Below are positions 1 through 64,000 of a DNA stretch of 64,000 nucleotides, in pieces. Position 1 is the first letter of the stretch, and the number at the start of each line of letters is the position of its first letter. The notes below the pieces were generated by a model. The model did not search any database and had not been told where the DNA came from. It worked only from the letters and a program-made list of their open reading frames with translations. Position numbers and translations under genes: made by a program. Origin of the DNA: a virus; IMG/VR virus record IMGVR_UViG_3300034062_004592, positions 21,463 through 85,462 of that record; one strand, given 5' to 3'.

Positions 1-14
1 CTGCAACTCACACG

Positions 15-212
15 ATGAAAGACCCTGACTTCATTGATGAACAACGCAATGCCGATGCCCTTGACGCAATGGCTGATCGTATATACGAATTGGAAGAAGC
101 CATGCGTGAAGCAGAGCAAGATGGTTGGACAGGCGTTTTCAATGATGAGATATCAAATGAAGAACGCTACGCATGTGACCATTACAACGAGAGGTATGTA
201 ATCAATGACTGA
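15..212 (+). CDS. Small acidic hypothetical protein
   Basis: A 65-residue acidic protein that I do not recognise. The ATG follows an A/C-rich leader (CAACTCACACG) like those before many plus-strand genes here. The last 14 codons lie inside a 43-bp perfect repeat (168-210 and 461-503), and the stop overlaps the ATG of the next gene at 205. The C-terminus therefore looks like the original 3' end into which the downstream cassette gene was spliced. Confidence 0.7.
   Translation: MKDPDFIDEQRNADALDAMADRIYELEEAMREAEQDGWTGVFNDEISNEERYACDHYNERYVIND
168..210 (+). repeat. 43-bp direct repeat, left copy
   Basis: Perfectly identical to 461-503. It contains the 3' end of the upstream gene, a GAGAGG Shine-Dalgarno-like sequence and the ATGACT start of the gene at 205. 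The two copies bracket the cassette gene 205-471. Confidence 0.95.
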
Positions 213-471
213 ACCGCTCTCCCCCGCCGCGCAGGCGGTGCTGGATGCGTATAAGAACGCTCCAGATTTGATGCTTGACGGTGATCCTGACGAAGTGGAA
301 CGGCGCCTTGGCCTTGCCGCCGCCCTGCGGGTTGCTGCTGATCAGGTAGCACCCGATGGCTATGCCTCATTTACTGGCGACATCGATTGGGACCAAGGAA
401 TGGAAGCAAGAAGTGACTCAATCCGTGAGGCAATCCTCGCCATCGCCGCCGAGCTGGAGGTACGCATGTGA
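205..471 (+). CDS. Cassette family A protein (SPxAQAVLDA type)
   Basis: An 88-residue protein of unknown function, visibly G+C-richer than its neighbours. It has the family architecture seen again at 5756, 5947 and 9778: N-terminal LSPAAQAVLDA, a central ALRVAADQV helix and a C-terminal LAIAAELE. I recall similar small proteins in freshwater picocyanobacteria and their phages, but cannot check it here. The gene is bracketed by a 43-bp direct repeat that supplies its start region and restores the sequence after its stop, which is what a recent cassette insertion would leave. Confidence 0.8.
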   Translation: MTEPLSPAAQAVLDAYKNAPDLMLDGDPDEVERRLGLAAALRVAADQVAPDGYASFTGDIDWDQGMEARSDSIREAILAIAAELEVRM

Positions 472-503
472 CCATTACAACGAGAGGTATGTAATCAATG
501 ACT
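461..503 (+). repeat. 43-bp direct repeat, right copy
   Basis: Second perfect copy of 168-210. It includes the last bases of the cassette gene at 205-471, an SD-like GAGAGG and the ATGACT start of the reading frame at 498. Confidence 0.95.
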
Positions 504-977
504 ACCACTAAACAAATCTGGGATGAAGACCCAGTGCTACTGGCTATTGTCCTGGTATCAATCACAGTCACACTCATTGGAGACTTCATTAAATGCCTAC
601 TGCAAATTCATTTGCCAAGACAGAAACAGCTCGTCGTTGGATCAGTCATTACAACTGGTCAACAGAGTTTGAAGACAAGGAACCAACCACGATCACGCTC
701 CACGAATGCAGCCTGCATTACGGTGGACCAGAAGAAGGCGGATGGTATTACGAATCAGGCTGGCCCATCAAAACAGTCTGTGTCTTCTCCAAGAAGCAAG
801 CCATCCGCGAAGCAATCGCACTCGAAGAGTACGCACTCGAAACGTACGGCGACAAGAAGGACTACCTCGGATGGCCTCAATGGCGCGTTAGTTTCTCAGA
901 CGAGTACGCCAAAGCGTACCCCAAAGAACGTCCGTACTATTGCTGATGTCAAATCAACTGGACCTGCCAAAGCTTGA
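498..977 (+). CDS. Possible small membrane protein, overlaps next gene
   Basis: The open frame starts with ATGACT inside the 43-bp repeat, so it has the same initiation region as the cassette at 205. Residues about 12-35 form a plausible membrane helix (VLLAIVLVSITVTLIG). After about residue 33 the frame overlaps the better-supported gene at 593 and the translation becomes Arg/Ser/Thr-rich like a shadow frame. Either a short membrane protein lost its stop when sequences were rearranged, or only the N-terminal part means anything. Confidence 0.3.
   Translation: MTTTKQIWDEDPVLLAIVLVSITVTLIGDFIKCLLQIHLPRQKQLVVGSVITTGQQSLKTRNQPRSRSTNAACITVDQKKADGITNQAGPSKQSVSSPRSKPSAKQSHSKSTHSKRTATRRTTSDGLNGALVSQTSTPKRTPKNVRTIADVKSTGPAKA
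593..946 (+). CDS. Conserved phage-type hypothetical protein
   Basis: A 117-residue protein with GGPEEGGWYYESGWP near residues 44-58, a signature I associate with hypothetical phage proteins of unknown function. A GGAG sequence sits about 9 bases before the ATG. The stop TGA overlaps the ATG of the next gene (TGATG), which suggests translational coupling. Confidence 0.75.
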   Translation: MPTANSFAKTETARRWISHYNWSTEFEDKEPTTITLHECSLHYGGPEEGGWYYESGWPIKTVCVFSKKQAIREAIALEEYALETYGDKKDYLGWPQWRVSFSDEYAKAYPKERPYYC

Positions 978-1200
978 TCCCAAGATTAGGCTGACAATCA
1001 ACCAACGCAACATCTGGTTTTACTTTCTGAATCACAGGAAGAAGTACAAGAACTTACCTTGTTATGTACCAAAGCTTCCGATGCAAGAGACCAGGCGTCA
1101 AGACTATTACACAGCCTTGGAAAGGTTGGAGCAATACGGATTGATACGCGTGGACAGAACCAGTCGTAACTACACGGGCTGGATCATGCTTGATCCCTAA
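946..1200 (+). CDS. Small winged-helix-like protein
   Basis: 84 residues if started at the ATG that overlaps the previous stop; a TTG two codons upstream is possible. The C-terminal half (RRQDYYTALERLEQYGLI followed by a charged turn) has the spacing of a winged-helix recognition region with a wing, as in phage replication or control proteins. That is inference from pattern only. Confidence 0.7.
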   Translation: MSNQLDLPKLDPKIRLTINQRNIWFYFLNHRKKYKNLPCYVPKLPMQETRRQDYYTALERLEQYGLIRVDRTSRNYTGWIMLDP

Positions 1201-1241
1201 GCGCATAACACTAGCGTTATATAAGCTGTCCTTATATCCCA

Positions 1242-1356
1242 TTCGCTATTTGCGAATAGCGAACAAAGGGTATTGCCAGATAACTACTGGCCTACCCCCC
1301 AAACCCCCCGCTGTTCAGTACCAGGGGGGGATCCTTAGATATACATACGGTATATC
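1242..1356 (+). other. Structured leader: three inverted repeats
   Basis: Between the genes ending at 1200 and starting at 1391 there are three stem-loops: TTCGCTATT/AATAGCGAA (1242-1263, 4-base loop); a G7 tract at 1324-1330 that can pair with either of two C6 tracts (1295-1300 or 1304-1309); and GATATAC/GTATATC (1338-1356). The A/C-rich leader CAACTCAACC then runs to the ATG at 1391. The two C tracts competing for one G tract would allow alternative folds. Confidence 0.6.
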
Positions 1357-1390
1357 CACTTACTCCCACCATCCATTCATCAACTCAACC

Positions 1391-1690
1391 ATGGAACAAT
1401 CACAGAGGTATCCAAAGATTGACTGGACCAAGAACGAATACTTTCATGTGCAACACGCATTGGAAATCCTCCAACATGTTGTTGATCGTGAATCAAAACG
1501 TCACGAGATGAATCAACACCTCACACCCAGCATGCTCAGCATGTTGGAAGATGAGATCATCCCAATGCTCAGTAACGAACTTGGCTGTGACGATGGGCCA
1601 AGCGATTACGAAATCTTTGGTGAACCACCGATGACGGCAAACGAAATGTACACTGCTGCATGGCGTCAGCACCAAGAGCTTCACTCCTAA
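1391..1690 (+). CDS. Hypothetical protein
   Basis: A 99-residue acidic protein with no recognised domain. The frame is open 200 bases further upstream, but that part covers the hairpin leader; the ATG at 1391 follows ATCAACTCAACC, the same leader motif found before other first genes, so I prefer it. Confidence 0.75.
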   Translation: MEQSQRYPKIDWTKNEYFHVQHALEILQHVVDRESKRHEMNQHLTPSMLSMLEDEIIPMLSNELGCDDGPSDYEIFGEPPMTANEMYTAAWRQHQELHS

Positions 1691-1712
1691 CCAAACATTA
1701 AGAGAATCTGTA

Positions 1713-1745
1713 AGTCTGCCTTGGACTAGCCGTCCAGGGTAGACT
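1713..1745 (+). other. Strong 14-bp stem-loop
   Basis: Bases 1713-1726 pair with 1732-1745 over 14 positions (two G-T wobbles) around a TAGCC loop. No T run follows, so it is not an ordinary terminator. It stands between two plus-strand genes and could be an RNA-processing site or a transcript-end stabiliser. Confidence 0.6.
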
Positions 1746-1781
1746 GATCCTGCTTAACTCATTCCGCAAAACACACATCAG

Positions 1782-1985
1782 ATGTCCGACAAACCACGCA
1801 TTCCCGACGCACTTGACATGCAACGTCTGCATGCCATGCAGCTTGTTGCCAAAATGAAAGAGTCCGCTGATAAGCATGGCGTTCAATTCATCGGGGGTTT
1901 TGTCACCCCCGATGGAGAGAAATTTGTAATGACCAATATGGATGAAGATGATCAACGTATGCTCATGCCTGAGGAACTCAAGTGA
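1782..1985 (+). CDS. Hypothetical protein
   Basis: 67 residues, Met-rich, mostly helical by composition at the N-terminus, with a beta-like FIGGFVTPDGEKFVMTN stretch. Not recognised. It follows the hairpin at 1713-1745 and overlaps the next gene by 4 bases (ATGA-type junction), so the two are probably co-translated. Confidence 0.7.
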   Translation: MSDKPRIPDALDMQRLHAMQLVAKMKESADKHGVQFIGGFVTPDGEKFVMTNMDEDDQRMLMPEELK

Positions 1986-2182
1986 CTAAAGACAAATCAC
2001 CAATCAACTTCGACAAGACAATTGCTGGCTTTAACATAACTGAGCACGGCGTTAAGTCTTATACCAAGTCAATTAAACTTGGTCCGTTCCAGGTTACACT
2101 TAACGCTCGTGGCTCTGGTGTCAGAGGATCTATCAGTATCCCTGGCACAGGCATAAGCAAACGAGGTATCAAACTGTTCTAA
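1982..2182 (+). CDS. DUF4236-like small protein
   Basis: 66 residues. The stretch SIKLGPFQVTLNARGSG followed by SISIPGTGIS matches the pattern of DUF4236 proteins (a strand, a small-residue turn, then a VPG/IPG-Gly motif). The function of that family is unknown. The assignment is from pattern memory. The start overlaps the preceding stop. Confidence 0.6.
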   Translation: MTKDKSPINFDKTIAGFNITEHGVKSYTKSIKLGPFQVTLNARGSGVRGSISIPGTGISKRGIKLF

Positions 2183-2183
2183 T

Positions 2184-2231
2184 AGCTGGGCATCACCACT
2201 ACGGTGTGTAAGTCCCAGCATTCACCCAGCT
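2184..2231 (+). other. Compound hairpin with two alternative partners
   Basis: AGCTGGG (2184-2190) can pair with CCCAGC (2214-2219), enclosing an inner CACC/GGTG stem (2194-2206), or with CCCAGCT (2225-2231). The leader TTCAACTCAAC and the ATG at 2243 follow directly. Mutually exclusive folds just before a start codon suggest a regulatory leader, but this is inference. Confidence 0.5.
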
Positions 2232-2242
2232 TTCAACTCAAC

Positions 2243-2416
2243 ATGGATTCACTCACACTATTTGATCGCATCAATCTTGCAAAGTGTGCACAGTTGCGGG
2301 CAGAAGCTCGCCTTTGTGACAACGACGGATTCCTTGCGGAGTATACCACTGCACGCATGTGGACTAAGTACCGGTGTTACATCACCAAAACACATTCATT
2401 CGTGGAGCCTGACTGA
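2243..2416 (+). CDS. Small hypothetical protein
   Basis: 57 residues from the ATG that follows the A/C-rich leader CAACTCAAC; an upstream in-frame start would run through the hairpin. Helical, Ala/Arg/Tyr-rich; not recognised. Its TGA overlaps the ATG of the next gene. Confidence 0.65.
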   Translation: MDSLTLFDRINLAKCAQLRAEARLCDNDGFLAEYTTARMWTKYRCYITKTHSFVEPD

Positions 2417-2664
2417 TGTCTGTTCTTGCAATCGAATCAACTATCATCGATGATGACTATGTCACAGTTGAAGCAATTGTTGATGACATGCGTTGCATTT
2501 ATGCAGCGACTTACTCAAACCCTGCTGAGTATGCTCCGGCACTTTGCCGAGCTAGTTTCTTCTTGGGTGATGACACCATCCCTACTGATGAAGATGGCTT
2601 CTGCCGTTATCTTGACGCATGCCAGCTTGAGTGGGAACCCATTGATCTAGGTAACGACGAATGA
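2416..2664 (+). CDS. Acidic hypothetical protein
   Basis: 82 residues with many Asp/Glu and several Cys and Tyr; not recognised. It overlaps the next small gene by 4 bases, forming a translationally coupled string 2243-2834. Confidence 0.7.
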   Translation: MSVLAIESTIIDDDYVTVEAIVDDMRCIYAATYSNPAEYAPALCRASFFLGDDTIPTDEDGFCRYLDACQLEWEPIDLGNDE

Positions 2665-2834
2665 TTGGATTCTCCATCGAATTTAAACGCTGGTATATTA
2701 CAGTGCGTGGTCCCATGGGCAGGGTATATCTCTGCGCTGGGTTTGCCAAACGCCTGCCAGTGTTTGTGTCACCGCAACAATCAATTGCATTTGATGACGA
2801 CATCAATAATGATGAAGGCCATAGTGTGAAGTAA
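2661..2834 (+). CDS. Small hypothetical protein
   Basis: 57 residues starting MIGFSIEFKRWYITVRGPMG. The ATG overlaps the stop of the preceding gene and the stop precedes the 24-bp repeated element by 5 bases, so it fits exactly into the available space. The hydrophobic/basic N-terminus alternates like a beta hairpin. Not recognised. Confidence 0.6.
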   Translation: MIGFSIEFKRWYITVRGPMGRVYLCAGFAKRLPVFVSPQQSIAFDDDINNDEGHSVK

Positions 2835-2839
2835 CACTA

Positions 2840-2863
2840 CGTCCTGAGCATGACGTTAAACTG
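2840..2863 (+). promoter_or_regulatory. 24-bp repeated element, copy 1
   Basis: CGTCCTGAGCATGACG followed by TTAAACTG. CGTC and GACG form a small inverted repeat. Near-identical copies stand at 10127, 13656 and 17859 and a diverged one at 14748, each shortly before a plus-strand gene. Here it lies 33 bases before the ATG at 2896. It could be a phage promoter or an RNA element. Confidence 0.7.
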
Positions 2864-2895
2864 CTCATCACTACGAACTCAACCCTGAACTTACC

Positions 2896-4632
2896 ATGGA
2901 ATTTCGTCTTCCGACCAATCTTCAGAACGAACTTATCCCTTACGATCCAACGCTCAAGAAGTTGGCACGTACTGAAAAGCAAACCAACACAACTACTAAG
3001 AAATCTAAATACCCACTTGGCAATCCACCACAGTTGATGCCATTGGATATTGTAAGAGAATCACTACAGCAAGAAGCAATTGATGTTATCAATGCATCAG
3101 CTGCTCCTGATAGGCACCACGAATTCAAGTTGCCTGTCGGTAACATTCCCAATGTAGAGTACGTTGTCCATGCAGTAATGTACCACTACGAAGGCGTATG
3201 GGTAGCAGCATGGCTGCCACCTAAAGGCAAGGAGAATGACTATGTATACGGCTACACTTACTGCTTCAAGGACACAGCCGCCACTCGTAAGATGCTGGAT
3301 TACCAGGTTAAAAATCACCTGGAACAATACACCATATCAGAAATTGGTCGCTCTACTTATTACCACAAGACTGAATTGGTTACCAAGCAAGACATCATTG
3401 ATGGTAATGATAAAGCCCACTGGATGTATAACACCAACAGCTGGAGCGCAAAGGGTAGAAACATTTCAGCAATGTTAGGACTCTTTAGGGATGCACTTAA
3501 GAAAACAATTCCAACCTGGTCAGACGGTCGTGGAATATTTGATCGCATCAAAACTTCTCGTAACCTATACAACTTGCTTAGTGAAGATCGTGACTTAGAT
3601 CGTAACTACTGGATCAAATACGAAAAAGATTTTGAGCAAACTAAAAAACAATGGTCTGCATCAGTTGCATCTTTGTTCCACATAATTGATTACCATGCAA
3701 ATGTCCCTCACTATAATCCGTTTGCTCCATTTGTGCGCGTTCGTCACATCCTTGATAAACCATTCTTCCGCAAGTGGATCCAAGATAAATGTAATGAGAT
3801 CAATACAAAGTACCAAGATGAATCAGTAGACACTATGGCTACAATCCGCAGGCCTTGGTTGTTAATCAAAGAGTTTGTTAAAGGTATTGCTTATGTCCAT
3901 TCAATCTGGGGTGATGCAGTTCCACTGGATTACTACCAATCAAACATCGATAACTTGATGGGCATTGAAGTCTGGGGCACTGTACCAACAATTGTTGTTC
4001 CGTGGCTAACTGAACATATGCCAGTTGCTTCATTCTTCCAAATGCGTAGTAAATACTACTTGGAACAGAAGGCTGCTCCACAACGTAGTTATGACTATGA
4101 AGAAAAACTTGGTATGTCTAAGTACCGATTCCGTGAATGGGAAGATACATGCAGCATGCTTAATCAAATCCTCAGTAACGACAAAACAATTGATCCACCT
4201 AAGCGTTGGCGCATCACTGAATTCCATGACCATGTGCAAGCAGAAGCATGGAAAATTCAGAATCCCAATCACAAACTTCCACAAGATCTATTCCCTGCAC
4301 CAATCAAGGTGCAGCACGCTGATCAGAACTGGTCATTCTTCCAGCCATTTGACACCCATCAACTGGCACAGTGGGGCCAGGCCGTACGTAACTGCGTAGG
4401 TAACGCCAGCAGTTATGCCGAAGGTGTACGCAAGAAACAACACTTCATTGTGTTGTGTATGGTCGATGGTGCACCACGCTTTACCATCCAACTTGAAGTC
4501 AACATGGGACTCATGAGTGTCAAACAGATTGTTGGGATGCACAACTCCAGGCTGACGGAGGCAGATCGTGATCTGTATTCGGCAGCTTTCCGTCAGGCCT
4601 TGCAATCCCGCGAGGAACAGCTTAAGATCTGA
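2896..4632 (+). CDS. PcfJ-like domain protein
   Basis: 578 residues. The C-terminal 130 residues carry the PcfJ-like pattern: FDTHQLAQWGQAVRNCVGN, then a conserved Tyr/Gly segment, a strand-rich region ending in FTIQLEV, and a VKQIVGMHNSRL close. PcfJ-like proteins occur on conjugative plasmids and in phages with unknown biochemical role. The first 430 residues are unrecognised, with a basic segment around residues 28-40. It is the first gene after repeated element copy 1 and is followed by a terminator, so it is probably transcribed alone. Confidence 0.75.
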   Translation: MEFRLPTNLQNELIPYDPTLKKLARTEKQTNTTTKKSKYPLGNPPQLMPLDIVRESLQQEAIDVINASAAPDRHHEFKLPVGNIPNVEYVVHAVMYHYEGVWVAAWLPPKGKENDYVYGYTYCFKDTAATRKMLDYQVKNHLEQYTISEIGRSTYYHKTELVTKQDIIDGNDKAHWMYNTNSWSAKGRNISAMLGLFRDALKKTIPTWSDGRGIFDRIKTSRNLYNLLSEDRDLDRNYWIKYEKDFEQTKKQWSASVASLFHIIDYHANVPHYNPFAPFVRVRHILDKPFFRKWIQDKCNEINTKYQDESVDTMATIRRPWLLIKEFVKGIAYVHSIWGDAVPLDYYQSNIDNLMGIEVWGTVPTIVVPWLTEHMPVASFFQMRSKYYLEQKAAPQRSYDYEEKLGMSKYRFREWEDTCSMLNQILSNDKTIDPPKRWRITEFHDHVQAEAWKIQNPNHKLPQDLFPAPIKVQHADQNWSFFQPFDTHQLAQWGQAVRNCVGNASSYAEGVRKKQHFIVLCMVDGAPRFTIQLEVNMGLMSVKQIVGMHNSRLTEADRDLYSAAFRQALQSREEQLKI

Positions 4633-4648
4633 TTGCTGAAGCCACAGC

Positions 4649-4684
4649 AGGGCCATCGTATTCTCGTTATAGGTGGCCCTTTCT
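4649..4684 (+). terminator. Rho-independent terminator
   Basis: AGGGCCA (4649-4655) pairs with TGGCCCT (4674-4680), followed by TTCTCT. It lies 17 bases after the PcfJ-like gene. Confidence 0.75.
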
Positions 4685-4687
4685 CTA

Positions 4688-4915
4688 ATGCCTGATTACA
4701 CTGACGATCAACTACTTGCCATGGCAATGGCAAATCTTGGTGAGTACATCCATGACAACTCACCACATTACATTCTGATTGAAGAAGATCCTCGCAATGA
4801 GGATGACTACGATACGTGGAGTTATGGCTGTGAGCCATTGCCACATGATCACACTTGGCAACACACATCAATTGATGTGAGTGTAAGCCCAAGTGATGGG
4901 GACATGGCGGAATAG
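4688..4915 (+). CDS. Acidic hypothetical protein overlapping a tRNA
   Basis: 75 residues from the ATG at 4688; very acidic and Asp/His/Tyr-rich, not recognised. Its last six codons and stop overlap the first 18 bases of the tRNA-Leu at 4898. That means either the tRNA is processed out at the expense of this message, or the true end of the gene was overwritten when the tRNA arrived. Confidence 0.55.
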   Translation: MPDYTDDQLLAMAMANLGEYIHDNSPHYILIEEDPRNEDDYDTWSYGCEPLPHDHTWQHTSIDVSVSPSDGDMAE

Positions 4916-4983
4916 GTAGACGCAACGGACTTAAAATCCGTAGGCCATTGGCTGTGAGAGTTCAAGCCTCTCTGTCCCTACCA
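4898..4983 (+). tRNA. tRNA-Leu (UAA)
   Basis: Class II tRNA. Acceptor stem GGGGACA with TGTCCCT (one G-T pair), anticodon stem-loop ACGGA-CTTAAAA-TCCGT with anticodon TAA at 4932-4934, long variable arm (GGCC/GGCT region), T arm GAGAG-TTCAAGC-CTCTC, discriminator A and encoded CCA at 4981-4983. All arms pair, so it should be functional. The A/C-rich leader of the next gene starts directly after CCA, so tRNA 3' processing would create the 5' end of that mRNA. Confidence 0.95.
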
Positions 4984-5005
4984 ACCCATACAACAGCTCA
5001 ACACC

Positions 5006-5368
5006 ATGTCAATCTTTGCTTGCTTTAAGTACATCATCCCTGAGTTCCATGCATTCAGTGATGACGACAATCGTTACAACCTTGGTGCAACATGGACTGC
5101 ACAAGATGGACTCAAGGATTATCACAACCTTGAACTAAGGTATGTCCATAACTCAGAGCGGCTTGCGCTCCAGGGGGATCCACAGCCTGATGGCTCATGG
5201 CGTTACGTGGAAGCCAACGGTTCCGTTCATACCATCTCACCTGAACGTGCCAAGCATTTCATGGAGCAGACTCATCAGCATGCCACGATCATGTGTGCCA
5301 TGCTCGACAAGCTTAAAGAGTCAGGGGTTATGAACGAACCACTGGACACCCAAGCCAGCCCAGCTTAA
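5006..5368 (+). CDS. Hypothetical protein
   Basis: 120 residues, not recognised. The middle (DPQPDGSWRYVEANGSVH) looks like a beta hairpin, the C-terminal third like a long helix (RAKHFMEQTHQHATIMCAML). The ATG follows the leader ACAGCTCAACACC right behind the tRNA. A terminator-like hairpin follows. Confidence 0.75.
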   Translation: MSIFACFKYIIPEFHAFSDDDNRYNLGATWTAQDGLKDYHNLELRYVHNSERLALQGDPQPDGSWRYVEANGSVHTISPERAKHFMEQTHQHATIMCAMLDKLKESGVMNEPLDTQASPA

Positions 5369-5387
5369 ACTCAGTACCTACTCACTA

Positions 5388-5414
5388 CCCTCCGTTACTA
5401 ACAGCGGAGGGTTT
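5388..5414 (+). terminator. Hairpin: terminator or SD-masking element
   Basis: CCCTCCG (5388-5394) pairs perfectly with CGGAGGG (5405-5411), followed by TTTACT. The 3' arm contains GGAGGG, an ideal Shine-Dalgarno sequence 7 bases before the ATG at 5419, so the same hairpin could end the upstream transcript or hide the ribosome site of the downstream gene. Confidence 0.65.
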
Positions 5415-5418
5415 ACTC

Positions 5419-5763
5419 ATGGACACACAACCTTCAAATGATTACATTGACCTTGATCTTGTTGACAAGGTGCTTGCATTAGTACCAGAGCAGGCATGGT
5501 CTTTAGTATTGACCGCTATTGTTAGCGGCATTGTTGATGAGATGCCATCGACTGTGCTCCAGGAATTGACTGGAGATGTGGAGGGGTTTGATCGTGCTGA
5601 AGAAATCTTGACTTCGTATTACAATGGCACAGATCAACGCAATGCTTTAATCCAAGATGCATTCAAACTTATTGGTACAGAAAATACATTGCATCTTTTG
5701 GATGCAATGCAATTAAACAAGTATGTTGAATCTCTTGAACTTAACACTGAAACCAATGACTGA
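5419..5763 (+). CDS. Acidic helical hypothetical protein
   Basis: 114 residues, Leu/Asp/Glu-rich and probably all-helical; not recognised. GGAGGG in the hairpin 3' arm provides its ribosome site. The end overlaps the start of the cassette gene at 5756 by 8 bases. Confidence 0.75.
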   Translation: MDTQPSNDYIDLDLVDKVLALVPEQAWSLVLTAIVSGIVDEMPSTVLQELTGDVEGFDRAEEILTSYYNGTDQRNALIQDAFKLIGTENTLHLLDAMQLNKYVESLELNTETND

Positions 5764-5950
5764 ACTATCACCACAAGCGCAGGCGGTGTTGGATGCTGCC
5801 GACTCCGCATTTGACCAAGCTGGAACAACTCGCCAAGGCATTGCCGCCGCCCTTCGCAGGGCTGCTGGTTATTTGTTTCCAAACGACACAGCTAAACAGT
5901 GCTACGACCGTCTCCTCGCAATCGCCACCGAACTGGATGACCAGCAATGA
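5756..5950 (+). CDS. Cassette family A protein
   Basis: 64 residues: MTELSPQAQAVLDAA, central IAAALRRAAGYLFPND, C-terminal LLAIATELD. It is the shortest complete member of the family at 205, 5947 and 9778. The ATG at 5756 matches the ATGACTGAA start of its relatives. It overlaps both neighbours by 4-8 bases. Function unknown. Confidence 0.8.
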   Translation: MTELSPQAQAVLDAADSAFDQAGTTRQGIAAALRRAAGYLFPNDTAKQCYDRLLAIATELDDQQ

Positions 5951-6204
5951 CTGAACTATCGCCACAAGCGCAGGCAGTACTAGATGCCTATCGCAGCATT
6001 TGGCTAGATGAACCATTGGAGTGTGACGTGGAGTGCCTCGCCGCCGCCCTGCTGGCTGCTGCGGATCAGGTGGTGCCTGATGAATCTCATCCTGGAGAAT
6101 CTCAATTTTGGGATGATGAAGCAGAGCAGGAATGGCAAAACAATCGTCATGTTCGCCTCCAATTCCTCGCCATCGCCGCCGAGCTGGAGGGTGGCAATGA
6201 CTGA
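5947..6204 (+). CDS. Cassette family A protein
   Basis: 85 residues with MTELSPQAQAVLDAY, LAAALLAAADQVVPDE and FLAIAAELEG. Its first 14 residues are identical to those of its neighbour at 5756, which points to tandem duplication or repeated acquisition. G+C-rich compared with flanking genes. Function unknown. Confidence 0.8.
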   Translation: MTELSPQAQAVLDAYRSIWLDEPLECDVECLAAALLAAADQVVPDESHPGESQFWDDEAEQEWQNNRHVRLQFLAIAAELEGGND

Positions 6205-6562
6205 CTTTCGTGCGCTGTGCGCTGAGCTGCTAGCTGACTATGACAACTGCCACTACCGTTCCGAGTTGAGTGACCGCGCCCGCGCCGCCCTGGCTCAGCC
6301 CGAGCCGCAGGGGCCTAAGTTGGTTTATCGCTACAGCCCGGTCACTATTGCCGAGTGCGGTGGCCCGTGCGAGCAAGGCCCTCAATACTGCGACTGCGGC
6401 GAAATAAAGGGCGAACCTGCGCCCGTCCCGGTGGCGCCTACGGATGAGGAGCTGTGGGACCTGTACCAACACCTGGGAAGTTACTTTTCTCCTACGGAGT
6501 TTGCTCGTACAGTTCTCGCCCGCTGGGGCACACCCACCAATACTATTAACCAGGAGGACTAA
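6197..6562 (+). CDS. Cassette family C protein (RARAALAQPEPQGP type)
   Basis: 121 residues from the ATG overlapping the preceding stop. Features: MTDFRALCAELL at the N-terminus, RARAALAQPEPQGP around residues 27-40, a Cys-rich segment (CGGPCEQGPQYCDCG), and the C-terminal pattern EFARTVLARWG. I recall this N- and C-terminal pair from many small proteins of picocyanobacteria and their phages; the middle usually varies. Function unknown. Confidence 0.75.
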   Translation: MTDFRALCAELLADYDNCHYRSELSDRARAALAQPEPQGPKLVYRYSPVTIAECGGPCEQGPQYCDCGEIKGEPAPVPVAPTDEELWDLYQHLGSYFSPTEFARTVLARWGTPTNTINQED

Positions 6563-6852
6563 TGGCCATGGAAATCCAAACACTTCGCGGCAACTTTTCT
6601 CAATTCAGCAAAGGTTTGTCAATTCGCGTATCAGACGGAAATGCAACGCTTGATACTTACATTGACCGCAAGGAATTGCGAGCTTTTGCTGCCATGCTTG
6701 TTGACATTGCCGATGACGCACTTTCCAAGATTGGAGAAGAAGCTCAAGATTGCCAATCGAAACTACGCGACTGTCTTGAGGATCTGCAAAGCGGCGATTG
6801 GAAAGCTCCCCTTGTCGAGCCGGTGCCTGTAGTGGAAGGTGCCGATGACTGA
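6562..6852 (+). CDS. Hypothetical protein
   Basis: 96 residues; a strand-rich N-terminus (IQTLRGNFSQFSKGLSIRV) followed by helices. Not recognised. A strong AGGAGG (6552-6557) precedes two possible starts (6562 and 6568); the second has the better spacing. The start overlaps the TAA of the cassette gene. Confidence 0.75.
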   Translation: MAMEIQTLRGNFSQFSKGLSIRVSDGNATLDTYIDRKELRAFAAMLVDIADDALSKIGEEAQDCQSKLRDCLEDLQSGDWKAPLVEPVPVVEGADD

Positions 6853-6958
6853 CGCCCTGCTCGCCCTCGCCCTGCTGCTCGCCCTCGGCGCAGCGTTTGA
6901 ACTAAGTGTGAAAGTAATTTTTGTTAAGTTACTACCGCTGTTGCTTAGGTTGCATTAA
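6845..6958 (+). CDS. Tiny membrane protein
   Basis: 37 residues, almost entirely one Leu/Ala-rich membrane helix after MTD (ALLALALLLALGAAF), then KVIFVKLLPLLLRLH. The start overlaps the previous stop by 8 bases and the TAA overlaps the next ATG, so it is embedded in the operon. Possible holin-like or membrane-anchor role; no family recognised. Confidence 0.55.
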   Translation: MTDALLALALLLALGAAFELSVKVIFVKLLPLLLRLH

Positions 6959-7305
6959 TGAAATGTCGTCAATGTAATAGCAAGAACACACGTGTTACTT
7001 GCACTGATCACTTTGATACATTCACCAAGCGTTACTGCAGATGCCTCGATTGCAATTCAAAGTTTCGAACTGTTGAATACTATGAAGAACGGAAGCCTGG
7101 CCCCCCGCCTGGCACACCAAGAACACGTAACATAACGCGTGGTGAGTCCCATGGTTCTGTAGTATTTCAAGAGAAGGACATCCGCATGATGCGCACTCTC
7201 TACCAACAAGGCACAACCTTGGTATCCATCGCAACTAAATACGGGACAAGTTCTTCTTACGTGTCACGCATTGTCAACTACAAATCATGGAGCCACATTA
7301 AATGA
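6958..7305 (+). CDS. Zinc ribbon / helix-turn-helix regulator
   Basis: 115 residues. N-terminal zinc ribbon CRQC (3-6) and CRCLDC (about 27-32), resembling Ogr/NrdR-type phage activators. After a Pro/Gly linker, the C-terminal half has a helix-turn-helix of the type seen beside phage HNH proteins: LYQQGTTLVSIATKYGTSSS and VSRIV. It probably binds DNA and regulates phage transcription; the target is unknown. Confidence 0.7.
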   Translation: MKCRQCNSKNTRVTCTDHFDTFTKRYCRCLDCNSKFRTVEYYEERKPGPPPGTPRTRNITRGESHGSVVFQEKDIRMMRTLYQQGTTLVSIATKYGTSSSYVSRIVNYKSWSHIK

Positions 7306-7598
7306 CCAGTGCCAAGTATGACTTCAACATTGGTGATCGCGTAGCCGAGCGTCCCAAGTCACATGGGTTGTTTGCTGTAAGTAAAGAAGCTGAGGAGATT
7401 GTTAAACGCAATAGGTCTCAAAGGTATGGCACTATTGTTGGCTATGATACACAGCTAAACAAAAGTGGTAAGCGCATGAACATGTTGCTTGTGCAATGGG
7501 ATCACCTCAAGTCCCCAATGAAACATGCAAGGTGTAGGATCTGTCCCATTGATCAGCTTGCTACATTGACAAAACAAATCATTGTCCCAGGGGAATGA
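7302..7598 (+). CDS. Hypothetical protein with SH3-like start
   Basis: 98 basic residues beginning YDFNIGDRVAERP with a later GTIVGYDT and MLLVQWD. That strand pattern resembles KOW/SH3-like barrels, but I do not recognise the family. It overlaps both neighbours by 4 bases and is probably co-expressed with thyX. Confidence 0.7.
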   Translation: MTSAKYDFNIGDRVAERPKSHGLFAVSKEAEEIVKRNRSQRYGTIVGYDTQLNKSGKRMNMLLVQWDHLKSPMKHARCRICPIDQLATLTKQIIVPGE

Positions 7599-8251
7599 CC
7601 ATGAACGCATCACTTGTTTGGGTCACGCCTCAAGCCGAAAAGTTGATCACACGCATGGCTCGGGTGTCAGCTCCAAAGAACCAAGACAATATGGATACAG
7701 CTCCTAAATTATTGCGGTACTTATTAAAACATAAACACTACTCTCCGTACGAAATGGCTAACATGTGTGTTGAAATCAACACAACACGTGCAATATCTGC
7801 ACAGATTATTCGCCATCGTTCGTTTAGCTTTCAAGAATTCAGTCAGCGCTACGCAGATATCAATGAGCTTGGCTCAGCTGTTATCCCACACCTGCGCCGT
7901 CAAGACCACAGCAACAGACAAAACAGTATCGACGACTTGACATCAGAAGATGTTGCCAACTTCTATCGGCGCATCAGTCAACTCTTTGAGGATACTGAGC
8001 ATCTCTATCGTGAGATGGTAAGTCATGGCATTGCCAAAGAGTGCGCCAGGAACATCTTGCCGATGGGTACGCAGACTAAGATCTACATGAACGGTTCGCT
8101 CCGTTCGTGGATACATTACCTGCAGCTAAGAACTTCCAATGGAACCCAAGTAGAACATAAACAAATCGCAGAAGAAATCAAACAAATCTTCTGTGCACAA
8201 TTCCCAGTCATTGGAGAAGCTGTGTTCTCAGGAGATCCAGGGATTGCCTGA
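7595..8251 (+). CDS. thyX: Flavin-dependent thymidylate synthase
   Basis: 218 residues. It carries the ThyX signature RHRSFSFQEFSQRY at residues 73-86 (RHRxxS...SxRY), which binds dUMP and FAD. ThyX methylates dUMP to dTMP using methylenetetrahydrofolate and NAD(P)H. The length is typical. Start could be 7595 or the ATG at 7601. With the dCTP deaminase at 47039 it supplies dTMP for phage DNA. A terminator follows. Confidence 0.95.
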   Translation: MTMNASLVWVTPQAEKLITRMARVSAPKNQDNMDTAPKLLRYLLKHKHYSPYEMANMCVEINTTRAISAQIIRHRSFSFQEFSQRYADINELGSAVIPHLRRQDHSNRQNSIDDLTSEDVANFYRRISQLFEDTEHLYREMVSHGIAKECARNILPMGTQTKIYMNGSLRSWIHYLQLRTSNGTQVEHKQIAEEIKQIFCAQFPVIGEAVFSGDPGIA

Positions 8252-8276
8252 GGATTCTTTTAGTCAGCCCGTTGAA

Positions 8277-8396
8277 TCAGACAACAACTTCAGCAGGTTG
8301 TTTTTTTAATTCCTTAATGGCACGCTTGGACTCTACATCCTTGCGTGTTTGTTTTTTCTTTTGGTTTGCCAGGTACACAAGCAGTGCTTGATCCAT
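8277..8396 (-). CDS. Possible small lysine-rich protein
   Basis: A 39-residue minus-strand frame starting MDQALLVYLANQKKKQ, followed by a Lys-rich helix. It fills the otherwise empty gap between thyX and the gene at 8467. Its last codons overlap the thyX terminator, which weakens the case, and there is no obvious ribosome site. Confidence 0.3.
   Translation of the reverse strand: MDQALLVYLANQKKKQTRKDVESKRAIKELKKQPAEVVV
8283..8308 (+). terminator. Rho-independent terminator after thyX
   Basis: AACAAC (8283-8288) pairs with GTTGTT (8297-8302) around a short loop, ending in a run of seven T. Confidence 0.75.
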
Positions 8397-8466
8397 TATT
8401 CTGTATCTGTTGTTACTGAAGTTTACTCCAATTGACGTACACCATGTCGTTCACTGTGTAACACAA

Positions 8467-8703
8467 ATGACACCAAACGAATACCAACGCAACGCACGTT
8501 TTAATTATTTGGCAAAGCATGATCACTTTGCTAAACCAGATGACTTTATTGAAGTAACCGAATGGTACAACGGTGAAGGCTTTGATGTACAACTCAGCAC
8601 CAACGCTGGTGAACAACGTATGTCATTTAGCTGGGGTGAATACCAAGCATTGAAAGCAACCCTTGGTGACTGGGCTGAAAACAATCTGGAGAATGAAGAA
8701 TGA
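8467..8703 (+). CDS. Hypothetical protein
   Basis: 78 residues from MTPNEYQRN; an in-frame start 19 codons upstream is possible. Acidic with beta-like FDVQLSTNAGEQRMSF. Not recognised. Its stop overlaps the ATG of the cassette gene at 8700. Confidence 0.7.
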   Translation: MTPNEYQRNARFNYLAKHDHFAKPDDFIEVTEWYNGEGFDVQLSTNAGEQRMSFSWGEYQALKATLGDWAENNLENEE

Positions 8704-9023
8704 CTAATCAACACCCTATCACCCTACCGCCGGAGTTGGTAGAGCAGTGGTATTCTAATTCACCACTAGACCGAGGCTTAACTGTTGCCACCCAAGCCGC
8801 ACAATGGGGAGCCGACCAAGAACTGGAGGCGTGTTGTGAGTGGCTTAATGGCGGATCAAAAATTGATTACGACACTGCTGCGTTACTCCGCGCCGCCCGC
8901 CGCCCCAAGCCGCCGAGCTTGAAGGAGCAGGCGCTTGGCATCCTCGATGTGGCTCACCACGATGTTTTAGAAGATGATCAAATAGCAACTATCCGCCGCG
9001 CACTGGAGTCGATCAATGATTGA
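8700..9023 (+). CDS. Cassette family B protein (ADQELEAC type)
   Basis: 107 residues: PITLPPELVEQW, QAAQWGADQELEACCEWL, LLRAARRPKPPSLKEQAL and C-terminal IRRALESI. Paralogue of the gene at 9178 and, I believe, of many small picocyanobacterial/phage proteins of unknown function. Strikingly G+C-rich in the RAARRPKPPS segment. It overlaps genes on both sides. Confidence 0.8.
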   Translation: MTNQHPITLPPELVEQWYSNSPLDRGLTVATQAAQWGADQELEACCEWLNGGSKIDYDTAALLRAARRPKPPSLKEQALGILDVAHHDVLEDDQIATIRRALESIND

Positions 9024-9177
9024 CATCAACAGCTATGGCGGACAAATCGGGCGCATTATGTGGCAGAACACTTGGAACGAGCTATGGGGATACACTGGTT
9101 TCTGGGACAAGAATCCAGGAAAGAAAGGTCGATTTATTCTTTGGTGTATTCGACCGCGCACTGGAGGCGCTACCTGA
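9016..9177 (+). CDS. Small protein ending in an out-of-frame cassette tail
   Basis: 53 residues, Trp-rich (MWQNTWNELWGYTGFWD), not recognised. Its last 8 codons and stop are the nucleotide tail of a family B cassette read in a different frame: 9154-9183 is identical to 9516-9545, where it encodes the true RRALEALPE ending. The gene therefore appears to be built from a foreign segment joined to a leftover cassette 3' end. Confidence 0.55.
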   Translation: MIDINSYGGQIGRIMWQNTWNELWGYTGFWDKNPGKKGRFILWCIRPRTGGAT

Positions 9178-9183
9178 ATGACT
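9154..9183 (+). repeat. 30-bp direct repeat, left copy
   Basis: Identical to 9516-9545. It is the 3' end of a family B cassette plus the following ATGACT, here out of frame. The two copies bracket the gene 9178-9543. Confidence 0.9.
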
Positions 9184-9543
9184 AAACAAATCAACGGTGA
9201 CAAGTTGTTTGTCATTGATCCACACCCTGCTATTCCACCTGCTGATCAACTAAAGAAGTGGGAAGACAAATGGTTTGACGAAGAAGAACATGCTGATGTT
9301 CTGTTGATCCAAGCGTTTCAAGCAGGCGCCGACCAGGAGCTGGAGGCGTGCGTCGGATGGCTTGACCGAAATGGTTACTTCGATTCTGCGCATGAACTCC
9401 GCGCCGCCCGCCGCCCCAAACCGTCGAGCTTGAAAAAGCAAGCGTTAGTTGATCTTTATGATATCTACACCAGCCAGCCCTTCCCTGTGGGAGATAATCG
9501 CTTTAACTGTATCCGCCGCGCACTGGAGGCGCTACCTGAATGA
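9178..9543 (+). CDS. Cassette family B protein
   Basis: 121 residues: an unusual N-terminus (KQINGDKLFVIDPHPAIPPA), then FQAGADQELEACVGWL, LRAARRPKPSSLKKQAL and IRRALEALPE. The core matches the paralogue at 8700. The TGA of the preceding frame abuts its ATG, and its own stop overlaps the next ATG. Bracketed by 30-bp direct repeats. Function unknown. Confidence 0.8.
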   Translation: MTKQINGDKLFVIDPHPAIPPADQLKKWEDKWFDEEEHADVLLIQAFQAGADQELEACVGWLDRNGYFDSAHELRAARRPKPSSLKKQALVDLYDIYTSQPFPVGDNRFNCIRRALEALPE

Positions 9544-9545
9544 CT
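9516..9545 (+). repeat. 30-bp direct repeat, right copy
   Basis: Second copy of 9154-9183, here in its natural frame as the end of the family B gene and the ATGACT of the next gene. Confidence 0.9.
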
Positions 9546-9785
9546 GACTTATCACCACAAGTGCAGGCGGTGTACGACTCAATGCGCGCCGCCACCACAA
9601 TCGTTCCAACCCGCGTTGAATCTGGTGTTCCGGTCGCCTATCGACTGGCCCGGTATCGCACCACCGAAGGTGCTGTTCACCTCAAGCTCCAGGGCGCCTA
9701 CCGATGGAAACAAGGGGCCAGCAGCGGGATTGAGTGGAGAGACATTGAAACCGTCGATCTTGACCAGGAGGCCGACAATGGCTGA
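9540..9785 (+). CDS. Chimeric cassette protein (family A start, foreign end)
   Basis: 81 residues. The first 15 (MTDLSPQVQAVYDSM) are a family A beginning, but the central ALR-AADQV and terminal LAIAAELE segments are absent. Instead there is a strand-rich, basic C-terminal part (YRTTEGAVHLKLQGAYRW) and an acidic end. It looks like recombination after the shared N-terminal coding segment. Function unknown. Confidence 0.7.
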   Translation: MTDLSPQVQAVYDSMRAATTIVPTRVESGVPVAYRLARYRTTEGAVHLKLQGAYRWKQGASSGIEWRDIETVDLDQEADNG

Positions 9786-10026
9786 ACCTCTCTCCCCCGC
9801 CGCTCAGGCGGTGTTGGATGCCGCTAATGCTTCCGCAACTAATGCGTGGTCTGATGCCACTCACCAACGCTTTAGGTCTGGTGTAGCCGCAGCCCTGCAA
9901 GCTGCTGCGAATCAGGCGGTGCCAGATGACGGTGTGGCGTCATCTATTGAACGCATTGTTGAAAAGCGCATCCAAACCAAACTTCTCGCCATTGCCGCCG
10001 AGCTGGAGGGTGTGACCTCACGGTGA
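9778..10026 (+). CDS. Cassette family A protein
   Basis: 82 residues: MAEPLSPAAQAVLDAA, GVAAALQAAANQAVPDD, LLAIAAELEG. AGGAGG lies 6 bases before the ATG. Its opening is closest to the member at 205, although the two genes are 9.5 kb apart. Function unknown. Confidence 0.8.
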   Translation: MAEPLSPAAQAVLDAANASATNAWSDATHQRFRSGVAAALQAAANQAVPDDGVASSIERIVEKRIQTKLLAIAAELEGVTSR

Positions 10027-10057
10027 TCAAGCCGCAAGGTCATTCGCTTGCTAGCCA

Positions 10058-10113
10058 GGGGAAGCAGCAGAAACCCTGACTCCCTCGGGGTTGACGCTGC
10101 TCTGCTACACCCC
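10058..10113 (+). other. Nested hairpin, possible structured RNA
   Basis: GGGG (10058-10061) pairs with CCCC (10110-10113); AGCAG repeats at 10063-10070 pair with CTGCT repeats at 10097-10105; AACCC (10072-10076) pairs with GGGTT (10088-10092). Together they form a long interrupted stem between the cassette cluster and repeated element copy 2. The GAAGCAG start is reminiscent of right ends of IS200/IS605 elements in cyanobacteria, but no transposase or TnpB is present. Confidence 0.5.
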
Positions 10114-10126
10114 AGATAATCATACA

Positions 10127-10150
10127 CGTCCTAAGCATGACGTTAAACTG
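10127..10150 (+). promoter_or_regulatory. 24-bp repeated element, copy 2
   Basis: CGTCCTAAGCATGACG plus TTAAACTG, one base different from copy 1 at 2840. It lies 24 bases before the ATG at 10174, with the leader CAACTCAACTCAACTACC between. Confidence 0.7.
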
Positions 10151-10173
10151 TTGGTCAACTCAACTCAACTACC

Positions 10174-10941
10174 ATGAAACTTCTTAAGTTTTCTACCGGC
10201 AACGGCAAGCTCAAGAATCGTTTGATCTTCTCGCTCCCAGCGGGATACGCCTGCCCTCACGCAGGTGTGTGTAAGACCATGGCCGATCGTGCCACTGGTT
10301 CTATCATTGATCTGCCACAACACAACGGCACAACAGCAGATGAGTTCCGCTGCTTTGCTGCCATGGCAGAAGTTAGGCCAAACGTACGGGAGGCACGCTG
10401 GCACAACTGGGATCTGTTGCGTGGTGTTATGTATGGCAATGGAAACCAAGCGTTGTTGTTGCGTGATCTAATTGACATGTCGCTCAGCATGCAACCACCA
10501 AAAGAACTGGTGCGTGTCCACGAGTCAGGAGATTTCTGGACTGAGAACTATCTCAAGGCATGGCTGATGGTTGCCAAGCAACGCCCCAAGCAAAAGTTCT
10601 ATGCCTATACCAAGTCTCTTGGGATGTGGTACAACCTTAAAGATCTGATACCATCCAACTTTTATCTTACCGCATCTTACGGTGGTACGTTGGATTACAT
10701 GCTGCCCAAGTATCCAGACGTTTATACACGCATTGCGTATGTGGTGTACACGGAAGAAGAAGCAGCAGAGCGTGGACTTGAGATCGACCATGACGATAGC
10801 CACTGCCTTGGTGATAAGCCATTCGCACTCTTGGTTCATGGGTCCCAGAGGGCTGGTACTCCTGCATCCCAAGCGTTGTCTCAACGCAAGAAGGATGGGA
10901 AGTTTGTCGGGTACGGTAAATCAATGCAGAAGATATCCTGA
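10174..10941 (+). CDS. GP88-like phage protein
   Basis: 255 residues. Pattern of the phage Gene product 88 family: GYACPHAGVCKTM (residues 24-36), HESGDFWTENYLKAW, and FYAYTKSLGMW. The conserved Cys residues, the HxSGDF segment and the YTKS motif suggest a catalytic or metal-binding protein; biochemical function is unknown to me. First gene after repeated element copy 2. Confidence 0.7.
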   Translation: MKLLKFSTGNGKLKNRLIFSLPAGYACPHAGVCKTMADRATGSIIDLPQHNGTTADEFRCFAAMAEVRPNVREARWHNWDLLRGVMYGNGNQALLLRDLIDMSLSMQPPKELVRVHESGDFWTENYLKAWLMVAKQRPKQKFYAYTKSLGMWYNLKDLIPSNFYLTASYGGTLDYMLPKYPDVYTRIAYVVYTEEEAAERGLEIDHDDSHCLGDKPFALLVHGSQRAGTPASQALSQRKKDGKFVGYGKSMQKIS

Positions 10942-10966
10942 ATATCTTGCATTGACAAACAGGTCT

Positions 10967-10995
10967 GATAACATCTGACAGTTATCTTCTTTTTC
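10967..10995 (+). terminator. Weak terminator-like hairpin
   Basis: GATAAC (10967-10972) pairs with GTTATC (10981-10986), then TTCTTTTTC. A second inverted repeat, AAGATAT/ATATCTT, spans the GP88 stop (10930-10948). Either could end the GP88 transcript. Confidence 0.4.
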
Positions 10996-10997
10996 AA

Positions 10998-11231
10998 ATG
11001 AGCTACGTCATTGTCTCCTGGAAATCAGGAGCGCCGCATGCGGTACATGCATGCAACAAAACTAACTCTTTCCAGTTGGTTCCATTAGACTCTGACGTAG
11101 CTCTTACCAAGATTTTTTCGCATCCGTATCGTGCGGGTGCGCAACAAATTTTAAATTGGATTAACAAGAATGATGACCAGCTCGCCCGTCAAGAACTCGA
11201 CGTTTATGATGAAGCCCAGTTCAGGAAATGA
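10998..11231 (+). CDS. Hypothetical protein
   Basis: 77 residues, mixed strands (SYVIVSWKSGAPHAVHAC) then helix. Not recognised. Its TGA overlaps the ATG of the HNH gene. Confidence 0.65.
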   Translation: MSYVIVSWKSGAPHAVHACNKTNSFQLVPLDSDVALTKIFSHPYRAGAQQILNWINKNDDQLARQELDVYDEAQFRK

Positions 11232-11686
11232 CTAATACAAAAATCTGTTCAGGTTGCAAACAAGAAAAACCTTTGTCATGTTTTTACTTACGTAGTGATT
11301 CTAAAAACTACAGAAGCAATTGTAAAAATTGCACAAAAATTAAACAAGCAAGAAAGTGGGCTAATGATTTTGAATTTAAAAAACGTGGCATTGCAAGACA
11401 ACGTCGTTGGCAACGTCAAAAATTTTATGGTCTTTCTTTACAGCAAGAGCAAGAACTTTTAAAAATACAAAACAATGCTTGTGAAATTTGTAAAAAACAA
11501 TTTCAATCTGATGCAGATTACCATGTTGATCATTGCCATAAAACAAATGTAATCCGAGGATTGCTTTGTCCTGGTTGCAACAAAGCGTTAGGATTATTCA
11601 AAGAAAACCCTGAAGCACTTAGGCAAGCAGCTATTTATGTCGAAAGTCAAGGAGTCACGTTTCCAGCTAAAACCAAATCCAAATGA
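11228..11686 (+). CDS. Endonuclease VII-like HNH nuclease
   Basis: 152 residues. The C-terminal half is an endonuclease VII/HNH fold: CEIC (85-88), YHVDHCHKTNVIRGLLC with DHCH at 101-104, and CPGCN (114-118). An N-terminal CSGC...CKNC zinc ribbon (7-10, 32-35) may help bind DNA. It could be a junction resolvase or a free-standing homing nuclease. It is A+T-rich and its last 50 bases overlap the start of the DNA polymerase in another frame, which suits a recently inserted homing gene. Confidence 0.85.
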   Translation: MTNTKICSGCKQEKPLSCFYLRSDSKNYRSNCKNCTKIKQARKWANDFEFKKRGIARQRRWQRQKFYGLSLQQEQELLKIQNNACEICKKQFQSDADYHVDHCHKTNVIRGLLCPGCNKALGLFKENPEALRQAAIYVESQGVTFPAKTKSK

Positions 11687-13490
11687 AACGTTTTTAGTTT
11701 TTGATTGTGAAACCAATGGTTTGTATGATCAAGCTACTGTTGTTCATTGTCTTGTGATCTATGACGTCAACAAGCAACAAACTTTTACTTATGGGCCTGA
11801 GTCTATTGATGCTGCTCTTGCTCATTTGGCAACTGCCACTTGTCTTATAGGACATAATATTTGTTTTTTTGACATTCCTGTACTAACAAAGCTTTATCCT
11901 ACTTTCACACACAATGCCAGGGTCATCGATACACTTGTGTGCACTCGATTGATCTGGCCAAAGGAATTACTCAATGACCTTGACACAGAACAATATCCGC
12001 AGGTTCCATCGAAACTGCGGGGATCAGCTTCTCTTAAGGCCTGGGGATGGCGCCTGGCCGATAACAAAATCAACTTTAAAGACTTCTCGCAATACTCTGA
12101 GGAAATGTTGGAGTACTGTGTCCAGGACGTTGTCATTACTACCAGGCTTTGGCAAAAGATCGCAGACGAATACTATCCGCAATCAGCGCTCAAACTTGAG
12201 CATGACTTTGCTATCGCAATTAACCGACAAATTAGATCAGGTATTCCTTTTGATGTTGATGCATCTCTTGATCTTGTGGATGAACTACGCACAAAGCAAC
12301 AAGACATCGAGACAAAGCTAAAAGAAATCTTTCCGCCAATCAAACATGAAACAGTATTCATTCCAAAGGTCAACAACAAAACCAGGGGTTATGTCAAAGG
12401 TGAACCATTTGTCAAGGTTCATTATGAAGAATTCAACCCTGGTTCTCGTCAGCAAATTGTTGATCGTCTACAAGAAAAATACGGATGGGCTCCTGAAAAA
12501 ACAACTGAGAAAGGTAATCCAATTCTTGATGACGATGTACTTGAATCACTTCCATATCCAGAGGCCCAAGTACTGGCTCAATACATGCTGGTCAAAAAAC
12601 GTCTGGGACAAATCGTAGATGGCAACAACGCTTGGAACAAGTTGGTTAATAACGACACTGGTCGCATGCACGGTGATGTTGTTACTAATGGTTGTATCAC
12701 TGGCCGCTGCGCTCATCGCAACCCAAACATGGGTCAAGTCCCTGCTGGTTACTCACCTTACGGTAAAGAATGCCGTTCTTTTTTCCATGCTCCTATGGGT
12801 TGGCAGCTACTTGGTATCGATGCCAAAGCGTTAGAGCTACGTTGTCTTGCTGGATATCTAGCCATTTGGGATGGCGGTGAGTACGCCAAGCTTGTTGTTA
12901 ATCCTGAATCAGATATCCATACAATCAACCAGGAACTATTTGGCGTGGCTACCAGGGATATTTCTAAGCGTTTGCTTTATGGATTGTTGTATGGAGCTGG
13001 TGCACTAAAGGCTGGCACGATTGTGGATCCGAATGAAAAAGATGAAACAGTTCTGCGTCAACTAGGAAGGACTGCAATCAATTCATTCATGAAAGGTGTA
13101 CCTGCATTGCGTCACCTCAAGGAACAAATTGAGAATACACTTGCAGAACGCACGTATTTGATTGGGCTTGATGGTCGGCATTTGTATTGTCGTTCAGCGT
13201 TTAAAGGATTGAATGTGTTGTTGCAATCAGCAGGTGCAATCCTTATGAAGCAAGTTGTTATTACAATTCAAAACAACATCACCAATAACTTGGGCCTGGT
13301 GTATGGAGAAGACTGGGAACAAATGCTGATGATTCATGATGAAGTTCAGTTGGCTGCCAAGCCGGAACACATCTTAAAGATCCAGGAGCAGGCAATGGCT
13401 GCGTTCCCACAAGCACAGGAATTCTTTGGGTTCAGGTGTTTGATTGAAGGCGACTCTCGTGTAGGATCCAACTGGTCTGAAACCCATTGA
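11637..13490 (+). CDS. Family A DNA polymerase (T7-like)
   Basis: 617 residues, close to T7 polymerase (704) but shorter. The 3'-5' exonuclease is complete: D23/E25 in VFDCETNG, IGHN with N74 and D79, and EYCVQDV with Y160 and D164. Polymerase motif A is GIDAKALELR (D395), motif B RDISKRLLYG (R440, K444, Y448), motif C IHDEV (D568, E569). Tyr448 stands where T7 has Tyr526. It copies the phage genome, probably with the SSB at 13704 and the primase-helicase at 31182. No other in-frame start lies near, so the 50-base overlap with the HNH gene seems real. Confidence 0.95.
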   Translation: MSKVKESRFQLKPNPNETFLVFDCETNGLYDQATVVHCLVIYDVNKQQTFTYGPESIDAALAHLATATCLIGHNICFFDIPVLTKLYPTFTHNARVIDTLVCTRLIWPKELLNDLDTEQYPQVPSKLRGSASLKAWGWRLADNKINFKDFSQYSEEMLEYCVQDVVITTRLWQKIADEYYPQSALKLEHDFAIAINRQIRSGIPFDVDASLDLVDELRTKQQDIETKLKEIFPPIKHETVFIPKVNNKTRGYVKGEPFVKVHYEEFNPGSRQQIVDRLQEKYGWAPEKTTEKGNPILDDDVLESLPYPEAQVLAQYMLVKKRLGQIVDGNNAWNKLVNNDTGRMHGDVVTNGCITGRCAHRNPNMGQVPAGYSPYGKECRSFFHAPMGWQLLGIDAKALELRCLAGYLAIWDGGEYAKLVVNPESDIHTINQELFGVATRDISKRLLYGLLYGAGALKAGTIVDPNEKDETVLRQLGRTAINSFMKGVPALRHLKEQIENTLAERTYLIGLDGRHLYCRSAFKGLNVLLQSAGAILMKQVVITIQNNITNNLGLVYGEDWEQMLMIHDEVQLAAKPEHILKIQEQAMAAFPQAQEFFGFRCLIEGDSRVGSNWSETH

Positions 13491-13495
13491 TTACC

Positions 13496-13669
13496 ATGGA
13501 CTCTCAAGTTGATTACGAGCTTCTGGCTAACGACTTGTACTTGGCTGCTGATCATTTCTTTTGTTCAATGTTTGATAGTTCTTGCTGGAACGACGAAGAA
13601 TTAAACAACAAGTACATAACAGTTCTTGGAGAAGCTCGCAAGGTATTTGGTTCCGCGTCCCAAGCATGA
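13496..13669 (+). CDS. Small acidic hypothetical protein
   Basis: 57 residues from the ATG just after the polymerase stop; acidic, helical, not recognised. Its last codons and stop lie inside repeated element copy 3, so the element doubles as coding sequence. Confidence 0.6.
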   Translation: MDSQVDYELLANDLYLAADHFFCSMFDSSCWNDEELNNKYITVLGEARKVFGSASQA

Positions 13670-13679
13670 CGCTAAACTG
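13656..13679 (+). promoter_or_regulatory. 24-bp repeated element, copy 3
   Basis: CGTCCCAAGCATGACG plus CTAAACTG. It overlaps the 3' end of the gene 13496-13669 and lies 25 bases before the SSB start at 13704. Confidence 0.7.
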
Positions 13680-13703
13680 CTGTAACACTATCCTTTTGAT
13701 CCC

Positions 13704-14519
13704 ATGAACTTTTGTTGCATCTGCGCACAGCTGGGTGAAAACCCACGCGAAGTTTTTACCAGCGCATCTTCAACTGCAATTCGTTGCTCCGTCATCCTTC
13801 CTCCAGTTGGAAACAAAGCACCTACCACAATTGAATACAACATCTACGGAAAACAATCCGAGCGTTTCCAGCGACTGCATAAAGGAAACCTCATCTACAT
13901 TCACGGCGCCAAGCTACGTTATGATCTCGAATCCAAAACGTATTCGCTACATGGAGGAGTTGTTGCAGAAGTTACGGATACATTCCCAATCCTCAACTCA
14001 ATCATATTGACTGGCCGTTGTGTTAAAGACATTGATCAGTCTGATGCACGTGCATTTAAAACAACCGCTGATGGTTTGATGATTGCGAATCAAAGCATCT
14101 CGGTTAATACCGGTAAAGGCCAAGCAGATCTATTTAACTTCTATGCAATCAACAATTCAACAGACAAGTTTAATCAAGCCGAACTTCTGGTGAACTTCAC
14201 CAGGAAAGGTACGGGCATTACAATCCACGGGCGATTGGTTACTGATCGTTTTAAGGATGCCAATACCCAGGAGATTCGTAACATCTCCAAACTTCAACTG
14301 GTCAATATGACCTTGGCTCCCAAGGGGGCAGACGGTAGTGCGCCTAAGCCTGTAGCGCCGCAAACAACTGTGGCATCGGCAGGTGAGGTAACATCCCTCT
14401 GGGGTGGCCGCACCGCTGAGGAGAACAACGATCCTTGGAACCAAGCATCAGGTGGCGGTCTACCTGAAATCCCTGGTCAATACGGACAAGCTCCCAACCT
14501 CGACGAGATTCCTTTCTGA
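13704..14519 (+). CDS. Single-stranded DNA-binding protein, tandem OB folds
   Basis: 271 residues. Two successive OB-like regions are visible (about 1-90 with YNIYGKQSERFQRLHKGNLIYI, and about 95-205 starting SIILTGRCVKD and containing LLVNFTRKGTGITIHGRL), followed by a flexible Pro/Gly/Ala tail ending LDEIPF. The tail matches the acidic DxxPF tip of bacterial SSBs, which recruits partners. It should coat single-stranded DNA at replication forks. A fused two-OB chain is unusual against one OB per chain in bacterial SSB. It follows the polymerase and repeated element copy 3. Confidence 0.8.
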   Translation: MNFCCICAQLGENPREVFTSASSTAIRCSVILPPVGNKAPTTIEYNIYGKQSERFQRLHKGNLIYIHGAKLRYDLESKTYSLHGGVVAEVTDTFPILNSIILTGRCVKDIDQSDARAFKTTADGLMIANQSISVNTGKGQADLFNFYAINNSTDKFNQAELLVNFTRKGTGITIHGRLVTDRFKDANTQEIRNISKLQLVNMTLAPKGADGSAPKPVAPQTTVASAGEVTSLWGGRTAEENNDPWNQASGGGLPEIPGQYGQAPNLDEIPF

Positions 14520-14743
14520 TGACGATTCGGTTTTCCCACTCGGATGAAGATCTAAGTATTTCATTTGAGTCCCAAGCTGTTACTACGGATGAGGTGGTGT
14601 CTCACTTCATCCAGTTTCTTTCGGCAATGGGGTATGCCCGCGAAAGTATTCATGAGGCCATGCAAGAGATCGTTGATGAGCACGACGATTACCTGAAGAA
14701 TCTTGACAAAGAAAAAGCTCGGTTGCTTTTTAACGTAGACTGA
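14519..14743 (+). CDS. Acidic hypothetical protein
   Basis: 74 residues: strands (TIRFSHSDEDLSISFES) then two helices rich in Glu/Asp. Not recognised. Its ATG overlaps the SSB TGA, so the two are coupled and it may work with SSB. Confidence 0.7.
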   Translation: MTIRFSHSDEDLSISFESQAVTTDEVVSHFIQFLSAMGYARESIHEAMQEIVDEHDDYLKNLDKEKARLLFNVD

Positions 14744-14747
14744 GTCA

Positions 14748-14770
14748 CGCCTTGGGATGGCGTTAAAAGC
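14748..14770 (+). promoter_or_regulatory. Diverged repeated element, copy 4
   Basis: CGCCTTGGGATGGCG followed by TTAAAAGC. Relative to the other copies both arms of the small inverted repeat changed together (CGTC/GACG to CGCC/GGCG), which keeps the pairing. It lies 61 bases before the preferred start at 14832. Confidence 0.5.
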
Positions 14771-14831
14771 ATCCAGCGTTTACTACGAACCGACCATGAC
14801 CCAACTTCCGTCTTTGAAAGACATCAACACA

Positions 14832-15839
14832 ATGGCTACGAAGAAAACTTCTGCTCTTGCTACACGCGGTCTGGAATCTTTCAAGATGTTCCAGTCCAAA
14901 GAATTTGTATCGGGTTACCAGAACCTGGTCACTATCCAACCACTGAACAAGTCTAAGACTCGTGGTTGGTTCGTGCGTAAGTCTGATCTGGATACCTGCG
15001 GTTGGACCGCAACTGAAGATCAGTTTGCTAAAGGTTCAGTCATCTGGAACTACAAGCAAACCTTTGGTATGGCTCCCAACACTTCGATTGAAGAAGGGTT
15101 GAATTTTACTGAGCCTCGGCTTCAAGTGCTGTTGCGTTCTCCCCTGATGGTTGAAGAAACCTCTGGGATGCGCCAGGTGATTGGTTCGTTTGACAATCCG
15201 AATGTCAAAGAACTGTTTGAGGCTGACAAGATTGCATCTGATCTTGCCAACAGCAAAGGTGAAATGTACAAGCGCAGGTACAGCGTGCGTACCAAATACC
15301 TGGTGTATGTGCTGACCCAGGACAACAAGCGTGCCCATAAGATTCCTATGGTGCTGACGTTGAAAGGCCTGAATGGTACCGACGTTTCTGAAAAGATTCG
15401 TCTGTATGAAAAGGAAATGTCCAAGTGCCTGAGCAAAGCACTGGACTCTGAAGTGCCTCTGGCATTCAATGAAAAGTTCTATGCCACTACGGTGTTCTGT
15501 CCTGTGCTGGCAAATGAAATGCGCGGTGCCAACAACGTTGAGATCTGCGCCATTGAATCCTTTGACATCCCTGATTACAGCTCCCAGGAAGATGCAGTCG
15601 AATCTTTGAATCGTCTGTCAATTCCTGATGAAGATCGGGAATCAACCTGGAAGTATCAAGAGATGTTCCAGGACTACATCAACGTCCATGCCAAGCAGGA
15701 TTCAGACAAACTTGGTGGTGCCTATGGCATCAAGGAAGGTGTTGAGATTCTGCCTGTGTCCCGCACCATGGATCCAGTGGATGTCAAAGCCCTGCCTTCT
15801 CGCGATGAGTTGACAGGGGAAGACGCTTCACTACTTTGA
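14832..15839 (+). CDS. DUF5895-like cyanobacterial protein
   Basis: 335 residues from the preferred ATG (preceded by CATCAACACA, like other leaders); upstream in-frame ATGs at 14757 and 14796 would make it up to 360. Segments ALATRGLESFKMF, GYQNLVTIQPLNKS and TRGWFVRKSDL recall DUF5895 proteins found in cyanobacteria and their phages, of unknown function. Placement next to SSB and polymerase suggests a DNA-replication or recombination role. The assignment is from memory. Confidence 0.7.
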   Translation: MATKKTSALATRGLESFKMFQSKEFVSGYQNLVTIQPLNKSKTRGWFVRKSDLDTCGWTATEDQFAKGSVIWNYKQTFGMAPNTSIEEGLNFTEPRLQVLLRSPLMVEETSGMRQVIGSFDNPNVKELFEADKIASDLANSKGEMYKRRYSVRTKYLVYVLTQDNKRAHKIPMVLTLKGLNGTDVSEKIRLYEKEMSKCLSKALDSEVPLAFNEKFYATTVFCPVLANEMRGANNVEICAIESFDIPDYSSQEDAVESLNRLSIPDEDRESTWKYQEMFQDYINVHAKQDSDKLGGAYGIKEGVEILPVSRTMDPVDVKALPSRDELTGEDASLL

Positions 15840-16097
15840 TGTAGGTTCAACCTTGGGGTTAGCTAGGTCATCTTGATTAATGGAAACATTATTAAAGATG
15901 AACATATCCTGGACTAACCCTCGGATACAACCTTGACGATTCGTGGCGATCTGCGCAAGCAAGGTCGCCATTTCTTTTAATTCACTTACGGAGTTGCAAT
16001 CTTGAATTGAACGTTTGATTTTTTCTAGCCAGAACTTATCGTCAAGCGATGGTTCAATCTGAAACTTGTTCAGGGGTACGTACTGAATTTCTTCCAT
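15831..16097 (-). CDS. Hypothetical protein, lone minus-strand gene
   Basis: 88 residues, helical, with SIQDCNSVSELKEMATLL and IATNRQGCIRGLVQDMF. Not firmly recognised, though it resembles small conserved cyanobacterial proteins. It is the only good minus-strand gene in the first 20 kb and overlaps the 3' end of the DUF5895-like gene by 9 bases, so it may be independently regulated. Confidence 0.75.
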   Translation of the reverse strand: MEEIQYVPLNKFQIEPSLDDKFWLEKIKRSIQDCNSVSELKEMATLLAQIATNRQGCIRGLVQDMFIFNNVSINQDDLANPKVEPTSK

Positions 16098-16178
16098 AGG
16101 TATTCAGTTGTTACAAATCAATTGTACTTCCATAGTTAAATGCAACGTCAACCTTCACAATGTATTAAGGAGCACACA

Positions 16179-16379
16179 ATGCACAAGGCTGATGCGGCTG
16201 CTATCATTGCGGGTGGCACCATGGCATTGGTTGGTGCTGCTATCATTGCGGTCGGCAGCACTCCCGTTGCCTGGGCTGCACTAGCATACGGGACCTACCG
16301 TATGAGCAAACAAGCTCACCGCCTGGTCCGGAGCCGCACTAACTCCAACATCCAAGAAGAAGATTCTTGGCATGTCTAA
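16179..16379 (+). CDS. Small membrane protein
   Basis: 66 residues from the ATG preceded by AAGGAG at good spacing. Residues about 6-42 form two hydrophobic, Gly/Ala-rich helices (AAIIAGGTMALVGAAIIAVG and PVAWAALAYGTY), followed by a basic tail. Possible membrane hairpin; holin-like role conceivable but unsupported. Confidence 0.65.
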   Translation: MHKADAAAIIAGGTMALVGAAIIAVGSTPVAWAALAYGTYRMSKQAHRLVRSRTNSNIQEEDSWHV

Positions 16380-16398
16380 CTTAACCCTCAACTCAACC

Positions 16399-17343
16399 AT
16401 GACTACTCAAACTGTTCTTGAACTCAACGCTGCACAAGCCAGCATCTACACTCGTACTAACATTCGTCGTGCGTACCAGGATTTTGATGACTCCGAGATT
16501 GCTGGCATTGGTGTGCGAGGCGACAATTGTATTGTTGTGCGTCGCGATGGTAGTGAGCAGACTTATGACAGGCAGTTGATTAAGACTGCGTTTAGCTCCT
16601 ATACTCACCGTTTAAAAGATTTCTTCTCGTACCTTGGCCCTCATTACCGTGGCCCTAGTGTATGGCGTAACAATGCTTACGTATTGTTTAAAGGATGGAC
16701 CTACACTCACGCCCTTGGACACACAACATCCCATGCAAAACTCCAAGCCCACTGGGCAGACAAGTTTATACACCTATCCGACCCCGTCAAGCTCACCACG
16801 TTGCTTCAGTCTGACCAAACGGACCTGGGCCATTTGGTGGCGCCAGACGGATTTCGGTTTTCGAATCGGCCGTTTGATATGGACTCTGAGTTGGACAACG
16901 ACAAAGAACAACAGCAGGTGCTTAATGAACCTAGTTGCTCGTGTGGGTCGTTTCAACGTCAGCTCAACAACCTATCTGCTTTCCAAGAAGAGATCCAGGG
17001 ATTTAAACCGTGGTGTATTCACCTGACTTGGTTTCAGAAATACAGGGAACTGCTTTGCAAACGTACTGAGATTCGTAATGCTGCACATAGTGGTGTGTCT
17101 GACAAGTGCGTGGCTTGGTGGTACGCACCTCCTGTTGACTCCAACGGTGATGGACGTTTCGTATTGCTTCACACCAAGTCAGGTGCGCAAGCACCGCTTA
17201 GCCACTGGCGTACCTACAAACCACAGGAGGTCCTGACACAGAACGATGCATGGGACCTGTTCTTCAATATGATGGAGGTAGGTTACATTCCATTCCCTGG
17301 AACCTCACTACCACAACTCAAGGAGGCCGTCAAGAAATCATGA
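16399..17343 (+). CDS. SWIM-type zinc finger protein
   Basis: 314 residues from the ATG that follows CCTCAACTCAACC; an ATG at 16372 would add 9. A CxC...CxH SWIM pattern is visible: SCSCGSF, then KPWCIHL about 27 residues later. SWIM domains bind DNA or proteins and occur in recombination regulators and transposases. The N-terminal part has VRRDGSEQTYDR and a Trp/Tyr/His-rich region; no catalytic domain recognised. Confidence 0.65.
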   Translation: MTTQTVLELNAAQASIYTRTNIRRAYQDFDDSEIAGIGVRGDNCIVVRRDGSEQTYDRQLIKTAFSSYTHRLKDFFSYLGPHYRGPSVWRNNAYVLFKGWTYTHALGHTTSHAKLQAHWADKFIHLSDPVKLTTLLQSDQTDLGHLVAPDGFRFSNRPFDMDSELDNDKEQQQVLNEPSCSCGSFQRQLNNLSAFQEEIQGFKPWCIHLTWFQKYRELLCKRTEIRNAAHSGVSDKCVAWWYAPPVDSNGDGRFVLLHTKSGAQAPLSHWRTYKPQEVLTQNDAWDLFFNMMEVGYIPFPGTSLPQLKEAVKKS

Positions 17344-17534
17344 GCTGGGTCAACAACCTACAGATTGAATACAAAGAAGAGCCTGATGGTTCCGGTACAA
17401 TTAGCATTGAGTGGGATGAGAACGACTGTTCACTGGAACAATGGATGTCATGGGGTGAAGAAAAACAAAAACAATTTATTCTTGATGCGCTTACTCTTGC
17501 TGTATCTGACGCACTAAACGACAATGAAACTTGA
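17340..17534 (+). CDS. Acidic hypothetical protein
   Basis: 64 residues from the ATG overlapping the preceding TGA; the upstream open frame is a shadow of the SWIM gene. Acidic, with GSGTISIEWDEND. Not recognised. Confidence 0.65.
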   Translation: MSWVNNLQIEYKEEPDGSGTISIEWDENDCSLEQWMSWGEEKQKQFILDALTLAVSDALNDNET

Positions 17535-17853
17535 TTCATGCGGGTTACCAGAAGATCAATTCATTGAGATCTTCCAGAAAAAAACCCAGTTCCTTGGTAG
17601 GTTGTTGCTTGCATTTCATCCGGGGGCAAAGGCCGTTATGGATGAAAAGATTGCCTGGGAGATGTTCCAGGAATGTGTCTATGCTGCTGAAGCAGAGGCA
17701 CGGGATATTGTTGATCCTGAAGGCAAGGATGATCCTTATGGTCCCAAGATGTTTATCTCCCGTGAGGATATGATGCGTGAGATTAAAACTGTTAAAGAAA
17801 AAGTGGAGGCGCTTGCTGATAACGTCTCTGTGTTAATTCATACAGAGAAGTGA
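17524..17853 (+). CDS. Hypothetical protein
   Basis: 109 residues, mainly helical, with a C-terminal Lys/Glu coiled-coil-like segment (MREIKTVKEKVEALAD). Not recognised. It overlaps the previous gene by 11 bases and ends just before repeated element copy 5. Confidence 0.75.
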   Translation: MKLDSCGLPEDQFIEIFQKKTQFLGRLLLAFHPGAKAVMDEKIAWEMFQECVYAAEAEARDIVDPEGKDDPYGPKMFISREDMMREIKTVKEKVEALADNVSVLIHTEK

Positions 17854-17858
17854 CGATG

Positions 17859-17882
17859 CGTCCTGGTCATGACGTTAAACTG
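17859..17882 (+). promoter_or_regulatory. 24-bp repeated element, copy 5
   Basis: CGTCCTGGTCATGACG plus TTAAACTG. It lies 28 bases before the ATG at 17910 and is followed by an A/C-rich leader ending AATCAACTC. Confidence 0.7.
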
Positions 17883-17909
17883 ACCTTAACCAAATCCACT
17901 AATCAACTC

Positions 17910-18023
17910 ATGTTTGAATCCATCCTTGGCATTGTTCTTCCCGTTGTTAAAGATTTGTTGTGGGCAGCGGCAGGCATGGCGCTGACCTATTTGATTAACA
18001 AGGTTCAACATAGTTGGGCATGA
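17910..18023 (+). CDS. Tiny membrane protein
   Basis: 37 residues: MFESILGIVLPVVKDLLWAA followed by GMALTYLIN and a short basic/aromatic tail. One amphipathic or membrane helix. It is the first gene after repeated element copy 5 and its stop overlaps the next ATG. It could be a holin-like or membrane-targeting peptide; no homologue recognised. Confidence 0.55.
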   Translation: MFESILGIVLPVVKDLLWAAAGMALTYLINKVQHSWA

Positions 18024-18232
18024 CTAAACACGATGCAACAAAACAAATCATTGCACTAGCTAAAACCTACGACTTTATTCTGATCAGGAAAAAGAAGCAT
18101 CTGATTTTTAAGCATCCGTCTGGTGCCACGCTTGTAACATCAGGTACCACTGGTGACTGGCGTGCACTTAAAAATGTTGAAGCCAACATCAAACAAGTTC
18201 TTTTGAAACATGACTCAAATCACATCAACTAA
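18020..18232 (+). CDS. HicA-like small protein
   Basis: 70 residues from the ATG overlapping the previous stop. KTYDFILIRKKKHLIFKHPS, then LVTSGT and a closing helix, resembles the small double-stranded-RNA-binding fold of HicA mRNA interferases (strand-basic turn-H-strand). The usual catalytic GSHxxF histidine may correspond to KKHLIF. No HicB antitoxin gene is beside it, so it may be a phage regulator rather than a toxin. Confidence 0.5.
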   Translation: MTKHDATKQIIALAKTYDFILIRKKKHLIFKHPSGATLVTSGTTGDWRALKNVEANIKQVLLKHDSNHIN

Positions 18233-18911
18233 ACTCAACGAGCTTAGTGTCATCAAACTCTACGAGCACTACAATGCTCTTGAAAAATCACTGCCTCTAC
18301 TTACTCCTGAGTCCCAGGACTTGGCAAAAGCAGAGCTTGAGAGTTGCGCCAACCTACGGTCTGAAAAGGTTGATCGTATCTATTACGCCATGGCGGCGCA
18401 CGACGACGCCTTGGAACGTATCAAGAAAGAAACTGAACTCATCACGCAAGCTAAACGTCACCACGAATCTCAACTGCGGTCCCTCAAGGGGTTGTTAAAC
18501 TGGTTGAAGCGGTCATTGCCATTTGATACCAATAAAATCACTGGCCGCAATTATCAGTTCACACTTGTAAAGAAGAGGGAGTTAACGGTTGAAGTCTCGT
18601 CGGATCCGGACGTTTGGAGTCCTGAACACAGGCAACTCTATTGCATCGAAGAACAAGTCACCACAACTAAAGAAATTGTGCTACGTTCAATGTCAGGAGA
18701 AGTTCTTTCCACAAGAACAGAACCTGCCACCAAAACTAAAGTACTCCCAAACCTCGATGCCATCCGCGACGCCTACCAAACCGGACAACTTCTACCAAGT
18801 GGGGTCAAGGTCTGCCAAGAGTACAGCATCCGTTCTAAGCGAATCTATGTCGAACCACGTGTGGAACTACAAGCATCCGAGTATCCAGGACAATTTCTAC
18901 CTGAAGATTGA
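18210..18911 (+). CDS. Siphovirus Gp157-like protein
   Basis: 233 residues. The N-terminal half is a long coiled coil (KLYEHYNALEKSLPLL, then an Ala/Asp/Glu/Arg helix with ALERIKKETELI), followed by GLLNWLKRSLP, KITGRNYQFTLVKKRELTVEV and DPDVWSPEHRQ. That order matches Gp157, linked in some phages to resistance or recombination functions. A C-terminal extension beyond the family core ends in EYPGQFLPED. Confidence 0.7.
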   Translation: MTQITSTKLNELSVIKLYEHYNALEKSLPLLTPESQDLAKAELESCANLRSEKVDRIYYAMAAHDDALERIKKETELITQAKRHHESQLRSLKGLLNWLKRSLPFDTNKITGRNYQFTLVKKRELTVEVSSDPDVWSPEHRQLYCIEEQVTTTKEIVLRSMSGEVLSTRTEPATKTKVLPNLDAIRDAYQTGQLLPSGVKVCQEYSIRSKRIYVEPRVELQASEYPGQFLPED

Positions 18912-19164
18912 AGCGCCATCCAATGTGGATGATGCCAAGATCAAAATGAACTGCCATCAACACGCAGTAAAAGACTTTGATCTTCAGCTGGAAATGAATG
19001 ATCTTGAGATCGATATGCTCAAAGATCAGGATCAGGTATTGCCGTACAACGAAACACGTGCGGATGAATTAGACCAAAAAAAACTTAAGTTGCTTCTCGG
19101 TAAGAGGTTCCATCAAAATGCTATGAATGCTTATTGGTATTACTTGGCTAAGATGGGTAAATAA
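18847..19164 (+). CDS. Hypothetical protein
   Basis: 105 residues from MSNHVWNYKHPSIQDN; the open frame extends upstream but only as a shadow of Gp157. Helical and charged, ending KRFHQNAMNAYWYYLAKMGK. Not recognised. It overlaps Gp157 by 65 bases unless a later start is used. Confidence 0.6.
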   Translation: MSNHVWNYKHPSIQDNFYLKIEAPSNVDDAKIKMNCHQHAVKDFDLQLEMNDLEIDMLKDQDQVLPYNETRADELDQKKLKLLLGKRFHQNAMNAYWYYLAKMGK

Positions 19165-19187
19165 CTTAAGGCTATACGGGGTGTTCC

Positions 19188-19451
19188 ATGGGGGGAGATT
19201 CAGTTCTCAATAACTTGATTGCTGGTTTTACTCAGGATGGGACACCTCTTTCTGCGTTGATTGGTTCTAAGCAGGAGTTTGGAGTTGTCATCCTTACTGC
19301 CGCCATGCTTGCAAATGAAAACCTTGCAGGCCAAATGACGGCAGAAGAAATGGTAGATGGTGCTATCAATTACTACAACGTAATCCAAGAGCGTCTTGGT
19401 TACTACCAGCAACATCAAGCCCATTCACTGGAACGACTTCTAAATAACTGA
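19188..19451 (+). CDS. Hypothetical protein
   Basis: 87 residues beginning MGGDSVLNNLIAGFTQDG, with hydrophobic VVILTAAMLANENL in the middle and a polar end rich in Gln, Tyr and His. Not recognised. Confidence 0.7.
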   Translation: MGGDSVLNNLIAGFTQDGTPLSALIGSKQEFGVVILTAAMLANENLAGQMTAEEMVDGAINYYNVIQERLGYYQQHQAHSLERLLNN

Positions 19452-19479
19452 TATAGTGACTGGGTCCTTCCAGTTATTG

Positions 19480-19677
19480 ATGGAACCAGTTACTGTGCCA
19501 AAACTAACGGTGTCATTTGCAATTGATATTGAAGTAGAGTATGACTCCTTCGGTGGTAAAACGCCGCAGGATATTGCGATTGCGCTCCAAGATGAGATTG
19601 ATGATCTCCTCTACGAAGCAAGCCCCACTGTGTCTTCTGTATTCACTTCCATTACCGCACTGGATTCCAATGACTGA
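19480..19677 (+). CDS. Small hypothetical protein
   Basis: 65 residues from the ATG at 19480; a GTG at 19456 is possible. Strand-rich VPKLTVSFAIDIEVEYD then an acidic helix. Not recognised. It overlaps the next gene by 8 bases. Confidence 0.65.
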   Translation: MEPVTVPKLTVSFAIDIEVEYDSFGGKTPQDIAIALQDEIDDLLYEASPTVSSVFTSITALDSND

Positions 19678-19996
19678 CGACCTCGCAATCAAACTTAAAA
19701 CTGCTGGGGCTTTTGATACGCCTTGGCTCAAGGAACAACTCCGCAACTGGAACGTTATTACTGAGCAAAAGAAAGCAGACTTTACTGAGCACATGTATGA
19801 GTGCTCTGGACGCCAGCACCCGCAGCATCCCATGCACGGCCTCTACACCGGCCTGTGGGAAGCCTTCTGCCTGAATGAGGCAGGTCCGTACTGCCGGGAG
19901 AAGTACTTCCAAATGGTGGAAGCAGTGCGTCAATACGAGGCTGGTTTGCTGCCAGCGGTTGCGCTTGACACAGAACCCGTGGTAGTTATATCTTAA
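19670..19996 (+). CDS. Hypothetical protein
   Basis: 108 residues from ATGACTGAC, overlapping the preceding stop. Contains a His/Cys-rich stretch (HMYECSGRQHPQHPMHGLY) that could bind metal. Not recognised. A terminator follows. Confidence 0.7.
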   Translation: MTDDLAIKLKTAGAFDTPWLKEQLRNWNVITEQKKADFTEHMYECSGRQHPQHPMHGLYTGLWEAFCLNEAGPYCREKYFQMVEAVRQYEAGLLPAVALDTEPVVVIS

Positions 19997-20021
19997 GCTT
20001 TATATTGAACACAGTTGCTTC

Positions 20022-20056
20022 AAAGCACATCACAATGCGGGTGTGCTTTTTCTTTT
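20022..20056 (+). terminator. Rho-independent terminator
   Basis: AAAGCACA (20022-20029) pairs perfectly with TGTGCTTT (20042-20049), followed by TTCTTTT. It ends the transcript of 19188-19996. Confidence 0.85.
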
Positions 20057-20524
20057 ATGGACCATCCCCACGAACCCATCAATGCCATCAAGGAATGGCA
20101 AAAGTGGTACCGCACTCACGCCGTTGTTGCTTCCATGGATGAACCGTTAATGTCTAAAGACTCACGCGAAAATTTGCACGACACCTCCAAAGCTACGCAT
20201 GAGATGCCAGACTGGCGTTCGTTTTACAAAGAACTTGCCGAGGTTGATATTGAACCTACCAAGGTAGATGACAACATTTATCTACAGAAAGCAATCGAAC
20301 ACTTTAGTGACACTCTTTGTGAATTTGCGCATGAACTAAGTGCTGAACAGTTCTACAAAGCATTCTTGATTGCAGCTACAAATGTAGCCAAGAGTGCACA
20401 AGATGATTACCTCAAGTGCAAAACATTAGTTGATCTTATTGAAGGCAATGAAGAAACAAAAGCGAGTGAATTATCCGAATTGGATATGCCACAAGTGCGG
20501 CGTAAAGCACGGTGCCTGGTATAA
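20057..20524 (+). CDS. Acidic helical hypothetical protein
   Basis: 155 residues from the ATG right after the terminator T run; helical and acidic, with HALVASM-like and HFSDTLCEFAHELSAEQF segments. Not recognised. Its last 77 bases overlap the start of the zinc-ribbon frame at 20448. Confidence 0.75.
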   Translation: MDHPHEPINAIKEWQKWYRTHAVVASMDEPLMSKDSRENLHDTSKATHEMPDWRSFYKELAEVDIEPTKVDDNIYLQKAIEHFSDTLCEFAHELSAEQFYKAFLIAATNVAKSAQDDYLKCKTLVDLIEGNEETKASELSELDMPQVRRKARCLV

Positions 20525-20674
20525 AAATGGAACTTATATTGGACCTGACAATTGCTCTACAAATCACATGGGAACTTGTGGTGTGTGTGTGGTACAACTG
20601 ATGTAAGCGTTACTGAGCCACGGGACTATGGCCACTTGCGTGCTGAATGGAGGCAAGAAAAACTACAATTTTAG
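20448..20674 (+). pseudogene. Frameshifted zinc-ribbon protein
   Basis: From an ATG with GAAGG upstream, the frame reads MKKQKRVNYPNWICHKCG, then a His/Cys pattern to HMGTCGVC, and would stop at 20606. The matching continuation GTTDVSVTEPRDYGHLR lies in the -1 frame and ends at 20674. The break falls in a GT run (20581-20591). Joined, it gives a CxxC...CxxC zinc ribbon plus VTEPRDYG, a combination I know from small phage proteins. Either a 2-base slippage/assembly error or a programmed frameshift. The shifted end overlaps the minus-strand gene by 4 bases, as at other convergent junctions here. Confidence 0.65.
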
Positions 20675-21015
20675 TTGCCAGTGCCAAGAGAAAATAATAC
20701 AGTTGCCGCAGTGCCGCCCGATTCGGATACAAATACTGGTCGAACGTATCTCACCGGGTGGTTTGTTGAGTTGTAATGAGTTGTACCGTTAGCGGTAATG
20801 GTTGTATTGGCAATTATTTTAGACCAGTGGGTTCCGTCAATTGATGCTTCTAGTGCAATGATAACGTTGGTATTAATTGATGCTACTGTTACAAACAACG
20901 AATAGTTTTTTGTGACAATAGTTGGAGGTAAATAAACAGAAATGGAATCACACGAAGCGGGTGCATCAAGCAAAGGATAAGTAAAAAATAAACTATCGGG
21001 GGGATGTGCTGTCAT
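20671..21015 (-). CDS. Putative virion-associated protein
   Basis: 114 residues, Ser/Thr/Val-rich with beta-sandwich texture (SLFVTVASINTNVIIALEAS, RYVRPVFVSESGG). Not recognised; composition and position beside fibre genes suggest a tail decoration or fibre-associated domain. Confidence 0.65.
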   Translation of the reverse strand: MTAHPPDSLFFTYPLLDAPASCDSISVYLPPTIVTKNYSLFVTVASINTNVIIALEASIDGTHWSKIIANTTITANGTTHYNSTNHPVRYVRPVFVSESGGTAATVLFSLGTGN

Positions 21016-21097
21016 GAGTTTTGCCTTTATCTTTTTATTTTAATGCATAAAATTATTGTTGCACTTCCTTTTATAATAGAACTACAGTTAAAAAATT

Positions 21098-21127
21098 ATG
21101 TATACTCCTGCTCCCCAACAGTACCAA
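21098..21127 (+). repeat. Duplicated 5' end of the Dps-like gene (remnant)
   Basis: Codes for MYTPAPQQYQ, the same first ten residues as the gene at 24965, with two synonymous base differences, then diverges and stops. With the intact gene it brackets the minus-strand fibre block 21145-24851. Confidence 0.8.
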
Positions 21128-21144
21128 GTAGCTGTAAACAATAA

Positions 21145-21444
21145 TTATGTTGCAAACACTCTTACCGGCTGCTCCGGCGTCACGACATAGGCGTCCCACC
21201 CATCAGGCAGCTCACCGATGTAGTTGACGTGCCAGCCGCTCAGCAGCACGGGTGGGGTAAGCACCTCGCCGGTCTCAGGGTCGTAGGTGCCGCCTGTGTA
21301 GATGGGACCGATGACATCCAGGGCGTGCGTGTGGCTGGCGGTGAGGGGATGCGTGACGCCATCATCGTCGGTGTAAAGAAGGCCAGCAGCATCCAGGGCA
21401 GCCATGCCGGTGGATTCGTCGGGGAAGCGGATGTAGTGGGTCAT
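21145..21444 (-). CDS. Tail-fibre-associated small protein
   Basis: 99 residues, G+C-rich, starting MTHYIRFPDESTGMAALDAA with a GWHVNYIGELPDGWDAYVV C-terminal block. I recall near relatives next to tail fibres in cyanophages and other phages, where they act like fibre-assembly or cap proteins; unverified. Its start overlaps the end of the large fibre gene by 4 bases. Confidence 0.7.
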   Translation of the reverse strand: MTHYIRFPDESTGMAALDAAGLLYTDDDGVTHPLTASHTHALDVIGPIYTGGTYDPETGEVLTPPVLLSGWHVNYIGELPDGWDAYVVTPEQPVRVFAT

Positions 21445-22757
21445 TGCGTGATTGCCTGGAGGGTGCTGTTGGGGAGGCGCTGGGGCCAGTAGGTGAGGCG
21501 GCGGATGGTGCCTCCTTTCTGTACAACAAAACTACTATCTCCTTGAATCGCAAGCCTGCTAAGGGTTGGCATGGACGATGGGTTTGCACTTGTAGAAACA
21601 GCAGAGCCATTGCAAGAGAGCCCTCTTCCGCTGGCGGAAACTGCCAACGCAGCTCGGTTCAAAACGTTTGCCGTGAATGTCCCACCAGCATCCATTCGCC
21701 CTTGGTTTGCAGATGCAACAAGCATGTTTGAGCTTACTCTTTGATTGGCTACGCTAACGCTAAATAGATTGATCGAATTGTTAGCGGTTTCGTCATCAAT
21801 AACAACAATCGAACCTCCAACTGCTGGCTGATCGTATGCTGCAAACACCGTCCCCTCATCCTGCCGATACCAGGAGCTGAAGTTCGCCCCCGTGATGCTG
21901 GCAACGTCCGCGCTGCGGGTGGCGGCTGCGGTTGACGTTGGGATCGCACTGGTCGCAAATGCACCCAGCTCTAGCTGGGGCAGGCCGATGCGGAGGGTGA
22001 TGTCAACAGCCAAGCCAGTGTTAATGTTGCATTGAATGAAAGGCATAAGGGCGGCTACAGTAGCCCCTCCCGATAGTGTTCTAGTAAACGATGGCCTATA
22101 AGACCCCAGTGGTGTAACAGGAATAGTCATGTCCTGTGTGCCACTAACCACCGCAACACCTGCTGATGTGTTTTCCTGCAAAACAAGGCGAATGTTTGTG
22201 AAATTAGCGGTTGAGCCAGCCTGCACTTTGATGTAGTTCGTTAGCGTCCAGGCCTGCCCAGTTAAAGCTGGCACACCCGTGGCGGTTTCAAACACAATGT
22301 TTGTCTGACCTGTGCCTGTAGTTGTGCCGTTAATGCGAAAATCAATGTATGTAATTCCATTTTCCGTGCCGGTGCCGACTACATTTGCCGCTAGACCCGT
22401 ATTGTTTGACTGGTTCCAATTTGTTGGAGGTGTCCCCGGCGTACCAGCCACCGCGCCAACCATCGTGTTGTTGCGGATGCTGTTGGTCCTCTGCTCCTCC
22501 ACCAGCAGGCCCAGGCTTTCGCCGGTTGTGGGGTTGTGGTCAAACCTCGGCACATCCACAGCCGCCGTCTGCAGCGTTCCCGCACTGTCGATGAAGGTCG
22601 CACTGCTGGCGCGGGTAAACGTAACTAAATTTTGCCCAGTTGCAGAATCAATTAAACTTTTAGTAGACGCAAAGTTTAAATCAAGGGCAGAATTTTTAAA
22701 TATAGTAGAGGCAAAGTTTCCAGCTGTTAAAGCTTTTAAATGAGGAAGTATAAACAT
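21441..22757 (-). CDS. Tail fibre / receptor-binding protein
   Basis: 438 residues. TFTRASSATFIDSAG, VPRFDHNPTTGESLGLLVEE and ITGANFSSWYRQDEGTVFA form a widespread pattern in phage fibre proteins: an RASSAT block, an EEQRTN block, a carbohydrate-binding-like jelly roll (LPQLELGAFATSAIPTS) and a SWYRQ lectin-like domain. It should contact the cell surface. Base composition varies along the gene, with G+C-rich patches that suggest domain swapping. Confidence 0.8.
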   Translation of the reverse strand: MFILPHLKALTAGNFASTIFKNSALDLNFASTKSLIDSATGQNLVTFTRASSATFIDSAGTLQTAAVDVPRFDHNPTTGESLGLLVEEQRTNSIRNNTMVGAVAGTPGTPPTNWNQSNNTGLAANVVGTGTENGITYIDFRINGTTTGTGQTNIVFETATGVPALTGQAWTLTNYIKVQAGSTANFTNIRLVLQENTSAGVAVVSGTQDMTIPVTPLGSYRPSFTRTLSGGATVAALMPFIQCNINTGLAVDITLRIGLPQLELGAFATSAIPTSTAAATRSADVASITGANFSSWYRQDEGTVFAAYDQPAVGGSIVVIDDETANNSINLFSVSVANQRVSSNMLVASANQGRMDAGGTFTANVLNRAALAVSASGRGLSCNGSAVSTSANPSSMPTLSRLAIQGDSSFVVQKGGTIRRLTYWPQRLPNSTLQAITQ

Positions 22758-22762
22758 TTTGA

Positions 22763-23158
22763 TCAGCTCGTAGTATCGCCGGTAAGAATGTATTCATTTG
22801 TTACTACGCTAACTAAAGATGCAATTGCATATTGGCCACCTGTTTTATTAGTGCCATTCCGTAAACGTAAAGTTGCGCCGGCTCCAGCGGTTACCGTTAT
22901 TTGTCCTGTTCCGTATTGGACGATGCTGCATGTAAAACGTGCGGATAATCCTGCTGGAATTGTTAATGTAATAGTAGATGAATTTGTAAAAACAACAATT
23001 TTTCCATTGTCATCATTATTTAAAGTGTAAGCAGTAGTTGTTTTTGTTGTTAGTCCAGGGGGATTTAATTGATACGTATCCGCTGAAACGCCAGGAAAAT
23101 TACAGTACTGCTTGTAAATAGCAGTGCCTTCAGAATTTATCAAAGGAAATTTAGACAT
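22763..23158 (-). CDS. Fibre or virion protein
   Basis: 131 residues. Pattern TLTIPAGLSARFTCSIVQYG then GQITVTAGAGATLRLRNG is typical of phage fibre or spike beta modules. Likely a tail-associated structural part. Confidence 0.7.
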   Translation of the reverse strand: MSKFPLINSEGTAIYKQYCNFPGVSADTYQLNPPGLTTKTTTAYTLNNDDNGKIVVFTNSSTITLTIPAGLSARFTCSIVQYGTGQITVTAGAGATLRLRNGTNKTGGQYAIASLVSVVTNEYILTGDTTS

Positions 23159-23197
23159 GTGCGCATCATCTTGTTTTTATAAGTCTAGCAAACCAAA

Positions 23198-23713
23198 TTA
23201 AGCTTGAGCTTCTGTCCAGGAAGGATGCGTGGCGATTGTGTTGGTAGTAACAGCGCTAACGTTGGTTACCCTCATGGATTGGGAAGAAATCTCAAGATGA
23301 GTCGTTAATGTAGGTGGCTGCGGCCAGGTGATGTCGAATGGGTTGGGCGCATCAGCCAGATCGCGCAGGGCCTGGCGGTAGATGGCCCAGGCGTCACGAT
23401 CAGCGCCGAGGTCGTAGTCAGCAATCTGCGTCCAGTCGCTGGCCTTGAGCAGCTCGATGCGCTGATCGCGGACCTTGGCGTGCTGCATTTGCAGCTCGTT
23501 GAAGCTGTAGGGGCGCACCACAAAGGCGCTGCCGTCCCAGTCAATCGTTTCCAGCTTCGGGTTGCACTCGGGGCGCTCGTAGGGGCCGCTGTACCCGGCA
23601 CGCTCCAGCTCGTCAGGCGTGAAGGTGGTGCTGTCGGTGCGGGTGCTGCCGTCCGCAAAGCGGATGCGGTGCGGCAATGGTGCTGGGGCGGCTTGGCGGT
23701 GGGAGTAGAGCAT
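23198..23713 (-). CDS. Phage tail assembly chaperone-like protein
   Basis: 171 residues. The stretch RIELLKASDWTQIADYDLG, then WAIYRQALRDLADAPNPF, matches the Phage_tail_APC type found next to fibres. It probably helps fibre folding or attachment. Residues 1-60 form a separate strand-rich domain. The start abuts the LamG-like gene (shared base 23713). Confidence 0.8.
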   Translation of the reverse strand: MLYSHRQAAPAPLPHRIRFADGSTRTDSTTFTPDELERAGYSGPYERPECNPKLETIDWDGSAFVVRPYSFNELQMQHAKVRDQRIELLKASDWTQIADYDLGADRDAWAIYRQALRDLADAPNPFDITWPQPPTLTTHLEISSQSMRVTNVSAVTTNTIATHPSWTEAQA

Positions 23714-24492
23714 CAGAAGTTCGGGAAGGGACCACTCGGAAGTACATCTGGGCGGGCAACGCCTTTGGTAATGCGGAGATCGTCGATGTAGCCCGGCATG
23801 TAATAAGTTCCAAGGCCAGTAATAAAACGACCTACGTACAGATCATCGTTGTTAATCTTGTTGTAACTTGTTGAGTCTGTAGCCGTTGCGCCAAGTTGTG
23901 TATTGTCTACCAAAAGTCGCAGATTAGTGCCGCTTCTAGTGGCCTTGATGAAATACCATGTATTGACAACTGGGGTCCATGCGCGGCTAGTTATTGTTGA
24001 AGTCGTCCCATCAAATCTATACCAGGCAAGTGTATTATCTGTTTCCCAAAATAACGCCCAACCGGATGTAGTTGGAGACCCGCCCCCGATGGCGCCAACG
24101 CCAAGGCTGACTAATGGAATTAATGAACTAACAGAATCAAACCGAGCCCATAGTTCTACATCAAAATTACCTGTGCCAAGCTCAAATGCACTATTGACCG
24201 GAACAGTCAGAAAGTCTCCTGCTCCGTCAAAGTATCCGCTTGCACCGCCCCATTTGCTCTGCGCCGTGCTTATCTGCGCGTTGCCATTAGCCGTGACTGT
24301 AAACCCGTTGCTGCTGTTATCCGTAAACGTAGTGCTGCTGTTGCTGCCATCCATGTGCAGCAGCAGGCTTACATTGGCAAAGTAGGGATCAGAGCCTTCA
24401 ATAATCGCCCGCTCGTTCGGAAACCACAGACCAGGAGTGGTGCGCTTTTGCTCGCGCCTGAATCCCAGCAGTCCGCCGTTGAAGCCGAGCAT
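23713..24492 (-). CDS. LamG/concanavalin-like lectin fibre protein
   Basis: 259 residues. After an N-terminal virion-linking part (FNGGLLGFRREQKR), a LamG-type jelly roll runs from about residue 40: LLLHMDGSNSSTTFTDNS, SKWGGASGYFDGAGDFLTV, FDVELWARF, GYIDDLRITKGVAR. Such domains bind glycans; here probably host polysaccharide. Confidence 0.85.
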   Translation of the reverse strand: MLGFNGGLLGFRREQKRTTPGLWFPNERAIIEGSDPYFANVSLLLHMDGSNSSTTFTDNSSNGFTVTANGNAQISTAQSKWGGASGYFDGAGDFLTVPVNSAFELGTGNFDVELWARFDSVSSLIPLVSLGVGAIGGGSPTTSGWALFWETDNTLAWYRFDGTTSTITSRAWTPVVNTWYFIKATRSGTNLRLLVDNTQLGATATDSTSYNKINNDDLYVGRFITGLGTYYMPGYIDDLRITKGVARPDVLPSGPFPNF

Positions 24493-24851
24493 CAGCTGAT
24501 GTCCTCGTAGGAGATGACCAGCTCCAGGTCGTTGGCGGCGCTGGCCTGTGCGCGGAGGCTGTGGCCTTCTTCCAGGTAGATGTATGCCTCGCGGGTGACC
24601 AGTACCTGGGTAGCGTCAGCTGGCACGCTGATCGTCTTGCCAATAGCGAAGCCAGTGGTGCCGTTGTAATGCTCCAAGCTGATGTCAGCCGCTGCGGTGC
24701 CGTCCACGTTGGCGCAGTAGACGCTGTTGATCTTTAGCACCTTGCCACTGCTGGCGCCGTTGCTCAGCGCTGCAGCCATCGAGGTGGTGACGGCATACCC
24801 TATTGTTTTGCCATTTATTGTAGTTGGCGTTTTAAGGTTTGGTGCTGCCAC
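24492..24851 (-). CDS. Putative virion protein
   Basis: 119 residues, beta-rich, with TAAADISLEHYNGTTGFAIG and YIYLEEGHSLRAQASA. I associate this pattern with small phage structural proteins. First gene of the minus-strand fibre block; its stop overlaps the start of the LamG gene. Confidence 0.7.
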   Translation of the reverse strand: MAAPNLKTPTTINGKTIGYAVTTSMAAALSNGASSGKVLKINSVYCANVDGTAAADISLEHYNGTTGFAIGKTISVPADATQVLVTREAYIYLEEGHSLRAQASAANDLELVISYEDIS

Positions 24852-24964
24852 TGAAGGATATCTTATTGAAAATAGTCTAGCAAAACTATTTCAAATAATT
24901 GATTTGCTTCGCATTAAACATAAAAAGTCTAACGTTGTTAAACTAGAACTATTGATAAGTAACC

Positions 24965-24994
24965 ATGTATACTCCTGCCCCTCAACAGTACCAG
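24965..24994 (+). repeat. Second copy of the duplicated segment
   Basis: Start of the intact Dps-like gene; pairs with the remnant at 21098-21127. Confidence 0.8.
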
Positions 24995-25519
24995 GCTGCG
25001 GAAGCTCCTCAGGCACAACCTGTTCCTCAGCCCCAGAACAAGCCTAAAGCTCCTGCTAAATCCAAGGCTGGTGGTGATGTGGGTGCATTCATCCAGCAGT
25101 GCATTTCACTTTGCGCTTACCTCAAGGAACTTGAGACCCAATCACATTTGATTCATCTCAACTACGAGGGATCAAACTTCCTTGGGGTCCACGCATTCCT
25201 AAAGGATCAATACGAGGCTCACCTGGAACAGTTTGATACCCTTGCTGAGTTTGTTCGCAGCATGGACTACCTGATGCCAATGTGTGGCTGCGGTCTCAAG
25301 GATGCAGCCCCTCCCATGCAAGCAGTAACCTCTTACAAGGGCAATGACATGCTTGGCGTGTACTACAAGAACCTTGAAGAGCTGGGCATGAAAGCCAAGA
25401 AGCTTGAGCCTGTAGCACAAAAGGTTGGTGCAATTGACATCCAGAACTACATGGCTGATCTTGTTGGCCAAGCATTTAAAGCCGCTTGGTTTGTTAAGGC
25501 TACGTTGAGGAACGGGTGA
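24965..25519 (+). CDS. Dps-family ferritin-like protein
   Basis: 184 residues: a low-complexity Pro/Ala/Gln/Lys N-terminus (1-36), then a four-helix-bundle region. HLNYEGSNFLGVH (64-76) and FDTLAE (90-95) place H64, H76, D91 and E95 at exactly the spacing of the Dps ferroxidase ligands (12, 15 and 4 residues). Dps proteins oxidise and store iron and protect DNA from peroxide. A Cys-rich turn (MPMCGCG) is unusual. Its 5' end is duplicated at 21098, and it neighbours tail genes, so it may be packaged or virion-associated; that is inference. Confidence 0.75.
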   Translation: MYTPAPQQYQAAEAPQAQPVPQPQNKPKAPAKSKAGGDVGAFIQQCISLCAYLKELETQSHLIHLNYEGSNFLGVHAFLKDQYEAHLEQFDTLAEFVRSMDYLMPMCGCGLKDAAPPMQAVTSYKGNDMLGVYYKNLEELGMKAKKLEPVAQKVGAIDIQNYMADLVGQAFKAAWFVKATLRNG

Positions 25520-26439
25520 TGGAACTATTTCAAAAATTTTTAAATCAAGTTAGGCAAAAATATAAAGAAGTAGATAAGACTACAGGCGGTTGGTTGCCTG
25601 GTGGAGGTGTTGCATCTCCTCTGACACGTGCTCGTCAAGAAGGGGAACGGAAAATGGCTGAACGAATTGCTGCACAACAAAGACCTCAATACTCTGGCCA
25701 ACCGGGTCGCTTTGCTGGTCAAGGGCAATTGTTAAATGCTGTCCGGGCCACTACTGAAGCAGGCTCTAATCCTTTTGCCATATTGATGGGAAATCCAGGA
25801 GAAGTTAAACGCGTTGCTGATTATTATCAACAAAATCCAAACTTGCAAAATCAGTACGATCTAAATACAAATATGTTTTTACGTTATCTTTCAGGTACTG
25901 GCGCAAAAGGATTACAGGTAACCCCGGAAGTTGGTAAACAATTATACAAAGATATTCAAACACAAGAACAAAAGTTTCAAATTCCTGATAATCGGGAGAG
26001 AATGATTAATGCAAATCCTTGGACCAAACAAAGTTGGACCAAACAAAATTTTTTAAAAGGCAGGACTCCGGTTTATTACGGAGGACATTCTGAAGCCACT
26101 ACAGAAAATAGTCCTGAAGTTGGTTCTGGCCTTCGTCCTACGCTTTCATATGATAAAGGACAACGTTGGCAACTTCGCAATTCGTTGGGTTCTTTTTGGG
26201 CAGAGCCTACTAATAATGGCTATGCCGTTAATAATGAACGCTACAACTTTATGTATGCCCCTGCAGAAAAAGAAGGAACTAATGTGCCACCCCTATTAGG
26301 CGAAAACCTATTCAAACCAAAAAGCCAAGTGCCAAACAGCATTGCTGATGTAGGAAGAAATCTTGTAAGAGCAGGTTACGGAACTCCATACACAATTAAT
26401 TTACAAGTAAATCCTGAAGGCCAGGTAATCTTTCGTTAA
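25519..26439 (+). CDS. Putative virion-associated protein
   Basis: 306 residues from the ATG overlapping the Dps stop (a GTG one codon earlier is possible). Begins with a helix, then GGWLPGGGVASPLTRARQEG, long Gln/Asn/Pro-rich low-complexity segments, and NLVRAGYGTPYTINLQVNPEG at the end. Not recognised; composition resembles tail or internal virion proteins such as that at 61766. The ends of this gene and the HNH at 26436 overlap by 4 bases. Confidence 0.7.
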   Translation: MELFQKFLNQVRQKYKEVDKTTGGWLPGGGVASPLTRARQEGERKMAERIAAQQRPQYSGQPGRFAGQGQLLNAVRATTEAGSNPFAILMGNPGEVKRVADYYQQNPNLQNQYDLNTNMFLRYLSGTGAKGLQVTPEVGKQLYKDIQTQEQKFQIPDNRERMINANPWTKQSWTKQNFLKGRTPVYYGGHSEATTENSPEVGSGLRPTLSYDKGQRWQLRNSLGSFWAEPTNNGYAVNNERYNFMYAPAEKEGTNVPPLLGENLFKPKSQVPNSIADVGRNLVRAGYGTPYTINLQVNPEGQVIFR

Positions 26440-26684
26440 TCACTCCAGTGTTCAAGCCTGTGGCAGTTGCAGCACAACGGAATACATTTATTGATTTCTT
26501 CTTGGATACGACGCCAGGCGTATCCGTGATTCACCATACTTGACACATTTAAATCCTTGTCACCTATATGGTGAAACTCAAGGACTCTATAGTCTTCCAG
26601 GGCGCAGTGCTCACACTTAAGAGTCTTCTTGTATTCCAAGAATCTCTTTCGGTTTTCTTGTAGCCTGCGTGTACTTGTTGGCAC
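26436..26684 (-). CDS. Small HNH endonuclease
   Basis: 82 residues with GTG start. CEHC (24-27), EFHHIGDKD (36-44) and CCNCHRLEH close to the C-terminus give a complete HNH with zinc-binding cysteines. Probably a mobile homing-type nuclease. A structured, promoter-bearing region lies just upstream. Confidence 0.8.
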   Translation of the reverse strand: MPTSTRRLQENRKRFLEYKKTLKCEHCALEDYRVLEFHHIGDKDLNVSSMVNHGYAWRRIQEEINKCIPLCCNCHRLEHWSD

Positions 26685-26689
26685 TAATG

Positions 26690-26895
26690 CCTACGCATTC
26701 TTTCGTGAATCAAACGGGCGGGAGTGATCAATCTCCCGGCCTGGAAACCCAGGACTTCGAACAGTCCTCCCAAGACAAATGCCAAGTTCAGACTGTGGGA
26801 TGGATCAGGTGTAACTGGCGTACCGACAATCGGGCTGTGAGTTAACCAGGCGTATCCAGACAGGGACCTGACCTCTATCAAAGATATTATAACAA
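26690..26895 (-). other. Structured upstream region with promoter-like box
   Basis: On the minus strand an extended -10 sequence TGTTATAAT (about 26886-26894) precedes about 190 bases with three consecutive hairpins at 26719-26767: CGGGAG/CTCCCG, CCTGG/CCAGG and GGACT/AGTCC. A 65-codon frame also spans it but lacks an ATG. I favour a leader or non-coding RNA of the HNH gene, without strong proof. Confidence 0.35.
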
Positions 26896-26896
26896 A

Positions 26897-27445
26897 TCAA
26901 AGGTCATCAAGCACCAAGCGTTTGCCACGGAACTTGCTACGAGCGGTTTTATTTTTTGTGTCCACGGCAATAACTACGGCAATTTGTGGCGTGGTACCGT
27001 TTGTATACAAGAGATAATCTCCCTTTTTTACTGTATCTGGTTGGCAAACGTAATGTGTTTCTTTGCCATTCATTGCTGCAGAAAAAGTGTAGGGCAGTAC
27101 TTCTTCCAGGTCTGCAGGAGCAATTACATGGATGTTGTTTGTCCCTTTTTCTTCAATTAGGTAGTTGTTGCTAGAGTTGGTGCCAATGTGGCTGCCATAT
27201 GCAATTGTGCCGTCTTCTTTCTTGAAAGAATAAAGAGTTTTGGTGTCAGCCATAATTTCTTCAAGGGGTTCGTAAAGTTTTAATTCGCTTTCGCAAGCTT
27301 CAAAGCATCCTTTGCTTGGTGCTAGATACTGACAGTACCAATATGGATTAGTAGTACTGCCGCGCCATGAGATTCGACGCAGTATTGTTGCAGGTGTTTT
27401 GCCGTGCATTTTGGTGACGGTATCACCAACATTAAATTGTGACAT
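26897..27445 (-). CDS. Hypothetical protein with KOW-like modules
   Basis: 182 residues. FNVGDTVTKMHGKTPATI at the start and KKGDYLLYTNGTTPQIAVVI near the end each look like a small SH3/KOW-type barrel. The middle (LYSFKKEDGTIAYGSHIG) is also strand-rich. Not recognised. Confidence 0.7.
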   Translation of the reverse strand: MSQFNVGDTVTKMHGKTPATILRRISWRGSTTNPYWYCQYLAPSKGCFEACESELKLYEPLEEIMADTKTLYSFKKEDGTIAYGSHIGTNSSNNYLIEEKGTNNIHVIAPADLEEVLPYTFSAAMNGKETHYVCQPDTVKKGDYLLYTNGTTPQIAVVIAVDTKNKTARSKFRGKRLVLDDL

Positions 27446-27482
27446 GCTTCAAAACTGTAAATGCAACTGTTGATAGCATAGC

Positions 27483-27511
27483 AAAAAATCCCGGCCACGC
27501 ACACCGGGATT
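27483..27511 (-). terminator. Rho-independent terminator (minus strand)
   Basis: AATCCCGG and CCGGGATT form a perfect 8-bp stem, and on the minus strand it is followed by a T run (27483-27488). It would end the transcript of 27601-28861. Confidence 0.85.
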
Positions 27512-27600
27512 GTATCCTCCTTACCGCTGTTGCAAGCCCTACCGTAAGGTGTCAGGGTTTCGACTATTACCCTGGAGCTTTGGTGCTCTCCGATACATTA

Positions 27601-27750
27601 TCACTTTTTCTTTTTTGCTGCGGCATCTTTTTTCTTGGCAATCATCTCTTTGAACTTATCGCGAGCCTCGGTTTGCTTGGCAGATGCGCCACCTTTTCCC
27701 TTGGCGGGAGGCACAGCTTTTTTGGGGGGAACAGGCTTTTTCTTTTCCAT
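27601..27750 (-). CDS. Tiny lysine-rich protein
   Basis: 49 residues, nearly half Lys/Arg (MEKKKPVPPKKAVPPAKGKG and a Lys-rich tail). Probably binds nucleic acid or is packaged with DNA. It is part of a group of small basic proteins with 27784 and 27990. Confidence 0.6.
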   Translation of the reverse strand: MEKKKPVPPKKAVPPAKGKGGASAKQTEARDKFKEMIAKKKDAAAKKKK

Positions 27751-27783
27751 GATAATCAGGAATCTTTATTAAGTATAAGTGGG

Positions 27784-27990
27784 TTATTTGTTTTTGTAAC
27801 GTTTGGCTGCACGCGCCGCACGCCCAGCTTTTTCTGCTGCTTCTGTATTAGGAACAAACTGTTTTCCTTTTTGGCTACCAGCGCGTTTCTTTTGGTCGGT
27901 CTCCTGACGTTCTTCTTTTGACAGTGAGGCCCAGGCGCTTTCTGGTAGGTAGCGTTTTGTGTATCCTTTTTGAATTGCTTTGTCTGCCAT
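27784..27990 (-). CDS. Small basic protein
   Basis: 68 residues: KRYLPESAWASLSKEERQET, KKRAGSQKGKQFVPNTEAA. I recall this layout from small basic proteins of bacteria and viruses, of unknown function. Its start shares a base with the stop of the gene upstream. Confidence 0.7.
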   Translation of the reverse strand: MADKAIQKGYTKRYLPESAWASLSKEERQETDQKKRAGSQKGKQFVPNTEAAEKAGRAARAAKRYKNK

Positions 27991-28274
27991 TACTTTGAGT
28001 CCTTGTATTTTTTGGCAGCAGATTTGGCTTTACTTCGTTTCTCGTATTCATCCTTAGTCATCCACTTCTCTTTGCCCCATTTCTCCAGGGACTTCTGCTT
28101 TTCTCCCTTATCTCCCTTATATCCCCCTCCTTCTTTTTCGTACTCTTGTGCAACAAGCTGAGCCTTGCGTGCACTCCACTGCCCCGGCTTGCCACCCTTG
28201 GAGCCAGCCATCACTCGATCTTTGATGCGCTCGCGTAACTCTGGTTTTGAATACTTACTATCGTCCTGAGCCAT
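27990..28274 (-). CDS. DUF5872-like basic protein
   Basis: 94 residues: SKYSKPELRERIKDRVMAG, GGKPGQWSARKAQLVAQEYE, GGGYKG, SLEKWGKEKW. This matches my memory of DUF5872 proteins, small basic proteins of unknown function found in halophiles, cyanobacteria and viruses. A related-type basic protein stands at 49830. Confidence 0.7.
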   Translation of the reverse strand: MAQDDSKYSKPELRERIKDRVMAGSKGGKPGQWSARKAQLVAQEYEKEGGGYKGDKGEKQKSLEKWGKEKWMTKDEYEKRSKAKSAAKKYKDSK

Positions 28275-28525
28275 TATTTAAATAACCCTAAACGCCGTGC
28301 TTCATCCAGTGTCCCCGGTGCGGTTGCACCAGCATTAATTGTTGTGACGCCTAAAGCTGGTAAAGATACATAAGGTAACCCAAATAAAGCACTGGCGGCT
28401 TTATTAACGGGATCTTTAGAAAAATGCATGTTACCTAAACCAATCCCCAACTTGGCGCCTTCATTGAGAACTGTTTGAGTCAAAGGATTTATGTTAAATT
28501 TTCCAGCCAATTGAAAAGGATTCAC
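28274..28525 (-). CDS. Hypothetical protein
   Basis: 83 residues, GTG start overlapping the TGA of the upstream gene. Gly/Ala/Leu-rich with PYVSLPALGVTTINAGATAP. Not recognised; could be a minor virion protein. Confidence 0.6.
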   Translation of the reverse strand: MNPFQLAGKFNINPLTQTVLNEGAKLGIGLGNMHFSKDPVNKAASALFGLPYVSLPALGVTTINAGATAPGTLDEARRLGLFK

Positions 28526-28686
28526 TCTAAAGTAACTCTTTCTTCTAATATTTTAGCCCACTTACATGGTTTCATACTCAACTCCCACCCAAGGGGTGGC
28601 TTGGGAATTTGATAACTCAACCATGCAAAGTAACGGTCTAACCGTTCTTCATCCGAAGGGACTGTCCTCTTTTTGTTTGTGGCCAT
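28522..28686 (-). CDS. Small basic hypothetical protein
   Basis: 54 residues: MATNKKRTVPSDEERLDRYF, then WLSYQIPKPPLGWELSM and a helical end. It fills the space between its neighbours, overlapping both, so it is probably real. Not recognised. Confidence 0.6.
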   Translation of the reverse strand: MATNKKRTVPSDEERLDRYFAWLSYQIPKPPLGWELSMKPCKWAKILEERVTLE

Positions 28687-28861
28687 GACCAAACTTCTCT
28701 AAGATCTGATCCATGGATTCAACCGATTCTAAACGTACGAGAAGATCGGAGATAGTTGCTATGGTCATTGGATGTTCAGATCTGGCGGCAAACGCAAGCG
28801 CATCACGAAGGTGCTCGGCGGCTTGATTGACTGCTTCTTTGACCTGACTGGATAAAGACAT
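28649..28861 (-). CDS. Small helical protein
   Basis: 70 residues from MSLSSQVKEAVNQAAEHLRD; an ATG at 28906 would add 15. Helix-rich with a charged His/Lys tail (KFGHGHKQKED). Not recognised. Confidence 0.65.
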   Translation of the reverse strand: MSLSSQVKEAVNQAAEHLRDALAFAARSEHPMTIATISDLLVRLESVESMDQILEKFGHGHKQKEDSPFG

Positions 28862-28913
28862 TTCAGAAGTACGGGGTCCTCTAAGTATAAACGTGTTGGT
28901 GTACATGCGTCTT

Positions 28914-29510
28914 TTAAACTAACCCAAATAGTATGCCCTGCCACACCCAGCCAACCTGGTAGTCGTCAAGGAATGGCTCGATGCCCAAGGACTCCATCAG
29001 CTCGTAGACCAGGCGTCCTTTGCCCAGGCGCTTACCCTCGTGCTTGATGTTGTCATCAATGACAATAAGGGTGTTATGTTGAATGATGTCCTTAGCTGCA
29101 AACAATTCCTTAAGATGGTGTGCAGCCGGGGCCCAATCATTGTGCCAATTTTGGATGTTGTAGGAATCCAGGTAGAGGAGTGCAACATTTCCTTGTAGCG
29201 TGCCAAGGAATTCAACTGAGTCGGACTCGACAACTTCGGTAAGATTGCTGGTGTTTGCCGATGCCAGGGCGCAGGCTTTGGGATCATTGTCAATAGAGAT
29301 TACATTGCCACCACGATCGTTGACGTAGTTGTCAAAGAGGAGGGTCGAACAACCATCTCCGGTGAAGTTGTTCTCCTCGCGGTATGTGCCAGTTTCAATA
29401 ATGGTTGGATTGGTGGTTTCATCCAGGTAAGCAAAGATCTTTTCAAAGCCTCGTGCCCTGGCGCCAAGCTTTGGTTTTACTTCGGTAAAGTAGTCGTCCC
29501 AGCTAGTCAT
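28914..29510 (-). CDS. Class I SAM-dependent methyltransferase
   Basis: 198 residues. IIETGTYRE (37-45) with GDGCSTLLFDNY, then GGNVISIDND as the acidic end of strand 2, and ALLYLDSYN are the SAM-binding strands of a TylF/Methyltransf_24-like Rossmann fold. The substrate is unknown; candidates are capsule sugars or a small molecule, given the two glycosyltransferase genes elsewhere. Confidence 0.75.
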   Translation of the reverse strand: MTSWDDYFTEVKPKLGARARGFEKIFAYLDETTNPTIIETGTYREENNFTGDGCSTLLFDNYVNDRGGNVISIDNDPKACALASANTSNLTEVVESDSVEFLGTLQGNVALLYLDSYNIQNWHNDWAPAAHHLKELFAAKDIIQHNTLIVIDDNIKHEGKRLGKGRLVYELMESLGIEPFLDDYQVGWVWQGILFGLV

Positions 29511-29516
29511 GGCGTT

Positions 29517-29654
29517 TTACAAATCAACCCGAGTATAAGAGATATCTTCGTTCTGTAAGCTTTGTTCAAATGCGTCGGCTTCAATGGTTTCAATGTCTTC
29601 CACTACGGGCCAGCCGTCAAGGTCGTAGTAGAAACGGGTGAGATTACAGGACAT
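29517..29654 (-). CDS. Small acidic protein
   Basis: 45 residues (MSCNLTRFYYDLDGWPVVED and an acidic end), overlapping the hli 3' end by 11 bases. Plausible member of the hli operon; not recognised. Confidence 0.5.
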   Translation of the reverse strand: MSCNLTRFYYDLDGWPVVEDIETIEADAFEQSLQNEDISYTRVDL

Positions 29655-29892
29655 GGACAAGATTCCAAATGGAAGATTTGGTGGTTAACTCGGTGATTAA
29701 GATGATGGTTACTGCTAGCATGGCAAGCCTTCCGTTGACACGCTCTGCATACCAGTTGAAATCATCTGGGTGAGTGGGTGGCTTCCAGAAGACTAGGTCT
29801 GGGAGATACTCCTTGACAATTTCAGTAATGATCCAGGAGGTGCAGCTGTACCATCCACGGATTGAGTACCAGAACTTATCGAGTCCTGTCAT
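29644..29892 (-). CDS. hli: High-light-inducible protein
   Basis: 82 residues. The C-terminal helix carries the chlorophyll-binding motif of the Hli/CAB family, AERVNGRLAMLAV with E50, N53 and R55, followed by ILITELTT. The N-terminal 45 residues are an unusual extension. Hli proteins bind chlorophyll and protect photosystem II and chlorophyll-synthesis complexes in the thylakoid membrane; cyanophages often carry them to keep photosynthesis going. Overlaps the membrane gene upstream by 4 bases. Confidence 0.9.
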   Translation of the reverse strand: MTGLDKFWYSIRGWYSCTSWIITEIVKEYLPDLVFWKPPTHPDDFNWYAERVNGRLAMLAVTIILITELTTKSSIWNLVHVL

Positions 29893-29999
29893 TGTCCTGG
29901 AGTAGAGGCAATAAAAATCAGGTAAGCATCAATGGCCACAACTGTCAATAGAGCCAGGAGGATGCTGGAGATTGCGTACACAAAACCGTTCGTTCGCAC
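29889..29999 (-). CDS. Tiny membrane protein upstream of hli
   Basis: 36 residues from a GTG: RTNGFVYAISSILLALLTVV followed by a second hydrophobic stretch (DAYLIFIA). A single membrane helix. A longer frame would run into the divergent gene at 30046. The ATGA-type overlap with hli suggests the two act together at the thylakoid. Confidence 0.5.
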   Translation of the reverse strand: MRTNGFVYAISSILLALLTVVAIDAYLIFIASTPGQ

Positions 30000-30045
30000 T
30001 TTGATAATTAGTGTGGTAACTTGAGGATAATATATAAAAGCTTCA

Positions 30046-30900
30046 ATGGTTGCTAAGATAGATTTATCGGATCCTTGGATTAAGGTCCAGGATAAGCAAC
30101 CGGATCTCATGCGGAACCTAAACAGGGCCGCAACCAGAATTACGCTTAACGGCAAAAGGCATTACACCACGCCGTTACCCACTGGCCCAGCCCCGTCTGT
30201 AACTACAATCATATCTGAGACTGCTTCCGAAGCAAACAAGCGGAAGCTCGAAATGTGGTCAAAAAATAATCCAGGTGTTAAGGAGGCCGCTGCTGAAAGG
30301 GGGACTGCCATCCACTATGGTATGGAGCAGTACCTGAAAGGGAACAAAACCCCGGAGATCGCTGATGAGTACCAAGACTTTTGGCAAGGCATGCCGTCAA
30401 TTCTGGATCAGTTTGACGAAGTCTTATGGGCAGAGACGCCTGTGGTTGATCGGTTTAAATTCACTATTGGCGCTGATGACGTTGCTCGCGTTTGGGGTTG
30501 CGATCCTGACGGGCGAGCTTGGGCTGGTGCTCCCGACATTATCGGTGTGGTTAATAACAAGCTTACTCTCGCTGATTTGAAGACCAGCGTCAAACCCTAC
30601 AGTCGCAAGTGGCCTAAAGACTTGGAGAAGGGGTCGCCTGAATGGCGTGATCTCTTGGGTGGTCACATGAAATTTAAAAAAACTTTGAAGCAGCTCGCAG
30701 CTTACGACTTGGCTATTACCCAGACGCTTGGCATCAAGGTCCAGCAGGCTGCCATCTTGGTATCAACACCGGTGCGTACACAAGTCTTTAAGATCTCCAG
30801 GAATTTTCTTAATGCTTTGCATGCGGATTGGCACAAACTGGTTGAAGAGTATTACACGCAAATGGACGAGTATGGTCGGCAGGACCAGGATCTTGTCTGA
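30046..30900 (+). CDS. PD-(D/E)XK exonuclease
   Basis: 284 residues. Motifs in order: RGTAIHYGMEQ (H90), APDIIG (D164), LADLKTS (D177-x-K179) and QLAAYDLA (Q216...Y220). This is a Cas4/RecB-like or MGME1-like nuclease core that cuts DNA ends with two metal ions. In phages it serves recombination or host DNA breakdown. Divergent from the hli operon, with an A+T-rich promoter region (GATAATATA) between 30000 and 30045. Confidence 0.85.
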   Translation: MVAKIDLSDPWIKVQDKQPDLMRNLNRAATRITLNGKRHYTTPLPTGPAPSVTTIISETASEANKRKLEMWSKNNPGVKEAAAERGTAIHYGMEQYLKGNKTPEIADEYQDFWQGMPSILDQFDEVLWAETPVVDRFKFTIGADDVARVWGCDPDGRAWAGAPDIIGVVNNKLTLADLKTSVKPYSRKWPKDLEKGSPEWRDLLGGHMKFKKTLKQLAAYDLAITQTLGIKVQQAAILVSTPVRTQVFKISRNFLNALHADWHKLVEEYYTQMDEYGRQDQDLV

Positions 30901-30999
30901 GATATAAGTGGGTCTAATGAGTCTCAAAACTCTGGGAAGTCGTAAGGTTGTCCTTGGATTGGTGGCCCTAGGATAAGTAAACAACCAAGCAACCCTCCG

Positions 31000-31185
31000 A
31001 TGGAAATCTACGTTTCCGTTGGTGAGTGGATGAATAGTCTTCAGAATCGCATGAATAGTGCGATGGATGGGGACTGTTTTTATCTGCCCACCCCTATGCA
31101 TCTTCATGCTTTTTTCTTGGTGAAGGACCAGGCATTTGCCAATAAAGACTTTAAAGTGGAACTCATGCCATCAGTTAACGAATGA
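31000..31185 (+). CDS. Small hypothetical protein
   Basis: 61 residues, mixed helix/strand, not recognised. Its stop overlaps the ATG of the primase-helicase gene by 4 bases, suggesting coupled translation. Confidence 0.65.
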   Translation: MEIYVSVGEWMNSLQNRMNSAMDGDCFYLPTPMHLHAFFLVKDQAFANKDFKVELMPSVNE

Positions 31186-33812
31186 CTAATACTTCTCAGC
31201 TCTCGCTCCGGCCCGGCGAAATTCGTTTTGATTACATCCCAGCGGATTGGCCTCTTACTCCGCTTGGTGCCAACAAGGATCCGTATGTCGCTGGATGGCA
31301 AAACAAACCGTTTAGTGTCAAGGAAATTGAAAATGAATTGACAAGCGGTAAGTGTAAAGCTATTGGTCTGCTCGGTGGTCCTGTCTACAACCATCCGTAC
31401 GGTTTCATCTGGATTGACATTGATGGGCCATCGGTGTACCAGCTGGTGGAGGAGTTGGCCGATGCACCTTTCATTGAGGTGATGCCGCCCACGCTGACAA
31501 TTTTCAGTGGGAAAGAAGGTAGGGAGCGTAGGTTATACCGGGTTAGTCGTGAGAAACATAAGCACATCGTTCGGAATAAGTACACGTGGCACGCGGCAGT
31601 AGACAAAGAGAAGCTTGAGATTCTGTGGAAACGGCACCAGGGTGTGTTAATGGGGTTACATCCGGAAACGGATGGGTACTACACAGCTCCAGACCTTGGG
31701 TTTGAGTGGGCAAAGGCTGTGCCTGAAATGCCTGACTTCTTGTTGAATGCCATCATCAATAAGAATGTCAAGCAAGGTATTCCGGCAAAGGAAACAACGC
31801 GTGTTATCGGTCCAGGGTTTGCGATCAACAGTGTTGTAGACCTTGACCGGGATATGAAACTTGCCGCAGAGGCAATGTGGGGTATGCCTCCAGAGGCGGC
31901 GGATGACTATGACATCTGGATTACGGTCGGTCAATCACTCCATAATCTCGATGAATCACTCCTTGATCAGTGGGAAGAATGGTCCAAGCAGTCGGACAAG
32001 TATAGGGAGGGGGAGTGTCACCGGCGATGGCTGTCGTTTACTCGTGGCTCTGGTCGCAGCATTGGCTCACTGATTCACGTTGCTCGTGAGCAGGGGTGGC
32101 AGCCGTCCCAGGAGTATAGGGGGCTGAGTGTTGATGATGCGACATTAGAGCATGCTTCAAAATTATTGGCTGAAATTGATCTGGAAGAATCTCAAATGAC
32201 TCCCGTAACCGCTCCATGTGCTGCATCCGATGCCACTCAGACAAATCAATGGCAGTCGCAGGAGCTGGACACAAAAAACATGAAGTCAAAAGAAGAGAAG
32301 AAAACGTCAAAAAACCCGTCATCCAGCCAAATCGTAGATCATTTGCGCTCAACATATAACGGAGATCTGCGCTTTAGTCAAGCCCACGGTCAATTCTTTA
32401 TTTATGCTAAAGAAAGTGACGGGCTTTGGTCGCCTCTCACGAAGATCGAAATGATGGGTGACATTCGGGAAAAGCTGCAAGTACTGCACCTTCCCGGTGG
32501 ATTCACTTCTAATTTGATGAATGACATCTACCTGCAGCTCCAGGCGGTGTTGGTGTTTGATGATTGGTATGACGGTTCCAACTACCTGTTGTTTACCAAT
32601 GGGGTGCTGGATATTGAGAAGAAGGAGTTACTTCCGTTCAATCGGGGGATGCACCTGACCCAGCAAATGCCTTATCGGTATGATCCAGCGGCTGGGTGTG
32701 AAGATATCATTAAGTGGCTGAAGCATGTGCAGCACGGTAGCTGGGAACGTGTTCAGGTGTTACGTGCATGGTTGCGTGCCACGCTACTGGGGCGTTATGA
32801 GATCCAGAAGTTTGTGGAGATTGTTGGCCCCGGTAAGTCCGGTAAATCGACCTATGCAAACCTGGCTGTGGCATTGGTTGGTAAGCAGAACACCTACTCA
32901 ACAGACTTTGAGAATCTGGAGAAGAACCGGTTTGAGGCTGCAAGCTACATGGGTAAGAAGCTTCTGCTGTTCCAGGATGCGGATAGGTGGGGCGGATCGG
33001 TATCAAAGCTGAAGGCAATTACCGGTAATGATTGGATCCGTAGTGAACGCAAGTATCAAAGCGAAAGTCAGGATCCGTTTCAGTATCATGGAGTTGTGAT
33101 GATTACAGCTAATGAAGCTATTCAATCAACTGATTACACTTCTGGCCTTGCGCGTCGCCGCCTTACTATTCCGTTCGACCGTCCGTTTGAGGGCGGTCAG
33201 GCAGAACAAAAGGAACTGATTAAGTTCGATTCCAAGGGTGTTCCCCAGGGTGTGTTCGCTCCCTTGTTGCCAGGGTTGGTGAACTGGTTGTTGGATATGA
33301 CTGAAGATGACATGCGTGCTTGTCTCATGGAAACCGGTAAGAAGATTGATTTCTTCCGTAAGTATGAGAAGCAGCAAAGCCTGCGTTCTAATCCACTGTT
33401 GGATTGGATGGATCACAAGTTGGTGTTCCAGCCGAATGTGATGACGCACGTTGGCTTCTGTCAGCAAAATCCGAATGGAACTGGCGGCTATTACAAGGAC
33501 AATACGCGTTGGTTGTATGCCAGCTATGCGGAGTTCTGTCGCAACTGCAACGTGGGCATCATGTCACGCGGCAGGTTTGAGCCCTTGTTCTTGGATATTT
33601 GCAAGCACCAGCTCAAACTAAACGTCTACTCCAAGAAGGCGGCGTCTGGTATGCAGGTCTTTAACATTGCCATCAAGGAGTCGAATATTGACAGGTACTT
33701 ACAGCTGCCTTCGGTTGTGGAATTTGCAGCAAACCCTGACCGTTATAAGGATCAATACCCTGAGCTTTTTGTACCTACTGGTGAGACAATAGAGAATGAT
33801 GCAACAATGTAG
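31182..33812 (+). CDS. P4-type primase-helicase
   Basis: 876 residues. The N-terminal primase-polymerase (AEP) part has FIWIDIDG at 75-82 (D79, D81) and a later basic pocket. The middle contains DYDIWITVGQSLHN, a PriCT-like linker. The SF3/D5 helicase has Walker A GPGKSGKST (549-557), Walker B LLLFQDAD, and sensor-region MITANEA with the arginine finger in LARRRLTIPFD. It should prime and unwind phage DNA. Length and order fit phage and plasmid P4-type proteins. It overlaps both neighbours. Confidence 0.9.
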   Translation: MTNTSQLSLRPGEIRFDYIPADWPLTPLGANKDPYVAGWQNKPFSVKEIENELTSGKCKAIGLLGGPVYNHPYGFIWIDIDGPSVYQLVEELADAPFIEVMPPTLTIFSGKEGRERRLYRVSREKHKHIVRNKYTWHAAVDKEKLEILWKRHQGVLMGLHPETDGYYTAPDLGFEWAKAVPEMPDFLLNAIINKNVKQGIPAKETTRVIGPGFAINSVVDLDRDMKLAAEAMWGMPPEAADDYDIWITVGQSLHNLDESLLDQWEEWSKQSDKYREGECHRRWLSFTRGSGRSIGSLIHVAREQGWQPSQEYRGLSVDDATLEHASKLLAEIDLEESQMTPVTAPCAASDATQTNQWQSQELDTKNMKSKEEKKTSKNPSSSQIVDHLRSTYNGDLRFSQAHGQFFIYAKESDGLWSPLTKIEMMGDIREKLQVLHLPGGFTSNLMNDIYLQLQAVLVFDDWYDGSNYLLFTNGVLDIEKKELLPFNRGMHLTQQMPYRYDPAAGCEDIIKWLKHVQHGSWERVQVLRAWLRATLLGRYEIQKFVEIVGPGKSGKSTYANLAVALVGKQNTYSTDFENLEKNRFEAASYMGKKLLLFQDADRWGGSVSKLKAITGNDWIRSERKYQSESQDPFQYHGVVMITANEAIQSTDYTSGLARRRLTIPFDRPFEGGQAEQKELIKFDSKGVPQGVFAPLLPGLVNWLLDMTEDDMRACLMETGKKIDFFRKYEKQQSLRSNPLLDWMDHKLVFQPNVMTHVGFCQQNPNGTGGYYKDNTRWLYASYAEFCRNCNVGIMSRGRFEPLFLDICKHQLKLNVYSKKAASGMQVFNIAIKESNIDRYLQLPSVVEFAANPDRYKDQYPELFVPTGETIENDATM

Positions 33813-34165
33813 TGGGAAATGGCCGGCATCTGATACTGGATCTATACGATTGTGATCCAGAGGTTTTGGATGATTACCAGGAGCTTCAACGATTGCTTGA
33901 GGCTTCTTTGGTAATGGCCAAAGCAACTATCCTGCGCATTATTGGCGAGAAGTTTAAGCCGCAAGGTGTCACGCTATTAGCACTGCTGGCTGAATCCCAC
34001 GCATCCATTCATACATGGCCTTGCGAAAGGTACTGTGCTATTGATCTGTACACGTGTGGAGACAGAACAGAAACCCATAAAGCTGCTGAATTTTTAAAGC
34101 ACAAACTCAAGGCCCAGTATTGTGAGCAAAAAGAAATTGAAAGAAAAGTTTTCAGAGATCCTTAG
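33812..34165 (+). CDS. speD: S-adenosylmethionine decarboxylase
   Basis: 117 residues, GTG start overlapping the primase stop. GRHLILDLYDCD at the N-terminus, then LLAESHASIHTWP (58-70) with the self-cleavage pair E61-S62 that yields the pyruvoyl group, catalytic H67 and C82 in DLYTCG. Prokaryotic SpeD makes decarboxylated AdoMet for spermidine. Usual length is 120-135. Known as a metabolic gene in cyanophages. Its end overlaps the minus-strand HNH gene by 14 bases. Confidence 0.93.
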   Translation: MGNGRHLILDLYDCDPEVLDDYQELQRLLEASLVMAKATILRIIGEKFKPQGVTLLALLAESHASIHTWPCERYCAIDLYTCGDRTETHKAAEFLKHKLKAQYCEQKEIERKVFRDP

Positions 34166-34694
34166 GCCACATGGTTTCAAGCCTACTTGCTAACGCTGCA
34201 AAGTAAGCCTCTTCTTTTGTTTTGAACACGCCCAGGTAAATGCGTTTTTTACCAACTTTGTATTCGACCTGCCAATTGGTAGAGTTTGCTATGGCGTACA
34301 CGTATTTATATCCGGTTTGATTTTTTACTTTTTGGTTTTTCTTTTGAAGGGATGCATCTGCCCACCTAAGGTTGCCGGGTCCGTATCCCAAGCTTGAATT
34401 AATACGGTCTAAAGAGTAACCTTCTTTCTTTTCCCCTAAATTGTTTTCTACATACTCTAAAAACAAACAAAATCCTAAAGACCACCTTTTAATTTGAGGG
34501 TGTCGGGATTTATTCCGCCATTCCTCAAAAACAAAAATACCTTTTCCACCATAACGTTTGTATGAAATTGAATTGATGGAGTGACACCTTTCAAGCATTC
34601 CGCGCCACGTGTTGTACAGCGGGTGCTTGTTCATCGCGCCTGCGCGACTTTGTATTTGCTGAAGTGAAATCTCTTTTAAAGCCGGGCGTGCCAT
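34152..34694 (-). CDS. HNH/AP2-type homing endonuclease
   Basis: 180 residues from MARPALKEI (an ATG four codons earlier is possible). Pattern YNTWRGMLERCHS, SYKRYGGKGI, EGYSLDRINSSLGYGPGNLR then WAD and a C-terminal AP2-like DNA-binding domain (YKYVYAIANSTNWQVEYKVG, YLGVFKTKEEAYFA). Free-standing homing endonucleases of this type spread between phages. A+T-rich compared with its neighbours. Confidence 0.85.
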   Translation of the reverse strand: MARPALKEISLQQIQSRAGAMNKHPLYNTWRGMLERCHSINSISYKRYGGKGIFVFEEWRNKSRHPQIKRWSLGFCLFLEYVENNLGEKKEGYSLDRINSSLGYGPGNLRWADASLQKKNQKVKNQTGYKYVYAIANSTNWQVEYKVGKKRIYLGVFKTKEEAYFAALASRLETMWPKDL

Positions 34695-34784
34695 GTTAAA
34701 AAACATAGTTTAACACACACGGGCCGGAGTGTGGTCGACTGCTCCGTCGAATTGAGTATAGTAAAACGAGATAATCCATCTTAA

Positions 34785-36047
34785 ATGGCTAAAAAAACTA
34801 AGATCCTTTGGGTTGCTGACTTTGCAGCAATGACTGGTTTCGGCCGTGTCAGTGGTGCGGTACTGCCGCGACTGAAGGATGACTTTGAAATTGTGGTGCT
34901 CGCATGTAATTGGCATGGGGATCCAACGGATGAACAGAAAGATTTCAAGATGTATCCTGCGTCCAACCGATTCCAGCAGGCGCCCTTTGGTGAGGATCGC
35001 ATTCGGGAGATTGTTGAGAAGGAACAGCCGGATATTGTGTTCAGCTTGAATGATCCTTGGATTGTCAGTGAACAGTACAGGCGTATTCAAGATCTGCATC
35101 AGCAAAAGAAGTTTAAGTTCTGTGGCTACCTCACGATGGATAGCTACAACTGGATTGGTGGCATCGATGCACACATCAATGAATGGGATGCGTTGATTGC
35201 GTTTACGGAATTTGGTGCATACGAATTCTTTAAGGCGGGTATCACCAAGCCGGTCACTGTAATTCCACATGGGTTGGATACAGATCTCTTTTATCCCATG
35301 GATAAGAAGGAGGCACGCAAGAAGCTGGGGCTATCGGATGACATCTTCATCTGCCTGAATGCCAACAGGAATCAGTTCCGCAAACGGATGGACATTACGA
35401 TTGCAGCCTTTGCCAAGTTCGCAGTCGGTCGCCCGGATACGCAACTTTATATGCACTGCGGTACCAAGGATCAGGGGTGGGATATCATGCCGCTCTTCGG
35501 GCGGGAGATGAGTAAGAACGGACTTGATCCGAACGGTCGCATCATCATGACCAATAACAACCAGGGGCCGCCGAACGTTTCGGTGGAGTTCCTGAATTGC
35601 ATCTATAACGCGGCTGATATTGGGATCAATACCACCAAGGGGGGTGGCTGGGAACTGGTCAACTTTGAGAATGCTGCCTGTCGTGTGGCGCAAGTGGTGC
35701 CGGATCACACCAGTACCAAAGAGATTTTTGAGGGCCATGGCTGCCTCATTCGTTGTGACCACGTGGATGTGGACACCAACATGGCACGGGAGATGCCCTG
35801 CCCCTCCGACCAACACCTGGCGCAGATCCTTGCCAACCTCTACGACGATCGGGAGTACCTGAACAGTGTGGCCGATGCCTGCTACAAGCGGGTGACGGAT
35901 CCTCAATTTAGTTGGGACTCAGTTGCGTCTCAGTTTGGTGGAGTGTTCCAGGAGGTGATGGAGGCTGGTGAACCGGAAATGGAAGAGAAACCAAAGAAGA
36001 AAAAGAAGGAGAAGAAGGAAAAACGCACGGTTGGGGCTGCGGCGTGA
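34785..36047 (+). CDS. GT4-type glycosyltransferase
   Basis: 420 residues. GT-B fold: N-terminal ILWVADFAAMTGFGRVSGA, then VIPHGLDTDLFYP opening the nucleotide-sugar domain, and GGGWELVNFENAACRV with the E-x7-E-like donor motif. It transfers a sugar from a nucleotide donor, perhaps to virion proteins, phage DNA or host surface. A Lys-rich tail (residues about 400-416) is an unusual addition. A terminator follows. Confidence 0.85.
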   Translation: MAKKTKILWVADFAAMTGFGRVSGAVLPRLKDDFEIVVLACNWHGDPTDEQKDFKMYPASNRFQQAPFGEDRIREIVEKEQPDIVFSLNDPWIVSEQYRRIQDLHQQKKFKFCGYLTMDSYNWIGGIDAHINEWDALIAFTEFGAYEFFKAGITKPVTVIPHGLDTDLFYPMDKKEARKKLGLSDDIFICLNANRNQFRKRMDITIAAFAKFAVGRPDTQLYMHCGTKDQGWDIMPLFGREMSKNGLDPNGRIIMTNNNQGPPNVSVEFLNCIYNAADIGINTTKGGGWELVNFENAACRVAQVVPDHTSTKEIFEGHGCLIRCDHVDVDTNMAREMPCPSDQHLAQILANLYDDREYLNSVADACYKRVTDPQFSWDSVASQFGGVFQEVMEAGEPEMEEKPKKKKKEKKEKRTVGAAA

Positions 36048-36097
36048 GACTGGTCTCATGTGAGATGGCTGAGGCTTGATTGGTGCCAAGGTGATGG

Positions 36098-36124
36098 ATC
36101 CCCTGGAAACAGGGGATTTTTTGT
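36098..36124 (+). terminator. Rho-independent terminator
   Basis: ATCCCCTG (36098-36105) pairs with CAGGGGAT around GAAA, followed by a T run. A TGAGAC/GTCTCA palindrome spans the preceding stop codon (36045-36058). Confidence 0.9.
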
Positions 36125-36165
36125 AGCAAGGTGTACGCATTGAGGAGGTGGGGTACGGGTGAAAT

Positions 36166-36381
36166 CCGATAAAACCCCCTTCCTATCTTTACGTGACGCA
36201 CATGACACTTTCAGTAAAGTGTCATTATTTGAGTCATGGTGAGACGGGAATGAGACGGTGGGATTGGTGGGTTGTGCTTAGTGTCTCAAGTACAATCTCA
36301 CTTGAGAATCCTTGACAAATAATGACACTTTCGGCAAAGTGTCATTTGGATCTAATAAAGATAAACAGGGGGTTTTATCGG
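36166..36381. promoter_or_regulatory. Inverted-repeat control region
   Basis: The only gap above 300 bases (36048-36386). Outer 15-bp inverted repeat: CCGATAAAACCCCCT (36166-36180) and its complement (36367-36381). Inside are two 24-bp palindromes, ATGACACTTT-4-AAAGTGTCAT, at 36202-36225 and 36322-36345, exactly 120 bases apart, plus TCTCAAGT/ACTTGAGA (36284-36307). TTGACA at 36312 is a -35 candidate partly covered by the second palindrome. Looks like an operator array or a replication origin. Confidence 0.7.
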
Positions 36382-36386
36382 GTTCT

Positions 36387-36722
36387 ATGGCTAGACCAGG
36401 CGCACCACTGCCACCTCTCTGGTACTTGGAGTCCCAGCTTCGGTTGTCGACTCAGTACCCATCTGGCCTGGAGTGGGCCTGTACCACGGGCTGGCACGCT
36501 GAAGGAGACATGGCCGGGAAACACGTCCCATCCACCCGCTACTACGTGGTGAGGCTGGGGGGAGGGCAGTACCAGGCCCACAGGCTTGTCTACTTCCTAC
36601 GCACCGGCCAGGACCCCCTGGAGGCCTCTGTCATTCACGTCGCATCTGACCATGACAACCGCAAGGAGTTGATCCTTCGTTCCAGATCCCCTACCACCAA
36701 TCTCATATTGGACTCAAATTGA
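36387..36722 (+). CDS. HNH-type endonuclease-like protein
   Basis: 111 residues from MARPGAPLPPLWYLESQL. The pattern YYVVRLGGGQYQAHRLVYFL and TGQDPLEASVIHVASDHDN resembles the core of phage HNH homing nucleases (AHRxxW/Y, VxHxxxDxxxN). His and Asn candidates are present though the motif is loose. It follows the inverted-repeat region. Confidence 0.6.
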   Translation: MARPGAPLPPLWYLESQLRLSTQYPSGLEWACTTGWHAEGDMAGKHVPSTRYYVVRLGGGQYQAHRLVYFLRTGQDPLEASVIHVASDHDNRKELILRSRSPTTNLILDSN

Positions 36723-36723
36723 C

Positions 36724-37395
36724 ATGGCAAATTTGATTGCTCAGGTTTCCGAACTCAACGCTCGGCTCAACATTCGTTATTTGCGAAATGCAAATCAATG
36801 TGACGACAAGACCCTCGATGAGCACGGCTACTACCGGGGTTATGTGTGTCCGCACAACCACGACATACGTGACCAGGAAAACCATTGGTGTTACTACTGT
36901 GTCCAGAAAATCTGGAAGAACGTCTGTGGTTTTGACATCAACTACCTGGATCCCAACTACAAACACAAATACGCCGCGATCTGGAACCGAATCAATGTCA
37001 CAACCATGGATGAGTGCTGGCACATACGTGGCAATTCCAAACGTGCATGCCTTCCTTCTTACCGTTCTCACTACGCCAAGCAATCATCTGAATACGTCTC
37101 GCTCCACAAAGCTGTCTACCAGTGCGCATGGGGAGATGTTGGTAAGTTTTTTGTGACTCGCGTGTGTGGCAATCCGGAATGTTTTAATCCTGTACACATG
37201 CTTTCCAGCTGGAACAGGGACTATCCCCCTGGCCGCATTCACCCACTTGTCTTGGAATTTGAGCCAAGTAAATTGATGTGCTATGCCAGGGCGCGGAAGA
37301 AAGTGCAGGCTGACGCTCTGGCTGCCACGCAGTACAAACAAACAATTACCAATCCACGGGAAGCAGGACCACCACCTGAATACGATGAGGGTTGA
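36724..37395 (+). CDS. Zinc-binding, homing-endonuclease-like protein
   Basis: 223 residues. An N-terminal Cys/His cluster (CPHNH, HWCYYC at about 42-60) and a C-terminal RVCGNPECFNPVHML resemble the zinc-binding loops of I-PpoI-like/HNH homing nucleases. The end is Pro-rich and charged. It begins one base after the previous stop. Nuclease activity is inferred only. Confidence 0.6.
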   Translation: MANLIAQVSELNARLNIRYLRNANQCDDKTLDEHGYYRGYVCPHNHDIRDQENHWCYYCVQKIWKNVCGFDINYLDPNYKHKYAAIWNRINVTTMDECWHIRGNSKRACLPSYRSHYAKQSSEYVSLHKAVYQCAWGDVGKFFVTRVCGNPECFNPVHMLSSWNRDYPPGRIHPLVLEFEPSKLMCYARARKKVQADALAATQYKQTITNPREAGPPPEYDEG

Positions 37396-37437
37396 ATTGA
37401 GCGCACTTACAATAAGGAAAAGGAATTATATCAAATA

Positions 37438-38526
37438 ATGTCGCGCAACCCGGCTATTGCCCAAGCCAATCGCAGTAAAGCAAATCCATTGGTACTTGGT
37501 ACCTTTAATACAACTTCACTGCGTTATCTAAAGGGTAGGCTGGGCCCGCAAAATAAAGTCATTGGCTATAGGGATACCAACCAAACGTCAAACGGTGGTT
37601 TTGGTGGCGGTGCTTACAACCATTGGTTTCAAATTAACCTAGAAAAACCCGGCTGGATTATTGCCGTCAAAGGTCCGCCGCGTCCAAACTACATTCAAGT
37701 CTCTGCATACGATCTTAATTCCATTCCTATTCAAGGGAGGGGTATTTTTGACGAGGATTCAATTTCTGTTGTAGACAACAACGAAATTTTTTATCCGTAT
37801 TTGGGTAAAGTGATGAAAACCCAATCAAATTTTTACAATCAATTTGTTGCTTATCGTTTAGATCGAGGTGATGATCGTTATTATTCTCTCACTGCAGGCA
37901 GCTATTTAATCTGTGTTTCAACAACACGCAATGAACCACTTGAGTACGAACTGGGAATTGTTGTTGAGTTTTCTCCAACAGAGTTGTTTATTTCATTAGA
38001 AGACGAAGATCAAGTTACTCTTTGGCTTCAAGAAACCTCGGTTGATTACAGTCGTACAATCAATGTTATTTCTCCTGTTACAACCAACATTGTAATTTCA
38101 AACAACGTAGATCAACCCAATGGCTTTACTGATACGCTATCTCAAATAAATTTAGGTTTTACGGTTATTGTTTTATCAGGATCTACGTGGTTAATTGGTG
38201 TCCTTCCATCGTCACAAGCACAAGAATATGGTGTTTTAGGTGAATCAAGTAATGATGAAGAATTTTTTAACACAATCCACAATCATTCTTTGGGGGAATG
38301 GCAAGCCGCTTGGGAATCAGAACACCAAGATACGGATAAATTCCCCAGTCTTTTTATTCCTTTAACCGACAGGGTGCCAATTGGAACTCTTCCCTTAAAC
38401 ACAGAAGTGCCGATACCTCCTCCCGGCGGTGGCGATGTCGGTGATCTTGAAGACTACTGGGCTGACATGGTTATACAGCTTTACAATTGGCAAGAGCTGT
38501 TTTATATTGGCTGGTGGGGTAATTGA
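37438..38526 (+). CDS. Putative structural protein
   Basis: 362 residues, strand-rich (NLEKPGWIIAVKGPPRPNYI, YSLTAGSYLICVSTTRNEP), A+T-rich, with a Pro/Gly linker before an acidic, aromatic C-terminus ending LFYIGWWGN. The middle resembles bacterial prepeptidase-type beta sandwiches. Not recognised; a virion role is likely but unproven. Confidence 0.65.
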   Translation: MSRNPAIAQANRSKANPLVLGTFNTTSLRYLKGRLGPQNKVIGYRDTNQTSNGGFGGGAYNHWFQINLEKPGWIIAVKGPPRPNYIQVSAYDLNSIPIQGRGIFDEDSISVVDNNEIFYPYLGKVMKTQSNFYNQFVAYRLDRGDDRYYSLTAGSYLICVSTTRNEPLEYELGIVVEFSPTELFISLEDEDQVTLWLQETSVDYSRTINVISPVTTNIVISNNVDQPNGFTDTLSQINLGFTVIVLSGSTWLIGVLPSSQAQEYGVLGESSNDEEFFNTIHNHSLGEWQAAWESEHQDTDKFPSLFIPLTDRVPIGTLPLNTEVPIPPPGGGDVGDLEDYWADMVIQLYNWQELFYIGWWGN

Positions 38527-38578
38527 TTACCCGCAAGGGATACACTCTGGGTATCCAAAAAAATCTGTACAGTAAATT

Positions 38579-38716
38579 ATGATTCGCCAACTGCTTTCGT
38601 TTTGGCCTCGTTTTACAAAACAAGGACCAACCAAAACAAAAACTCAGGCATATCGTTGGTATCAGTACTGCCAGGAAAATCCACACGCTAGTTGCTGCAA
38701 GATGTATGACGTATGA
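38579..38716 (+). CDS. Small basic protein
   Basis: 45 residues: MIRQLLSFWPRFTKQGPTKT, then aromatic and Cys residues (ENPHASCCKMYDV). Its end overlaps the next gene by 11 bases. Not recognised. Confidence 0.5.
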   Translation: MIRQLLSFWPRFTKQGPTKTKTQAYRWYQYCQENPHASCCKMYDV

Positions 38717-39152
38717 AGCTAAACGCTTTAGACGCCGCAAAAAAACAACAACGTATCAACTGAAAAACGGGTACATCTTTAAGATGCGCCTGATGCCGTG
38801 GTTAAGGACGGATGCTGGCTGTATTTGGCTTGCCAGCTTGGCAGTCGGTAAATCAAAACGTCAACTTAATGACTGGCTCAATAGACGCAACAAAAAGTCG
38901 GTGCGTTCCTTGTCGGCATCTTTAACAGGGCAAGAAGGGAACAAGATACAAGCTTTAGCTATCCGTCAAGTTCGCCATTGGGTAGTTGATTTACCGCCTG
39001 GTGATTCTTTGTGTTTAAGGTGTGAGTCTGCAGTGCCAGACAAACAATTCAAGGTGTGGCGACGTTGGTTTGAAGCGCATGAAGATCCAAGGTGGAGAAT
39101 AAATCCAGATCTTAAATCTTTCTATATTTATAAGCCTAGCAATTTAGAATAA
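38706..39152 (+). CDS. Basic hypothetical protein
   Basis: 148 residues, strongly basic (FRRRKKTTT, RNKKSVRSLSASL, ALAIRQVRHWVVDLPPGDSL). Not recognised; basic charge suggests nucleic-acid contact. Confidence 0.65.
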   Translation: MTYEAKRFRRRKKTTTYQLKNGYIFKMRLMPWLRTDAGCIWLASLAVGKSKRQLNDWLNRRNKKSVRSLSASLTGQEGNKIQALAIRQVRHWVVDLPPGDSLCLRCESAVPDKQFKVWRRWFEAHEDPRWRINPDLKSFYIYKPSNLE

Positions 39153-39169
39153 GGAAAAAGGTATTGATC

Positions 39170-39334
39170 ATGTCCCAATTTCAACGTTACCTGGAAATCT
39201 TGTTTGCTTTCCACGCTTTTTGTTCGTTAGTTTGTGCGCTGACTCCGACGCGCAAAGACGACACATTTATTGGTTATCTCTATCGTTTCCTTGAAGCCGG
39301 TGCTCTGTTGGTTGGTCGCGCCAAAGATCGCTGA
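39170..39334 (+). CDS. Holin-like small membrane protein
   Basis: 54 residues: a hydrophobic stretch (LEILFAFHAFCSLVCAL), then TPTRKDDTFIGYLYRFLEAG and VGRAKDR. The TPT-K-D...E...GxAKD layout is one I recall from small phage membrane proteins annotated as holins. AAAGG lies 8 bases before the ATG. The convergent endolysin gene follows at 39502, so a lysis role is reasonable. Confidence 0.6.
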   Translation: MSQFQRYLEILFAFHAFCSLVCALTPTRKDDTFIGYLYRFLEAGALLVGRAKDR

Positions 39335-39502
39335 TCAATCGGGCAACGCTTGAAACCACCAGGTGCATCCACCCTGTTTCTCTACCCAATCTCGTGTTGC
39401 ATACGCCGCCTCTTTCGAGAGTGTGGCGCATTTTTTTTCATCACCAACTTGCCAACACATATTGACACGTATGTGTGGATCTTTGTTTTTTGCTTTAGCC
39501 AT
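39335..39502 (-). CDS. Small protein behind the endolysin
   Basis: 55 residues from the ATG that overlaps the endolysin stop (ATGA). NMCWQVGDEKKCATLSKEAA and CTWWFQALPD; not recognised. Its stop ends one base after the holin-like gene's stop on the other strand. Confidence 0.65.
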   Translation of the reverse strand: MAKAKNKDPHIRVNMCWQVGDEKKCATLSKEAAYATRDWVEKQGGCTWWFQALPD

Positions 39503-40509
39503 CAGTAGTCCCAGCGAATTCGTGCTTTGCTTTCCCTCATCCCAAGATGGACAAATCCTTTTTTGGCACCGTAACCAACTGAGTACGGCCAATTTTTGTC
39601 ACACCAGTCTTGCAGTGTGTATATACTGACACCATCAATGTAAAAGTCAACGGCACCTTTGGAGGGTGCGTCATAAGTATGCTCACTGTTTCTTGCACCA
39701 CCAACTTGTGAATTAATTGGTTCCGGCCGTGAACCACTAGTAATTACCAACGGCTTGTTTCCAAATGCAGCACGTGCTTTTTCTAAGAACTTACACAGTT
39801 CCAAGGCTGTCTCACATTGATACTGTTTGGTGAAACGACGCGCCTCTTGATTCAAAGTCAGTTCACCGTAGGTGATGTGTTCCGTGACTTTGGTTGTGAA
39901 TGGGCTCCAAGGTTGAAATTTAGCTGACGTTTCAGGTTTTACTGCTGGCGCTGCGGGCTTGTCTTGTTTGGATAGGATGCCAATCAGTTTTGTTGCGTAG
40001 TTTGGATCAGTGGCGTACCCTTCGGTAACTAAAAGCCTGGCGCACTCTTCAGCATTTTTAGCACGATTAACACCTTGGTAGCGACCAAAGTCTTTGTACC
40101 AACGCTCGACTAGGTAGCAAACACAGGTGTAAAGGTCGGGGAAATCAATGAATCCGGCTTTGATCGTGACCCATTTACCGTTGAGAAATTCTTGGGTGTT
40201 GACGTTGGACCCACTTCCTTTTAATCCAAAGTAGTTGTGAGTACCTGATGTGTGTTTGCCCCAGCCTGATTCCAGTGCCCACTGAGCCGCAACAACTTCC
40301 GGATATTTACTGCCCGCTGCTTTTGCTGCTGCAAACACACCGTCCCAGGTGTTGTCAAAACTTTGGGGCGGTGTTGGTTTTTTTCGATACATAGACGCAA
40401 AAGTCTCCAGGACCGAGGAGGAAACCTGATCCTGGAGCCAGTTAAATGCGTCAATTTGATGTGGCAGTCCCTTGAAAAACTCAGCTGCCTCAACAATTTT
40501 TATCGACAT
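39502..40509 (-). CDS. Two-domain endolysin (glucosaminidase + M15 peptidase)
   Basis: 335 residues. Residues about 50-165 are a glucosaminidase of the FlgJ/GH73 type (WALESGWGKHTSGTHNYFGL, candidate acid E80). Residues about 215-335 are a D,D-carboxypeptidase-like M15 domain with zinc ligands H277 (SEH), D288 (AVDF) and H321 (FVHLG). It should cut both glycan and peptide bonds of the cell wall at lysis. Clustered with the holin-like gene. Confidence 0.9.
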   Translation of the reverse strand: MSIKIVEAAEFFKGLPHQIDAFNWLQDQVSSSVLETFASMYRKKPTPPQSFDNTWDGVFAAAKAAGSKYPEVVAAQWALESGWGKHTSGTHNYFGLKGSGSNVNTQEFLNGKWVTIKAGFIDFPDLYTCVCYLVERWYKDFGRYQGVNRAKNAEECARLLVTEGYATDPNYATKLIGILSKQDKPAAPAVKPETSAKFQPWSPFTTKVTEHITYGELTLNQEARRFTKQYQCETALELCKFLEKARAAFGNKPLVITSGSRPEPINSQVGGARNSEHTYDAPSKGAVDFYIDGVSIYTLQDWCDKNWPYSVGYGAKKGFVHLGMRESKARIRWDY

Positions 40510-40550
40510 CGACCTAAAGCTTTTTACTAACTTTAGATCAGGTGTGTCAA

Positions 40551-40742
40551 TTACTCAGCAGTTTCTTCTGCCACAACTTCGGGAGTAATGGCTTCCTCTT
40601 CGGATTCTGGTTCAAACTCCAGAGTATCAACCAGTTTGCCAATGAGTTCAGCGGCAAACGCAATAAGGTTGCAGTCACCTGTGGCACGTGCAGAACCAAA
40701 GGAGTTGATGGCGGAAACCAGTTGAGACTTTTTGCAGGCCAT
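40551..40742 (-). CDS. Small conserved cyanophage-type protein
   Basis: 63 residues: MACKKSQLVSAINSFGSARA, TGDCNLIAFAAELIGKLVDTL and an acidic tail. I recall relatives in cyanophage tail regions; function unknown. Confidence 0.7.
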   Translation of the reverse strand: MACKKSQLVSAINSFGSARATGDCNLIAFAAELIGKLVDTLEFEPESEEEAITPEVVAEETAE

Positions 40743-40778
40743 GTCAGTCAGTTAGCTTACGTAAAATATAGCAAATAA

Positions 40779-41102
40779 TCACCAGGGGATGCCAGCCGCT
40801 GATGTCGGGTTGAGCTTTTGTTGAATCTGGTTGTTCAAACCTTCTTCAATGGAAACAACTTGATCGACGCCAAGTGTTGCCAGTAACCAACCAACGACTT
40901 GCGATTTGGTCAATTGATTGTACGGCGTAAAGGAACCGGAGCCTGGCTCACCTAGCCCAACGCTGCCGTAAACACTGGCTGCTTCACCGCTTTCTTCCAG
41001 GGATGCAGTCCAGTGGATCTTGTAAACGGCACCGTCCGGGCATGTGTCTCCATCAGGAAGATGACGCTCAAGCTGTGCAATATCCCAGGTAACAGTAGAC
41101 AT
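40779..41102 (-). CDS. Conserved cyanophage-type hypothetical protein
   Basis: 107 residues: MSTVTWDIAQLERHLPDG, AVYKIHWTASLEESGEAAS, a GEPGSGSFTPYNQLTKSQVV block and a helix-rich end. This matches a family I know from cyanomyoviruses near tail fibres, with no assigned function. Confidence 0.7.
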   Translation of the reverse strand: MSTVTWDIAQLERHLPDGDTCPDGAVYKIHWTASLEESGEAASVYGSVGLGEPGSGSFTPYNQLTKSQVVGWLLATLGVDQVVSIEEGLNNQIQQKLNPTSAAGIPW

Positions 41103-41154
41103 GTTGATAAATGTTTTTCTTATTTTAACGGTTTGTTGATTTAAGCAACCTTAG

Positions 41155-41733
41155 TTAAAAACCAATTTCCAAAAATGAATGTCTTTCTGTTGACACAAAC
41201 CCACTTCGTGCTTGCCTTACAGAAATCCAGTACGGCAGAATACCAATCTTACGCCACATCCAGGCTCTCCATGTGTCGATTTTGATGTGAGTGGCATCGG
41301 ATGCTTTGTAGGAATCACCATCTTGGTAGCTGTGACCCTCAATGGGAACACGGCCACCCCACACTTGCTTTGCAATGGCAAGCGCTCGTGGCATGTGGGA
41401 GGAATCAGTGACCACAAACAAACGTGTGATGCCAAGTCGACGCAACAACTTATAGGTATGAGTGAAGTTGGTGACAGTGTCCCAGGCCTGTATGTCGATT
41501 GCGATTCGACTGCGATCAATGCCAGCAGCATCGTAATAACTGAGGCCATGGTCACCCCCTTCCGAGGAGATGACCACAGTTGCATTTGGATACTGCAGAG
41601 CAAGTTTAGCGGCCTTAGTTGCCCTGACCGGATTACCTCCCAAATGAAGAATAATATCCACGTGCTTACCAAGAAGAAAGGGCTGTACGTCGCCACGTAT
41701 CTGTAGCAGTGCAGACGTAAATGTAGTTGGCAT
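41155..41733 (-). CDS. DUF218/YdcF-like protein
   Basis: 192 residues from MPTTFTSALL; a start 15 bases earlier, or a later one avoiding overlap, is possible. VDIILHLGGNPVRATKAAKL, ATVVISSEGG, DTVTNFTHTYKLLRRLGI and VVTDSSHMPRAL match the DUF218 (YdcF/SanA) pattern, linked to envelope and nucleotide binding in bacteria. It is unusual inside a fibre operon and overlaps the fibre gene at 41666. Confidence 0.75.
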   Translation of the reverse strand: MPTTFTSALLQIRGDVQPFLLGKHVDIILHLGGNPVRATKAAKLALQYPNATVVISSEGGDHGLSYYDAAGIDRSRIAIDIQAWDTVTNFTHTYKLLRRLGITRLFVVTDSSHMPRALAIAKQVWGGRVPIEGHSYQDGDSYKASDATHIKIDTWRAWMWRKIGILPYWISVRQARSGFVSTERHSFLEIGF

Positions 41734-42433
41734 CCCAGCAGATTTCACCGGCGGTGCCAGTGGCGGTTGCTGATGCTGGAGTACGGGCAGTGCGCAGGCG
41801 AACGGTGTCAGAGTTTACATCTAATAGCGTGGAAGGACTACTCGTCCCAATCCCCACGCGGCCAGCGCTGTCGATGCGGAAGCGTTCGGCATTCACTGTC
41901 CAGAGTGTTAATGCATTACTTTGATAACCTATGTATCCATTTGGGTCGACACTGTTAACAAAACGTAGATATAAATCCGCGTTAGACGTTTGAAGTGTTG
42001 CGGGCGTAGTTGCGCTACCAGAAACGTGCAAAGATGTGCTAGGGCTACTCGTCCCAACCCCAAGTCTGCCCGTTGAATCAATAAAAATTCTTCCTGCACC
42101 ACCAGTGCTAATACCTAAAATGTCAGTACCAGCACCATATAAGCCAGGTGCCACACTTGCGCCAACACCCACTTGAATACTTGGTGCACCAGCGCTTCCT
42201 GCTGGAGCTTTAATAATTGCACCAGAAATTTGTGTGGTGTAAACACCTGATGCAAAGTTGGCAGTTGTACCAGTTACCGTTGTAGCTTGGACATTTAAAC
42301 CGGAGATGGTACCTGTTGCTGTTACGTTACCAGTAAAGGTAGGGTTTTGAACTAAACCTGAAATTGCTACACTCTTATCTCCGCCCGCATCTGTAAACGT
42401 AATCGTATCAACCTTGATAGTACCGTACGGCAT
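41666..42433 (-). CDS. Tail fibre / virion protein
   Basis: 255 residues: MPYGTIKVDTITFTDAGGDK, NPTFTGNVTATGTISG, then repeated RLGVGTSSPSTSLHV and RVGIGTSSPSTLLDV units and a C-terminal ICWDANYIYVCTATDTWRR. This is the typical layout of cyanophage fibre and spike tips. Confidence 0.8.
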   Translation of the reverse strand: MPYGTIKVDTITFTDAGGDKSVAISGLVQNPTFTGNVTATGTISGLNVQATTVTGTTANFASGVYTTQISGAIIKAPAGSAGAPSIQVGVGASVAPGLYGAGTDILGISTGGAGRIFIDSTGRLGVGTSSPSTSLHVSGSATTPATLQTSNADLYLRFVNSVDPNGYIGYQSNALTLWTVNAERFRIDSAGRVGIGTSSPSTLLDVNSDTVRLRTARTPASATATGTAGEICWDANYIYVCTATDTWRRTALSSW

Positions 42434-42471
42434 TGTTGCTTACCTGTTTTTACTTATTTTAAGCCAAAAAA

Positions 42472-44745
42472 TTAAGGAAGGATGATTAATGGTCCTTGAA
42501 TTACAAAACCAGATGCACTACCAGAAACAACACCGGAGCAAACAATGGCTGGTGTTGCACCAGAGGGAGTTGTAATCCGAAGAATACTACCGGTGATATT
42601 GGTGAATGCACCCGTAGCACTGGTCACTGTGGCGCCAGAAACTTGTGCACTGAAGTTACCATTGACAAAGTTGGCAGTAGTACCAGTGGTTGTTGTGCCG
42701 GTTAGCGACGTGAAGTTACCACTGACAGCATTTGCAGTTGTAAAATTAACCGTTGTGCCAGTAACGGTTGTCCCCGAAACGACGGTGGTAAATACACCGG
42801 ACGCAAAGTTGGCCGTAGTACCGGTAACAGTTACGCCTGTTACAACAGTAAATGCGCCGCTGATACCTGTGACAGTTGTAAACTGACCCGTATTACCGGT
42901 TATGGTTGCGCCAGAGACTCGTGTCGTGAATACGCCACTTTGAAAATTAGCGGTTGTACCCGTGACAGTTACACCAGTAACAACAGTAAATGCACCGCTT
43001 ACACCAGTGATTGTTGTGCCTTGGATCGTTGTGCCGGTTACGGTGGCACCAGACAGTAACGTAGTGAATACGCCAGTGACACCAGTAATTGATTGATAGT
43101 TACCGGTGGTTGCGTTAACGGTATTACCGGTAACCGTCGCACCAGAGACTACGGTTGTGAATACGCCAGATGCAAAGTTGGCAGTAGTACCGGTCGTTGT
43201 TGTACCGGTTAATGACGTGAAGCTACCAGTGACAGCAGTTGCAGTTGTGAATTGACCTGCAGTGCCGGTAACGGTGATGCCACTAATTGTTCCAGTGACA
43301 CTAAGACCGGAAGCAATAAAGCCGGATCCAAGTGTTGTTGTATTACCAGAGAATGTAAGGTTGCCGCCAAACGTTTGGTTGGTTGCCGTTAAGTTCTGAA
43401 AAATACCACTTGTAAAGTTGGCGGTTGTACCAGTGACGGTTGTACCTGAAAGCTGTGTTGTGAATACGCCTGACGCAAAGTTTGCCGTTGTGCCGGTTAT
43501 GGTCACACCCGTAAGAACAGTAAATGCTCCACTGACGCCAGTGACAGTCGTGAATTGAGCCGTGGTACCGGTTACGGTTGCGCCTGATAACGATGTAGTA
43601 AAGACGCCTGTTACTCCGGTCAGCGATGTAAATGTACCACTAACACCTGTGATTGTTTGTCCTGTTAACGATGTAAATGCACCGCTGATGCCAGTAACAG
43701 TTGTAAATTGAGCCAGTGTACCCGTTGTGGTTACACCGGTAAGTGACGTAAAGTTTCCTGTGACAGCATTTGCAGTCGTAAATTGTCCTGTATTGCCTGT
43801 AACGGTGGCACCTGAAACAGATGTTGTAAATACACCCGTAACACCAGTAAGCGACGTATATTGCCCCACATTTCCGGTAATCGTTGCACCCGATAACTGT
43901 GTTGTATAAACACCGGATACACCTGTTACAGATGTAAAGACTCCCGTTGCACCAGTAATTGTGTTGCCGCTGAGCGTACCAGTGACATTGACGTTACCCT
44001 GGAAAAGGCCTGAGCTGACAAACGTACTAACACCAGTAACCGTAAGTGTCGACTGGATAATTCCAGTGGCTGCCGTAAGTGTTTGGAAGTTTCCTGTGGT
44101 GACGTTAGCGGTAATACCCGTGACAGTTGTTGCTTGAATGGTACTGCCTGTGATTGTGGCACCGGATAACCGGGTGGTGAATACGCCAGAAACACCAGTG
44201 ATGTTTGCACCAGAAATTGATTGGCCTGAGACTGTGGTAAATTGGCCAACGTTGCCGGTAATTGCCGCACCAGAGAGACTGGTTGTAAAAACACCGGTTA
44301 CACCAGTAAGTGACTGATAGTCACCTGTGGTTGCTTGGATGTTATTACCGGTGATCGTGGCGCCAGATACTCTGTCCGTAAATCGTCCAGACACAAAGTT
44401 TGCCATGGAGCCAGTGAAGGTTGTTCCACTGGTAGTGCCGCTGACATTTAAATTGTTCTGGACGATAACACCGCTAAATGTTCCAAGGCCTGAGCTTGTT
44501 ACTGTGCTCAGGGTTGTTGTACCACTAACGGTTAAACCGCCTTGAATTACAACATTGCCACTGATTGTTTCGCCAGTGACGTTTGCATAGTATTGATCTA
44601 GGTAGGTACGAAACTGAGTAAAGGTAATTTTTTTGTTGCGCAGTACCGGGTCCACTTCAAAAACGTGGACCAGCGTCATGAGATCTTCGTCGACAATCTC
44701 AGTGCCGTCAATAGACGAGAATTCGCTAATCCTTCTGTTGGCCAC
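42472..44745 (-). CDS. Long repetitive tail fibre
   Basis: 757 residues. The N-terminus (MANRRISEFSSIDGTEIVDE...DLMTLV) matches the virion-anchoring part of cyanophage fibres. From about residue 55 the protein is dozens of imperfect repeats of the type TGVFTTxLSGATVTGxT and TGxSGAFTxLTG, 14-18 residues each, giving a Thr/Gly/Val-rich fibrous shaft. Confidence 0.85.
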   Translation of the reverse strand: MANRRISEFSSIDGTEIVDEDLMTLVHVFEVDPVLRNKKITFTQFRTYLDQYYANVTGETISGNVVIQGGLTVSGTTTLSTVTSSGLGTFSGVIVQNNLNVSGTTSGTTFTGSMANFVSGRFTDRVSGATITGNNIQATTGDYQSLTGVTGVFTTSLSGAAITGNVGQFTTVSGQSISGANITGVSGVFTTRLSGATITGSTIQATTVTGITANVTTGNFQTLTAATGIIQSTLTVTGVSTFVSSGLFQGNVNVTGTLSGNTITGATGVFTSVTGVSGVYTTQLSGATITGNVGQYTSLTGVTGVFTTSVSGATVTGNTGQFTTANAVTGNFTSLTGVTTTGTLAQFTTVTGISGAFTSLTGQTITGVSGTFTSLTGVTGVFTTSLSGATVTGTTAQFTTVTGVSGAFTVLTGVTITGTTANFASGVFTTQLSGTTVTGTTANFTSGIFQNLTATNQTFGGNLTFSGNTTTLGSGFIASGLSVTGTISGITVTGTAGQFTTATAVTGSFTSLTGTTTTGTTANFASGVFTTVVSGATVTGNTVNATTGNYQSITGVTGVFTTLLSGATVTGTTIQGTTITGVSGAFTVVTGVTVTGTTANFQSGVFTTRVSGATITGNTGQFTTVTGISGAFTVVTGVTVTGTTANFASGVFTTVVSGTTVTGTTVNFTTANAVSGNFTSLTGTTTTGTTANFVNGNFSAQVSGATVTSATGAFTNITGSILRITTPSGATPAIVCSGVVSGSASGFVIQGPLIILP

Positions 44746-44790
44746 CTACTTATACTGCGCAGTATTATACCTAATTATAGTTCTCTTTGC

Positions 44791-45102
44791 TCACTTAACC
44801 CTTACCTCAATCTTTGGCAGCAGGTTGGAAACACCGTGCCAAACAAATTGGATTCCTGTTACAATTCCACAAGAAATGAGGAATACAACCAGTAATTCTG
44901 CAACGGTAAGGTTGCGCCGAACATACATCACCTGCGGCGGTTGCTGTTGAAAGCTTGCTTGCTGGGCCAAGGCTTGTTGGATGGCTAGTTCTTTTGCCCT
45001 TGCTTTCATTGCAGCAAGATTTTCAGGGCTGATCTCATTCATGAAATAGTCCTGACCAGTGGGTTGACCCGGAAACTGACTAGGGGGAATTTGTTCTTCC
45101 AT
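44791..45102 (-). CDS. Membrane-anchored small protein
   Basis: 103 residues from MEEQIPPSQFPGQ. A Gln/Ala-rich helix (about 30-60) precedes a basic turn (YVRRNLT) and one membrane helix (ELLVVFLISCGIVTGIQFVW). Not recognised; possibly a virion or infection-membrane protein. Confidence 0.65.
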   Translation of the reverse strand: MEEQIPPSQFPGQPTGQDYFMNEISPENLAAMKARAKELAIQQALAQQASFQQQPPQVMYVRRNLTVAELLVVFLISCGIVTGIQFVWHGVSNLLPKIEVRVK

Positions 45103-45153
45103 GATGCAAAACCTTTTCACACACACTAGCATCTATAGAGAGGATTTGTCGCC

Positions 45154-45579
45154 ATGAACTACGGCTTACGAAAAGGTTTGGAGGATATTGCCGCCGAACT
45201 GAAGGGTATTCGCAACATCCTTTCATCAATGTGGCACAGTCGTTACGGAGAAGACGAGACAAATATCTTGAATCCCCAGATTTACGCAGATGAATACGTA
45301 TCAACTGAGGAGTGTGCCAAGCGGTTGGGCGTATCCGATCAAACGATCAGAAATTGGATTTCTATTGGACGTAAGACTCCTGACAAGGGTTGGGTAGAAG
45401 GTGTTCACTACGTCAATATTTCGCCAGATCCCAATCGTAAAGCGGTTATTCGCATCCCGTGGAACCAGATGATCCACGCATTCTGCAAGAATCGCCAAAG
45501 TGATCTCTGGGATTTTATTGGCAACACCGGTGCACGGTCGACCAAATATAAAACAACCAACCCCGATCGCCTCGTATAA
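45154..45579 (+). CDS. Helix-turn-helix DNA-binding protein
   Basis: 141 residues. YVSTEECAKRLGVSDQTIRN (49-68) and the following WISIGR-basic wing form a MerR/excisionase-like HTH. A second part (IRIPWNQMIHAFCKN) follows. GAGAGGA lies upstream of the ATG. Its stop overlaps the next ATG, so it heads a plus-strand operon between two minus-strand blocks and may regulate it. Confidence 0.75.
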   Translation: MNYGLRKGLEDIAAELKGIRNILSSMWHSRYGEDETNILNPQIYADEYVSTEECAKRLGVSDQTIRNWISIGRKTPDKGWVEGVHYVNISPDPNRKAVIRIPWNQMIHAFCKNRQSDLWDFIGNTGARSTKYKTTNPDRLV

Positions 45580-46046
45580 TGCCGCACAGATTTCACGGGA
45601 TTGAAACTGAGGTTGTAACCCTGGTCAATTACAGGGAAGTATTGCCAGCATCACTTGCAGATCAAGTGGAGATGTTCTTGCCACCCGAAGGATCCTTCGA
45701 TGACGGGTGCCTGCAAAGATACCTGGAAAATTTAAAAAATTATGAAGAAGAAGATGCGAACTTTGGTATGACACTTGCCAATCGTTTGCGTCTTGCGTTC
45801 CAGGACTTAACACCTGATACAATCTGCGGCAAATTCCCGCAAGCTGAATTGCCACTTAAACGACGGCTGCGTTGTGTGGCAGAATATCTGATCCGTTCAG
45901 GAGAATTTGAAAAACTGAAGGACGATACTGGACGCCTCGTAAAAAAACGCGGTATCCTGGGCAAGATGGTTGTCTTGTACAAACCAACCAATAAACTACT
46001 GGAAGCACTAATCAAGCAGGGGTTGATCAAAAATGAGCCGTCGTGA
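45579..46046 (+). CDS. Hypothetical protein
   Basis: 155 residues, with a basic C-terminal half (KRRLRCVAEYLIRSGEFEKL, KKRGILGKMVVLYKPTN, LLEALIKQGLI) shaped like a winged helix. Function unknown. Confidence 0.65.
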   Translation: MPHRFHGIETEVVTLVNYREVLPASLADQVEMFLPPEGSFDDGCLQRYLENLKNYEEEDANFGMTLANRLRLAFQDLTPDTICGKFPQAELPLKRRLRCVAEYLIRSGEFEKLKDDTGRLVKKRGILGKMVVLYKPTNKLLEALIKQGLIKNEPS

Positions 46047-46419
46047 AAAGTTGATCGCATCGGTGATCGGTCCTGAGCTTGATCAAACAAAAGCCAAGAT
46101 GCTTGATGCCACTATCAAGTTGATCCTTGGTGACATGGGGCAGCATTATTGCAAAATGTGGGAGCATGAAGGTCCAGGGGTAATGGTGTTTCAACCTGAC
46201 AATTCCGACCGTTCGATGTTCTTCATGACGCTAAAGGAGATGCACTCAGCGCAAGAGGAGTGTGAACGCGGTAATGATGGTGATTTAGCTGAAACATTCA
46301 GGCGTATCCTCAGTGCCGCACAGAAGATTGATCCAGCGGAAAAAGCTGGTTACATCATCAATGATGCAGCGGGCATGCGTTACTTGGAGATCGACTATAC
46401 CAAAGTGTCAGAAGACTGA
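46033..46419 (+). CDS. Hypothetical protein
   Basis: 128 residues, mostly helical, with GPGVMVFQPDNSDRSMFFMT as a strand pair. Not recognised. It overlaps the previous gene by 14 bases; its stop overlaps the next ATG by 1. Confidence 0.7.
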   Translation: MSRREKLIASVIGPELDQTKAKMLDATIKLILGDMGQHYCKMWEHEGPGVMVFQPDNSDRSMFFMTLKEMHSAQEECERGNDGDLAETFRRILSAAQKIDPAEKAGYIINDAAGMRYLEIDYTKVSED

Positions 46420-47006
46420 TGGCAATTGAAAACATCAAGGCTCACGCAGAAGATCGTGAGTTAATCACAAGTTCTGACCTGGTTTCAGCAGCGCACGCCC
46501 TGATGGAGGGTATTGATCTTGATGTTGCCAGCTCGGATTTTGCAAATGAATACGTCGATGCCAAGAAGTATTTCACTCCATCTGACGATGGATTGAACTG
46601 CCAAACGTGGTACGGCAAGGTTTACGTCTTTCCTCCCAGCGGGGCATACTTCTGGGATAAGAAGAATGAACGTTGGAAGATGACACGGTCTTCTTCTCCA
46701 ACTTTGACATCGTCACATGCGGTGTGGTTCCGAAAGCTGTACCGCAGCTGGTTAGCGAGAGAAGTAAGTCAGGGCTTGTACTTTACCAACTGCCCGGACA
46801 TGATTCGTTACGAGTTTAAAATCTTTGATTTTCCCATCTGCATCTTGCGGACGCCACCGACGTTAACAGTTCGCAAGAGCACAGGTGTTGGCGTGCATAA
46901 AACGTGCACCTCGCTATTGGTGTACCTGCCCCCCATGGAAGATACGGGGAAAGCGATCGAACGTTTTAAGGATATTTACGAGCCAAGGGGGCACATTCTC
47001 TGTTAA
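46419..47006 (+). CDS. Dam-like fold protein lacking the NPPY motif
   Basis: 195 residues. IDLDVASSDFANEYV and DDGLNCQTWYGKVYVFPPSG follow the layout of phage N-6-adenine methyltransferases (DVAAS...DGL..W....FVNPPY), but the catalytic NPPY/DPPY is replaced by FPPS. TRSSSPTLTSSHAVWFRKLY and YFTNCPDMIRYEFKIFDFP are distinctive. Either an inactive relative or another enzyme with the same fold. Confidence 0.55.
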   Translation: MAIENIKAHAEDRELITSSDLVSAAHALMEGIDLDVASSDFANEYVDAKKYFTPSDDGLNCQTWYGKVYVFPPSGAYFWDKKNERWKMTRSSSPTLTSSHAVWFRKLYRSWLAREVSQGLYFTNCPDMIRYEFKIFDFPICILRTPPTLTVRKSTGVGVHKTCTSLLVYLPPMEDTGKAIERFKDIYEPRGHILC

Positions 47007-47038
47007 TTTCTCTAGAGTGAAAAGGATTAAAAGGAATT

Positions 47039-47626
47039 ATGAGCATCCTTGCCGACTGGGAAATTCGTGAGCAGGCCCTTGAACATGGGATGATTGATCC
47101 ATTTGTGGATCATTTGGTAAGCAAGGAGAATGGACGGAAACTTCTCAGTTACGGCCTCAGTTCGTACGGATATGACATTCGCCTGTCACCTAGTCAGTGC
47201 CTGATTTTTGGCCGTGTACAAGCAGGGGATTGTGACCCCAAGAATTTTGATCCCAATATTTTGAAGCCAGCGGATCTGCGGGAAGACGAACGTGGTCAAT
47301 ACTTTTTGCTGCCGCCGTACGGTTACTGTCTTGGGGTAGCGCACGAACGTCTGAGGCTCCCTAGCAACATTAGTGTTGTAGCTGTTGGTAAATCTACATA
47401 TGCACGGTCAGGGATCATGGTAAACATCACGCCCGCCGAAGCGGGATGGGAGGGTTACCTTACGCTTGAAATCAGTAACTGCACTGGTTTGTTCAATCGC
47501 ATTTATGCGAATGAGGGAATCACTCAGCTTTTGTTCCACACTGGTAGCCATTGTGAAGTTACTTACCAGGACCGGAAAGGTAAGTATCAAGACCAACCAA
47601 AGAACGTTGTGTTCTCCCAGGTTTAG
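47039..47626 (+). CDS. dcd: dCTP deaminase
   Basis: 195 residues. Active-site block VGKSTYARSGIMVNITPAEA (S119, R123) followed by GWEGYLTLEISN (E144) matches dCTP deaminase. It converts dCTP to dUTP, feeding dUMP to ThyX once the dUTP is hydrolysed. Length is typical for a monofunctional enzyme. AAGGA lies 5 bases before the ATG. Its 3' end overlaps the convergent gene by 4 bases. Confidence 0.92.
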   Translation: MSILADWEIREQALEHGMIDPFVDHLVSKENGRKLLSYGLSSYGYDIRLSPSQCLIFGRVQAGDCDPKNFDPNILKPADLREDERGQYFLLPPYGYCLGVAHERLRLPSNISVVAVGKSTYARSGIMVNITPAEAGWEGYLTLEISNCTGLFNRIYANEGITQLLFHTGSHCEVTYQDRKGKYQDQPKNVVFSQV

Positions 47627-47994
47627 TATTGCTTACCAAAGCTTGATCCAGGTTTACGGGCGTAGCCGGTACTTCCGGCTCGTCCGATTGTATCCCCCAT
47701 ACTTGGCAGTGCAACACCGTCCATTGTTGCTTCTGTTCTTGGGGTTTTACCTCGGATGGTCGGTTCAGCAATACCTGCTCTTTGTCGGTATGCCCCAGCG
47801 GTTTTGGCTGCCCTAAAGAACTTACCAACGCGGTCTTGATTATCGTTTAACGACTCAACAGCTTGTCTTTCTTCTGACGGGAAACGACGTAAATCTGTAT
47901 CGTACGCCTGTTCAGGATTAAGGTCAGTAACCTCAGCCCCTGACGTACCAGCGTCAGCCGTTGGATCGTAATTGGGGTCAAAGAATTTTGCCAT
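47623..47994 (-). CDS. Putative small virion protein
   Basis: 123 residues from MAKFFDPNYDPTADAG. Polar and disordered-looking (LRRFPSEERQAVESLNDNQD), Gly-rich basic end. Not recognised. The isolated minus-strand gene ends tail-to-tail with dcd. Confidence 0.65.
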   Translation of the reverse strand: MAKFFDPNYDPTADAGTSGAEVTDLNPEQAYDTDLRRFPSEERQAVESLNDNQDRVGKFFRAAKTAGAYRQRAGIAEPTIRGKTPRTEATMDGVALPSMGDTIGRAGSTGYARKPGSSFGKQY

Positions 47995-48035
47995 AGTATC
48001 ATTGTAGAAGCAATAAATCAACCAGGGTATTCGCC

Positions 48036-48377
48036 ATGCATGGCGTCGCAGGTTTCTTAGATAGCTTCATTCAAGACGAAGTAAAGTGCCGCTGCCTCAG
48101 CGAAGAAGATTTTGGTGCACCGCTCGACAATGAAGCGAATGATGTACCATTAATGGATATGTACAACCGAGGCTTGGTCGCATGTCAACAGGGGCGGGAA
48201 AGGAATCCACTGAATCTCGAGGGGCAACGGCCTGGAACGACGGGGTATATTCCGTCAATGGAGGAGGGTCTGCAGATGGGCGCATCACCGAAACCCAGGG
48301 CGTTAGTGTTGGACCTGGAGGGGCCCAGCGAGGAGATGCTGGAGCAGTCACGCAAGCGTCGTGGTTTGAGCCGGTAA
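48036..48377 (+). CDS. Hypothetical protein
   Basis: 113 residues: MHGVAGFLDSFIQDEVKCRC, LMDMYNRGLVACQQGRERN and PRALVLDLEGPSEEMLEQS. Not recognised. Overlaps the DUF3310 frame by 196 bases if the latter starts at 48182. Confidence 0.6.
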   Translation: MHGVAGFLDSFIQDEVKCRCLSEEDFGAPLDNEANDVPLMDMYNRGLVACQQGRERNPLNLEGQRPGTTGYIPSMEEGLQMGASPKPRALVLDLEGPSEEMLEQSRKRRGLSR

Positions 48378-48673
48378 CAGACGATTCTGGCTGCAAGGAC
48401 GGCATTTGTCCCGTGCCCTGGTTAACGAAAGAAAAGGCTCCGGTGCTCCAGGAGGATGTGGTTAATCATCCTTCTCACTACACCGATGGGGGCATTGAGT
48501 GCATTGAAGCCATTGAGGCAGCTTTAACCACCGAAGAATTCCGTGGTTATTGCAAGGCCAACTGCATGAAGTATATCTGGCGTGAGAAGCATAAAGGCGG
48601 GACAGAATCACTGAAGAAGGCACAGTGGTACCTCAACCGCCTTATTGATTTGGACGAAGCTCAAAACGGTTGA
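48182..48673 (+). CDS. DUF3310 domain protein
   Basis: 163 residues if started at the ATG. Residues about 92-160 are a DUF3310 domain: VNHPSHYTDGGIECIEAIEA, YCKANCMKYIWREKHKGG, SLKKAQWYLNRLIDL. The domain occurs in phage proteins, sometimes called nucleotide kinase-like; biochemical role unclear. The first 60 residues are Gly/Ser-rich and lie over the gene at 48036; a GTG at 48413 would give an 86-residue protein without that overlap. Confidence 0.75.
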   Translation: MSTGAGKESTESRGATAWNDGVYSVNGGGSADGRITETQGVSVGPGGAQRGDAGAVTQASWFEPVTDDSGCKDGICPVPWLTKEKAPVLQEDVVNHPSHYTDGGIECIEAIEAALTTEEFRGYCKANCMKYIWREKHKGGTESLKKAQWYLNRLIDLDEAQNG

Positions 48674-48966
48674 AGCTCATCTTCGTCTTCGTCATCCTCG
48701 TCGTCGCCAATACAAGCGGCGGCGAGTTCTGCTAATTCCAAGTCGGTGGGAATGTCGAAGTCAATCGAGATGTTTTCTGCTGCAAGGATATCCTTGATGG
48801 CATACCACTCCATCAGGCGCTGGTGGTAGAGGTTCAGAAGTGCGTACAGCAATTCGTCCCATGTCATCTCTTGCGCTGCAAGTTCTGCCTTGCGCATGGA
48901 GAACTGCAATTCCAACGGGAGTTCAAATTCCCTGGGCTCGACTGATCTCTCCATTCCAGCCTTCAT
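48661..48966 (-). CDS. NblA-like helical protein
   Basis: 101 residues. FELPLELQFSMRKAELAAQE, then LLYALLNLYHQRLMEWYAIK, follow the NblA spacing (LxLExQFxxR...MxxxE...LLxLYxQxM), in which a helical hairpin triggers phycobilisome breakdown. A very acidic tail (DDEDDEDEDE) is not typical. The similarity is seen by eye and needs a profile search; alternatively a generic helical phage protein. Confidence 0.5.
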   Translation of the reverse strand: MKAGMERSVEPREFELPLELQFSMRKAELAAQEMTWDELLYALLNLYHQRLMEWYAIKDILAAENISIDFDIPTDLELAELAAACIGDDEDDEDEDELQPF

Positions 48967-48990
48967 TTGCGTGTTGCAATTATTCTAATG

Positions 48991-49650
48991 CTAGCTGGCG
49001 GACAGAAGATCTGCTTCTTGGTCGTTAAAATCAAACCAAGGGTTTTCATCAATCCGGAAGTTGTTTCCAAACTCTGCCAGGATGTATGGACTCATAAGTT
49101 CTTCCAAGCGTCGTACTGCTTTCACCTGATGAGGTGCTGCGGTGTAATTGCGGAATGCTGTCAACAATACCTCGGTAGAGGCCCAGGGATTTGCATCAAC
49201 TCCTTGGAGGAACAGGTTGATTTCTTCTCGGCGTCGATCCAGGAGATTACCAACGACTTGATGATCAGCATTGAAGATCCACCGGCCCATTTCTCGCGTG
49301 GCACCGCAGTAATCTTCGTGTTCAATGCAATCGATAATGGCGCTGTAAAGGAAGGGTTCCCAGCCGATGGAGTGAATGAAAGAAATCAAGGCTTGACGCA
49401 TGCCGTCATCAAGACCCAGGTTTTGCTTTAGCAGCTGGGTGTCAATGATATTTGTTTCGTGGAATAACAGCTCCAGTGCTTTTTGTGGACTGCAACGTTG
49501 ACCACGTTTGACAGGAGAACCGTCAGGGTAAAACTGTGTGCCGTAACCAATGGTGTACGGATCTTTCCCTGTGTGAGGATCTGCGAAAGCTTGTTCGTTA
49601 AAACCTTCGTATTTCCTGATCAGATTAAGCGCAGCGGAAAGATCCGACAT
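48991..49650 (-). CDS. GH24 lysozyme-like protein
   Basis: 219 residues from MSDLSAALNLIRKYEGF; an upstream ATG would add 8. Catalytic E15 (RKYEGF), D24 and T33 in DPYTIGYGTQ follow the T4-type lysozyme layout with a small insertion between D24 and T33. Residues beyond 150 form an extra C-terminal part. A second wall-cutting enzyme besides the endolysin; may be tail-associated or lytic. Confidence 0.85.
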   Translation of the reverse strand: MSDLSAALNLIRKYEGFNEQAFADPHTGKDPYTIGYGTQFYPDGSPVKRGQRCSPQKALELLFHETNIIDTQLLKQNLGLDDGMRQALISFIHSIGWEPFLYSAIIDCIEHEDYCGATREMGRWIFNADHQVVGNLLDRRREEINLFLQGVDANPWASTEVLLTAFRNYTAAPHQVKAVRRLEELMSPYILAEFGNNFRIDENPWFDFNDQEADLLSAS

Positions 49651-49685
49651 AGGAGTAACATTAGTTACTCCCAATCATACACAAT

Positions 49686-49811
49686 TTACTTACCTTGGCC
49701 GCGTGTTTGTTTGCGTCCGTGATTAGGAAGTGAGTGTTGCCCTTGTCCTTGACGAGTCTTTTTAGGGCGGGATTCAATTTTGGAGACTGAGGTGGACTTG
49801 GGTTTGGCCAT
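49686..49811 (-). CDS. Tiny basic protein
   Basis: 41 residues: MAKPKSTSVSKIESRPKKTR, then Gln/Gly/His-rich to GRKQTRGQGK. I recall similar ESRPKKTRQG peptides in cyanophages. It fills the gap between lysozyme and the basic protein at 49830. Confidence 0.6.
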   Translation of the reverse strand: MAKPKSTSVSKIESRPKKTRQGQGQHSLPNHGRKQTRGQGK

Positions 49812-49829
49812 GGGAAACCAATGTGGTGC

Positions 49830-50129
49830 TCACCATTTTACACGGTGGCTCCAGTAGCGTGCAGACATTTTGTCGGGACTTGAATCTTGCGCATTGTGAC
49901 GTGCGTAATAAGACTTGCGACGTGCCTTGTCCTTTTCTGAAGTTGGGTTTTTACCTGCGCCTTCAACTCCTTGCTGTCCAAACCTGATAATTTTTTCTTC
50001 ACCGTCTTTACATGCTTTTACAACATGAGACTTTGTGGCATGACCTGGAGTGCGCTGCGGTTTGTTGCAGGCCATTTTATCTTTTGCCAACTTGGCAGCA
50101 CCAGCGGCTTTCTTGCGTTTGTCAGACAT
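49830..50129 (-). CDS. DUF5872-type basic protein
   Basis: 99 residues, strongly basic: KSHVVKACKDGEEKIIRFGQ, KDKARRKSYYARH and MSARYWSHRVKW. It belongs to the same broad class of small basic proteins as 27990. Likely nucleic-acid-associated; function unknown. It shares a base with the large structural gene upstream. Confidence 0.7.
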   Translation of the reverse strand: MSDKRKKAAGAAKLAKDKMACNKPQRTPGHATKSHVVKACKDGEEKIIRFGQQGVEGAGKNPTSEKDKARRKSYYARHNAQDSSPDKMSARYWSHRVKW

Positions 50130-52846
50130 CAGAATCCTTTAAACATTGATGTAAATTCACCCAAGATTTGGCTACCTGTCTTTGATTTGTAGCTTGTTTC
50201 TTCATCATCTAATCCTAAGTTAAAGATACTTTTTTCTTTGGTGGTTGTCTCATCTGTTGTATCGGTGTCCTCATCACCAAAGAAACTTTGGATAGTACCA
50301 AGGGATGCGAATGGGTCACTTAAGTCAAGTCCTTTTAACTGAAGGGCGCTGCCTGCGCCCGCCTTGGTGAGAAGCTGTTGCTCACTTCGGTCCGTATCGG
50401 GGAACAAGTCTGTGTAAAACTCATCTTCTGTTCCCTTGTAACCGGCTTGTTGAAAGACTCTGTACATTTCTGTTTCTGATTTGATCGAGTCTGTCTTGTA
50501 ATCTTCGGGTCTTTCAATGTAATCAACACCTAAAACTTTTTGAGTGGGCTTCTTGCCTTTTTCATTCAGGTATTTGATCTGCTCTCTGATTTGTTGTGCG
50601 GACCCCGTGCGTAGTGTCTCTGCAACTAAGTCTTTAAATTCACCCAGGTTACCCTGGAAATCCTTCAGGCCAACAGCATCCAGCGCTTTTTGCCAAGTAG
50701 CTTTATCCGTTGGGTCTAGGCCCTGCAACATCTCGTCGGCAAACTCTTCTGGCGTAATAAATTGACCAAAGATTGACCCCTGTTTTAATGCTTCTTCCTT
50801 AAGAGAAGGCAAGATTTTGTTGTAAATTTCATCTTGTACTTTCCCTGCGTTTAACACGTCTTCCGCCGGGTCGTAGCCCAAGCCTTTTCCTTTTACTTGG
50901 AAATGCATTCGCGCAAATTGTTCTTTGTTATTTGGATCAATACCAAAGCGATATGCCTGGCTTGCCCAATATTCGTCACCGGCTTTTGCCTTTTCCCAAT
51001 CATCTGCTACTGCCTGGGACTGTTGAGAGTAAGCATCAGCCCTGGCCTTGTCTCCAGTGGGATTGAAATAAAAGTCGGCATTAAAGTAACGGTCGGGAGT
51101 ATTTTGAACTTGAGCTAAAAACTGATCGGCACGCAAGTTGGCAACCTGACTAACAGCGTTTAGCATGTCCTGCGTTTGGAACGGGTTTTGCTCTTGTTGC
51201 CGAACATCAAGGTACTCCGTGAATTCACTGATTGAACGAGAGGTGTTAAAACGTGGGATCAAGTACTTATCCATAAAATCTCTCGCAAACTGCGCTTCAA
51301 CTTTGATGGTGTCTTTTGCTGCCTCAGTGCTGTAACCAAGTTCAACTTCTTGTTCGTACTTCTTCTTTAGCTCCGTATCAAACCATTGTTGCCAGTTGTA
51401 GGTGGTGCTGTTGTTGACACCTGTTATGTTTTGAAGGCTTTTCTCCAGGGAATCCTGGGACGCCTTGCCGGATGTAAAAGAAAGAATGCCACCAACCCCA
51501 GAATCACCAAGGATGCTGTTACTGAGTTCTTTGTTGATGTCCATGATTTCTCCAAAGCCGGAGAACCCTTGCATAAGGCCAAGCATTTGTTCTTTTCCCT
51601 TGGCCTTCTTCATTTGCTCAATGGTGTCCTTTAATACATTTTGAGTTAACGCACCAAATTTCTTGGCGTCTACTGTTGCCTTTTCACCAACGGCTTGGTT
51701 TACTGCATCTTCTAATTCCGTGACGCCATACCCAGCATTCAAGTTGTAAGCAAAACTTACTTGTTTGTCTTCTGGTCGTTGGGACAAACGGAACAGTGCG
51801 GCGAATTCATCAGGTTTCTCTGGGTTTAAGAACTTCTCTTTGCCCAGTGTTTTCCAGTATTGATCACCTGCTTTTGCTTTATCCCATTCAGCAGAAACCT
51901 GCGGCACTGCCAAAAGGCGTTCAGTTTGTGTGTCAGTATTAAGGCCTAGCTGGAGGCTACGGGCAGCCTGAATGTCGGCATCGGTTGGCTTGCGTTCCAG
52001 GTATTGGTTTGCTGCTGTTGTTTGTTCTGCGGCATTACCTCGCTTCCCAGCTGCTTTCCCTTGGGATGTGTAGTGTTGAAGGTAATAAGAGTTTTCAGAA
52101 TACCTTTGGGTAATGTCAATATCATCATTAGCAACTGCGGCTTGCCACTTTTGCCCTACATCTGGATTGATTGATTTGTAGTACTTTGGATCAAAGTCAC
52201 CGTACTGCGGTTTTGCTCCCAGGTTTGCATCCCAGGTTTGTAGCTTTTCAGTTGAGTAAAAAGCTTTGAAGTAATTCTCTAATTGTGATTTAGTTACATC
52301 ACTAATACCCTGGAGCTTTCTGATTTGCTCCCTTTGCGTAACATAGTCTCCCCCTTGAGTTGAATTAGCTGTTGCAAGGACGGTGTTGTAGGCGTTGTTT
52401 TTGTTTGTGTTCTCAGTGTTTAAGGTTGTATTCGCTTGGTTTCTTTGGGCGTTTAGATTGTTGGTTTGCGCGTTATTTCTATATGTAGTTGCAGCGCTTT
52501 CAACTGCAGTTTTTAACGCCTCAACCGGTTGAGAATTATTTGTTGGATCAGATAGCAGGTTTCCGTTTCGTGCAAATTTTTGAAGGTCGTCAGCAGTATA
52601 GTTAACAGGTAGATCACCGGCTTCCCCCCAACCGCCCCCAGGGTTTGTTGGGCTTACTACTACACCATCAAGAACCGTTCTATATTGCGTTTGGCCCTGG
52701 CGTGAGCCTGCTTCTACAGTTTTGTATTTAGTCCAGACTTTTAACGTACTAGGTGCGTATAAATCTGTTTGGTAATTTGTAGGGTAGTCTGTTCTCTCCT
52801 GCGCCAGATTCCACCTTTTGTTTGTTGGATCGTAAGTTAATGCCAT
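50129..52846 (-). CDS. Large virion protein (internal or tail protein candidate)
   Basis: 905 residues, the longest gene here. Gln/Asn/Asp-rich, helical, no enzyme motif. Two related segments, AEWDKAKAGDQYWKTLGKEK and DDWEKAKAGDEYWASQAYRF, sit in similar contexts (AQVSAxxDxxKAGDxYW...Kxx), showing an internal duplication. An FDPKYYKSINPDV motif lies near residue 218. Likely an internal virion or tail-tube-associated protein. Confidence 0.7.
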   Translation of the reverse strand: MALTYDPTNKRWNLAQERTDYPTNYQTDLYAPSTLKVWTKYKTVEAGSRQGQTQYRTVLDGVVVSPTNPGGGWGEAGDLPVNYTADDLQKFARNGNLLSDPTNNSQPVEALKTAVESAATTYRNNAQTNNLNAQRNQANTTLNTENTNKNNAYNTVLATANSTQGGDYVTQREQIRKLQGISDVTKSQLENYFKAFYSTEKLQTWDANLGAKPQYGDFDPKYYKSINPDVGQKWQAAVANDDIDITQRYSENSYYLQHYTSQGKAAGKRGNAAEQTTAANQYLERKPTDADIQAARSLQLGLNTDTQTERLLAVPQVSAEWDKAKAGDQYWKTLGKEKFLNPEKPDEFAALFRLSQRPEDKQVSFAYNLNAGYGVTELEDAVNQAVGEKATVDAKKFGALTQNVLKDTIEQMKKAKGKEQMLGLMQGFSGFGEIMDINKELSNSILGDSGVGGILSFTSGKASQDSLEKSLQNITGVNNSTTYNWQQWFDTELKKKYEQEVELGYSTEAAKDTIKVEAQFARDFMDKYLIPRFNTSRSISEFTEYLDVRQQEQNPFQTQDMLNAVSQVANLRADQFLAQVQNTPDRYFNADFYFNPTGDKARADAYSQQSQAVADDWEKAKAGDEYWASQAYRFGIDPNNKEQFARMHFQVKGKGLGYDPAEDVLNAGKVQDEIYNKILPSLKEEALKQGSIFGQFITPEEFADEMLQGLDPTDKATWQKALDAVGLKDFQGNLGEFKDLVAETLRTGSAQQIREQIKYLNEKGKKPTQKVLGVDYIERPEDYKTDSIKSETEMYRVFQQAGYKGTEDEFYTDLFPDTDRSEQQLLTKAGAGSALQLKGLDLSDPFASLGTIQSFFGDEDTDTTDETTTKEKSIFNLGLDDEETSYKSKTGSQILGEFTSMFKGF

Positions 52847-53217
52847 TATCCAGCAGCAAATGTATCTGGTACCGTCTCAATATTATAAGTAAACAGGTCG
52901 ATAATTTCTTGGTGTATCCAGGCCTCAATCCTGTTCATCCTTACTTCGGTGTAGTACGTCTGCTGTGGATACCATTCTTCCATTTTTGAACTGGCTTTGT
53001 TTGCATTACATCTTTTGCAGCAAGGTAGAAGGTTGTTTCGATTACTGGAACCAGAACGAAACCTTGGGATAATGTGGTCCAGGGATGTAGCTTGTTCTTC
53101 GCAATAGCCACACTTGTGGTCCCAGGCGTCATATATGGATTGACGGTAACGCTTCTTGGCCAATTTAGGAGTTAATTCAAGGAGAAGGGAAAGGGGTTCC
53201 TGCTCACAGTTGAACAT
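52846..53217 (-). CDS. HNH endonuclease
   Basis: 123 residues. CGYCEEQATSLDHIIPRFRS then NNLLPCCKRCNANKASS is a textbook HNH (DHIIP, N, CxxC pair). C-terminal AWIHQEIIDLF helix may help bind DNA. Possibly a homing nuclease beside structural genes; alternatively packaging-associated. The stop/start joins the large structural gene. Confidence 0.9.
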   Translation of the reverse strand: MFNCEQEPLSLLLELTPKLAKKRYRQSIYDAWDHKCGYCEEQATSLDHIIPRFRSGSSNRNNLLPCCKRCNANKASSKMEEWYPQQTYYTEVRMNRIEAWIHQEIIDLFTYNIETVPDTFAAG

Positions 53218-53352
53218 ACTCTTTTATTGCCGTTACCTTATTCTAATTTCAGGACATGTAGACCACTGTAAACAAAGAGATAAAATCTTACTTAAATCCA
53301 TTGACAACCTGCTTGAGTCCCATAACGTACAGGGGCACGCACATGCCTTTTT

Positions 53353-53571
53353 ATGGCTAAGTATCCAGGTTGGGTCACGGTCCAACAAGCCGAAGAACTT
53401 CTCGGCATTGATAAAAAGACTCTCTTCAAGTACCGCGATGACGGCACACTGAAGCTTGGCCCCCACTACGCTGCCTTTTCTGATACACGTTCACGCGACA
53501 CCTATCGCTGGAACGTAGCAGCAGTACGCAAGCAACTTCGCAAACTGGAGGTTGCTGCTACGGCAGCCTAA
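53353..53571 (+). CDS. Small HTH DNA-binding protein
   Basis: 72 residues: WVTVQQAEELLGIDKKTLFK, then YRDDGTLKLGPHY wing, in the style of excisionase/MerR proteins. A lone plus-strand gene between minus-strand blocks, so likely a local regulator. Confidence 0.75.
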   Translation: MAKYPGWVTVQQAEELLGIDKKTLFKYRDDGTLKLGPHYAAFSDTRSRDTYRWNVAAVRKQLRKLEVAATAA

Positions 53572-53575
53572 GGTA

Positions 53576-53809
53576 TCAGTCTTCGGGCAGTATGCCTTCT
53601 GCGTATGCTGCCCAAGCAAGGCCAAGTGACTCCATGGAGGATAGTTCATTTGCCTCGTAGGGCAAGTTGACTACATCTCCAGTTTTATAAACAGTGGGAG
53701 ATCCGTCGTAATAAACGGAGCTGAATCCATATTGACGGCGTGTGAGTTGTTCTTCACTTGGAGCTTTAGTGGAGTCAACAACATCGCCAAAGCCTGGTGT
53801 GTTGGTCAT
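53576..53809 (-). CDS. Hypothetical protein
   Basis: 77 residues: TNTPGFGDVVDSTKAPSEEQ, RRQYGFSSVYYDGSPTVYKT, acidic end. Not recognised. Overlaps the fusion gene by 4 bases. Confidence 0.65.
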   Translation of the reverse strand: MTNTPGFGDVVDSTKAPSEEQLTRRQYGFSSVYYDGSPTVYKTGDVVNLPYEANELSSMESLGLAWAAYAEGILPED

Positions 53810-55425
53810 GGCTTACGAAACACCAAAAGGTTTTGAAGGAACCAACCCATATGATAACCCTTCTCAATAAAGGAAATTAACTGGGCTTCAATTACCCAGT
53901 CATGAATTAACCCTGTATCTTCAAGTAGCAGTTCCCAATAGTCTTTGGTTTGACAGTTGATGTGACCAACGCCACCTTGGCCTGGTTTAGCGGCAGTCCA
54001 AATTAACACGCCGCCAGGTTCCAATGCTTTATGCATTGTGTCAACAATCCGCTGATTCTCGGACCCATCAATGTGCTCTGCCACTTCCATACATAAGACG
54101 ACAGGTGCAGAATGCTCAAGATCAAAAAGACTCTTGCAAAGAAGGCGATCTTGATTCTCGACACGCAAATCAGTGTCGTAACCAATGCAATCAATTCCAA
54201 GGTCAGTAAAGCAATCAACATAAGTACCTGGCCCGCAACCAAGATCTAGTACATGTGTGGGATGAAGATTCTCCCCAATCCAACTTGTGAGTCGCTTTGC
54301 GAATGGACGTTCTTCGGCATCGAGGTGATTGTAGTCAATCTTGGACGGCTCTCGTAACTGATACCAACCCGCGTGGTGAAGGGCATCGATTGTTCTAAAG
54401 ATCTTGTCATATTTTGCTCCACAGGCTTCCAGGCTGTAACGTGACCTGGCAGTGGCTGCAACTACTTCACGATCGAGGTCACCAGCTGCGTGGATAGCGT
54501 CAATCCAATCTTGGAGCGTATGGCAGCGAAAACCTGTGCAACCTTCGATAATGGTTTCAGTAAATGCTCCGTAATCAACTGCAATTAACGGAGTGCCGCA
54601 CAACATTGCTTCTACACCACTGCCGCCGAATGGCTCAGTGAAATTAGTTGGCATCAAAGCTGCACGTGCTTTACCTAAGAAATCAGACCGCTCACGACCT
54701 ATCAACGGACCGCCGTACTTAATGTTCGGATGGCTCCAGGGGGTTGGATCACCTTGACCGTGGATGACAATTGGCCATGGACTGTGGCTTGCCAACTCCT
54801 TAATGGTGTCCATCCCTTTGACTGAACAGATGCGTCCAAGGAATGCAAGATATTCTCCTTCTTCGTAACAAGGATCCCAATCAGACAATTCAAAGTAATT
54901 AGGCACAACCCATTCGTAGTTTTTGCCTTGCCTTTTTTCTTGTCCCTGGTGGTAATGCATCCAGGCGTACGACTCAAAGATCCGAAAACTGTTCGGCATC
55001 AAAGTCGGATACCCAATCCCCGTTTCTACATGGTGATGAGTGGGGAACTTCTCCATGAGGATTTGATGGGCGTGCCCGAAGGGATGACAAATAATGTCAC
55101 GTGGCTCCAAGCGTTTACGTATCTCAACAATTAAACGTTCTTCAAATGCTTGATGCCCTTCGCTACCAATGGTTGCATCGTTGCCATGGAAGTCAGTTTT
55201 CTTCCGATCACCGTAAAACTTCTTGAATTCTTTCTCTGTCAGGATTGGTACGTGCTCTGTTGCGCCAGCTTCACTTCCCTCGTTGCTGTACTCGATCACG
55301 TCATAGCCATACGCCTGCATCATCTTGGGAAAACGCAAAGCCTTACCAGTGAATGCACAGTGAGAGTATTGACTGGTTGCCTGTGTGTGAAAGATCCCAA
55401 TCAGATGCAGGCGAGGTTTTGCCAT
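53806..55425 (-). CDS. Glycosyltransferase-methyltransferase fusion
   Basis: 539 residues from MAKPRLHLIGIFHTQAT. Residues about 1-355 are a GT4-like transferase (VETGIGYPT, YLAFLGRICSVKGMDTIKEL, MPTNFTEPFGGSGVEAMLCG with the donor-binding E). Residues about 385-539 are a class I methyltransferase (VLDLGCGPGTYVD, then YDTDLRV, VVLCMEVAEHID and GGVLIWTAAKPGQGG). It may add and then methylate a sugar on one target. Second glycosyltransferase of the window. Confidence 0.85.
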   Translation of the reverse strand: MAKPRLHLIGIFHTQATSQYSHCAFTGKALRFPKMMQAYGYDVIEYSNEGSEAGATEHVPILTEKEFKKFYGDRKKTDFHGNDATIGSEGHQAFEERLIVEIRKRLEPRDIICHPFGHAHQILMEKFPTHHHVETGIGYPTLMPNSFRIFESYAWMHYHQGQEKRQGKNYEWVVPNYFELSDWDPCYEEGEYLAFLGRICSVKGMDTIKELASHSPWPIVIHGQGDPTPWSHPNIKYGGPLIGRERSDFLGKARAALMPTNFTEPFGGSGVEAMLCGTPLIAVDYGAFTETIIEGCTGFRCHTLQDWIDAIHAAGDLDREVVAATARSRYSLEACGAKYDKIFRTIDALHHAGWYQLREPSKIDYNHLDAEERPFAKRLTSWIGENLHPTHVLDLGCGPGTYVDCFTDLGIDCIGYDTDLRVENQDRLLCKSLFDLEHSAPVVLCMEVAEHIDGSENQRIVDTMHKALEPGGVLIWTAAKPGQGGVGHINCQTKDYWELLLEDTGLIHDWVIEAQLISFIEKGYHMGWFLQNLLVFRKP

Positions 55426-55469
55426 TGTCAACAAACACTATGACGGTGAAGGAATCAATTGTACCCCGT

Positions 55470-56411
55470 CTACCAAGAATAGATTAGAACCAGGCCTGCG
55501 CCACCTTTCCCACCAGCGCCACTTCCACCTGTGGTACCACCAGCGCCACCGCCTCCACCACCGGAACCGGAACCGCCGTCCCCTCCGTAGCCACCAAGTG
55601 CGTTGCCGCTGTTGCAGCCACCGCCAGACCCACCGGTAGAAAGTAAGGGAGTTTGGCGACGGTGGCCTCCAGAGCCGTTACCAGCCGTAGCGCCTGCCGC
55701 ACCACCGTTCAACGTTGGAAACAGGTTCAAGACAGTGGTCTGAGATGCTGGCGCTGTAATGTTGCCCCCTGCGCCAGTAGAGCCGCCTCCACCGCCTGCA
55801 CCACCGGAGAGGAGTAGTCCGGTCGTTGGGTATGTGATGTTTCCCCCTGCACCGTTAGCAACTGCACCACCAGCACCACCGGCCTGTCCAGCATAGGCAA
55901 CGAAAGTGCCTAATCCGGCAAGTAGAGCACCAGCGACTGTTGCAACAGCACCTGCGTTACCAGCGTTACCAACAACCGTAGCCGAAGCCGCAGTTGTACC
56001 TGCAGCACCTGCGTTGGCAAAACAAACGGTGTAAATAGCTGCGGTGGATTGAGCAATTGAAACAAACGAAGCAACTCCAGCAGTTCCAAGGAGACCGACA
56101 GTAGTTGAAGAAGCGGCGCCGTTACCACCAATACCTGCTGAGACATACAGGATGTCAGGCAGTAAAGAAGCCGGGATTTCTACTGTGGTAATACCACCAC
56201 TACCACCGCCGCCGCCACCACCACGAGCAGTGACAGTTGCGCTGGGAAAACCATTGCCACCACCTGCACCGCCGCCAATGCAGACGATGCGAACCATGGC
56301 AATACCTGCTGGTTTTTCCCAGGGCACCCACTGTGTGTTGGCGTTTGCAAAACCTGGGAATACGTCGACAAAACCGTTTTGCGGCTTTGGAACGTCAAAT
56401 ACGTTAAGCAT
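55470..56411 (-). CDS. Glycine-rich receptor-binding protein
   Basis: 313 residues. A short N-terminal anchor (NVFDVPKPQNGFVDVFPG), a beta strand core, then long Gly/Ala stretches (GGGGGGGSGG, AGGAGGAVANGAGG) and the closing GLVLIYSW. That is the layout of Gly-rich tail tip adhesins such as those of T4-type gp38. Likely determines host range. Confidence 0.8.
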   Translation of the reverse strand: MLNVFDVPKPQNGFVDVFPGFANANTQWVPWEKPAGIAMVRIVCIGGGAGGGNGFPSATVTARGGGGGGGSGGITTVEIPASLLPDILYVSAGIGGNGAASSTTVGLLGTAGVASFVSIAQSTAAIYTVCFANAGAAGTTAASATVVGNAGNAGAVATVAGALLAGLGTFVAYAGQAGGAGGAVANGAGGNITYPTTGLLLSGGAGGGGGSTGAGGNITAPASQTTVLNLFPTLNGGAAGATAGNGSGGHRRQTPLLSTGGSGGGCNSGNALGGYGGDGGSGSGGGGGGAGGTTGGSGAGGKGGAGLVLIYSW

Positions 56412-56863
56412 CAGTAGTCACCTCCAATCGCCAATCCCTGCCAGTTGGCGTTGGTGTTTTGAGCAACGGATTGCGCCACGAGCAGGAATCTGTTAGCTGG
56501 AATTGCAAAGCTAAACGGAATCTCGATTTGGTAGGGCGCAGTTGTTACTGCCGAGACAGTTTGCGCTGGAGCCTGAACTATCGCAAGCAAGTCGGTGTTG
56601 GCTGTTGTTGTGGCACCAGTATTGACAGTGGATGAGTACACTTGCAGTGTAGTGGCAACAGAGCTAATAACACTTGTAGTTGAAACGAATGAAAAGCGAA
56701 ATTTTTGTACGTAAGAGCCGTTTGCGCCAGATGTAAATGCTACGAAACAGTTGGTCCCTACTGTACCAGGGGCCGTGGTATTCACGTTTACGGCTGTAGT
56801 CAAGATGTCGGCATGACTGACGTTTGGGATTAACGTCCAAATGGGCGAAGTGTTAGCGGGCAT
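56411..56863 (-). CDS. Virion protein
   Basis: 150 residues, beta-rich Ser/Thr/Val/Ala composition (VNVNTTAPGTVGTNCFVAFT, YQIEIPFSFAIPANRFLLVA). Not recognised; its start lies between fibre genes and its stop shares a base with the Gly-rich gene. Confidence 0.65.
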   Translation of the reverse strand: MPANTSPIWTLIPNVSHADILTTAVNVNTTAPGTVGTNCFVAFTSGANGSYVQKFRFSFVSTTSVISSVATTLQVYSSTVNTGATTTANTDLLAIVQAPAQTVSAVTTAPYQIEIPFSFAIPANRFLLVAQSVAQNTNANWQGLAIGGDY

Positions 56864-56881
56864 GGCGGGTAAAAGTAAATG

Positions 56882-58114
56882 TTAGGGCATTGCTGCGCCG
56901 TAGTGAATAGCAAGAATATCACCATATTTTGTTACGCCTGCAGGGCCGGTAGCCCCTGTTGCACCTGATACACCTATTACGCCAGTAGCTCCTGTAATAC
57001 CTATCACTCCTGTGGCACCTGTAACACCAGTGGGACCGGCAACACCTGTAGCACCGACACCCGTGGCACCTTGTAGGCCTGTAGCACCAGTGGAGCCCTG
57101 CACGCCCGTGGCACCAGTGGCTCCTGTAACGCCCTGTACGCCGGTTGCACCTGTGATACCAACAACGCCTGTGGCACCTTGTACGCCAGTGGCTCCAGTG
57201 GCACCTGTAGCGCCTTGCGTACCAGTGGCGCCGGTAACTCCTGCAACGCCGGTAGCACCTGTGGGACCAGTTATGCCCTGAACTCCGGTAGCACCTGTGA
57301 CACCGGTAGGACCCGCAATGCCTGTTGCGCCCGTTACTCCAGTAACTCCTTGGATACCAGTGGGACCTTGTATGCCAGTGGCACCTGTTGGACCAGTAAT
57401 ACCTTGAACACCAGTGGCACCAGTAGGGCCGTCAATACCTGTGGCACCGGTGGGACCAGTGGGTCCATCTACGCCTGTTACACCTTGAATACCTGTGGCG
57501 CCCGTGGGACCAATGGAGCCTGTAGCACCGGTAACTCCAGTGACACCTGTCGGACCAGCTACGCCTGTGGGACCGGTAATACCTTGAATACCAGTTGCGC
57601 CTTGTGGACCAGTGACGCCTTGTATGCCGCTCGCGCCTGTAGGGCCACTTGGACCTGTGGGGCCTGTAGTACCAGAGGGACCAGTAGGGCCGGTGGGGCC
57701 GCCACTAGGGCCAGTGGGACCTGTCGGGCCAATCATTGTATAGACCTTCGCCAGACCGGCGGAATCGTATACAACCCAATCTGCGTTCTCATTAAGGACC
57801 ACAGATTCGCCAGCGAGAAGCAAACCGGTCCACACCGTGGTTGTTAGTGCACCATCAGTGTGATTGATGGTAATACTGTTGCTTAAAGTTGGATCATCAT
57901 TCTTGATAAAACAGGTTCTTAAGTTGCGCTGAATAGTAGAGGTTGTGGGACCAGTGACAATTGTAGTTGTTGTGGCAGTTGTGATATTGGTGTCAAGTCT
58001 ACCGGCGGACACATTACCGCTGTTGTTATCTGCAAACGCAGCATGAACTTCAACATTCGTTGCCGCCGAAGTAACAATACGAACAGCATCCGACGTGGAA
58101 GTCAGCAGTAACAT
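56882..58114 (-). CDS. Collagen-like fibre protein
   Basis: 410 residues. Residues 1-125 form a beta-rich domain probably anchoring to the virion. From about 128 to 395 it is Gly-X-Y repeats dominated by GPTGPTG, GATGIQG and GVTGATG units, which should form a collagen-like triple helix. No proline-rich foldon is evident at the end. A fibre or neck appendage. Confidence 0.9.
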
Positions 58115-58155
58115 TTCAGCCTACCTACCGTAATAATCTATTTTAATCTATTTGC

Positions 58156-59793
58156 TTAAGTTGCGGGCATGCCGCCTTGAGAAGGAATGTACAGATTTCC
58201 CTCTTTGTCAAACATTGAGAAGCCTTGCATGCGAATAAAGGTCGACGGTACGTTAAACAGCTTCTGCATCATTGGCATCATCATTGGTGCCTGGCAGTTA
58301 TACGGCGGTACATCCATGTAAGAAACGGCGTGCCTGGCTAATTCGACACTGATTCTTTCTTGGTTTTTTTCATTTGTATCCACAAGTTGTTGTTCCCATT
58401 CAACTAAGCTGCCGTTGCTTATTGGAACATCTGACGGCTCGGGCGGGAATACGCCCTCCTTAAAGCGCATTGCGTAAACATGTTTGCAATACCGAAATTC
58501 ATCTAAGACTGGGGTCCACGTATCCGTCAAAGAGACCAACTCATTTCCTACCGTGGAGTAGTCGGCGTAAGTCGGCAAGCCATCTGATTTTGCGCCAGGT
58601 AATGCTGGATCTGTACCCCTTAAGTAAACAGAGCCAAAGTCTGTAAACAAACCAGGACTATCCCTGGTCGTACCTTCTACTACCGACGCGTTTGGTGTGA
58701 TGGTTGGTGGAACATTATATTCTGGCGCAGGGGCAACAATCTGCATTCCACGATTGACATTACCTGGTGTCATTGCATTATTGTTGACGAGACCATTGAG
58801 CGTAATGATTTCCTTGCGACCAGGCTTTACGTTGCCGATGCTATTCCTAGGGAAACATCTACGGTTGGAATCTTTCAGATTCATCATGAATGCATAGTCT
58901 CGCCTTGTGAAATCTTGGCAAGAACAGCAGTAACGCGTACCCGTCATAAAGAAACGCCCCACGTTTGGCGGCCTGGTAGCAGGAGTAACCAGTGCTCGAT
59001 CTGGGGTTGCCTCAACGGAACCACGCTTGCGAAGTGTCAATACACCCGTGAATGGGTTGGTGTCTACCAGGATGGCCTGAACGTATCCGTAGCGTTTCTG
59101 TGTTAACGGATCAATTGTATCCCTGGTAATCGGCACACCATTCTGAGTGATAATTCGATCTTCTAAGATCTCACCGTTAATTGCCTTGAGTCCCCCTGGT
59201 ACTCCTGGGAGTGCAACGTATAGCGGAGGTGGTAATGGATTTTGTGTACTCCAATCACCAGCCAACTGGACGTACCAATACTCATCATCTTCCGTAACGG
59301 AAGCAATCGAAGCGGTTCTTGTGGTTATGTAAAATTGCGGATCAAACCACTGACCAATGTTTTCATAGTTGTTGAATTGCGCGGCATGCCAATAGAACGG
59401 ATTGGTAACGCGAGTGTTGCGTATGTTATCAAACCGTAGACTTCCTGCGACCCGGATCCCGGACCAGTGCATCCCAAACTCTTTGTTGACTGTTGGGAAA
59501 CCTTTGAAGATACCAGGCAATACTGGTGGGTTAGAGCCAGGTGTTGATGTTGCCCCTTGTGGGATTGGTACTTGGTATAAGAATGGATATTCGTATGACG
59601 TGTCCGTTACCGATGCTGTAGCCAGCTCGTAACCACGGCGCCAACGCGCCCAAGACGACTCCCGATCGAGAGCCGCAAAAGAGTTTGGGACACTGCCCTG
59701 TGAAAACTCTGTTGTAATTGGTTTTACTTTTGGCGGTTCAAAAGCTCGTTGCTTGCTGAAACCGTCAAACGAACCACCAAATTTTTTTGGCAT
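58156..59793 (-). CDS. Conserved virion protein
   Basis: 545 residues, mixed, with YCCSCQDFTRRDYAFMM and RRCFPRNSIGN as Cys-rich spots and PMMMPMMQKLFNVPSTF near the end. Not recognised. Probably a major or minor structural protein because of size and position between fibre and other virion genes. Confidence 0.65.
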   Translation of the reverse strand: MPKKFGGSFDGFSKQRAFEPPKVKPITTEFSQGSVPNSFAALDRESSWARWRRGYELATASVTDTSYEYPFLYQVPIPQGATSTPGSNPPVLPGIFKGFPTVNKEFGMHWSGIRVAGSLRFDNIRNTRVTNPFYWHAAQFNNYENIGQWFDPQFYITTRTASIASVTEDDEYWYVQLAGDWSTQNPLPPPLYVALPGVPGGLKAINGEILEDRIITQNGVPITRDTIDPLTQKRYGYVQAILVDTNPFTGVLTLRKRGSVEATPDRALVTPATRPPNVGRFFMTGTRYCCSCQDFTRRDYAFMMNLKDSNRRCFPRNSIGNVKPGRKEIITLNGLVNNNAMTPGNVNRGMQIVAPAPEYNVPPTITPNASVVEGTTRDSPGLFTDFGSVYLRGTDPALPGAKSDGLPTYADYSTVGNELVSLTDTWTPVLDEFRYCKHVYAMRFKEGVFPPEPSDVPISNGSLVEWEQQLVDTNEKNQERISVELARHAVSYMDVPPYNCQAPMMMPMMQKLFNVPSTFIRMQGFSMFDKEGNLYIPSQGGMPAT

Positions 59794-59796
59794 TGA

Positions 59797-60582
59797 TTAG
59801 AAGAAGCCGCCTTGCGCAGCAACGTGCACACCTGGGATGTAACCAGAACTATTGGGACCATCCGGGAACACGCCAACGTAAACACGGTCGCCACGCTCAA
59901 GGTAAATTCCTTTGTTACGCAGTGGAGCTGTAGTACCAAGGCCGTTGGTATTGCCTGCGCTCACACTGGGAACTGCCAGTTGTGGCATCACATCCGAACA
60001 GTCAACCACACCGCTGTTTGCGGGGATTGTTTTGGCGAATAACACTTTGTAGTCACCAGAGCCAGGGATTGGTGTGGTTGTGCCACGTGTCTGGTAAAAG
60101 ACAAAGGTAGCAGCGGGTTGATTCCCGTATGCAATACCGTTGTACAAGAAACCAGACGTAGTGCCACCCGAATAATTCAATGCACTGTTGACGCCTGTCA
60201 GCGTGCCAGAACCGGTGTATGTGTAATAGCCGTAACCACTGTATGGTGCGCCAGCACCAGTGAGGGAACCTGTGGCGGATACAAAAACAATCTGTCCGCT
60301 AACCAGGGAGACTGGTGTGCCTGACGTTGTGGAATTTACTGTGTAGTCGGGGCCGCGATAAAAGTCGTTGCGCGTAATCGTGATGGAATCAATGACACCG
60401 CCACTGTTATTGTCTTCGCTCAGTGAGGCATCCATGTCTACCAGGATGGAAGGCGCTTGGCCACCTTGTACAAACAAAGTATTACTTGCTGCACTACCAA
60501 CGGTTTGCGTTGTAACACGCACCGAATCAAATAAGGGCCTATCAACCAACAGTGGCTGCTTGTTTGTAGATGTCGAGCTCAA
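59797..60582 (-). CDS. Virion protein
   Basis: 261 residues, beta-rich and Gly/Ser/Thr-rich (YSGYGYYTYTGSGTLTGV), ending with GDRVYVGVFPDGPN. Not recognised; likely a structural or fibre component. Confidence 0.65.
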   Translation of the reverse strand: MSSTSTNKQPLLVDRPLFDSVRVTTQTVGSAASNTLFVQGGQAPSILVDMDASLSEDNNSGGVIDSITITRNDFYRGPDYTVNSTTSGTPVSLVSGQIVFVSATGSLTGAGAPYSGYGYYTYTGSGTLTGVNSALNYSGGTTSGFLYNGIAYGNQPAATFVFYQTRGTTTPIPGSGDYKVLFAKTIPANSGVVDCSDVMPQLAVPSVSAGNTNGLGTTAPLRNKGIYLERGDRVYVGVFPDGPNSSGYIPGVHVAAQGGFF

Positions 60583-60614
60583 TTTTCCAGTGCCGCTTTT
60601 TGTTAATTATAACG

Positions 60615-60881
60615 TCAACCACCCATGCCTGACATCGCCATAAAGGCTTGGAAATTTGCAGGCAATTTCATCTTGGATTCAACCAGGGCATTGGGATTGT
60701 TTTGCAATGCAAGGAAACGACCGAACAGATTACCGTCTTCCGCTGGTTGAAATTTAAATTTCTGAGCGGCTAGGTAATCTGTTTCGGCTTGTGGTTCTGA
60801 GAGGAAGCTATCGCCAATCCCAACTTTCAAGGCTTCGCTTGGAAGGTAATCGTACTCAGAGTATTTGTAAAAACGAGACAT
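60615..60881 (-). CDS. Small virion-region protein
   Basis: 88 residues: RFYKYSEYDYLPSEALKVGI, then a helix and FQAFMAMSGMGG. Not recognised; sits within the structural block. Confidence 0.65.
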   Translation of the reverse strand: MSRFYKYSEYDYLPSEALKVGIGDSFLSEPQAETDYLAAQKFKFQPAEDGNLFGRFLALQNNPNALVESKMKLPANFQAFMAMSGMGG

Positions 60882-60886
60882 TGTGA

Positions 60887-61549
60887 TTACTGAAGGAAGC
60901 CAAAGGGATTAAGCAGTCCCGACAAATCTGGAAGCAGTGCTTTGAGCACTGTTTCTTTCATCGCGTCAGCGATAGAGTTCCTTTTGTTTAACTCTGGTTT
61001 TGCCGCTCCCTGTAAAGCAGAAGACAAAATTTCTTCTACAGAACGTTGGCCGCTAGCCATTTGTTGTGGGGCGGCAACAGGAGTAGGTTGTGTCAGTGGG
61101 TCTCCCAAGGTTGTTTGCGCAGCCTTATAGAGGGAACCTCCAGATTTGAATTTAGGGATCGAGGAGGCAACAGAAGTACCAAACGAATCTTTTGCTGTCA
61201 AAGAAACATTTGGATTGCCGCCAAGAATCGTGGCATACGCACGATCAATACCCATTTTTCCAGGCTGAAAACCACGATCCCGTAAAAACCGCTCAACTGC
61301 AGGCATTTGTTCTGCAATTGTGTAGTTACCAAGCTTGGATTTATCTAGGTACTTTGCACGTTCCGGGCCGCCAAATTGAATTAATCCGTAATAGTTGCCA
61401 CCGGCACCACCGTAAACATTCGGACGGAATCCAGACTCTTGGTGAATGAGCGCACCAAACTCGTACGGATCCAAGCCAAGCCGTTTTGCTGAAGAGAATA
61501 CAGCTTGCCTGTCTTCTGGTTTTAGTGTTCCAACGCGTACTGGTGCCAT
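60887..61549 (-). CDS. Lytic-transglycosylase-like virion protein
   Basis: 220 residues. GLDPYEFGALIHQESGFRPN with the predicted catalytic E and YYGLIQFGGP match SLT-type transglycosylases. The rest (KSGGSLYKAAQ, NPFGFLQ end) is linker-like. Position among structural genes suggests a tail lysin that opens the wall on entry. Confidence 0.75.
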   Translation of the reverse strand: MAPVRVGTLKPEDRQAVFSSAKRLGLDPYEFGALIHQESGFRPNVYGGAGGNYYGLIQFGGPERAKYLDKSKLGNYTIAEQMPAVERFLRDRGFQPGKMGIDRAYATILGGNPNVSLTAKDSFGTSVASSIPKFKSGGSLYKAAQTTLGDPLTQPTPVAAPQQMASGQRSVEEILSSALQGAAKPELNKRNSIADAMKETVLKALLPDLSGLLNPFGFLQ

Positions 61550-61765
61550 GGCTTTAGGTTTTTCAATCTCCTACCCAATTTGAACTTGCTCTGAGACCAG
61601 GGATAAATACTGTTTGAAGAACCAGTGTTGATGCCAGGTAGGTCAGGGTTCGTTTAACAAATTTTGGGCAGAGAATCATGGATTTAAAGCAACTACACTG
61701 GCCCCCGTGAATCAAAAGATTCGTGTCCAGTCGGCTGGGCTTACATGCTTTGCAATGCCAGGGTA

Positions 61766-62677
61766 TTACTTTTGTGTAGTGAAAATGGAGTCCTTAAACA
61801 TTTCCAGGAGCCTTTGGGCCTCTGGCCCCCTAGGGTCAAACTTATCAACAGCGGACCCCATTGGTTGGATGCCTGTTGCGCCTGCGTATAAGGCAGTGGG
61901 CATTTCTGAGGGGAAGCCTAGGGGGGCGCTCTGAAGTGTGGGGCCCTGACCGAAACCAGCATAAGGAGCTGCAGAGGCACCAGCGAAGGCATTCCTCGGC
62001 ACAGTGGAAAGACCTAATCCTTGGGCAACCTTGCCAGCATCATAAGACGCAGGAGAGATAGGGGGCGTAGTTCCAAGGGGGGAGCTGGTGTCAAACGGTA
62101 AGTTCAACGGTGAGCCCATCTGACCCGCGCCAAGGGTACGTTGGATGACATCGTATCCTGACTGGCCAGGCTTGACTTTAGCTGCAAGTTTTGGATTGGC
62201 TTTAGCCCACATCTGCATACCCATATCTTCTGCAGATTGTTCGGCAGCAGAACCAGGACCTGCAAGTTTTGCCTTTTCGCGAGCGTATTCGTAACGCTGA
62301 AGTTCAGGGTCTTGCGCGGTTAGTTGGGCAACACGAGAAACTTTCTGTTGATAATCACGTTCTGCAGCCGGGTTAGCTCCAGGAGAAGGAGGGGTTGTGC
62401 CGCGCCACCAACCACTGTCCGTACCGGGTGCAGATACCCGGCCTAACAGCGGATTTTGTTGTTGAGCATTTTGGGCGTAAGGTACTTTACCCTTTAAAAG
62501 TTGACCGCCAATATACCGCAGTTCATTTCCCAATACATTACCGCTTTTTTCATAAAGTGGAGGAATACCAACTTGTTGGCGCCCGGGTTCCGTGAGTTTA
62601 TCCAGCGCTTGTCCAAAATTTCCAAAAAATGGATTTGTTAATGGAGGGGGAAGAAGCTTGTTAAGTAAAGAAGACAT
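61766..62677 (-). CDS. Putative virion protein
   Basis: 303 residues from MSSLLNKLLPPPLTNP (a start 9 bases earlier possible). Gln/Pro/Ala/Gly-rich, largely disordered, with AAERDYQQKVSRVAQLTAQD as a helix. Not recognised. The 216-base stretch between this gene and 61549 shows only a weak GAATC/GATTC hairpin. Confidence 0.65.
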   Translation of the reverse strand: MSSLLNKLLPPPLTNPFFGNFGQALDKLTEPGRQQVGIPPLYEKSGNVLGNELRYIGGQLLKGKVPYAQNAQQQNPLLGRVSAPGTDSGWWRGTTPPSPGANPAAERDYQQKVSRVAQLTAQDPELQRYEYAREKAKLAGPGSAAEQSAEDMGMQMWAKANPKLAAKVKPGQSGYDVIQRTLGAGQMGSPLNLPFDTSSPLGTTPPISPASYDAGKVAQGLGLSTVPRNAFAGASAAPYAGFGQGPTLQSAPLGFPSEMPTALYAGATGIQPMGSAVDKFDPRGPEAQRLLEMFKDSIFTTQK

Positions 62678-63138
62678 CAGCGCCAAACCTCATGTAAATA
62701 AATACGGGAACCAACTGCGGTGTCGGCAGGTCCAGGTAATGCCTGGATGAATTCAGCGCCAGAGCGTTCGTAACGGTATCTGGCCTGGAACGGATCCTTG
62801 TAGTTTGGAACGTAAAGGATGCCGGCTAAACGGTTTGTTTCGTAGAGATAAATCTCATCCCAAACCTTTAAGGCTTCTTTGGCATTACTGGATCTAATGG
62901 TGCGATCAACGTCACCAGCAATACTTTCAAGGCGCGTGGAAGGAGAAGTAGCAACTTCAGTTTTCTTTTCAGCTGTGTCACAACGACCCAACTGAATAGC
63001 GAGCTTGTCGTAGAAGTACGAATCCGGCACGGTGTTCATTGCTTCTTCCAGGCGGGCGTAATCGCCAGCCGGAACAGAAACAGTAAAGTAACCGAGGTGG
63101 TAACGAACTCTACTTTTGTCGTAGTCGCTTAACTGCAC
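62677..63138 (-). CDS. Putative head-tail joining or virion protein
   Basis: 153 residues: SDYDKSRVRYHLGYFTVSVP, AGDYARLEEAMNTVPDSYFY and YKDPFQARYRYERSGAEFI. I connect this SDYDxxRVRYHLGY opening with cyanophage virion proteins but cannot name it. It overlaps the following gene by 1 base. Confidence 0.65.
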   Translation of the reverse strand: MQLSDYDKSRVRYHLGYFTVSVPAGDYARLEEAMNTVPDSYFYDKLAIQLGRCDTAEKKTEVATSPSTRLESIAGDVDRTIRSSNAKEALKVWDEIYLYETNRLAGILYVPNYKDPFQARYRYERSGAEFIQALPGPADTAVGSRIYLHEVWR

Positions 63139-63177
63139 TTCTACGTGTCGTTGTCTTTCAATTATAAAAGCAAGTAA

Positions 63178-63915
63178 TCAACCAAACAGGCCATTGAGGT
63201 AATCTAATGTGGCACTGGATTGACCCATAAGTAACGGATCGTTTGTTCTATAGGAATCCAGGAATCCCATGGGGTTGAGTGCTTGTGAAATTAAACCTCC
63301 AACCAACTGTTCCTTGAGTGTGTCTTGTATTGTTTTCTTGGGTTTTTCTGGTTCTTTACCCTGCAGCTGAGCGCCGTACATGAACGCTTTAATGATGTCT
63401 TCAGCGCGAGAATCTGTGCCCCCTTGTGGTTGAGTCGGTGCTGCAGTTGGTACAGTTGATGCAGTAGCCCCGGCTTTGCCAAGGGACTTCATGTGTCCGA
63501 AACCAAGTTCGTATTTGTTATCCCCTGTGGTAAATGCTGCCAGGTTGCCGTAACCACCTTGATTAGCAAGGGGTTTGTATGTACCAGAGCCTTCAAAATA
63601 AATTGGAGTTCCTTCTGGAAGAGCCCAATCTTCTCCCCGGTGAAACGAAGTAGCGTATTTGGTTGGGGCAATGCGTGGACCATACTTGGAAGTCAGGCTG
63701 ATCCCGGCTTGTGGATTGAAATCATATTTGCCTTCTTTGTTTTTAATCAGTGCTGGTACTCTTTGCTCGCCAACGCGAACGCCAGCTAAAGCAGAACGAA
63801 TAGTAGAAGGATCAATATACTGTCCAGTCGAAAGATCTTTCACATAAACATGCTTATGTGGGCCGGTTGACACCCCGGTAGAACCCACCTGTCCTAAGTA
63901 TGTTATGCCTGCCAT
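63178..63915 (-). CDS. M23-type peptidase, apparently circularly permuted
   Basis: 245 residues. Usual M23 order is HxxxD, then GH, then STGPHxH. Here GSTGVSTGPHKHVYV (11-25, H20, H22) comes first and KYGPRIAPTKYATSFHRGED (77-96, H92, D96) and LGFGHMKSL (H141) come later. All ligands are present but order is rotated, which suggests a circular permutation. Linker and NPMGFLDSYR end follow. Probably a tail-associated endopeptidase. Confidence 0.75.
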   Translation of the reverse strand: MAGITYLGQVGSTGVSTGPHKHVYVKDLSTGQYIDPSTIRSALAGVRVGEQRVPALIKNKEGKYDFNPQAGISLTSKYGPRIAPTKYATSFHRGEDWALPEGTPIYFEGSGTYKPLANQGGYGNLAAFTTGDNKYELGFGHMKSLGKAGATASTVPTAAPTQPQGGTDSRAEDIIKAFMYGAQLQGKEPEKPKKTIQDTLKEQLVGGLISQALNPMGFLDSYRTNDPLLMGQSSATLDYLNGLFG

Positions 63916-63943
63916 GGTATCGTTTTATTCTTCATTGTAAGAT

Positions 63944-63970
63944 TAAAAAACCCCTGGTTTCCCAGGGGCT
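63944..63970 (-). terminator. Rho-independent terminator (minus strand)
   Basis: CCCCTGG (63951-63957) pairs with CCAGGGG (63962-63968), followed on the minus strand by a T run (63945-63950). It would end a transcript coming from beyond the right edge, before the M23 gene. Confidence 0.85.
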
Positions 63971-64000
63971 TGGTGGAGATAGTTATACGCGAATTAAATC

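Follow-up and report, generated by a model that had tools for sequence, protein, structure and literature searches.

A second start of the dps-like gene

How does the beginning of one gene come to stand twice in a viral genome, once at the head of the intact gene and once as a fragment on the far side of a set of tail-fibre genes? The window, by which we mean the whole 64,000-nt stretch of DNA analysed, carries an intact ferritin/Dps-like gene, hereafter dps, at 24965..25519 on the plus strand (PF00210, E 8.3e-11). Upstream of it, 21071-21126 aligns as a direct repeat to 24938-24993 over 56 nt at 80% identity, so that the likeness takes in about 27 nt of leader before the ATG. As the original prediction had said, the peptide MYTPAPQQYQ is common to codons 1-10 of both copies, with three synonymous differences, and the minus-strand frames of 21145-24851, tail-fibre genes among them, sit between the two starts. 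A degenerate MYTPAPQQ pattern, with up to 3 mismatches allowed, has 2 sites in the window, both of them the dps starts, and 0 in 100 shuffles. The claim that the short copy breaks off is right for the likeness to dps, which ends at about codon 10; the frame from 21098 itself runs to 30 codons, with a TAG at 21188-21190, and after codon 10 it is unrelated to dps.

Genes of the locus

To the left of the short copy lies a small conserved gene (20430..20674, plus strand), which marks the left limit in 61 loci. It is called zinc-finger-like here for its CxxC pairs and not on the strength of a family match. One extra GT in a GT run shifts its frame in the window and in the contigs L001 and L096; the frame is open in the relatives L002 and L038, and the extra GT is absent in L003, L004 and L036. 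Next comes fibre A (20671..21015, minus strand), the first of two cassettes, which encodes a 114-aa all-beta protein with a putative fibre role. Its predicted structure is a beta sandwich (pLDDT 84.8). Of 35 aligned sequences, 5 reach E <= 0.001 against a major tail protein family, a cut-off that the window's own protein misses (E 0.0026); no match to fibre A was found in named phages. Neither fibre A nor the similarity of the leaders had been included in the original prediction.

The other cassette, block B, is encoded entirely on the minus strand. From left to right it comprises genes for a 99-aa protein (21145..21444; phrog_18574, function unknown, E 9.2e-18), a 438-aa tail protein (21441..22757; phrog_5939, E 4.8e-49), a 131-aa protein whose matches include virion structural and minor tail families (22763..23158), a 171-aa tail-fibre assembly chaperone (23198..23713; Phage_tail_APC, E 2.4e-15), a 259-aa LamG/concanavalin-like protein with PHROG and Pfam matches (23713..24492), and a 119-aa protein with no PHROG or Pfam match (24492..24851), which is nevertheless common in viral contigs (299 related stretches, of which the best 80 were retained). 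The best matches to the left part of the block are S-EIV1-like relatives and contigs such as L100 and L101 (86-93%), those to the right part contigs such as L215 and L292. Neither the primase nor the dps of the window was found in the records of L215 and L292, which are possibly fragments, so that this absence is weak evidence; for L253, another right-part contig, the primase gave a weak hit (E 2e-10, 38% over 160 aa) and dps none. The full block was not found in any contig outside the window's clade, the best covering 1500 of 3809 nt, so that no single donor was found; block B is itself a patchwork, and its B-side parent is missing. An invertible, phase-variable cassette would have inverted repeats on either side, but none of the 9 inverted pairs found in 20500-26000 flanks block B, the flanking repeat being direct; the 17 nearby proteins compared with PHROGs include no invertase.

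At about 24936 the identity to many relatives returns, and the right edge of the variable interval with the dps leader thus spans 24936..24964 (plus strand). A TAAACT / TACAAT element is present in most of the dps leaders inspected and, from its conservation, may be a promoter; a scan for promoter consensus gave no site at either dps leader. A 307-aa frame comes after dps, and the conserved right flank includes an HNH endonuclease-like gene (26436..26684, minus strand; phrog_2255, E 3.5e-19) with 94-96% nucleotide identity in L002, L003, L004, L006, L038 and L179; its place as a conserved flank makes homing of the cassette by the HNH enzyme conceivable.

The junction and its two sides

The arrangement to the left of the junction recurs in the close relatives L038 and L179. 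The short copy (21098..21126, plus strand; nhmmer E 6e-12), which we call the stub, is the first 29 nt of a dps allele, here allele A, at 29/29 positions in L038 and 28/29 in L179, and the leader that ends at it (21016..21097, plus strand) matches each of them at 81/82. Fibre A is identical at 332/345 nt in L038 and 333/345 in L179, and the distance from its start to the ATG is 83 bp in the window and in both relatives. L038 is collinear with the window over 18001-21126 at 96.4% and then continues into a full dps; the layout of L179 is the same, with left flank, fibre A and a start of the stub type continuing into the full gene. The original prediction had expected related phages to hold such a full gene, and here they do, although it is fibre A and not block B that precedes it. 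Past the end of the stub, identity to L038 and L179 drops to 15/59 and 16/59, i.e. to chance. The switch is sharp at 21126, even if the breakpoint is not fixable to the base.

On the other side, the sequence at 21127..21144 resembles the left edge of block B in L002 and in a further relative, G012, the alignment beginning at 21125 in L002 and at 21125 or 21128 in G012. In both, the homologue of window position 20662 is joined to that of 21125 within about 20 bp, with no fibre A and no stub. The two slot halves of G012 lie at opposite ends of its record, and the layout across them presumes circularity. The A-side arrangement is thus seen nearly to the base, and the B-side left edge is seen in two relatives. 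All of these phages are close, the 876-aa primase of L002, L003, G012, L038 and L179 being 99-100% identical to that of the window. The intact dps protein of the window is 96-97% identical to those of L002, L003 and G012 and 78-79% identical to those of L038 and L179; the window shares its allele I with L002, L003, L004, L006 and G012, and allele II, carried by L038, L179 and L036, parts ways with it after about 60 codons. The slots of L002, L036 and G012 are the nearest of the B type. Their dps-side end is related to a plus-strand structural gene that is absent from the window, and they are therefore imperfect stand-ins for the B parent.

The longest match around the junction is 6 nt between L038 and L002 and 5 nt between L038 and G012, all of them stand-ins for the true parents. 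Microhomology through the shared CAACAG was rejected as evidence for a cause of the join, since a 6-nt match was reached by 2944 of 20000 random pairs. As the match is no better than chance, the joining was probably illegitimate, without meaningful homology.

A variable slot between the small gene and dps

We surveyed 100 loci. With one duplicate removed, 61 of them have the two markers, the small gene and dps, on the same strand; for the rest, the stretch examined yielded no more than one of the two. Four loci do not enter the slot count: L194, which is the same contig as L040; L109, which has no dps in the locus, as its contig is cut inside the slot and the gene lies at the opposite end of the record; and L001 and L096, both with the window's junction. 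Near-identical loci remain among the 61, of which 22 hold a relative of fibre A only, 7 relatives of block B only, 31 neither, and one, the window, both; counted by 47 dps clusters at 97%, the figures are 17, 7, 22 and 1. The spacing from the small gene to dps ranges from 118 to 6773 bp. Of the 4273 nt of the window's slot, 32 are shared with L003 and L004, whose slots are identical to each other, 162 with L036 and 544 with L002, while L038 and L179 are 97% identical in theirs. Between the small conserved gene and dps there is thus an interval whose tail or fibre genes vary among close relatives, a variable structural/tail-fibre slot of S-EIV1-like phages; the two sets described above, fibre A and block B, are probably host-recognition genes. 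Seven loci (L058, L200, L072, L073, L011, L012 and L039) combine an A relative with a plus-strand structural gene, and L028 combines one with a 272-aa frame, all without a stub, so mixed slots are not unique to the window and only the combination of A with B is.

Origin of the locus

We consider it very probable that the feature is a recombination scar between two fibre cassettes, and with the same confidence, as parts of that explanation, that the stub is the truncated, dead start of the left dps allele and that A and B are alternative occupants of one variable slot, both of them held by the recombinant in the window. One parent would have had fibre A directly before its dps; in the other, the small gene would have been followed at once by the left end of block B, and a dps of its own would have stood on the right. 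Sequence of the first parent, cut after about 10 dps codons, would have been fused to the left edge of block B, presumably by an illegitimate join, with homologous exchange presumed on the other side; the flanks are alike in the candidate parents, and the point of that exchange is not placeable. The product would carry fibre A, a dead dps start, block B and one intact dps of allele I. The evidence fits either side as the newcomer; if it was the A side, then fibre A, and not block B, had the incoming dps start as its companion. The original prediction of a module boundary at the tail-fibre genes stands as the recombination boundary of a variable slot. Its proposal that a fibre set had been swapped in fares less well, for fibre A is kept beside block B: one cassette has been added to the other, and neither has simply replaced it. 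That the joined locus works, with fibre A and block B both made and giving two receptor-binding sets at once, and that the slot accretes at the edge of the dps leader, is a speculative extension that we hold rather doubtful. Accretion at that edge is also suggested by the near-identical pair L030 and L028, in which an 852-nt stretch is present only in L028 and ends 43 nt before the dps ATG.

Among the other explanations, an assembly chimera, in which two strains of one phage species present together were joined, survives best, though it is very improbable. The two parental types are very closely related and might occur together, strains can be joined in metagenome assemblies, and L096 may itself be strain-mixed, its first 620 nt matching L003 at 99.5% before it switches to the window type. 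L001 is, however, identical to the window over its 10,929 nt, and L096 shows the junction too, without a single difference from the window over 19392-25022, so that an assembly error made once is unlikely. L001 and L096 have different dataset numbers, although the samples of the window and of these two contigs may come from one water body, and the 6-nt longest match between the parental stand-ins around the junction is too short for an assembler slip.

A still poorer case can be made for the origin first proposed, in which block B came from a related phage and brought along that phage's dps start as the stub. It would explain the synonymous differences between stub and dps and the position of the fibre block between them, but left flank, fibre A, leader and stub form one continuous stretch as in L038 and L179, and the left end of block B in L002 and G012 is free of dps sequence. 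As for the stub itself, it was found only in the window's clade: an nhmmer search of 292 loci and the window, with S-EIV1 and G012 scanned as well, gave no other stub. Of its 141 hits, 20 have no dps following; six of these (E 6e-12) belong to the window, to L096 and to a single contig represented by four loci (L001, L099, L178 and L214), and the remaining 14 have E 0.66 or worse. The original prediction had named as counter-evidence a short frame conserved in relatives with other fibres, and none came to light outside the clade. Least credible of all is a role for the short frame as a leader peptide or regulatory element maintained by selection, since, for all that its complete leader and start codon are kept and its 30 codons are open, it was seen only in the window, L001 and L096 among the loci scanned, in copies identical to one another.

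Comparison with known systems

Returning to the recombination scar, the locus is a case of ordinary phage mosaicism, well resolved on one side, and leaves general ideas of phage evolution unchanged. It is an unusually clear case, as the A-side arrangement is almost unchanged in close relatives, which allows the scar to be traced to the left allele with an uncertainty of a few bases. It shows that cassettes in the slot can be added side by side, besides being swapped, and the slot offers a place to look for host-range differences in S-EIV1-like phages. We found no published description of this locus, a weak negative judged mostly by titles.

The window virus is S-EIV1-like, and thus related to a phage of a lake cyanobacterium. 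In the same slot, the isolate Synechococcus phage S-EIV1 (KJ410740) likewise has two opposite-strand genes, one of them for a tail protein, directly before a DNA-binding ferritin-like gene, but it has no second dps start, and it has an ATP sulfurylase gene after dps, which the window's 307-aa frame there does not match. In bacteria, the T6SS effector-immunity displacement arrays, for which homology-facilitated illegitimate recombination is proposed (PMC5361080), similarly add a module and retain the old piece beside it; there the retained pieces are immunity genes, whereas here a phage slot retains a dead stub of a neighbouring gene. A parallel in phages is the host recognition cluster of cyano- and pelagimyophages, a hypervariable tail-fibre island in a fixed place between conserved genes, which is reported to diverge by cassette addition and not by complete replacement (PMC7029224). 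That cluster is located between VrlC and gp14 of T4-like phages, with a mean size of 34-45 kb, whereas the slot described here runs from the small gene to dps in S-EIV1-like phages and measures 0.1-6.8 kb.

Two arrangements joined at the dps start

The virus record containing the window is 85,462 bases long, and the only named relative found, by DNA of the region or by dps protein, is the Synechococcus phage S-EIV1 (KJ410740) from a high arctic lake; the host and habitat of the window's phage are presumed from this kinship. The repeat of the dps start recognized in the original prediction is real: the copies are 80% identical over 56 nt, made up of some 27 nt of leader and the opening 29 nt of the gene. 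The peptide pattern of the dps start appears in the window at no places other than the two copies. One copy is a truncated stub (21098-21126, plus strand) and the other begins the intact ferritin/Dps-like gene (24965-25519, plus strand). The minus-strand block separating them, block B (21145-24851), carries tail, tail-fibre-chaperone and lectin-like genes. Left of the stub lies the gene of a 114-aa protein, fibre A (20671-21015, minus strand), which the original account of the fibre set overlooked.

We searched the dps protein against viral contigs and kept the best 80 of 211 relatives. In the contig locus L038, an unbroken alignment to window 18001-21126 (96.4%) is followed by a complete dps gene, and L179 has the same layout, so that relatives with the stub type as a full gene do exist. 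The window matches L038 at 332/345 positions of the fibre A gene, 81/82 of the leader, 29/29 of the stub and 15/59 past it; the values for L179 are 333/345, 81/82, 28/29 and 16/59. This sharp departure marks a true module boundary, as had been proposed. The fibre A start lies 83 bp from the dps ATG in both loci, as does 21015 from 21098 in the window. Stub and leader belong to the L038/L179 type and are contiguous with fibre A, and their earlier assignment to block B chose the wrong module. In L002 and G012 (the full record holding locus L109), the homologue of the sequence from 21125 onward begins no more than about 20 bp after the end of the small conserved left-flank gene (20430-20674, plus strand; window 20662), and neither fibre A nor a dps start is present at that edge. 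As read from these alignments, the window chains both arrangements, the L038/L179 type and then the L002/G012 type.

Contents of the slot among relatives

The window's primase is 99-100% identical in L002, L003, G012, L038 and L179, and the flanks mostly exceed 92% identity per 250 nt, with a few stretches lower. Of the 4273 nt in the window's slot, the variable interval between the small conserved gene and dps, 32 align with L003 or L004, 162 with L036, 404-406 with L038 and L179, 544 with L002, and 575 and 693 with the two halves of G012. Some relatives have slots in common: those of L003 and L004 are identical, and those of L038 and L179 are 97% identical.

Of 100 loci examined, 61 carried the two flanking genes on the same strand, with one duplicate dropped and two sister contigs with the window's junction (L001 and L096) left out. 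Among the 61, the slot held a fibre A relative in 22, relatives of block B genes in 7, neither in 31 and both in the window only (17, 7, 22 and 1 when counted by 47 dps clusters at 97%), with spacings from 118 to 6773 bp. Fibre A starts at most 120 bp from dps in 17 of its 22 loci and further left in the other five, where a plus-strand virion structural gene (phrog_1645) intervenes in four and another gene in L028. The phrog_1645 family, absent from the window, fills the slot of L003, and related sequence adjoins dps in L002, L036 and G012. The L003 member (8617-9948, plus strand; 444 aa) lies directly before dps, and its relatives are so placed in several other loci. In S-EIV1 a tail protein (phrog_5302, E 2.9e-119) occupies the slot. 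Going by these contents across the surveyed loci and S-EIV1, the slot accommodates structural and tail-fibre genes, and its putative role would probably be host recognition.

Relatives of fibre A occur in 37 viral stretches, counting the window's sister contigs, and tblastn found no match among named phages. Modelled from an alignment of 35 sequences, fibre A is predicted to fold as an all-beta sandwich (pLDDT 84.8, pTM 0.72); among predicted viral structures, the closest is that of a 109-aa protein from Synechococcus phage S-CAM8 (TM 0.82, 27% identity). Matches to solved structures are weak and mixed, led by the prophage protein YomS (TM 0.59) and including phage cement and carbohydrate-binding folds. 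Matches to a major tail protein family at E <= 0.001 come from five of the 35 sequences, and the window's protein is not one of them. Fold, strand and position together suggest a fibre protein.

Confinement of the stub

On 292 loci and the window, we ran a profile made from 50 distinct leaders and starts of dps. At E 6e-12, a dps start without its gene turned up in just the window, L096 and another contig (present as L001, L099, L178 and L214); the next such match reached only E 0.66, and S-EIV1 and G012 gave their own dps start only, other matches being at E 2.9 or worse. With the stub so confined, the idea of a leader peptide conserved among relatives, the alternative attached to the original prediction, is not supported in the loci scanned.

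L001 is identical to the window across 10,929 nt. L096 differs at 52 of 5966 aligned positions, none of them inside 19392-25022, and its initial 620 nt are 99.5% identical to L003. L096 1-6189 comprises 5.6 kb identical to the window, scar included, and an L003-like left flank. Provided that the assembly of L096 is right, the stack has moved between backbones of the group, possibly recently; a strain-mixed assembly is also possible. One extra GT in the GT run of the small left-flank gene (20575-20600), which shifts its frame, is common to the window, L001 and L096 and absent in L002, L003, L004, L036 and L038.

Possible origin of the locus

The window's dps protein is 96-97% identical to those of L002, L003 and G012 and 78-79% to those of L038 and L179. 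Ten aligned copies keep at least 80% identity per 60 nt to the window's over the first ~180 bp, past which dps splits into two alleles at 58-85% DNA identity. In L036 (7960-8538), dps combines the allele I leader type with an allele II body and is recombinant inside the gene; exchange near the dps start therefore happened at least once more.

The locus probably arose by an illegitimate join at the junction and putative homologous exchange on the other side. An illegitimate join is favoured because the CAACAG common to both sides of the junction is no better than chance. Such a scheme corresponds to homology-facilitated illegitimate recombination (PMC3240628; PMC5361080).

By its nearest matches, block B is itself a patchwork: its left end is closest to L100, L101, L002 and G012, and 22562-23254 to L006 and G012 (91.5%). 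For 23312-24855 the nearest are contigs such as L215 and L292, and a search of their records for primase and dps found neither. Another addition in the slot is seen on comparing L030 with the near-identical L028 (98.7% on both sides): L028 alone has an 852-nt stretch between fibre A and dps (9106-9957; L030 9953-9957), which ends 43 nt short of the dps ATG and has no stub. Its minus-strand 272-aa frame has an HEVGH motif, no PHROG match and a Pfam match only below the family's cut-off.

In L016 (12713-13084), block B type sequence lies downstream of dps and an HNH gene, close to a tRNA-Cys gene; these genomes can therefore house fibre blocks at a second position. Right of dps, window 25516-26439 and 26703-27482 are unaligned with most close relatives, while the genes between do align; the gene after dps in S-EIV1 encodes an ATP sulfurylase.

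Comparison with known systems

Hypervariable host-recognition islands are already known in cyano- and pelagimyophages (PMC7029224), and added modules with pieces retained are described for bacterial effector loci (PMC5361080). The window locus exemplifies a known kind and is well resolved.

Follow-up and report, generated by a model that had tools for sequence, protein, structure and literature searches.

The usual action of Dps proteins is to consume Fe2+ together with H2O2 (PMC7762939). Both ferroxidase histidines come from one subunit and the acidic ligands from its neighbour (PMC9140674). In Escherichia coli the second site is made up of K48, D67 and D78' (PMC9140674, PMC6150300), and an Asp or Glu at position 67 is the canonical site-B residue (PMC6675082). 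Dps proteins have also been described in Lactobacillus phages (PMC6669764) and in gut phages (PMC8008677), with a protective role that has been proposed but not proven. These and other phage Dps proteins (further PHROG 3636 members from Streptomyces phages and Aeromonas phage APT65; those of Lactobacillus phages Semele and LP65 and of gut 'Gratiaviridae') share the Dps fold with the protein described here, and those tested also share its PHROG. Their sequence similarity to it is remote, and the phages that carry them have non-photosynthetic hosts.

The closest described system is that of Synechococcus phage S-EIV1, the sole strong match among phage isolates. Its protein AHV82153 (KJ410740.1), annotated as a 'DNA-binding ferritin-like protein', is an orthologue that is 69% identical across 80% of its length. 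We analysed a stretch of 64,000 nucleotides (the window) from a virus record of 85,462 bases. The source virus is an S-EIV1-type cyanophage, and its hosts are freshwater picocyanobacteria. The features of the window are the following.

21441..24851, minus strand: tail-fibre cassette (438-aa tail protein, tail-fibre assembly protein and other virion-type proteins), abutting dps
24936..24951, plus strand: conserved -10-like element TGTTAAACTAGAACTA just upstream of dps, conserved across 87 distinct upstream regions
24965..25519, plus strand: dps-like miniferritin gene, 184 aa, ATG start
24965..25075, plus strand: Pro/Ala/Gln-rich, Lys-containing N-terminal tail of the Dps protein (residues 1-37), net charge +3, predicted disordered
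25516..26439, plus strand: translationally coupled gene, a member of a polymorphic slot; it starts with an ATG at 25519 that overlaps the stop codon of dps
29644..29892, minus strand: Hli (high-light-inducible) protein with an AERVNGRLAM motif, a photoprotection context

AHV82153 has the same length and the same H/H/D/E set as the window Dps, but carries Gly instead of Lys at position 80. The S-EIV1 locus likewise has a PHROG tail protein upstream at the same place beside dps and on the opposite strand, a coupled gene downstream, and a primase further on; it differs in the gene that occupies the downstream slot. A sequence-only reading of the window had suggested that this arrangement was undescribed, a view that does not survive the annotated S-EIV1 orthologue in GenBank and the Dps proteins of Lactobacillus and gut phages cited above.

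A Dps miniferritin gene

The 184-aa ORF at 24965-25519 is a real gene that encodes a Dps miniferritin. Residues H64, H76, D91 and E95 are spaced by 12, 15 and 4 positions, with YEGSNF between the two histidines. This spacing, to which the sequence-only reading had drawn attention together with the EGSNF-like turn, is unique to this ORF among the 286 in the window that reach 60 aa; when all of the window's ORFs were shuffled, 0.06 matches per window arose. The protein scores 42.4 bits for Pfam Ferritin (PF00210; cut-off 24.5, E=8.3e-11) and E=4.6e-27 for PHROG 3636, whereas its match to the NCBIfam Dps equivalogs is weak, at 18 bits for a cut-off of 114. Its best sequence matches in the PDB are HP-NAP, Campylobacter jejuni Dps and Treponema TpF1.

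The AlphaFold2 monomer prediction, built on a 39-row alignment, follows the Dps plan of four helices and a short BC helix, without helix E (helices at 39-66, 72-99, 108-113, 126-154 and 157-183). The core has pLDDT above 90. The top Foldseek matches in the PDB are exclusively Dps proteins, including P. aeruginosa PA0962, TpF1, S. aureus, T. elongatus, HP-NAP and B. subtilis MrgA, with TM scores on target length of 0.72-0.92 and mostly 0.8-0.9. The original assignment to Dps-like ferritins is thus upheld by the two family matches, the four-helix core and the restriction of the best solved folds to Dps; the checks proposed along with it, structure prediction and a Dps profile search, gave a ferritin-like fold and a PF00210 match above cut-off. 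Convergence of the ligands is not readable from the monomer model because the histidines and the acids sit on different subunits.

The Pro/Ala/Gln low-complexity head noted earlier is also present, and residues 1-35 have pLDDT below 50. Among 94 distinct homologues the tail has a net charge of +2 to +4 in 68, and the freshwater clade carries KPKxPxKSK. In 25, mostly marine relatives, the tail is acidic or neutral (negative in 23 of the 94). DNA binding is therefore probably not a family-wide trait, since marine tails are mostly neutral or acidic; judging by tail charge, only the basic tails of the freshwater clade make it plausible. Because this charge varies between clades, iron chemistry is a likelier shared function than DNA binding.

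An altered iron site

The 94 distinct homologues were aligned with HP-NAP, C. jejuni Dps and what we take to be the E. coli Dps reference sequence, on which the published ligand positions fall in register. In this sequence register H64, H76, D91 and E95 align with E. coli H51, H63, D78 and E82 and are invariant in all 94 homologues. The K48 position is His throughout the phage family, and D158, the equivalent of E. coli D143, is invariant, as are Y124 and a further set, H61, H86 and C107, a combination that E. coli Dps does not have. At the position of the site-B acid (E. coli position 67) the window protein has K80. Across the family this residue is Lys in 76 sequences, Gly in 16, Arg in one and Gln in one, and it is acidic in none of the 94. 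The Trp52 position is L65 in the window protein and either Leu (63) or Phe (31) among the 94.

The four-residue core is thus intact and the second site non-canonical, as H/H/D/E is kept and position 67 is never acidic. The sequence-only reading had described the ferroxidase ligands as complete. This stands for the four invariant residues, but not for the site-B acid and the Trp, which are missing. Loss of the canonical acid implies a second iron site that would be weaker or reshaped. With that acid absent from 94 of 94 sequences and the FOC Trp replaced, ferroxidase kinetics therefore cannot be assumed.

HP-NAP, C. jejuni Dps and TpF1 share with the phage family the fold and the H51/H63/D78/E82 equivalents, and the first two also have His at the K48 position. 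However, the acid at 67 and the Trp52 of HP-NAP and C. jejuni Dps give way to K/G/R/Q and L/F in the phage family, which also has the invariant H86 and Y124. Asp is kept at position 67 in the four PHROG 3636 members sampled, those of Streptomyces phages Mildred21, Emma1919 and Tomas and of APT65. NpDps4, which belongs with TeDpsA and TlDps1 to the cyanobacterial His-type FOC group, also lacks an acid at 67 (Asn), and this group resembles the phage protein in having a Cys near helix BC. Its hallmark, however, is His78 in place of Asp78. A His-type FOC was considered for the phage family and rejected, D91 being kept in all 94 sequences.

Genomic context and expression

The gene lies at record position 46.4 kb, on the plus strand. 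On the same strand are genes for DNA polymerase (11637-13490), exonuclease (30046-30900) and primase (31182-33812). Between 2.2 and 8.6 kb of the record, about 38-44 kb away, the minus strand encodes the terminase, the major head protein and a virion structural protein. Thus dps belongs to the plus-strand replication half, opposite the head genes. Its earlier placement at the scar of the fibre module between virion genes is correct insofar as it abuts the tail-fibre cassette; its other neighbours are replication genes. The hli gene, 4 kb from dps, is also found in several related records.

Conservation upstream of dps peaks at -28 to -14 from the start codon in the 87 distinct regions, and the flanking bases vary. 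From this conservation, the TGNTAAACTAGAAYTA-like element is probably an extended -10 and the gene's own promoter. A scan for sigma-70 promoters did not pick it up.

Distribution and selection

Relatives of the window Dps are encoded on at least 211 IMG/VR stretches, and a more divergent set was reached through a marine relative. Related records were also selected by primase instead of dps, and dps was present in 11 of 13 and 34 of 40 of these, the primase query itself coming from dps-bearing phages. With record length as a proxy for genome completeness, dps was found in all 17 primase-selected records of at least 78 kb, and the records that lack it are all 58 kb or shorter. One dps copy had been flagged for a stop, but its ORF of 161 aa is intact. 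Over helices A-B, 27 usable pairs gave a median dN/dS of about 0.05. By these sequence measures dps is under purifying selection in the S-EIV1-type lineage, at a conserved place. Since all near-full-length members of this widespread cyanophage lineage have kept the gene, it is likelier to be important to the phage than a passing accessory gene would be.

No close cellular relative turned up when 84,980 genomes were searched with the Dps protein of the window. An alignment-based genome scan gave two contigs only, PAZU01000034.1 and PAZU01000030.1, at 43-47%. Both are binned in a 'Euryarchaeota' MAG, yet the gene content around their dps relatives is virus-like, and they are probably mis-binned phage.

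In a literature search that extended to work other than the S-EIV1 paper (ISME J 2015), we found no description of Dps as a core gene of the S-EIV1 lineage or of a non-canonical ferroxidase centre in every member. Both observations may already be published in part. What appears to be new is the combination of dps in 17 of 17 records of at least 78 kb, its conserved place, purifying selection and the altered site.

Proposed role of the phage Dps

We consider it fairly probable that Dps is fixed in the S-EIV1 lineage and acts in the infected, illuminated cell, where it consumes Fe2+ and peroxide and thereby protects phage DNA. The protein would be made inside the infected cell from its own promoter and would assemble into a 12-subunit cage. 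Fe2+ would be bound between subunits, at H64/H76 of one and D91'/E95' of the other, and oxidised with H2O2 or O2, and the ferric iron would be stored inside the cage. Phage replication takes place in a photosynthetic cell that is illuminated and rich in iron, and both Fenton reagents would in this way be removed during it; with less Fenton damage, phage DNA and host machinery could persist up to lysis. The cage may also be tethered to DNA in the freshwater clade, by way of the Lys-containing tail. The sequence-only reading had suggested protection when the host is under light stress, and this idea is supported by the fold, the family matches, the invariant ferroxidase residues, the cyanophage lineage and the nearby hli gene. 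If true, the consumption of iron and peroxide during infection would offer a testable handle on phage photo-oxidative stress and on the fate of host iron at lysis. Such a test is feasible because S-EIV1 and its host are reported as isolated cultures.

The substitutions at positions 67 and 52 could instead mean that the cage is kept with its ferroxidase crippled or altered, and that the main job is compaction and protection of DNA or manipulation of the host nucleoid, for which the Lys-containing tail of the freshwater clade would be suited. We regard this as unlikely: a purely structural role would not need H64, H76, D91 and E95, which never vary, and the acidic tails of marine relatives make DNA binding the less conserved trait. 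Supply or storage of iron for iron-dependent phage or host enzymes, or handling of another metal, would agree with the cage architecture and with the invariant H61, H86 and C107. However, Dps cages store little iron by comparison with 24-mer ferritins, which hold far more. Consumption of Fe2+ and H2O2, the usual action of Dps proteins (PMC7762939), also speaks against such a role in place of stress protection, and we judge it improbable.

Still more doubtful is a role in the virion itself, where Dps would carry iron or shield the packaged DNA, comparable to the Ferrojan Horse idea. The adjoining tail-fibre cassette and a coupled downstream gene that could encode a delivered protein would fit, as would the Dps-like domains inside 'prohead protease' proteins of other uncultured phages (BFVD A0A6J7WPK9, A0A6J7XDU5, A0A6J7WIS1); these proteins may be fusions or mis-names. 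Yet the strand and neighbourhood of dps are those of replication genes, with head and packaging genes far off on the opposite strand, and the gene has a promoter-like element of its own. A search for a virion role of Dps found no support and no virion data, and the earlier suggestion that the protein brings iron into or out of the virion gained nothing in its favour. On a further reading, the Dps gene of S-EIV1-type phages might be obligatory in the replication phase and encode a re-wired centre, with acid 67 lost and H61, K80 and H86 close by in the sequence, whose iron or oxidant chemistry is unlike that of host Dps. Dps would then be a core phage function, not an occasional accessory one, and perhaps exercised with the coupled downstream protein. 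This proposal is tentative, and we would not expect it to hold in full.

A polymorphic slot downstream of dps

The gene that follows dps is often coupled to it by stop/start overlaps, TGATG or TAATG. The encoded proteins are mosaic or unrelated and range from about 90 to 810 aa (the window and related loci L004, L011, L031, L043, L044, L048, L050 and L082). Pfam matches above cut-off were absent from the slot proteins tested, and the predicted structure of the window's downstream protein is of low confidence (pLDDT 62). One group of 14 slot proteins shares about 35 N-terminal residues (FQxFLNxVxxxYKxADKxxGGWLPGGGTASPL; 25519-25620 in the window) and differs in the remainder, which in some carries HExxH-like motifs. 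The same module heads other genes in related phages, sometimes two per phage (L030:8549-9637, L030:11909-12673, L060:9749-10666 and others), and could be a targeting or loading peptide. A shared C-terminal tag was also suspected and was set aside, as just 18 of 36 slot proteins end in Arg.

The S-EIV1 slot protein AHV82152 (L082:12444-13910) is labelled 'sulfate adenylyltransferase', a name without Pfam or NCBIfam support. Just past the slot lies a small HNH-like ORF (26436-26684, minus strand), which is conserved in 78 of 119 loci.

Follow-up and report, generated by a model that had tools for sequence, protein, structure and literature searches.

The repeat-rich locus and its setting

What is the role of a stretch crowded with inverted repeats that lies between a glycosyltransferase gene and two HNH-like genes in a phage genome? 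In the DNA analysed here (64,000 nucleotides, called the window, and part of an 85,462-base virus record), a first-pass annotation had listed an outer 15-bp inverted repeat, two palindromes, an inner pair, a terminator and the words TGAGAC/GTCTCA, all of which were recovered in place, and had proposed either an operator array bound more than once by a regulator or an origin of replication or recombination site. Judging from its protein matches, the phage is a relative of cyanophage S-EIVl: the primase has 54.5% full-length identity to that of Synechococcus phage S-EIVl, which was also the sole match of HNH2 among 50,697 phage records (E<=1e-3). The host is therefore probably a cyanobacterium. 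The repeat region had been described as free of genes. A TTG-started frame from 36312 does cross palindrome 2 and enter HNH1 in the window, and an equivalent frame reaches HNH1 in three related loci (L045, L051 and L052), but it is not open into HNH1 in L047, L048, L053, L055 (the contig of L008), L056 and L058; because of this lack of continuity in several relatives, the frame was taken as non-coding.

Anatomy of the element

The repeats form one imperfect inverted repeat, each arm of which holds a palindrome (Table 1). Its arms (36163-36231 and 36316-36384) are 69 nt long, 80% complementary and 84 nt apart. The outer arms a and d, here called type A, start 201 bases apart and are exact over 15 bp, and the two palindromes, whose half-sites resemble TGACACTTT (type B), follow the consensus ATGACACTTTN4AAAGTGTCAT, with starts spaced by 120 bases. 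Boxes resembling CTAATAAAGATAAAC were spotted by eye in relatives, and a pattern scan upstream of HNH1 detected them in only 7 of 40 loci, one of these hits lying far upstream. The aligned relatives also have a hairpin and T run at the position of the terminator. TGAGAC (36045) and GTCTCA (36053) lie at the stop codon of the upstream gene, and 5 of the 24 copies of these words in the window fall in 36040-36386. At least one copy was present upstream of HNH1 in 26 of 33 representative loci (defined below), and in relatives 54 copies were counted per 12,540 bases upstream of HNH1 versus 32 per 49,500 bases downstream; the word is possibly a third binding site. The 4-base loop of palindrome 1 (36212-36215) reads CAGT in some close relatives and the reverse-complementary ACTG in others, which looks like an inversion of the loop.

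Table 1. Features of the repeat element and flanking genes (window coordinates).
Feature	Position	Strand	Sequence	Remarks
Glycosyltransferase	34785..36047	+		Gene upstream of element; precedes HNH1 in 76/80 related loci
Terminator after glycosyltransferase gene	36098..36122	+		Hairpin 36098-36117, then T run to 36122
Whole mirror-image element	36163..36386	+		Terminator to HNH1 start; strongest inverted repeat of 335 windows
Outer arm a (type A)	36166..36180	+	CCGATAAAACCCCCT	Exact inverted copy of arm d
Palindrome 1 (type B)	36202..36225	.	ATGACACTTTCAGTAAAGTGTCAT	24 bases
Inner hairpin	36284..36307	.	TCTCAAGT/ACTTGAGA	Halves 36284-36291 / 36300-36307
Palindrome 2 (type B)	36322..36345	.	ATGACACTTTCGGCAAAGTGTCAT	24 bases
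TATA-like box	36352..36366	+	CTAATAAAGATAAAC	Beside palindrome 2; putative promoter part
Outer arm d (type A)	36367..36381	-	AGGGGGTTTTATCGG	Exact 15 bp; ends 5 bases before HNH1 start codon
HNH1	36387..36722	+		111 aa, degenerate HNH protein
HNH2	36724..37395	+		Second HNH-like protein (223 aa); gene follows HNH1

The inverted repeat is real and far above chance. Among 335 sliding windows of 380 bases the element scored 27, and the other 334 reached at most 13; the 99th percentile of 320 windows taken downstream of HNH1 in the related loci was likewise 13, and the single score of 34 among these came from a window of a short locus (L112) overlapping that locus's own element. When up to three mismatches are allowed, the window contains the palindrome twice, whereas 100 shuffled versions did not contain it at all. 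The search for further palindromes suggested by the first-pass annotation yielded no copy elsewhere in the 85,462-base record at up to two mismatches. Comparison of the element with phages and plasmids by blastn gave no match, and an Rfam search of 35800-36800 returned two matches, both below the gathering score, the better of which (MIR5638; E 0.0067, with 19.1 bits where the cut-off is 500) was dismissed as a chance fit to the inverted repeat.

Recurrence in related phages

When viral contigs were scanned for the palindrome, 11 stretches emerged, of which 9 contained two copies 120 bases apart. The equal spacing thus holds for the window and its close relatives and is not general: a distant relative (L008) carries one exact palindrome and a one-mismatch copy at a spacing of 70. 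One single palindrome (L010) read by eye as coding sequence and was dropped as a chance occurrence. The same pattern was found in bacterial genomes in 8 stretches with one exact copy each; these were rejected as relatives, being interpreted as terminator hairpins between genes (in Saprospiraceae, Phaeodactylibacter and Lachnospiraceae-type records).

Searches with HNH2 and HNH1 gave 32 loci and 135 relatives, respectively, and 80 of the latter were examined for synteny. HNH2 came next in 80/80, a glycosyltransferase gene preceded HNH1 in 76/80, and a homologue of the 37438 gene followed in 77/80; the four absent glycosyltransferases and one absent 37438 gene all belong to loci that end early, and about 750 extra bases precede HNH2 in L079 and L080. 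The conserved gene order therefore points to a locus inherited in place. For comparison of upstream regions, those sharing at least 25% of 11-mers were reduced and loci whose upstream sequence was shorter than 300 bases were dropped, leaving, out of 80 upstream regions, 33 representatives including the window. An inverted repeat of score 14 or higher was present in 21 of these, its sequence being lineage-specific, and the remaining 12 were without a strong inverted repeat upstream of HNH1; in many relatives the repeats are thus conserved in structure.

S-EIVl has the same order of primase, S-adenosylmethionine decarboxylase, glycosyltransferase, repeat element and HNH2 (annotated as hypothetical), and its strongest inverted repeat among 415 windows lies at this locus (score 16, next 14), with a 24-base repeat directly before HNH2. 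It differs from the window in its repeat sequences and in the absence of any HNH1 match. Since S-EIVl and two further loci inspected by eye (L066 and L067) keep the repeat without HNH1, HNH1 cannot be the sole reader of such elements, and in S-EIVl another reader must exist.

HNH1 is a degenerate member of the HNH family

The first-pass annotation had called the next genes HNH-like, which profile matches and modelling bear out. HNH1 matched phrog_99 (E 7.2e-7) and HNH2 phrog_1872 (E 1.7e-10). The HNH_3 profile was found in 6 of 16 HNH1 family members at E<=1 (best 2.7e-5), the HNH1 of the window itself being without a match. An AlphaFold2 model of HNH1 (mean pLDDT 85.9) gave nothing at E<=0.001 with Foldseek; a second look with VIA-align placed I-HmuI first (1u3e; Z 6.6, rmsd 5.6, 89 residues) and I-PpoI next (Z 4.3), values which, at Z under 8, are below the tool's safe level and weak alone. 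The phrog_99 and HNH_3 matches agree with the VIA-align result in placing HNH1 in the HNH family, and the protein may have the beta-beta-alpha metal fold of that family. A sequence comparison of HNH1 with solved structures gave one match, to a splicing factor (E 0.93), which was not useful.

The roles of HNH1 positions 83 and 95 were read by comparison with I-HmuI. In 60 informative sequences of 61 unique relatives (one row being a gap), position 83, directly before the catalytic His, is never Asp, and position 95, the Asn of the ENL motif, is Leu in 58, Met in 2 and never Asn; the catalytic His itself is kept in 49 of the 60. The canonical form VDH...ENL, taken from a Klebsiella phage protein, is present in L150. 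Unlike HNH1, the Klebsiella phage protein has an additional C-terminal part, presumably AP2-like. By comparison with the metal-ligand and catalytic roles of HNH residues as outlined in PMC2816704, HNH1 lacks both metal ligands and has lost catalytic residues. The Asp before the catalytic His and the Asn ligand, which together mark an active HNH homing endonuclease, are thus replaced in HNH1, in contrast to I-HmuI. Within L069-L149, 42 of 46 matches to the CGNP-type motif of HNH2 (a redundant set) have Arg two residues before the motif, and the other 4 have His; His being usual there, HNH2 may also be inactive in many of these loci.

Outer arms and HNH1 differ together in the window group

Outer arms of the window group fall into two classes, TAAAAC (6 genomes: the window and L017-L021) and GAATGC (3 genomes: L022-L024); L020 and L021, indistinguishable at three decimals, together weigh as roughly one genome. 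Outside 36163-36722 the classes are not separate lineages, pairwise distances being alike within and between them. In the 9 genomes, 277 sites are polymorphic in 34787-37580 (about 2.8 kb, the right-hand bound having been chosen after the next gene proved hypervariable), and differences fixed between classes are confined to 6 sites near arm a (36170, 36173, 36174, 36180, 36182, 36183), 4 near arm d (36373, 36374, 36377, 36385) and 12 in HNH1, with 0 of 2414 sites elsewhere. Six of the ten fixed arm sites form exact mirror pairs (36170/36377, 36173/36374, 36174/36373), and four (36180, 36182, 36183, 36385) have no mirror in the other arm. Among the 84 possible 3-of-9 splits the next best had only 5 fixed sites, and when one genome at a time was left out, 0 to 3 fixed sites appeared elsewhere. 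Extension to a longer stretch in 8 genomes added one class-fixed site in the primase and one at 36146.

Fixed HNH1 codons comprised 7 non-synonymous and 2 synonymous differences, compared with 8 and 16, respectively, among the non-fixed codons; the amino acid changes are A2G, G5R, A6V, Y13H, Q17K, Q23R and S81D, and two further codons differ silently. Neither HNH2 nor the glycosyltransferase gene has a codon difference fixed between the arm classes. Part of the linkage may be physical, as arm d touches HNH1. However, linkage alone is not an easy explanation, because no class difference is fixed in the 180 bases between the arms (36184-36363) or in HNH1 between codons 23 and 80.

Type A is the fast-changing kind of repeat: the outer arms read TAAAACCCCC, GAATGCCCCC and ACAAATGCCCCC in the window group and ACTTGACCCCCC in L061, and they keep matching each other while their sequence shifts between relatives. 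Type B half-sites change more slowly (TGACACTTT, TTACACTTT, TTACATTTT), and in a further set of relatives, group 2, they are variable too. In L061 (2380-2460) the half-site ATGACACTTT is expanded to six tandem 12-base copies; the left arm contains copies in reversed orientation, and before HNH2, at 2929, there is a third palindrome.

Co-variation in group 2

In group 2, type A is present in four copies, two direct and two inverted (one of the latter imperfect), and within constant flanks the core is ACACA, ACACT, CCGGA or AGACT. Between loci with different cores the repeat copies diverge at many sites: motif sites differed at 21/55 in L052 versus L058, 21/55 in L055 versus L056 and 22/55 in L053 versus L056, with 12/119, 14/119 and 22/119 of the other sites, respectively. 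The same-core pair L051 and L052 differed at 4/54 motif sites and 25/120 other sites, and L052 and L056, whose cores are one base apart, at 5/55 and 14/119. The four outer repeats thus change together.

HNH1 follows this pattern in part of the pairs. With different cores, L052/L058 differ at 18/79 N-terminal and 0/28 C-terminal HNH1 residues and at 6/200 residues of HNH2, and L053/L056 at 14/79, 2/28 and 2/222. With a common core, the corresponding numbers are 0/79, 8/28 and 4/200 for L053/L058 and 3/79, 3/28 and 16/222 for L051/L052, and 1/79 N-terminal residues differ for L047/L048. In these comparisons HNH1 residues 1-79 travel with the core, unlike the remainder of HNH1 and unlike HNH2. 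L055 is an exception: it shares its core with L053 and L058, yet differs from each at 16/79 HNH1 residues, and from L056, whose core is strongly different, at only 4/79. L052 and L056 also differ at 16/79 HNH1 residues, but at few motif sites. At residue 13 of HNH1, the ACACx lineages have R, those with CCGGA or AGACT have I or V, and the two classes of the window group have Y or H. A role of HNH2 as reader of the outer repeats found no support, as only 2-6 of its residues differ among L052, L053, L056 and L058 despite their different cores.

A candidate operator array and its relation to the promoter

Together, the observed structure, recurrence, co-variation and loss of catalytic residues suggest a disabled DNA-cutting enzyme turned into a switch that reads the element, and from them we infer binding, repression and the position of the promoter. 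A mirror-symmetric operator array would control transcription of the HNH1-HNH2 genes; HNH1 would read the outer type A repeats as DNA and repress, or tune, its own promoter, and a second protein, possibly HNH2, may bind the slower-changing TGACACTTT palindromes. Rapid change of repeat and reader in step would then provide every lineage with a regulatory specificity of its own, much as phage repressors do with their operators. Of the functions first proposed, an operator array to which a regulator would bind repeatedly agrees best with the conserved structure, the placement between terminator and HNH genes and the co-variation of arms and HNH1. That the element is an operator array read by HNH1, with a dead HNH nuclease as local regulator, is a reading we regard as evenly balanced between right and wrong.

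Of the 21 strong elements, 18 have a best-scoring ungapped stretch that stops more than 50 bases short of the HNH1 start codon; the outer arms may reach beyond the right end of this stretch. Promoter-like pairs with a spacing of 17-18 were found at -47 to -55 from the start in L078, L083, L086, L088, L096, L111 and L114 (those of L111 and L114 scoring only 7), and in L078, L083 and L111 they lie after the best stretch, at -51 to -55. In these same three loci a repeat copy at the promoter -10/+1 exceeds in length those of all 20 shuffles; in L086 it equals the shuffle maximum, and in L088, L096 and L114 it does not exceed it. Promoter scores of at least 8 were obtained for 9 of the 33 representatives, versus 11% in shuffles, and of these nine the window and L077 have a poor -10 and those of L085 and L129 lie far upstream. 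The window has no good promoter, the best being TTGACA-17-CAAAGT.

Alternative explanations

The element could instead act as RNA, a reading we consider unlikely: the long stem would hide the HNH1 ribosome-binding site in read-through transcripts and leave it free in internally started ones, so that the arms co-vary as RNA pairs. T4 endonucleases employ RNA hairpins over the ribosome-binding site (PMC2988022), arm d of the window (AGGGGG...) reaches to within 5 bases of the start codon, three pairs compensate exactly between arm classes, and the + strand has a folding energy of -94.3 kcal/mol (z -8.4), as expected of any long inverted repeat. However, the distance of most best stretches from the start codon, with a likely promoter after the stretch in some, speaks against it, and arm mismatches are balanced (G-T 93 versus A-C 99, a hand sum over 22 non-independent loci), so that no RNA strand is favoured. 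The gap to the gene, the promoter-like pairs and the balanced mismatches support a role as DNA rather than RNA, and an RNA hairpin would leave unexplained the co-variation with HNH1 residue 81 and the direct copy c of group 2.

An origin, in which the repeats would be iterons for the upstream P4-like primase-helicase, is improbable. The element lies about 2.4 kb beyond the end of the primase gene, P4 alpha is among the relatives of the primase, and the six tandem 12-base copies of the TGACACTTT unit in L061 would suit iterons, but the primase has a single class-fixed difference in 1987 sites (the first part of the gene being uncovered). In S-EIVl the element lies near 7.8 kb and the global GC-skew extremes at about 34 and 74 kb, although skew there tracks gene content and an extreme at the site would be no more than a supporting sign. 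The origin or recombination site proposed at first is thus without positive support.

Little credence is given to the element as a recognition or homing (nicking) site kept in step with an active HNH nuclease; family membership, the I-HmuI-like model and the co-variation with HNH1 would suit it, but both metal ligands are replaced in the 60 informative HNH1 sequences, and the 80 examined loci are syntenic, not scattered. It is very unlikely that the element is functionless, its arms kept alike and its loops flipped by template switching between quasi-palindrome arms. Such switching would account for the flipped CAGT/ACTG loop and for arms changing in concert, and would leave unexplained the tie to HNH1 amino acids, the palindromes kept in L008 and the persistence at one locus in many relatives. 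A transposon or MITE was rejected, there being no second copy in the record and a constant gene order (HNH2 after HNH1 in 80/80, glycosyltransferase before in 76/80).

Comparison with known regulatory systems

For the operator array proposed here, I-TevI of phage T4, described in PMC2988022 as binding an operator that overlaps its own late promoter and repressing it, offers a parallel: a protein of homing-endonuclease type regulates its own gene through a promoter operator (demonstrated for I-TevI, proposed for HNH1), and the endonuclease-family gene lies directly downstream of the site. I-TevI differs in being an active GIY-YIG enzyme, whereas HNH1 is of HNH type with replaced metal ligands, and the present element is large, multi-copy, mirror-image, fast-changing and co-varying with the protein. 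If correct, the proposal would add an HNH counterpart of I-TevI autorepression that dispenses with nuclease activity and uses a far larger mirror-image operator. No account of such an element was found in the open-licence PMC literature. In lambdoid phages, repressor and operators change together; the present repeat and its proposed reader resemble these immunity systems in differing together and in travelling as a cassette in part of the pairs, and differ from them in that no HTH repressor is proposed. HNH genes are common 'selfish' phage genes, degenerate copies of which are easily dismissed as decaying. A degenerate HNH1 that is held in place and co-varies with a DNA element points instead to domestication as a regulator. 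More tentatively, and with more doubt than confidence, we suggest that a catalytically dead HNH homing endonuclease may serve as a phage transcription factor of a new kind whose first approximately 80 residues set its specificity, passed from phage to phage in one cassette with a multi-copy mirror-image operator and giving each lineage a private, immunity-like code. The natural paired arm and protein variants represent a ready-made set for specificity swaps, in a lineage that includes a named relative of known host, S-EIVl.

Variable genes flanking the locus

On the - strand of the window, an HNH endonuclease gene (34152-34706) lies between speD and the glycosyltransferase gene. No match to it was found in 17 related loci, several of which share contigs and not all of which span the spot, and bases 34166-34706 are present only in the window among 8 aligned genomes. 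On the other side, the gene following HNH2 (37587-38487) is hypervariable, differing by 12-22% between the arm classes compared with about 2-4% for HNH2, and 10 further class-fixed sites are located in it beyond 37787.
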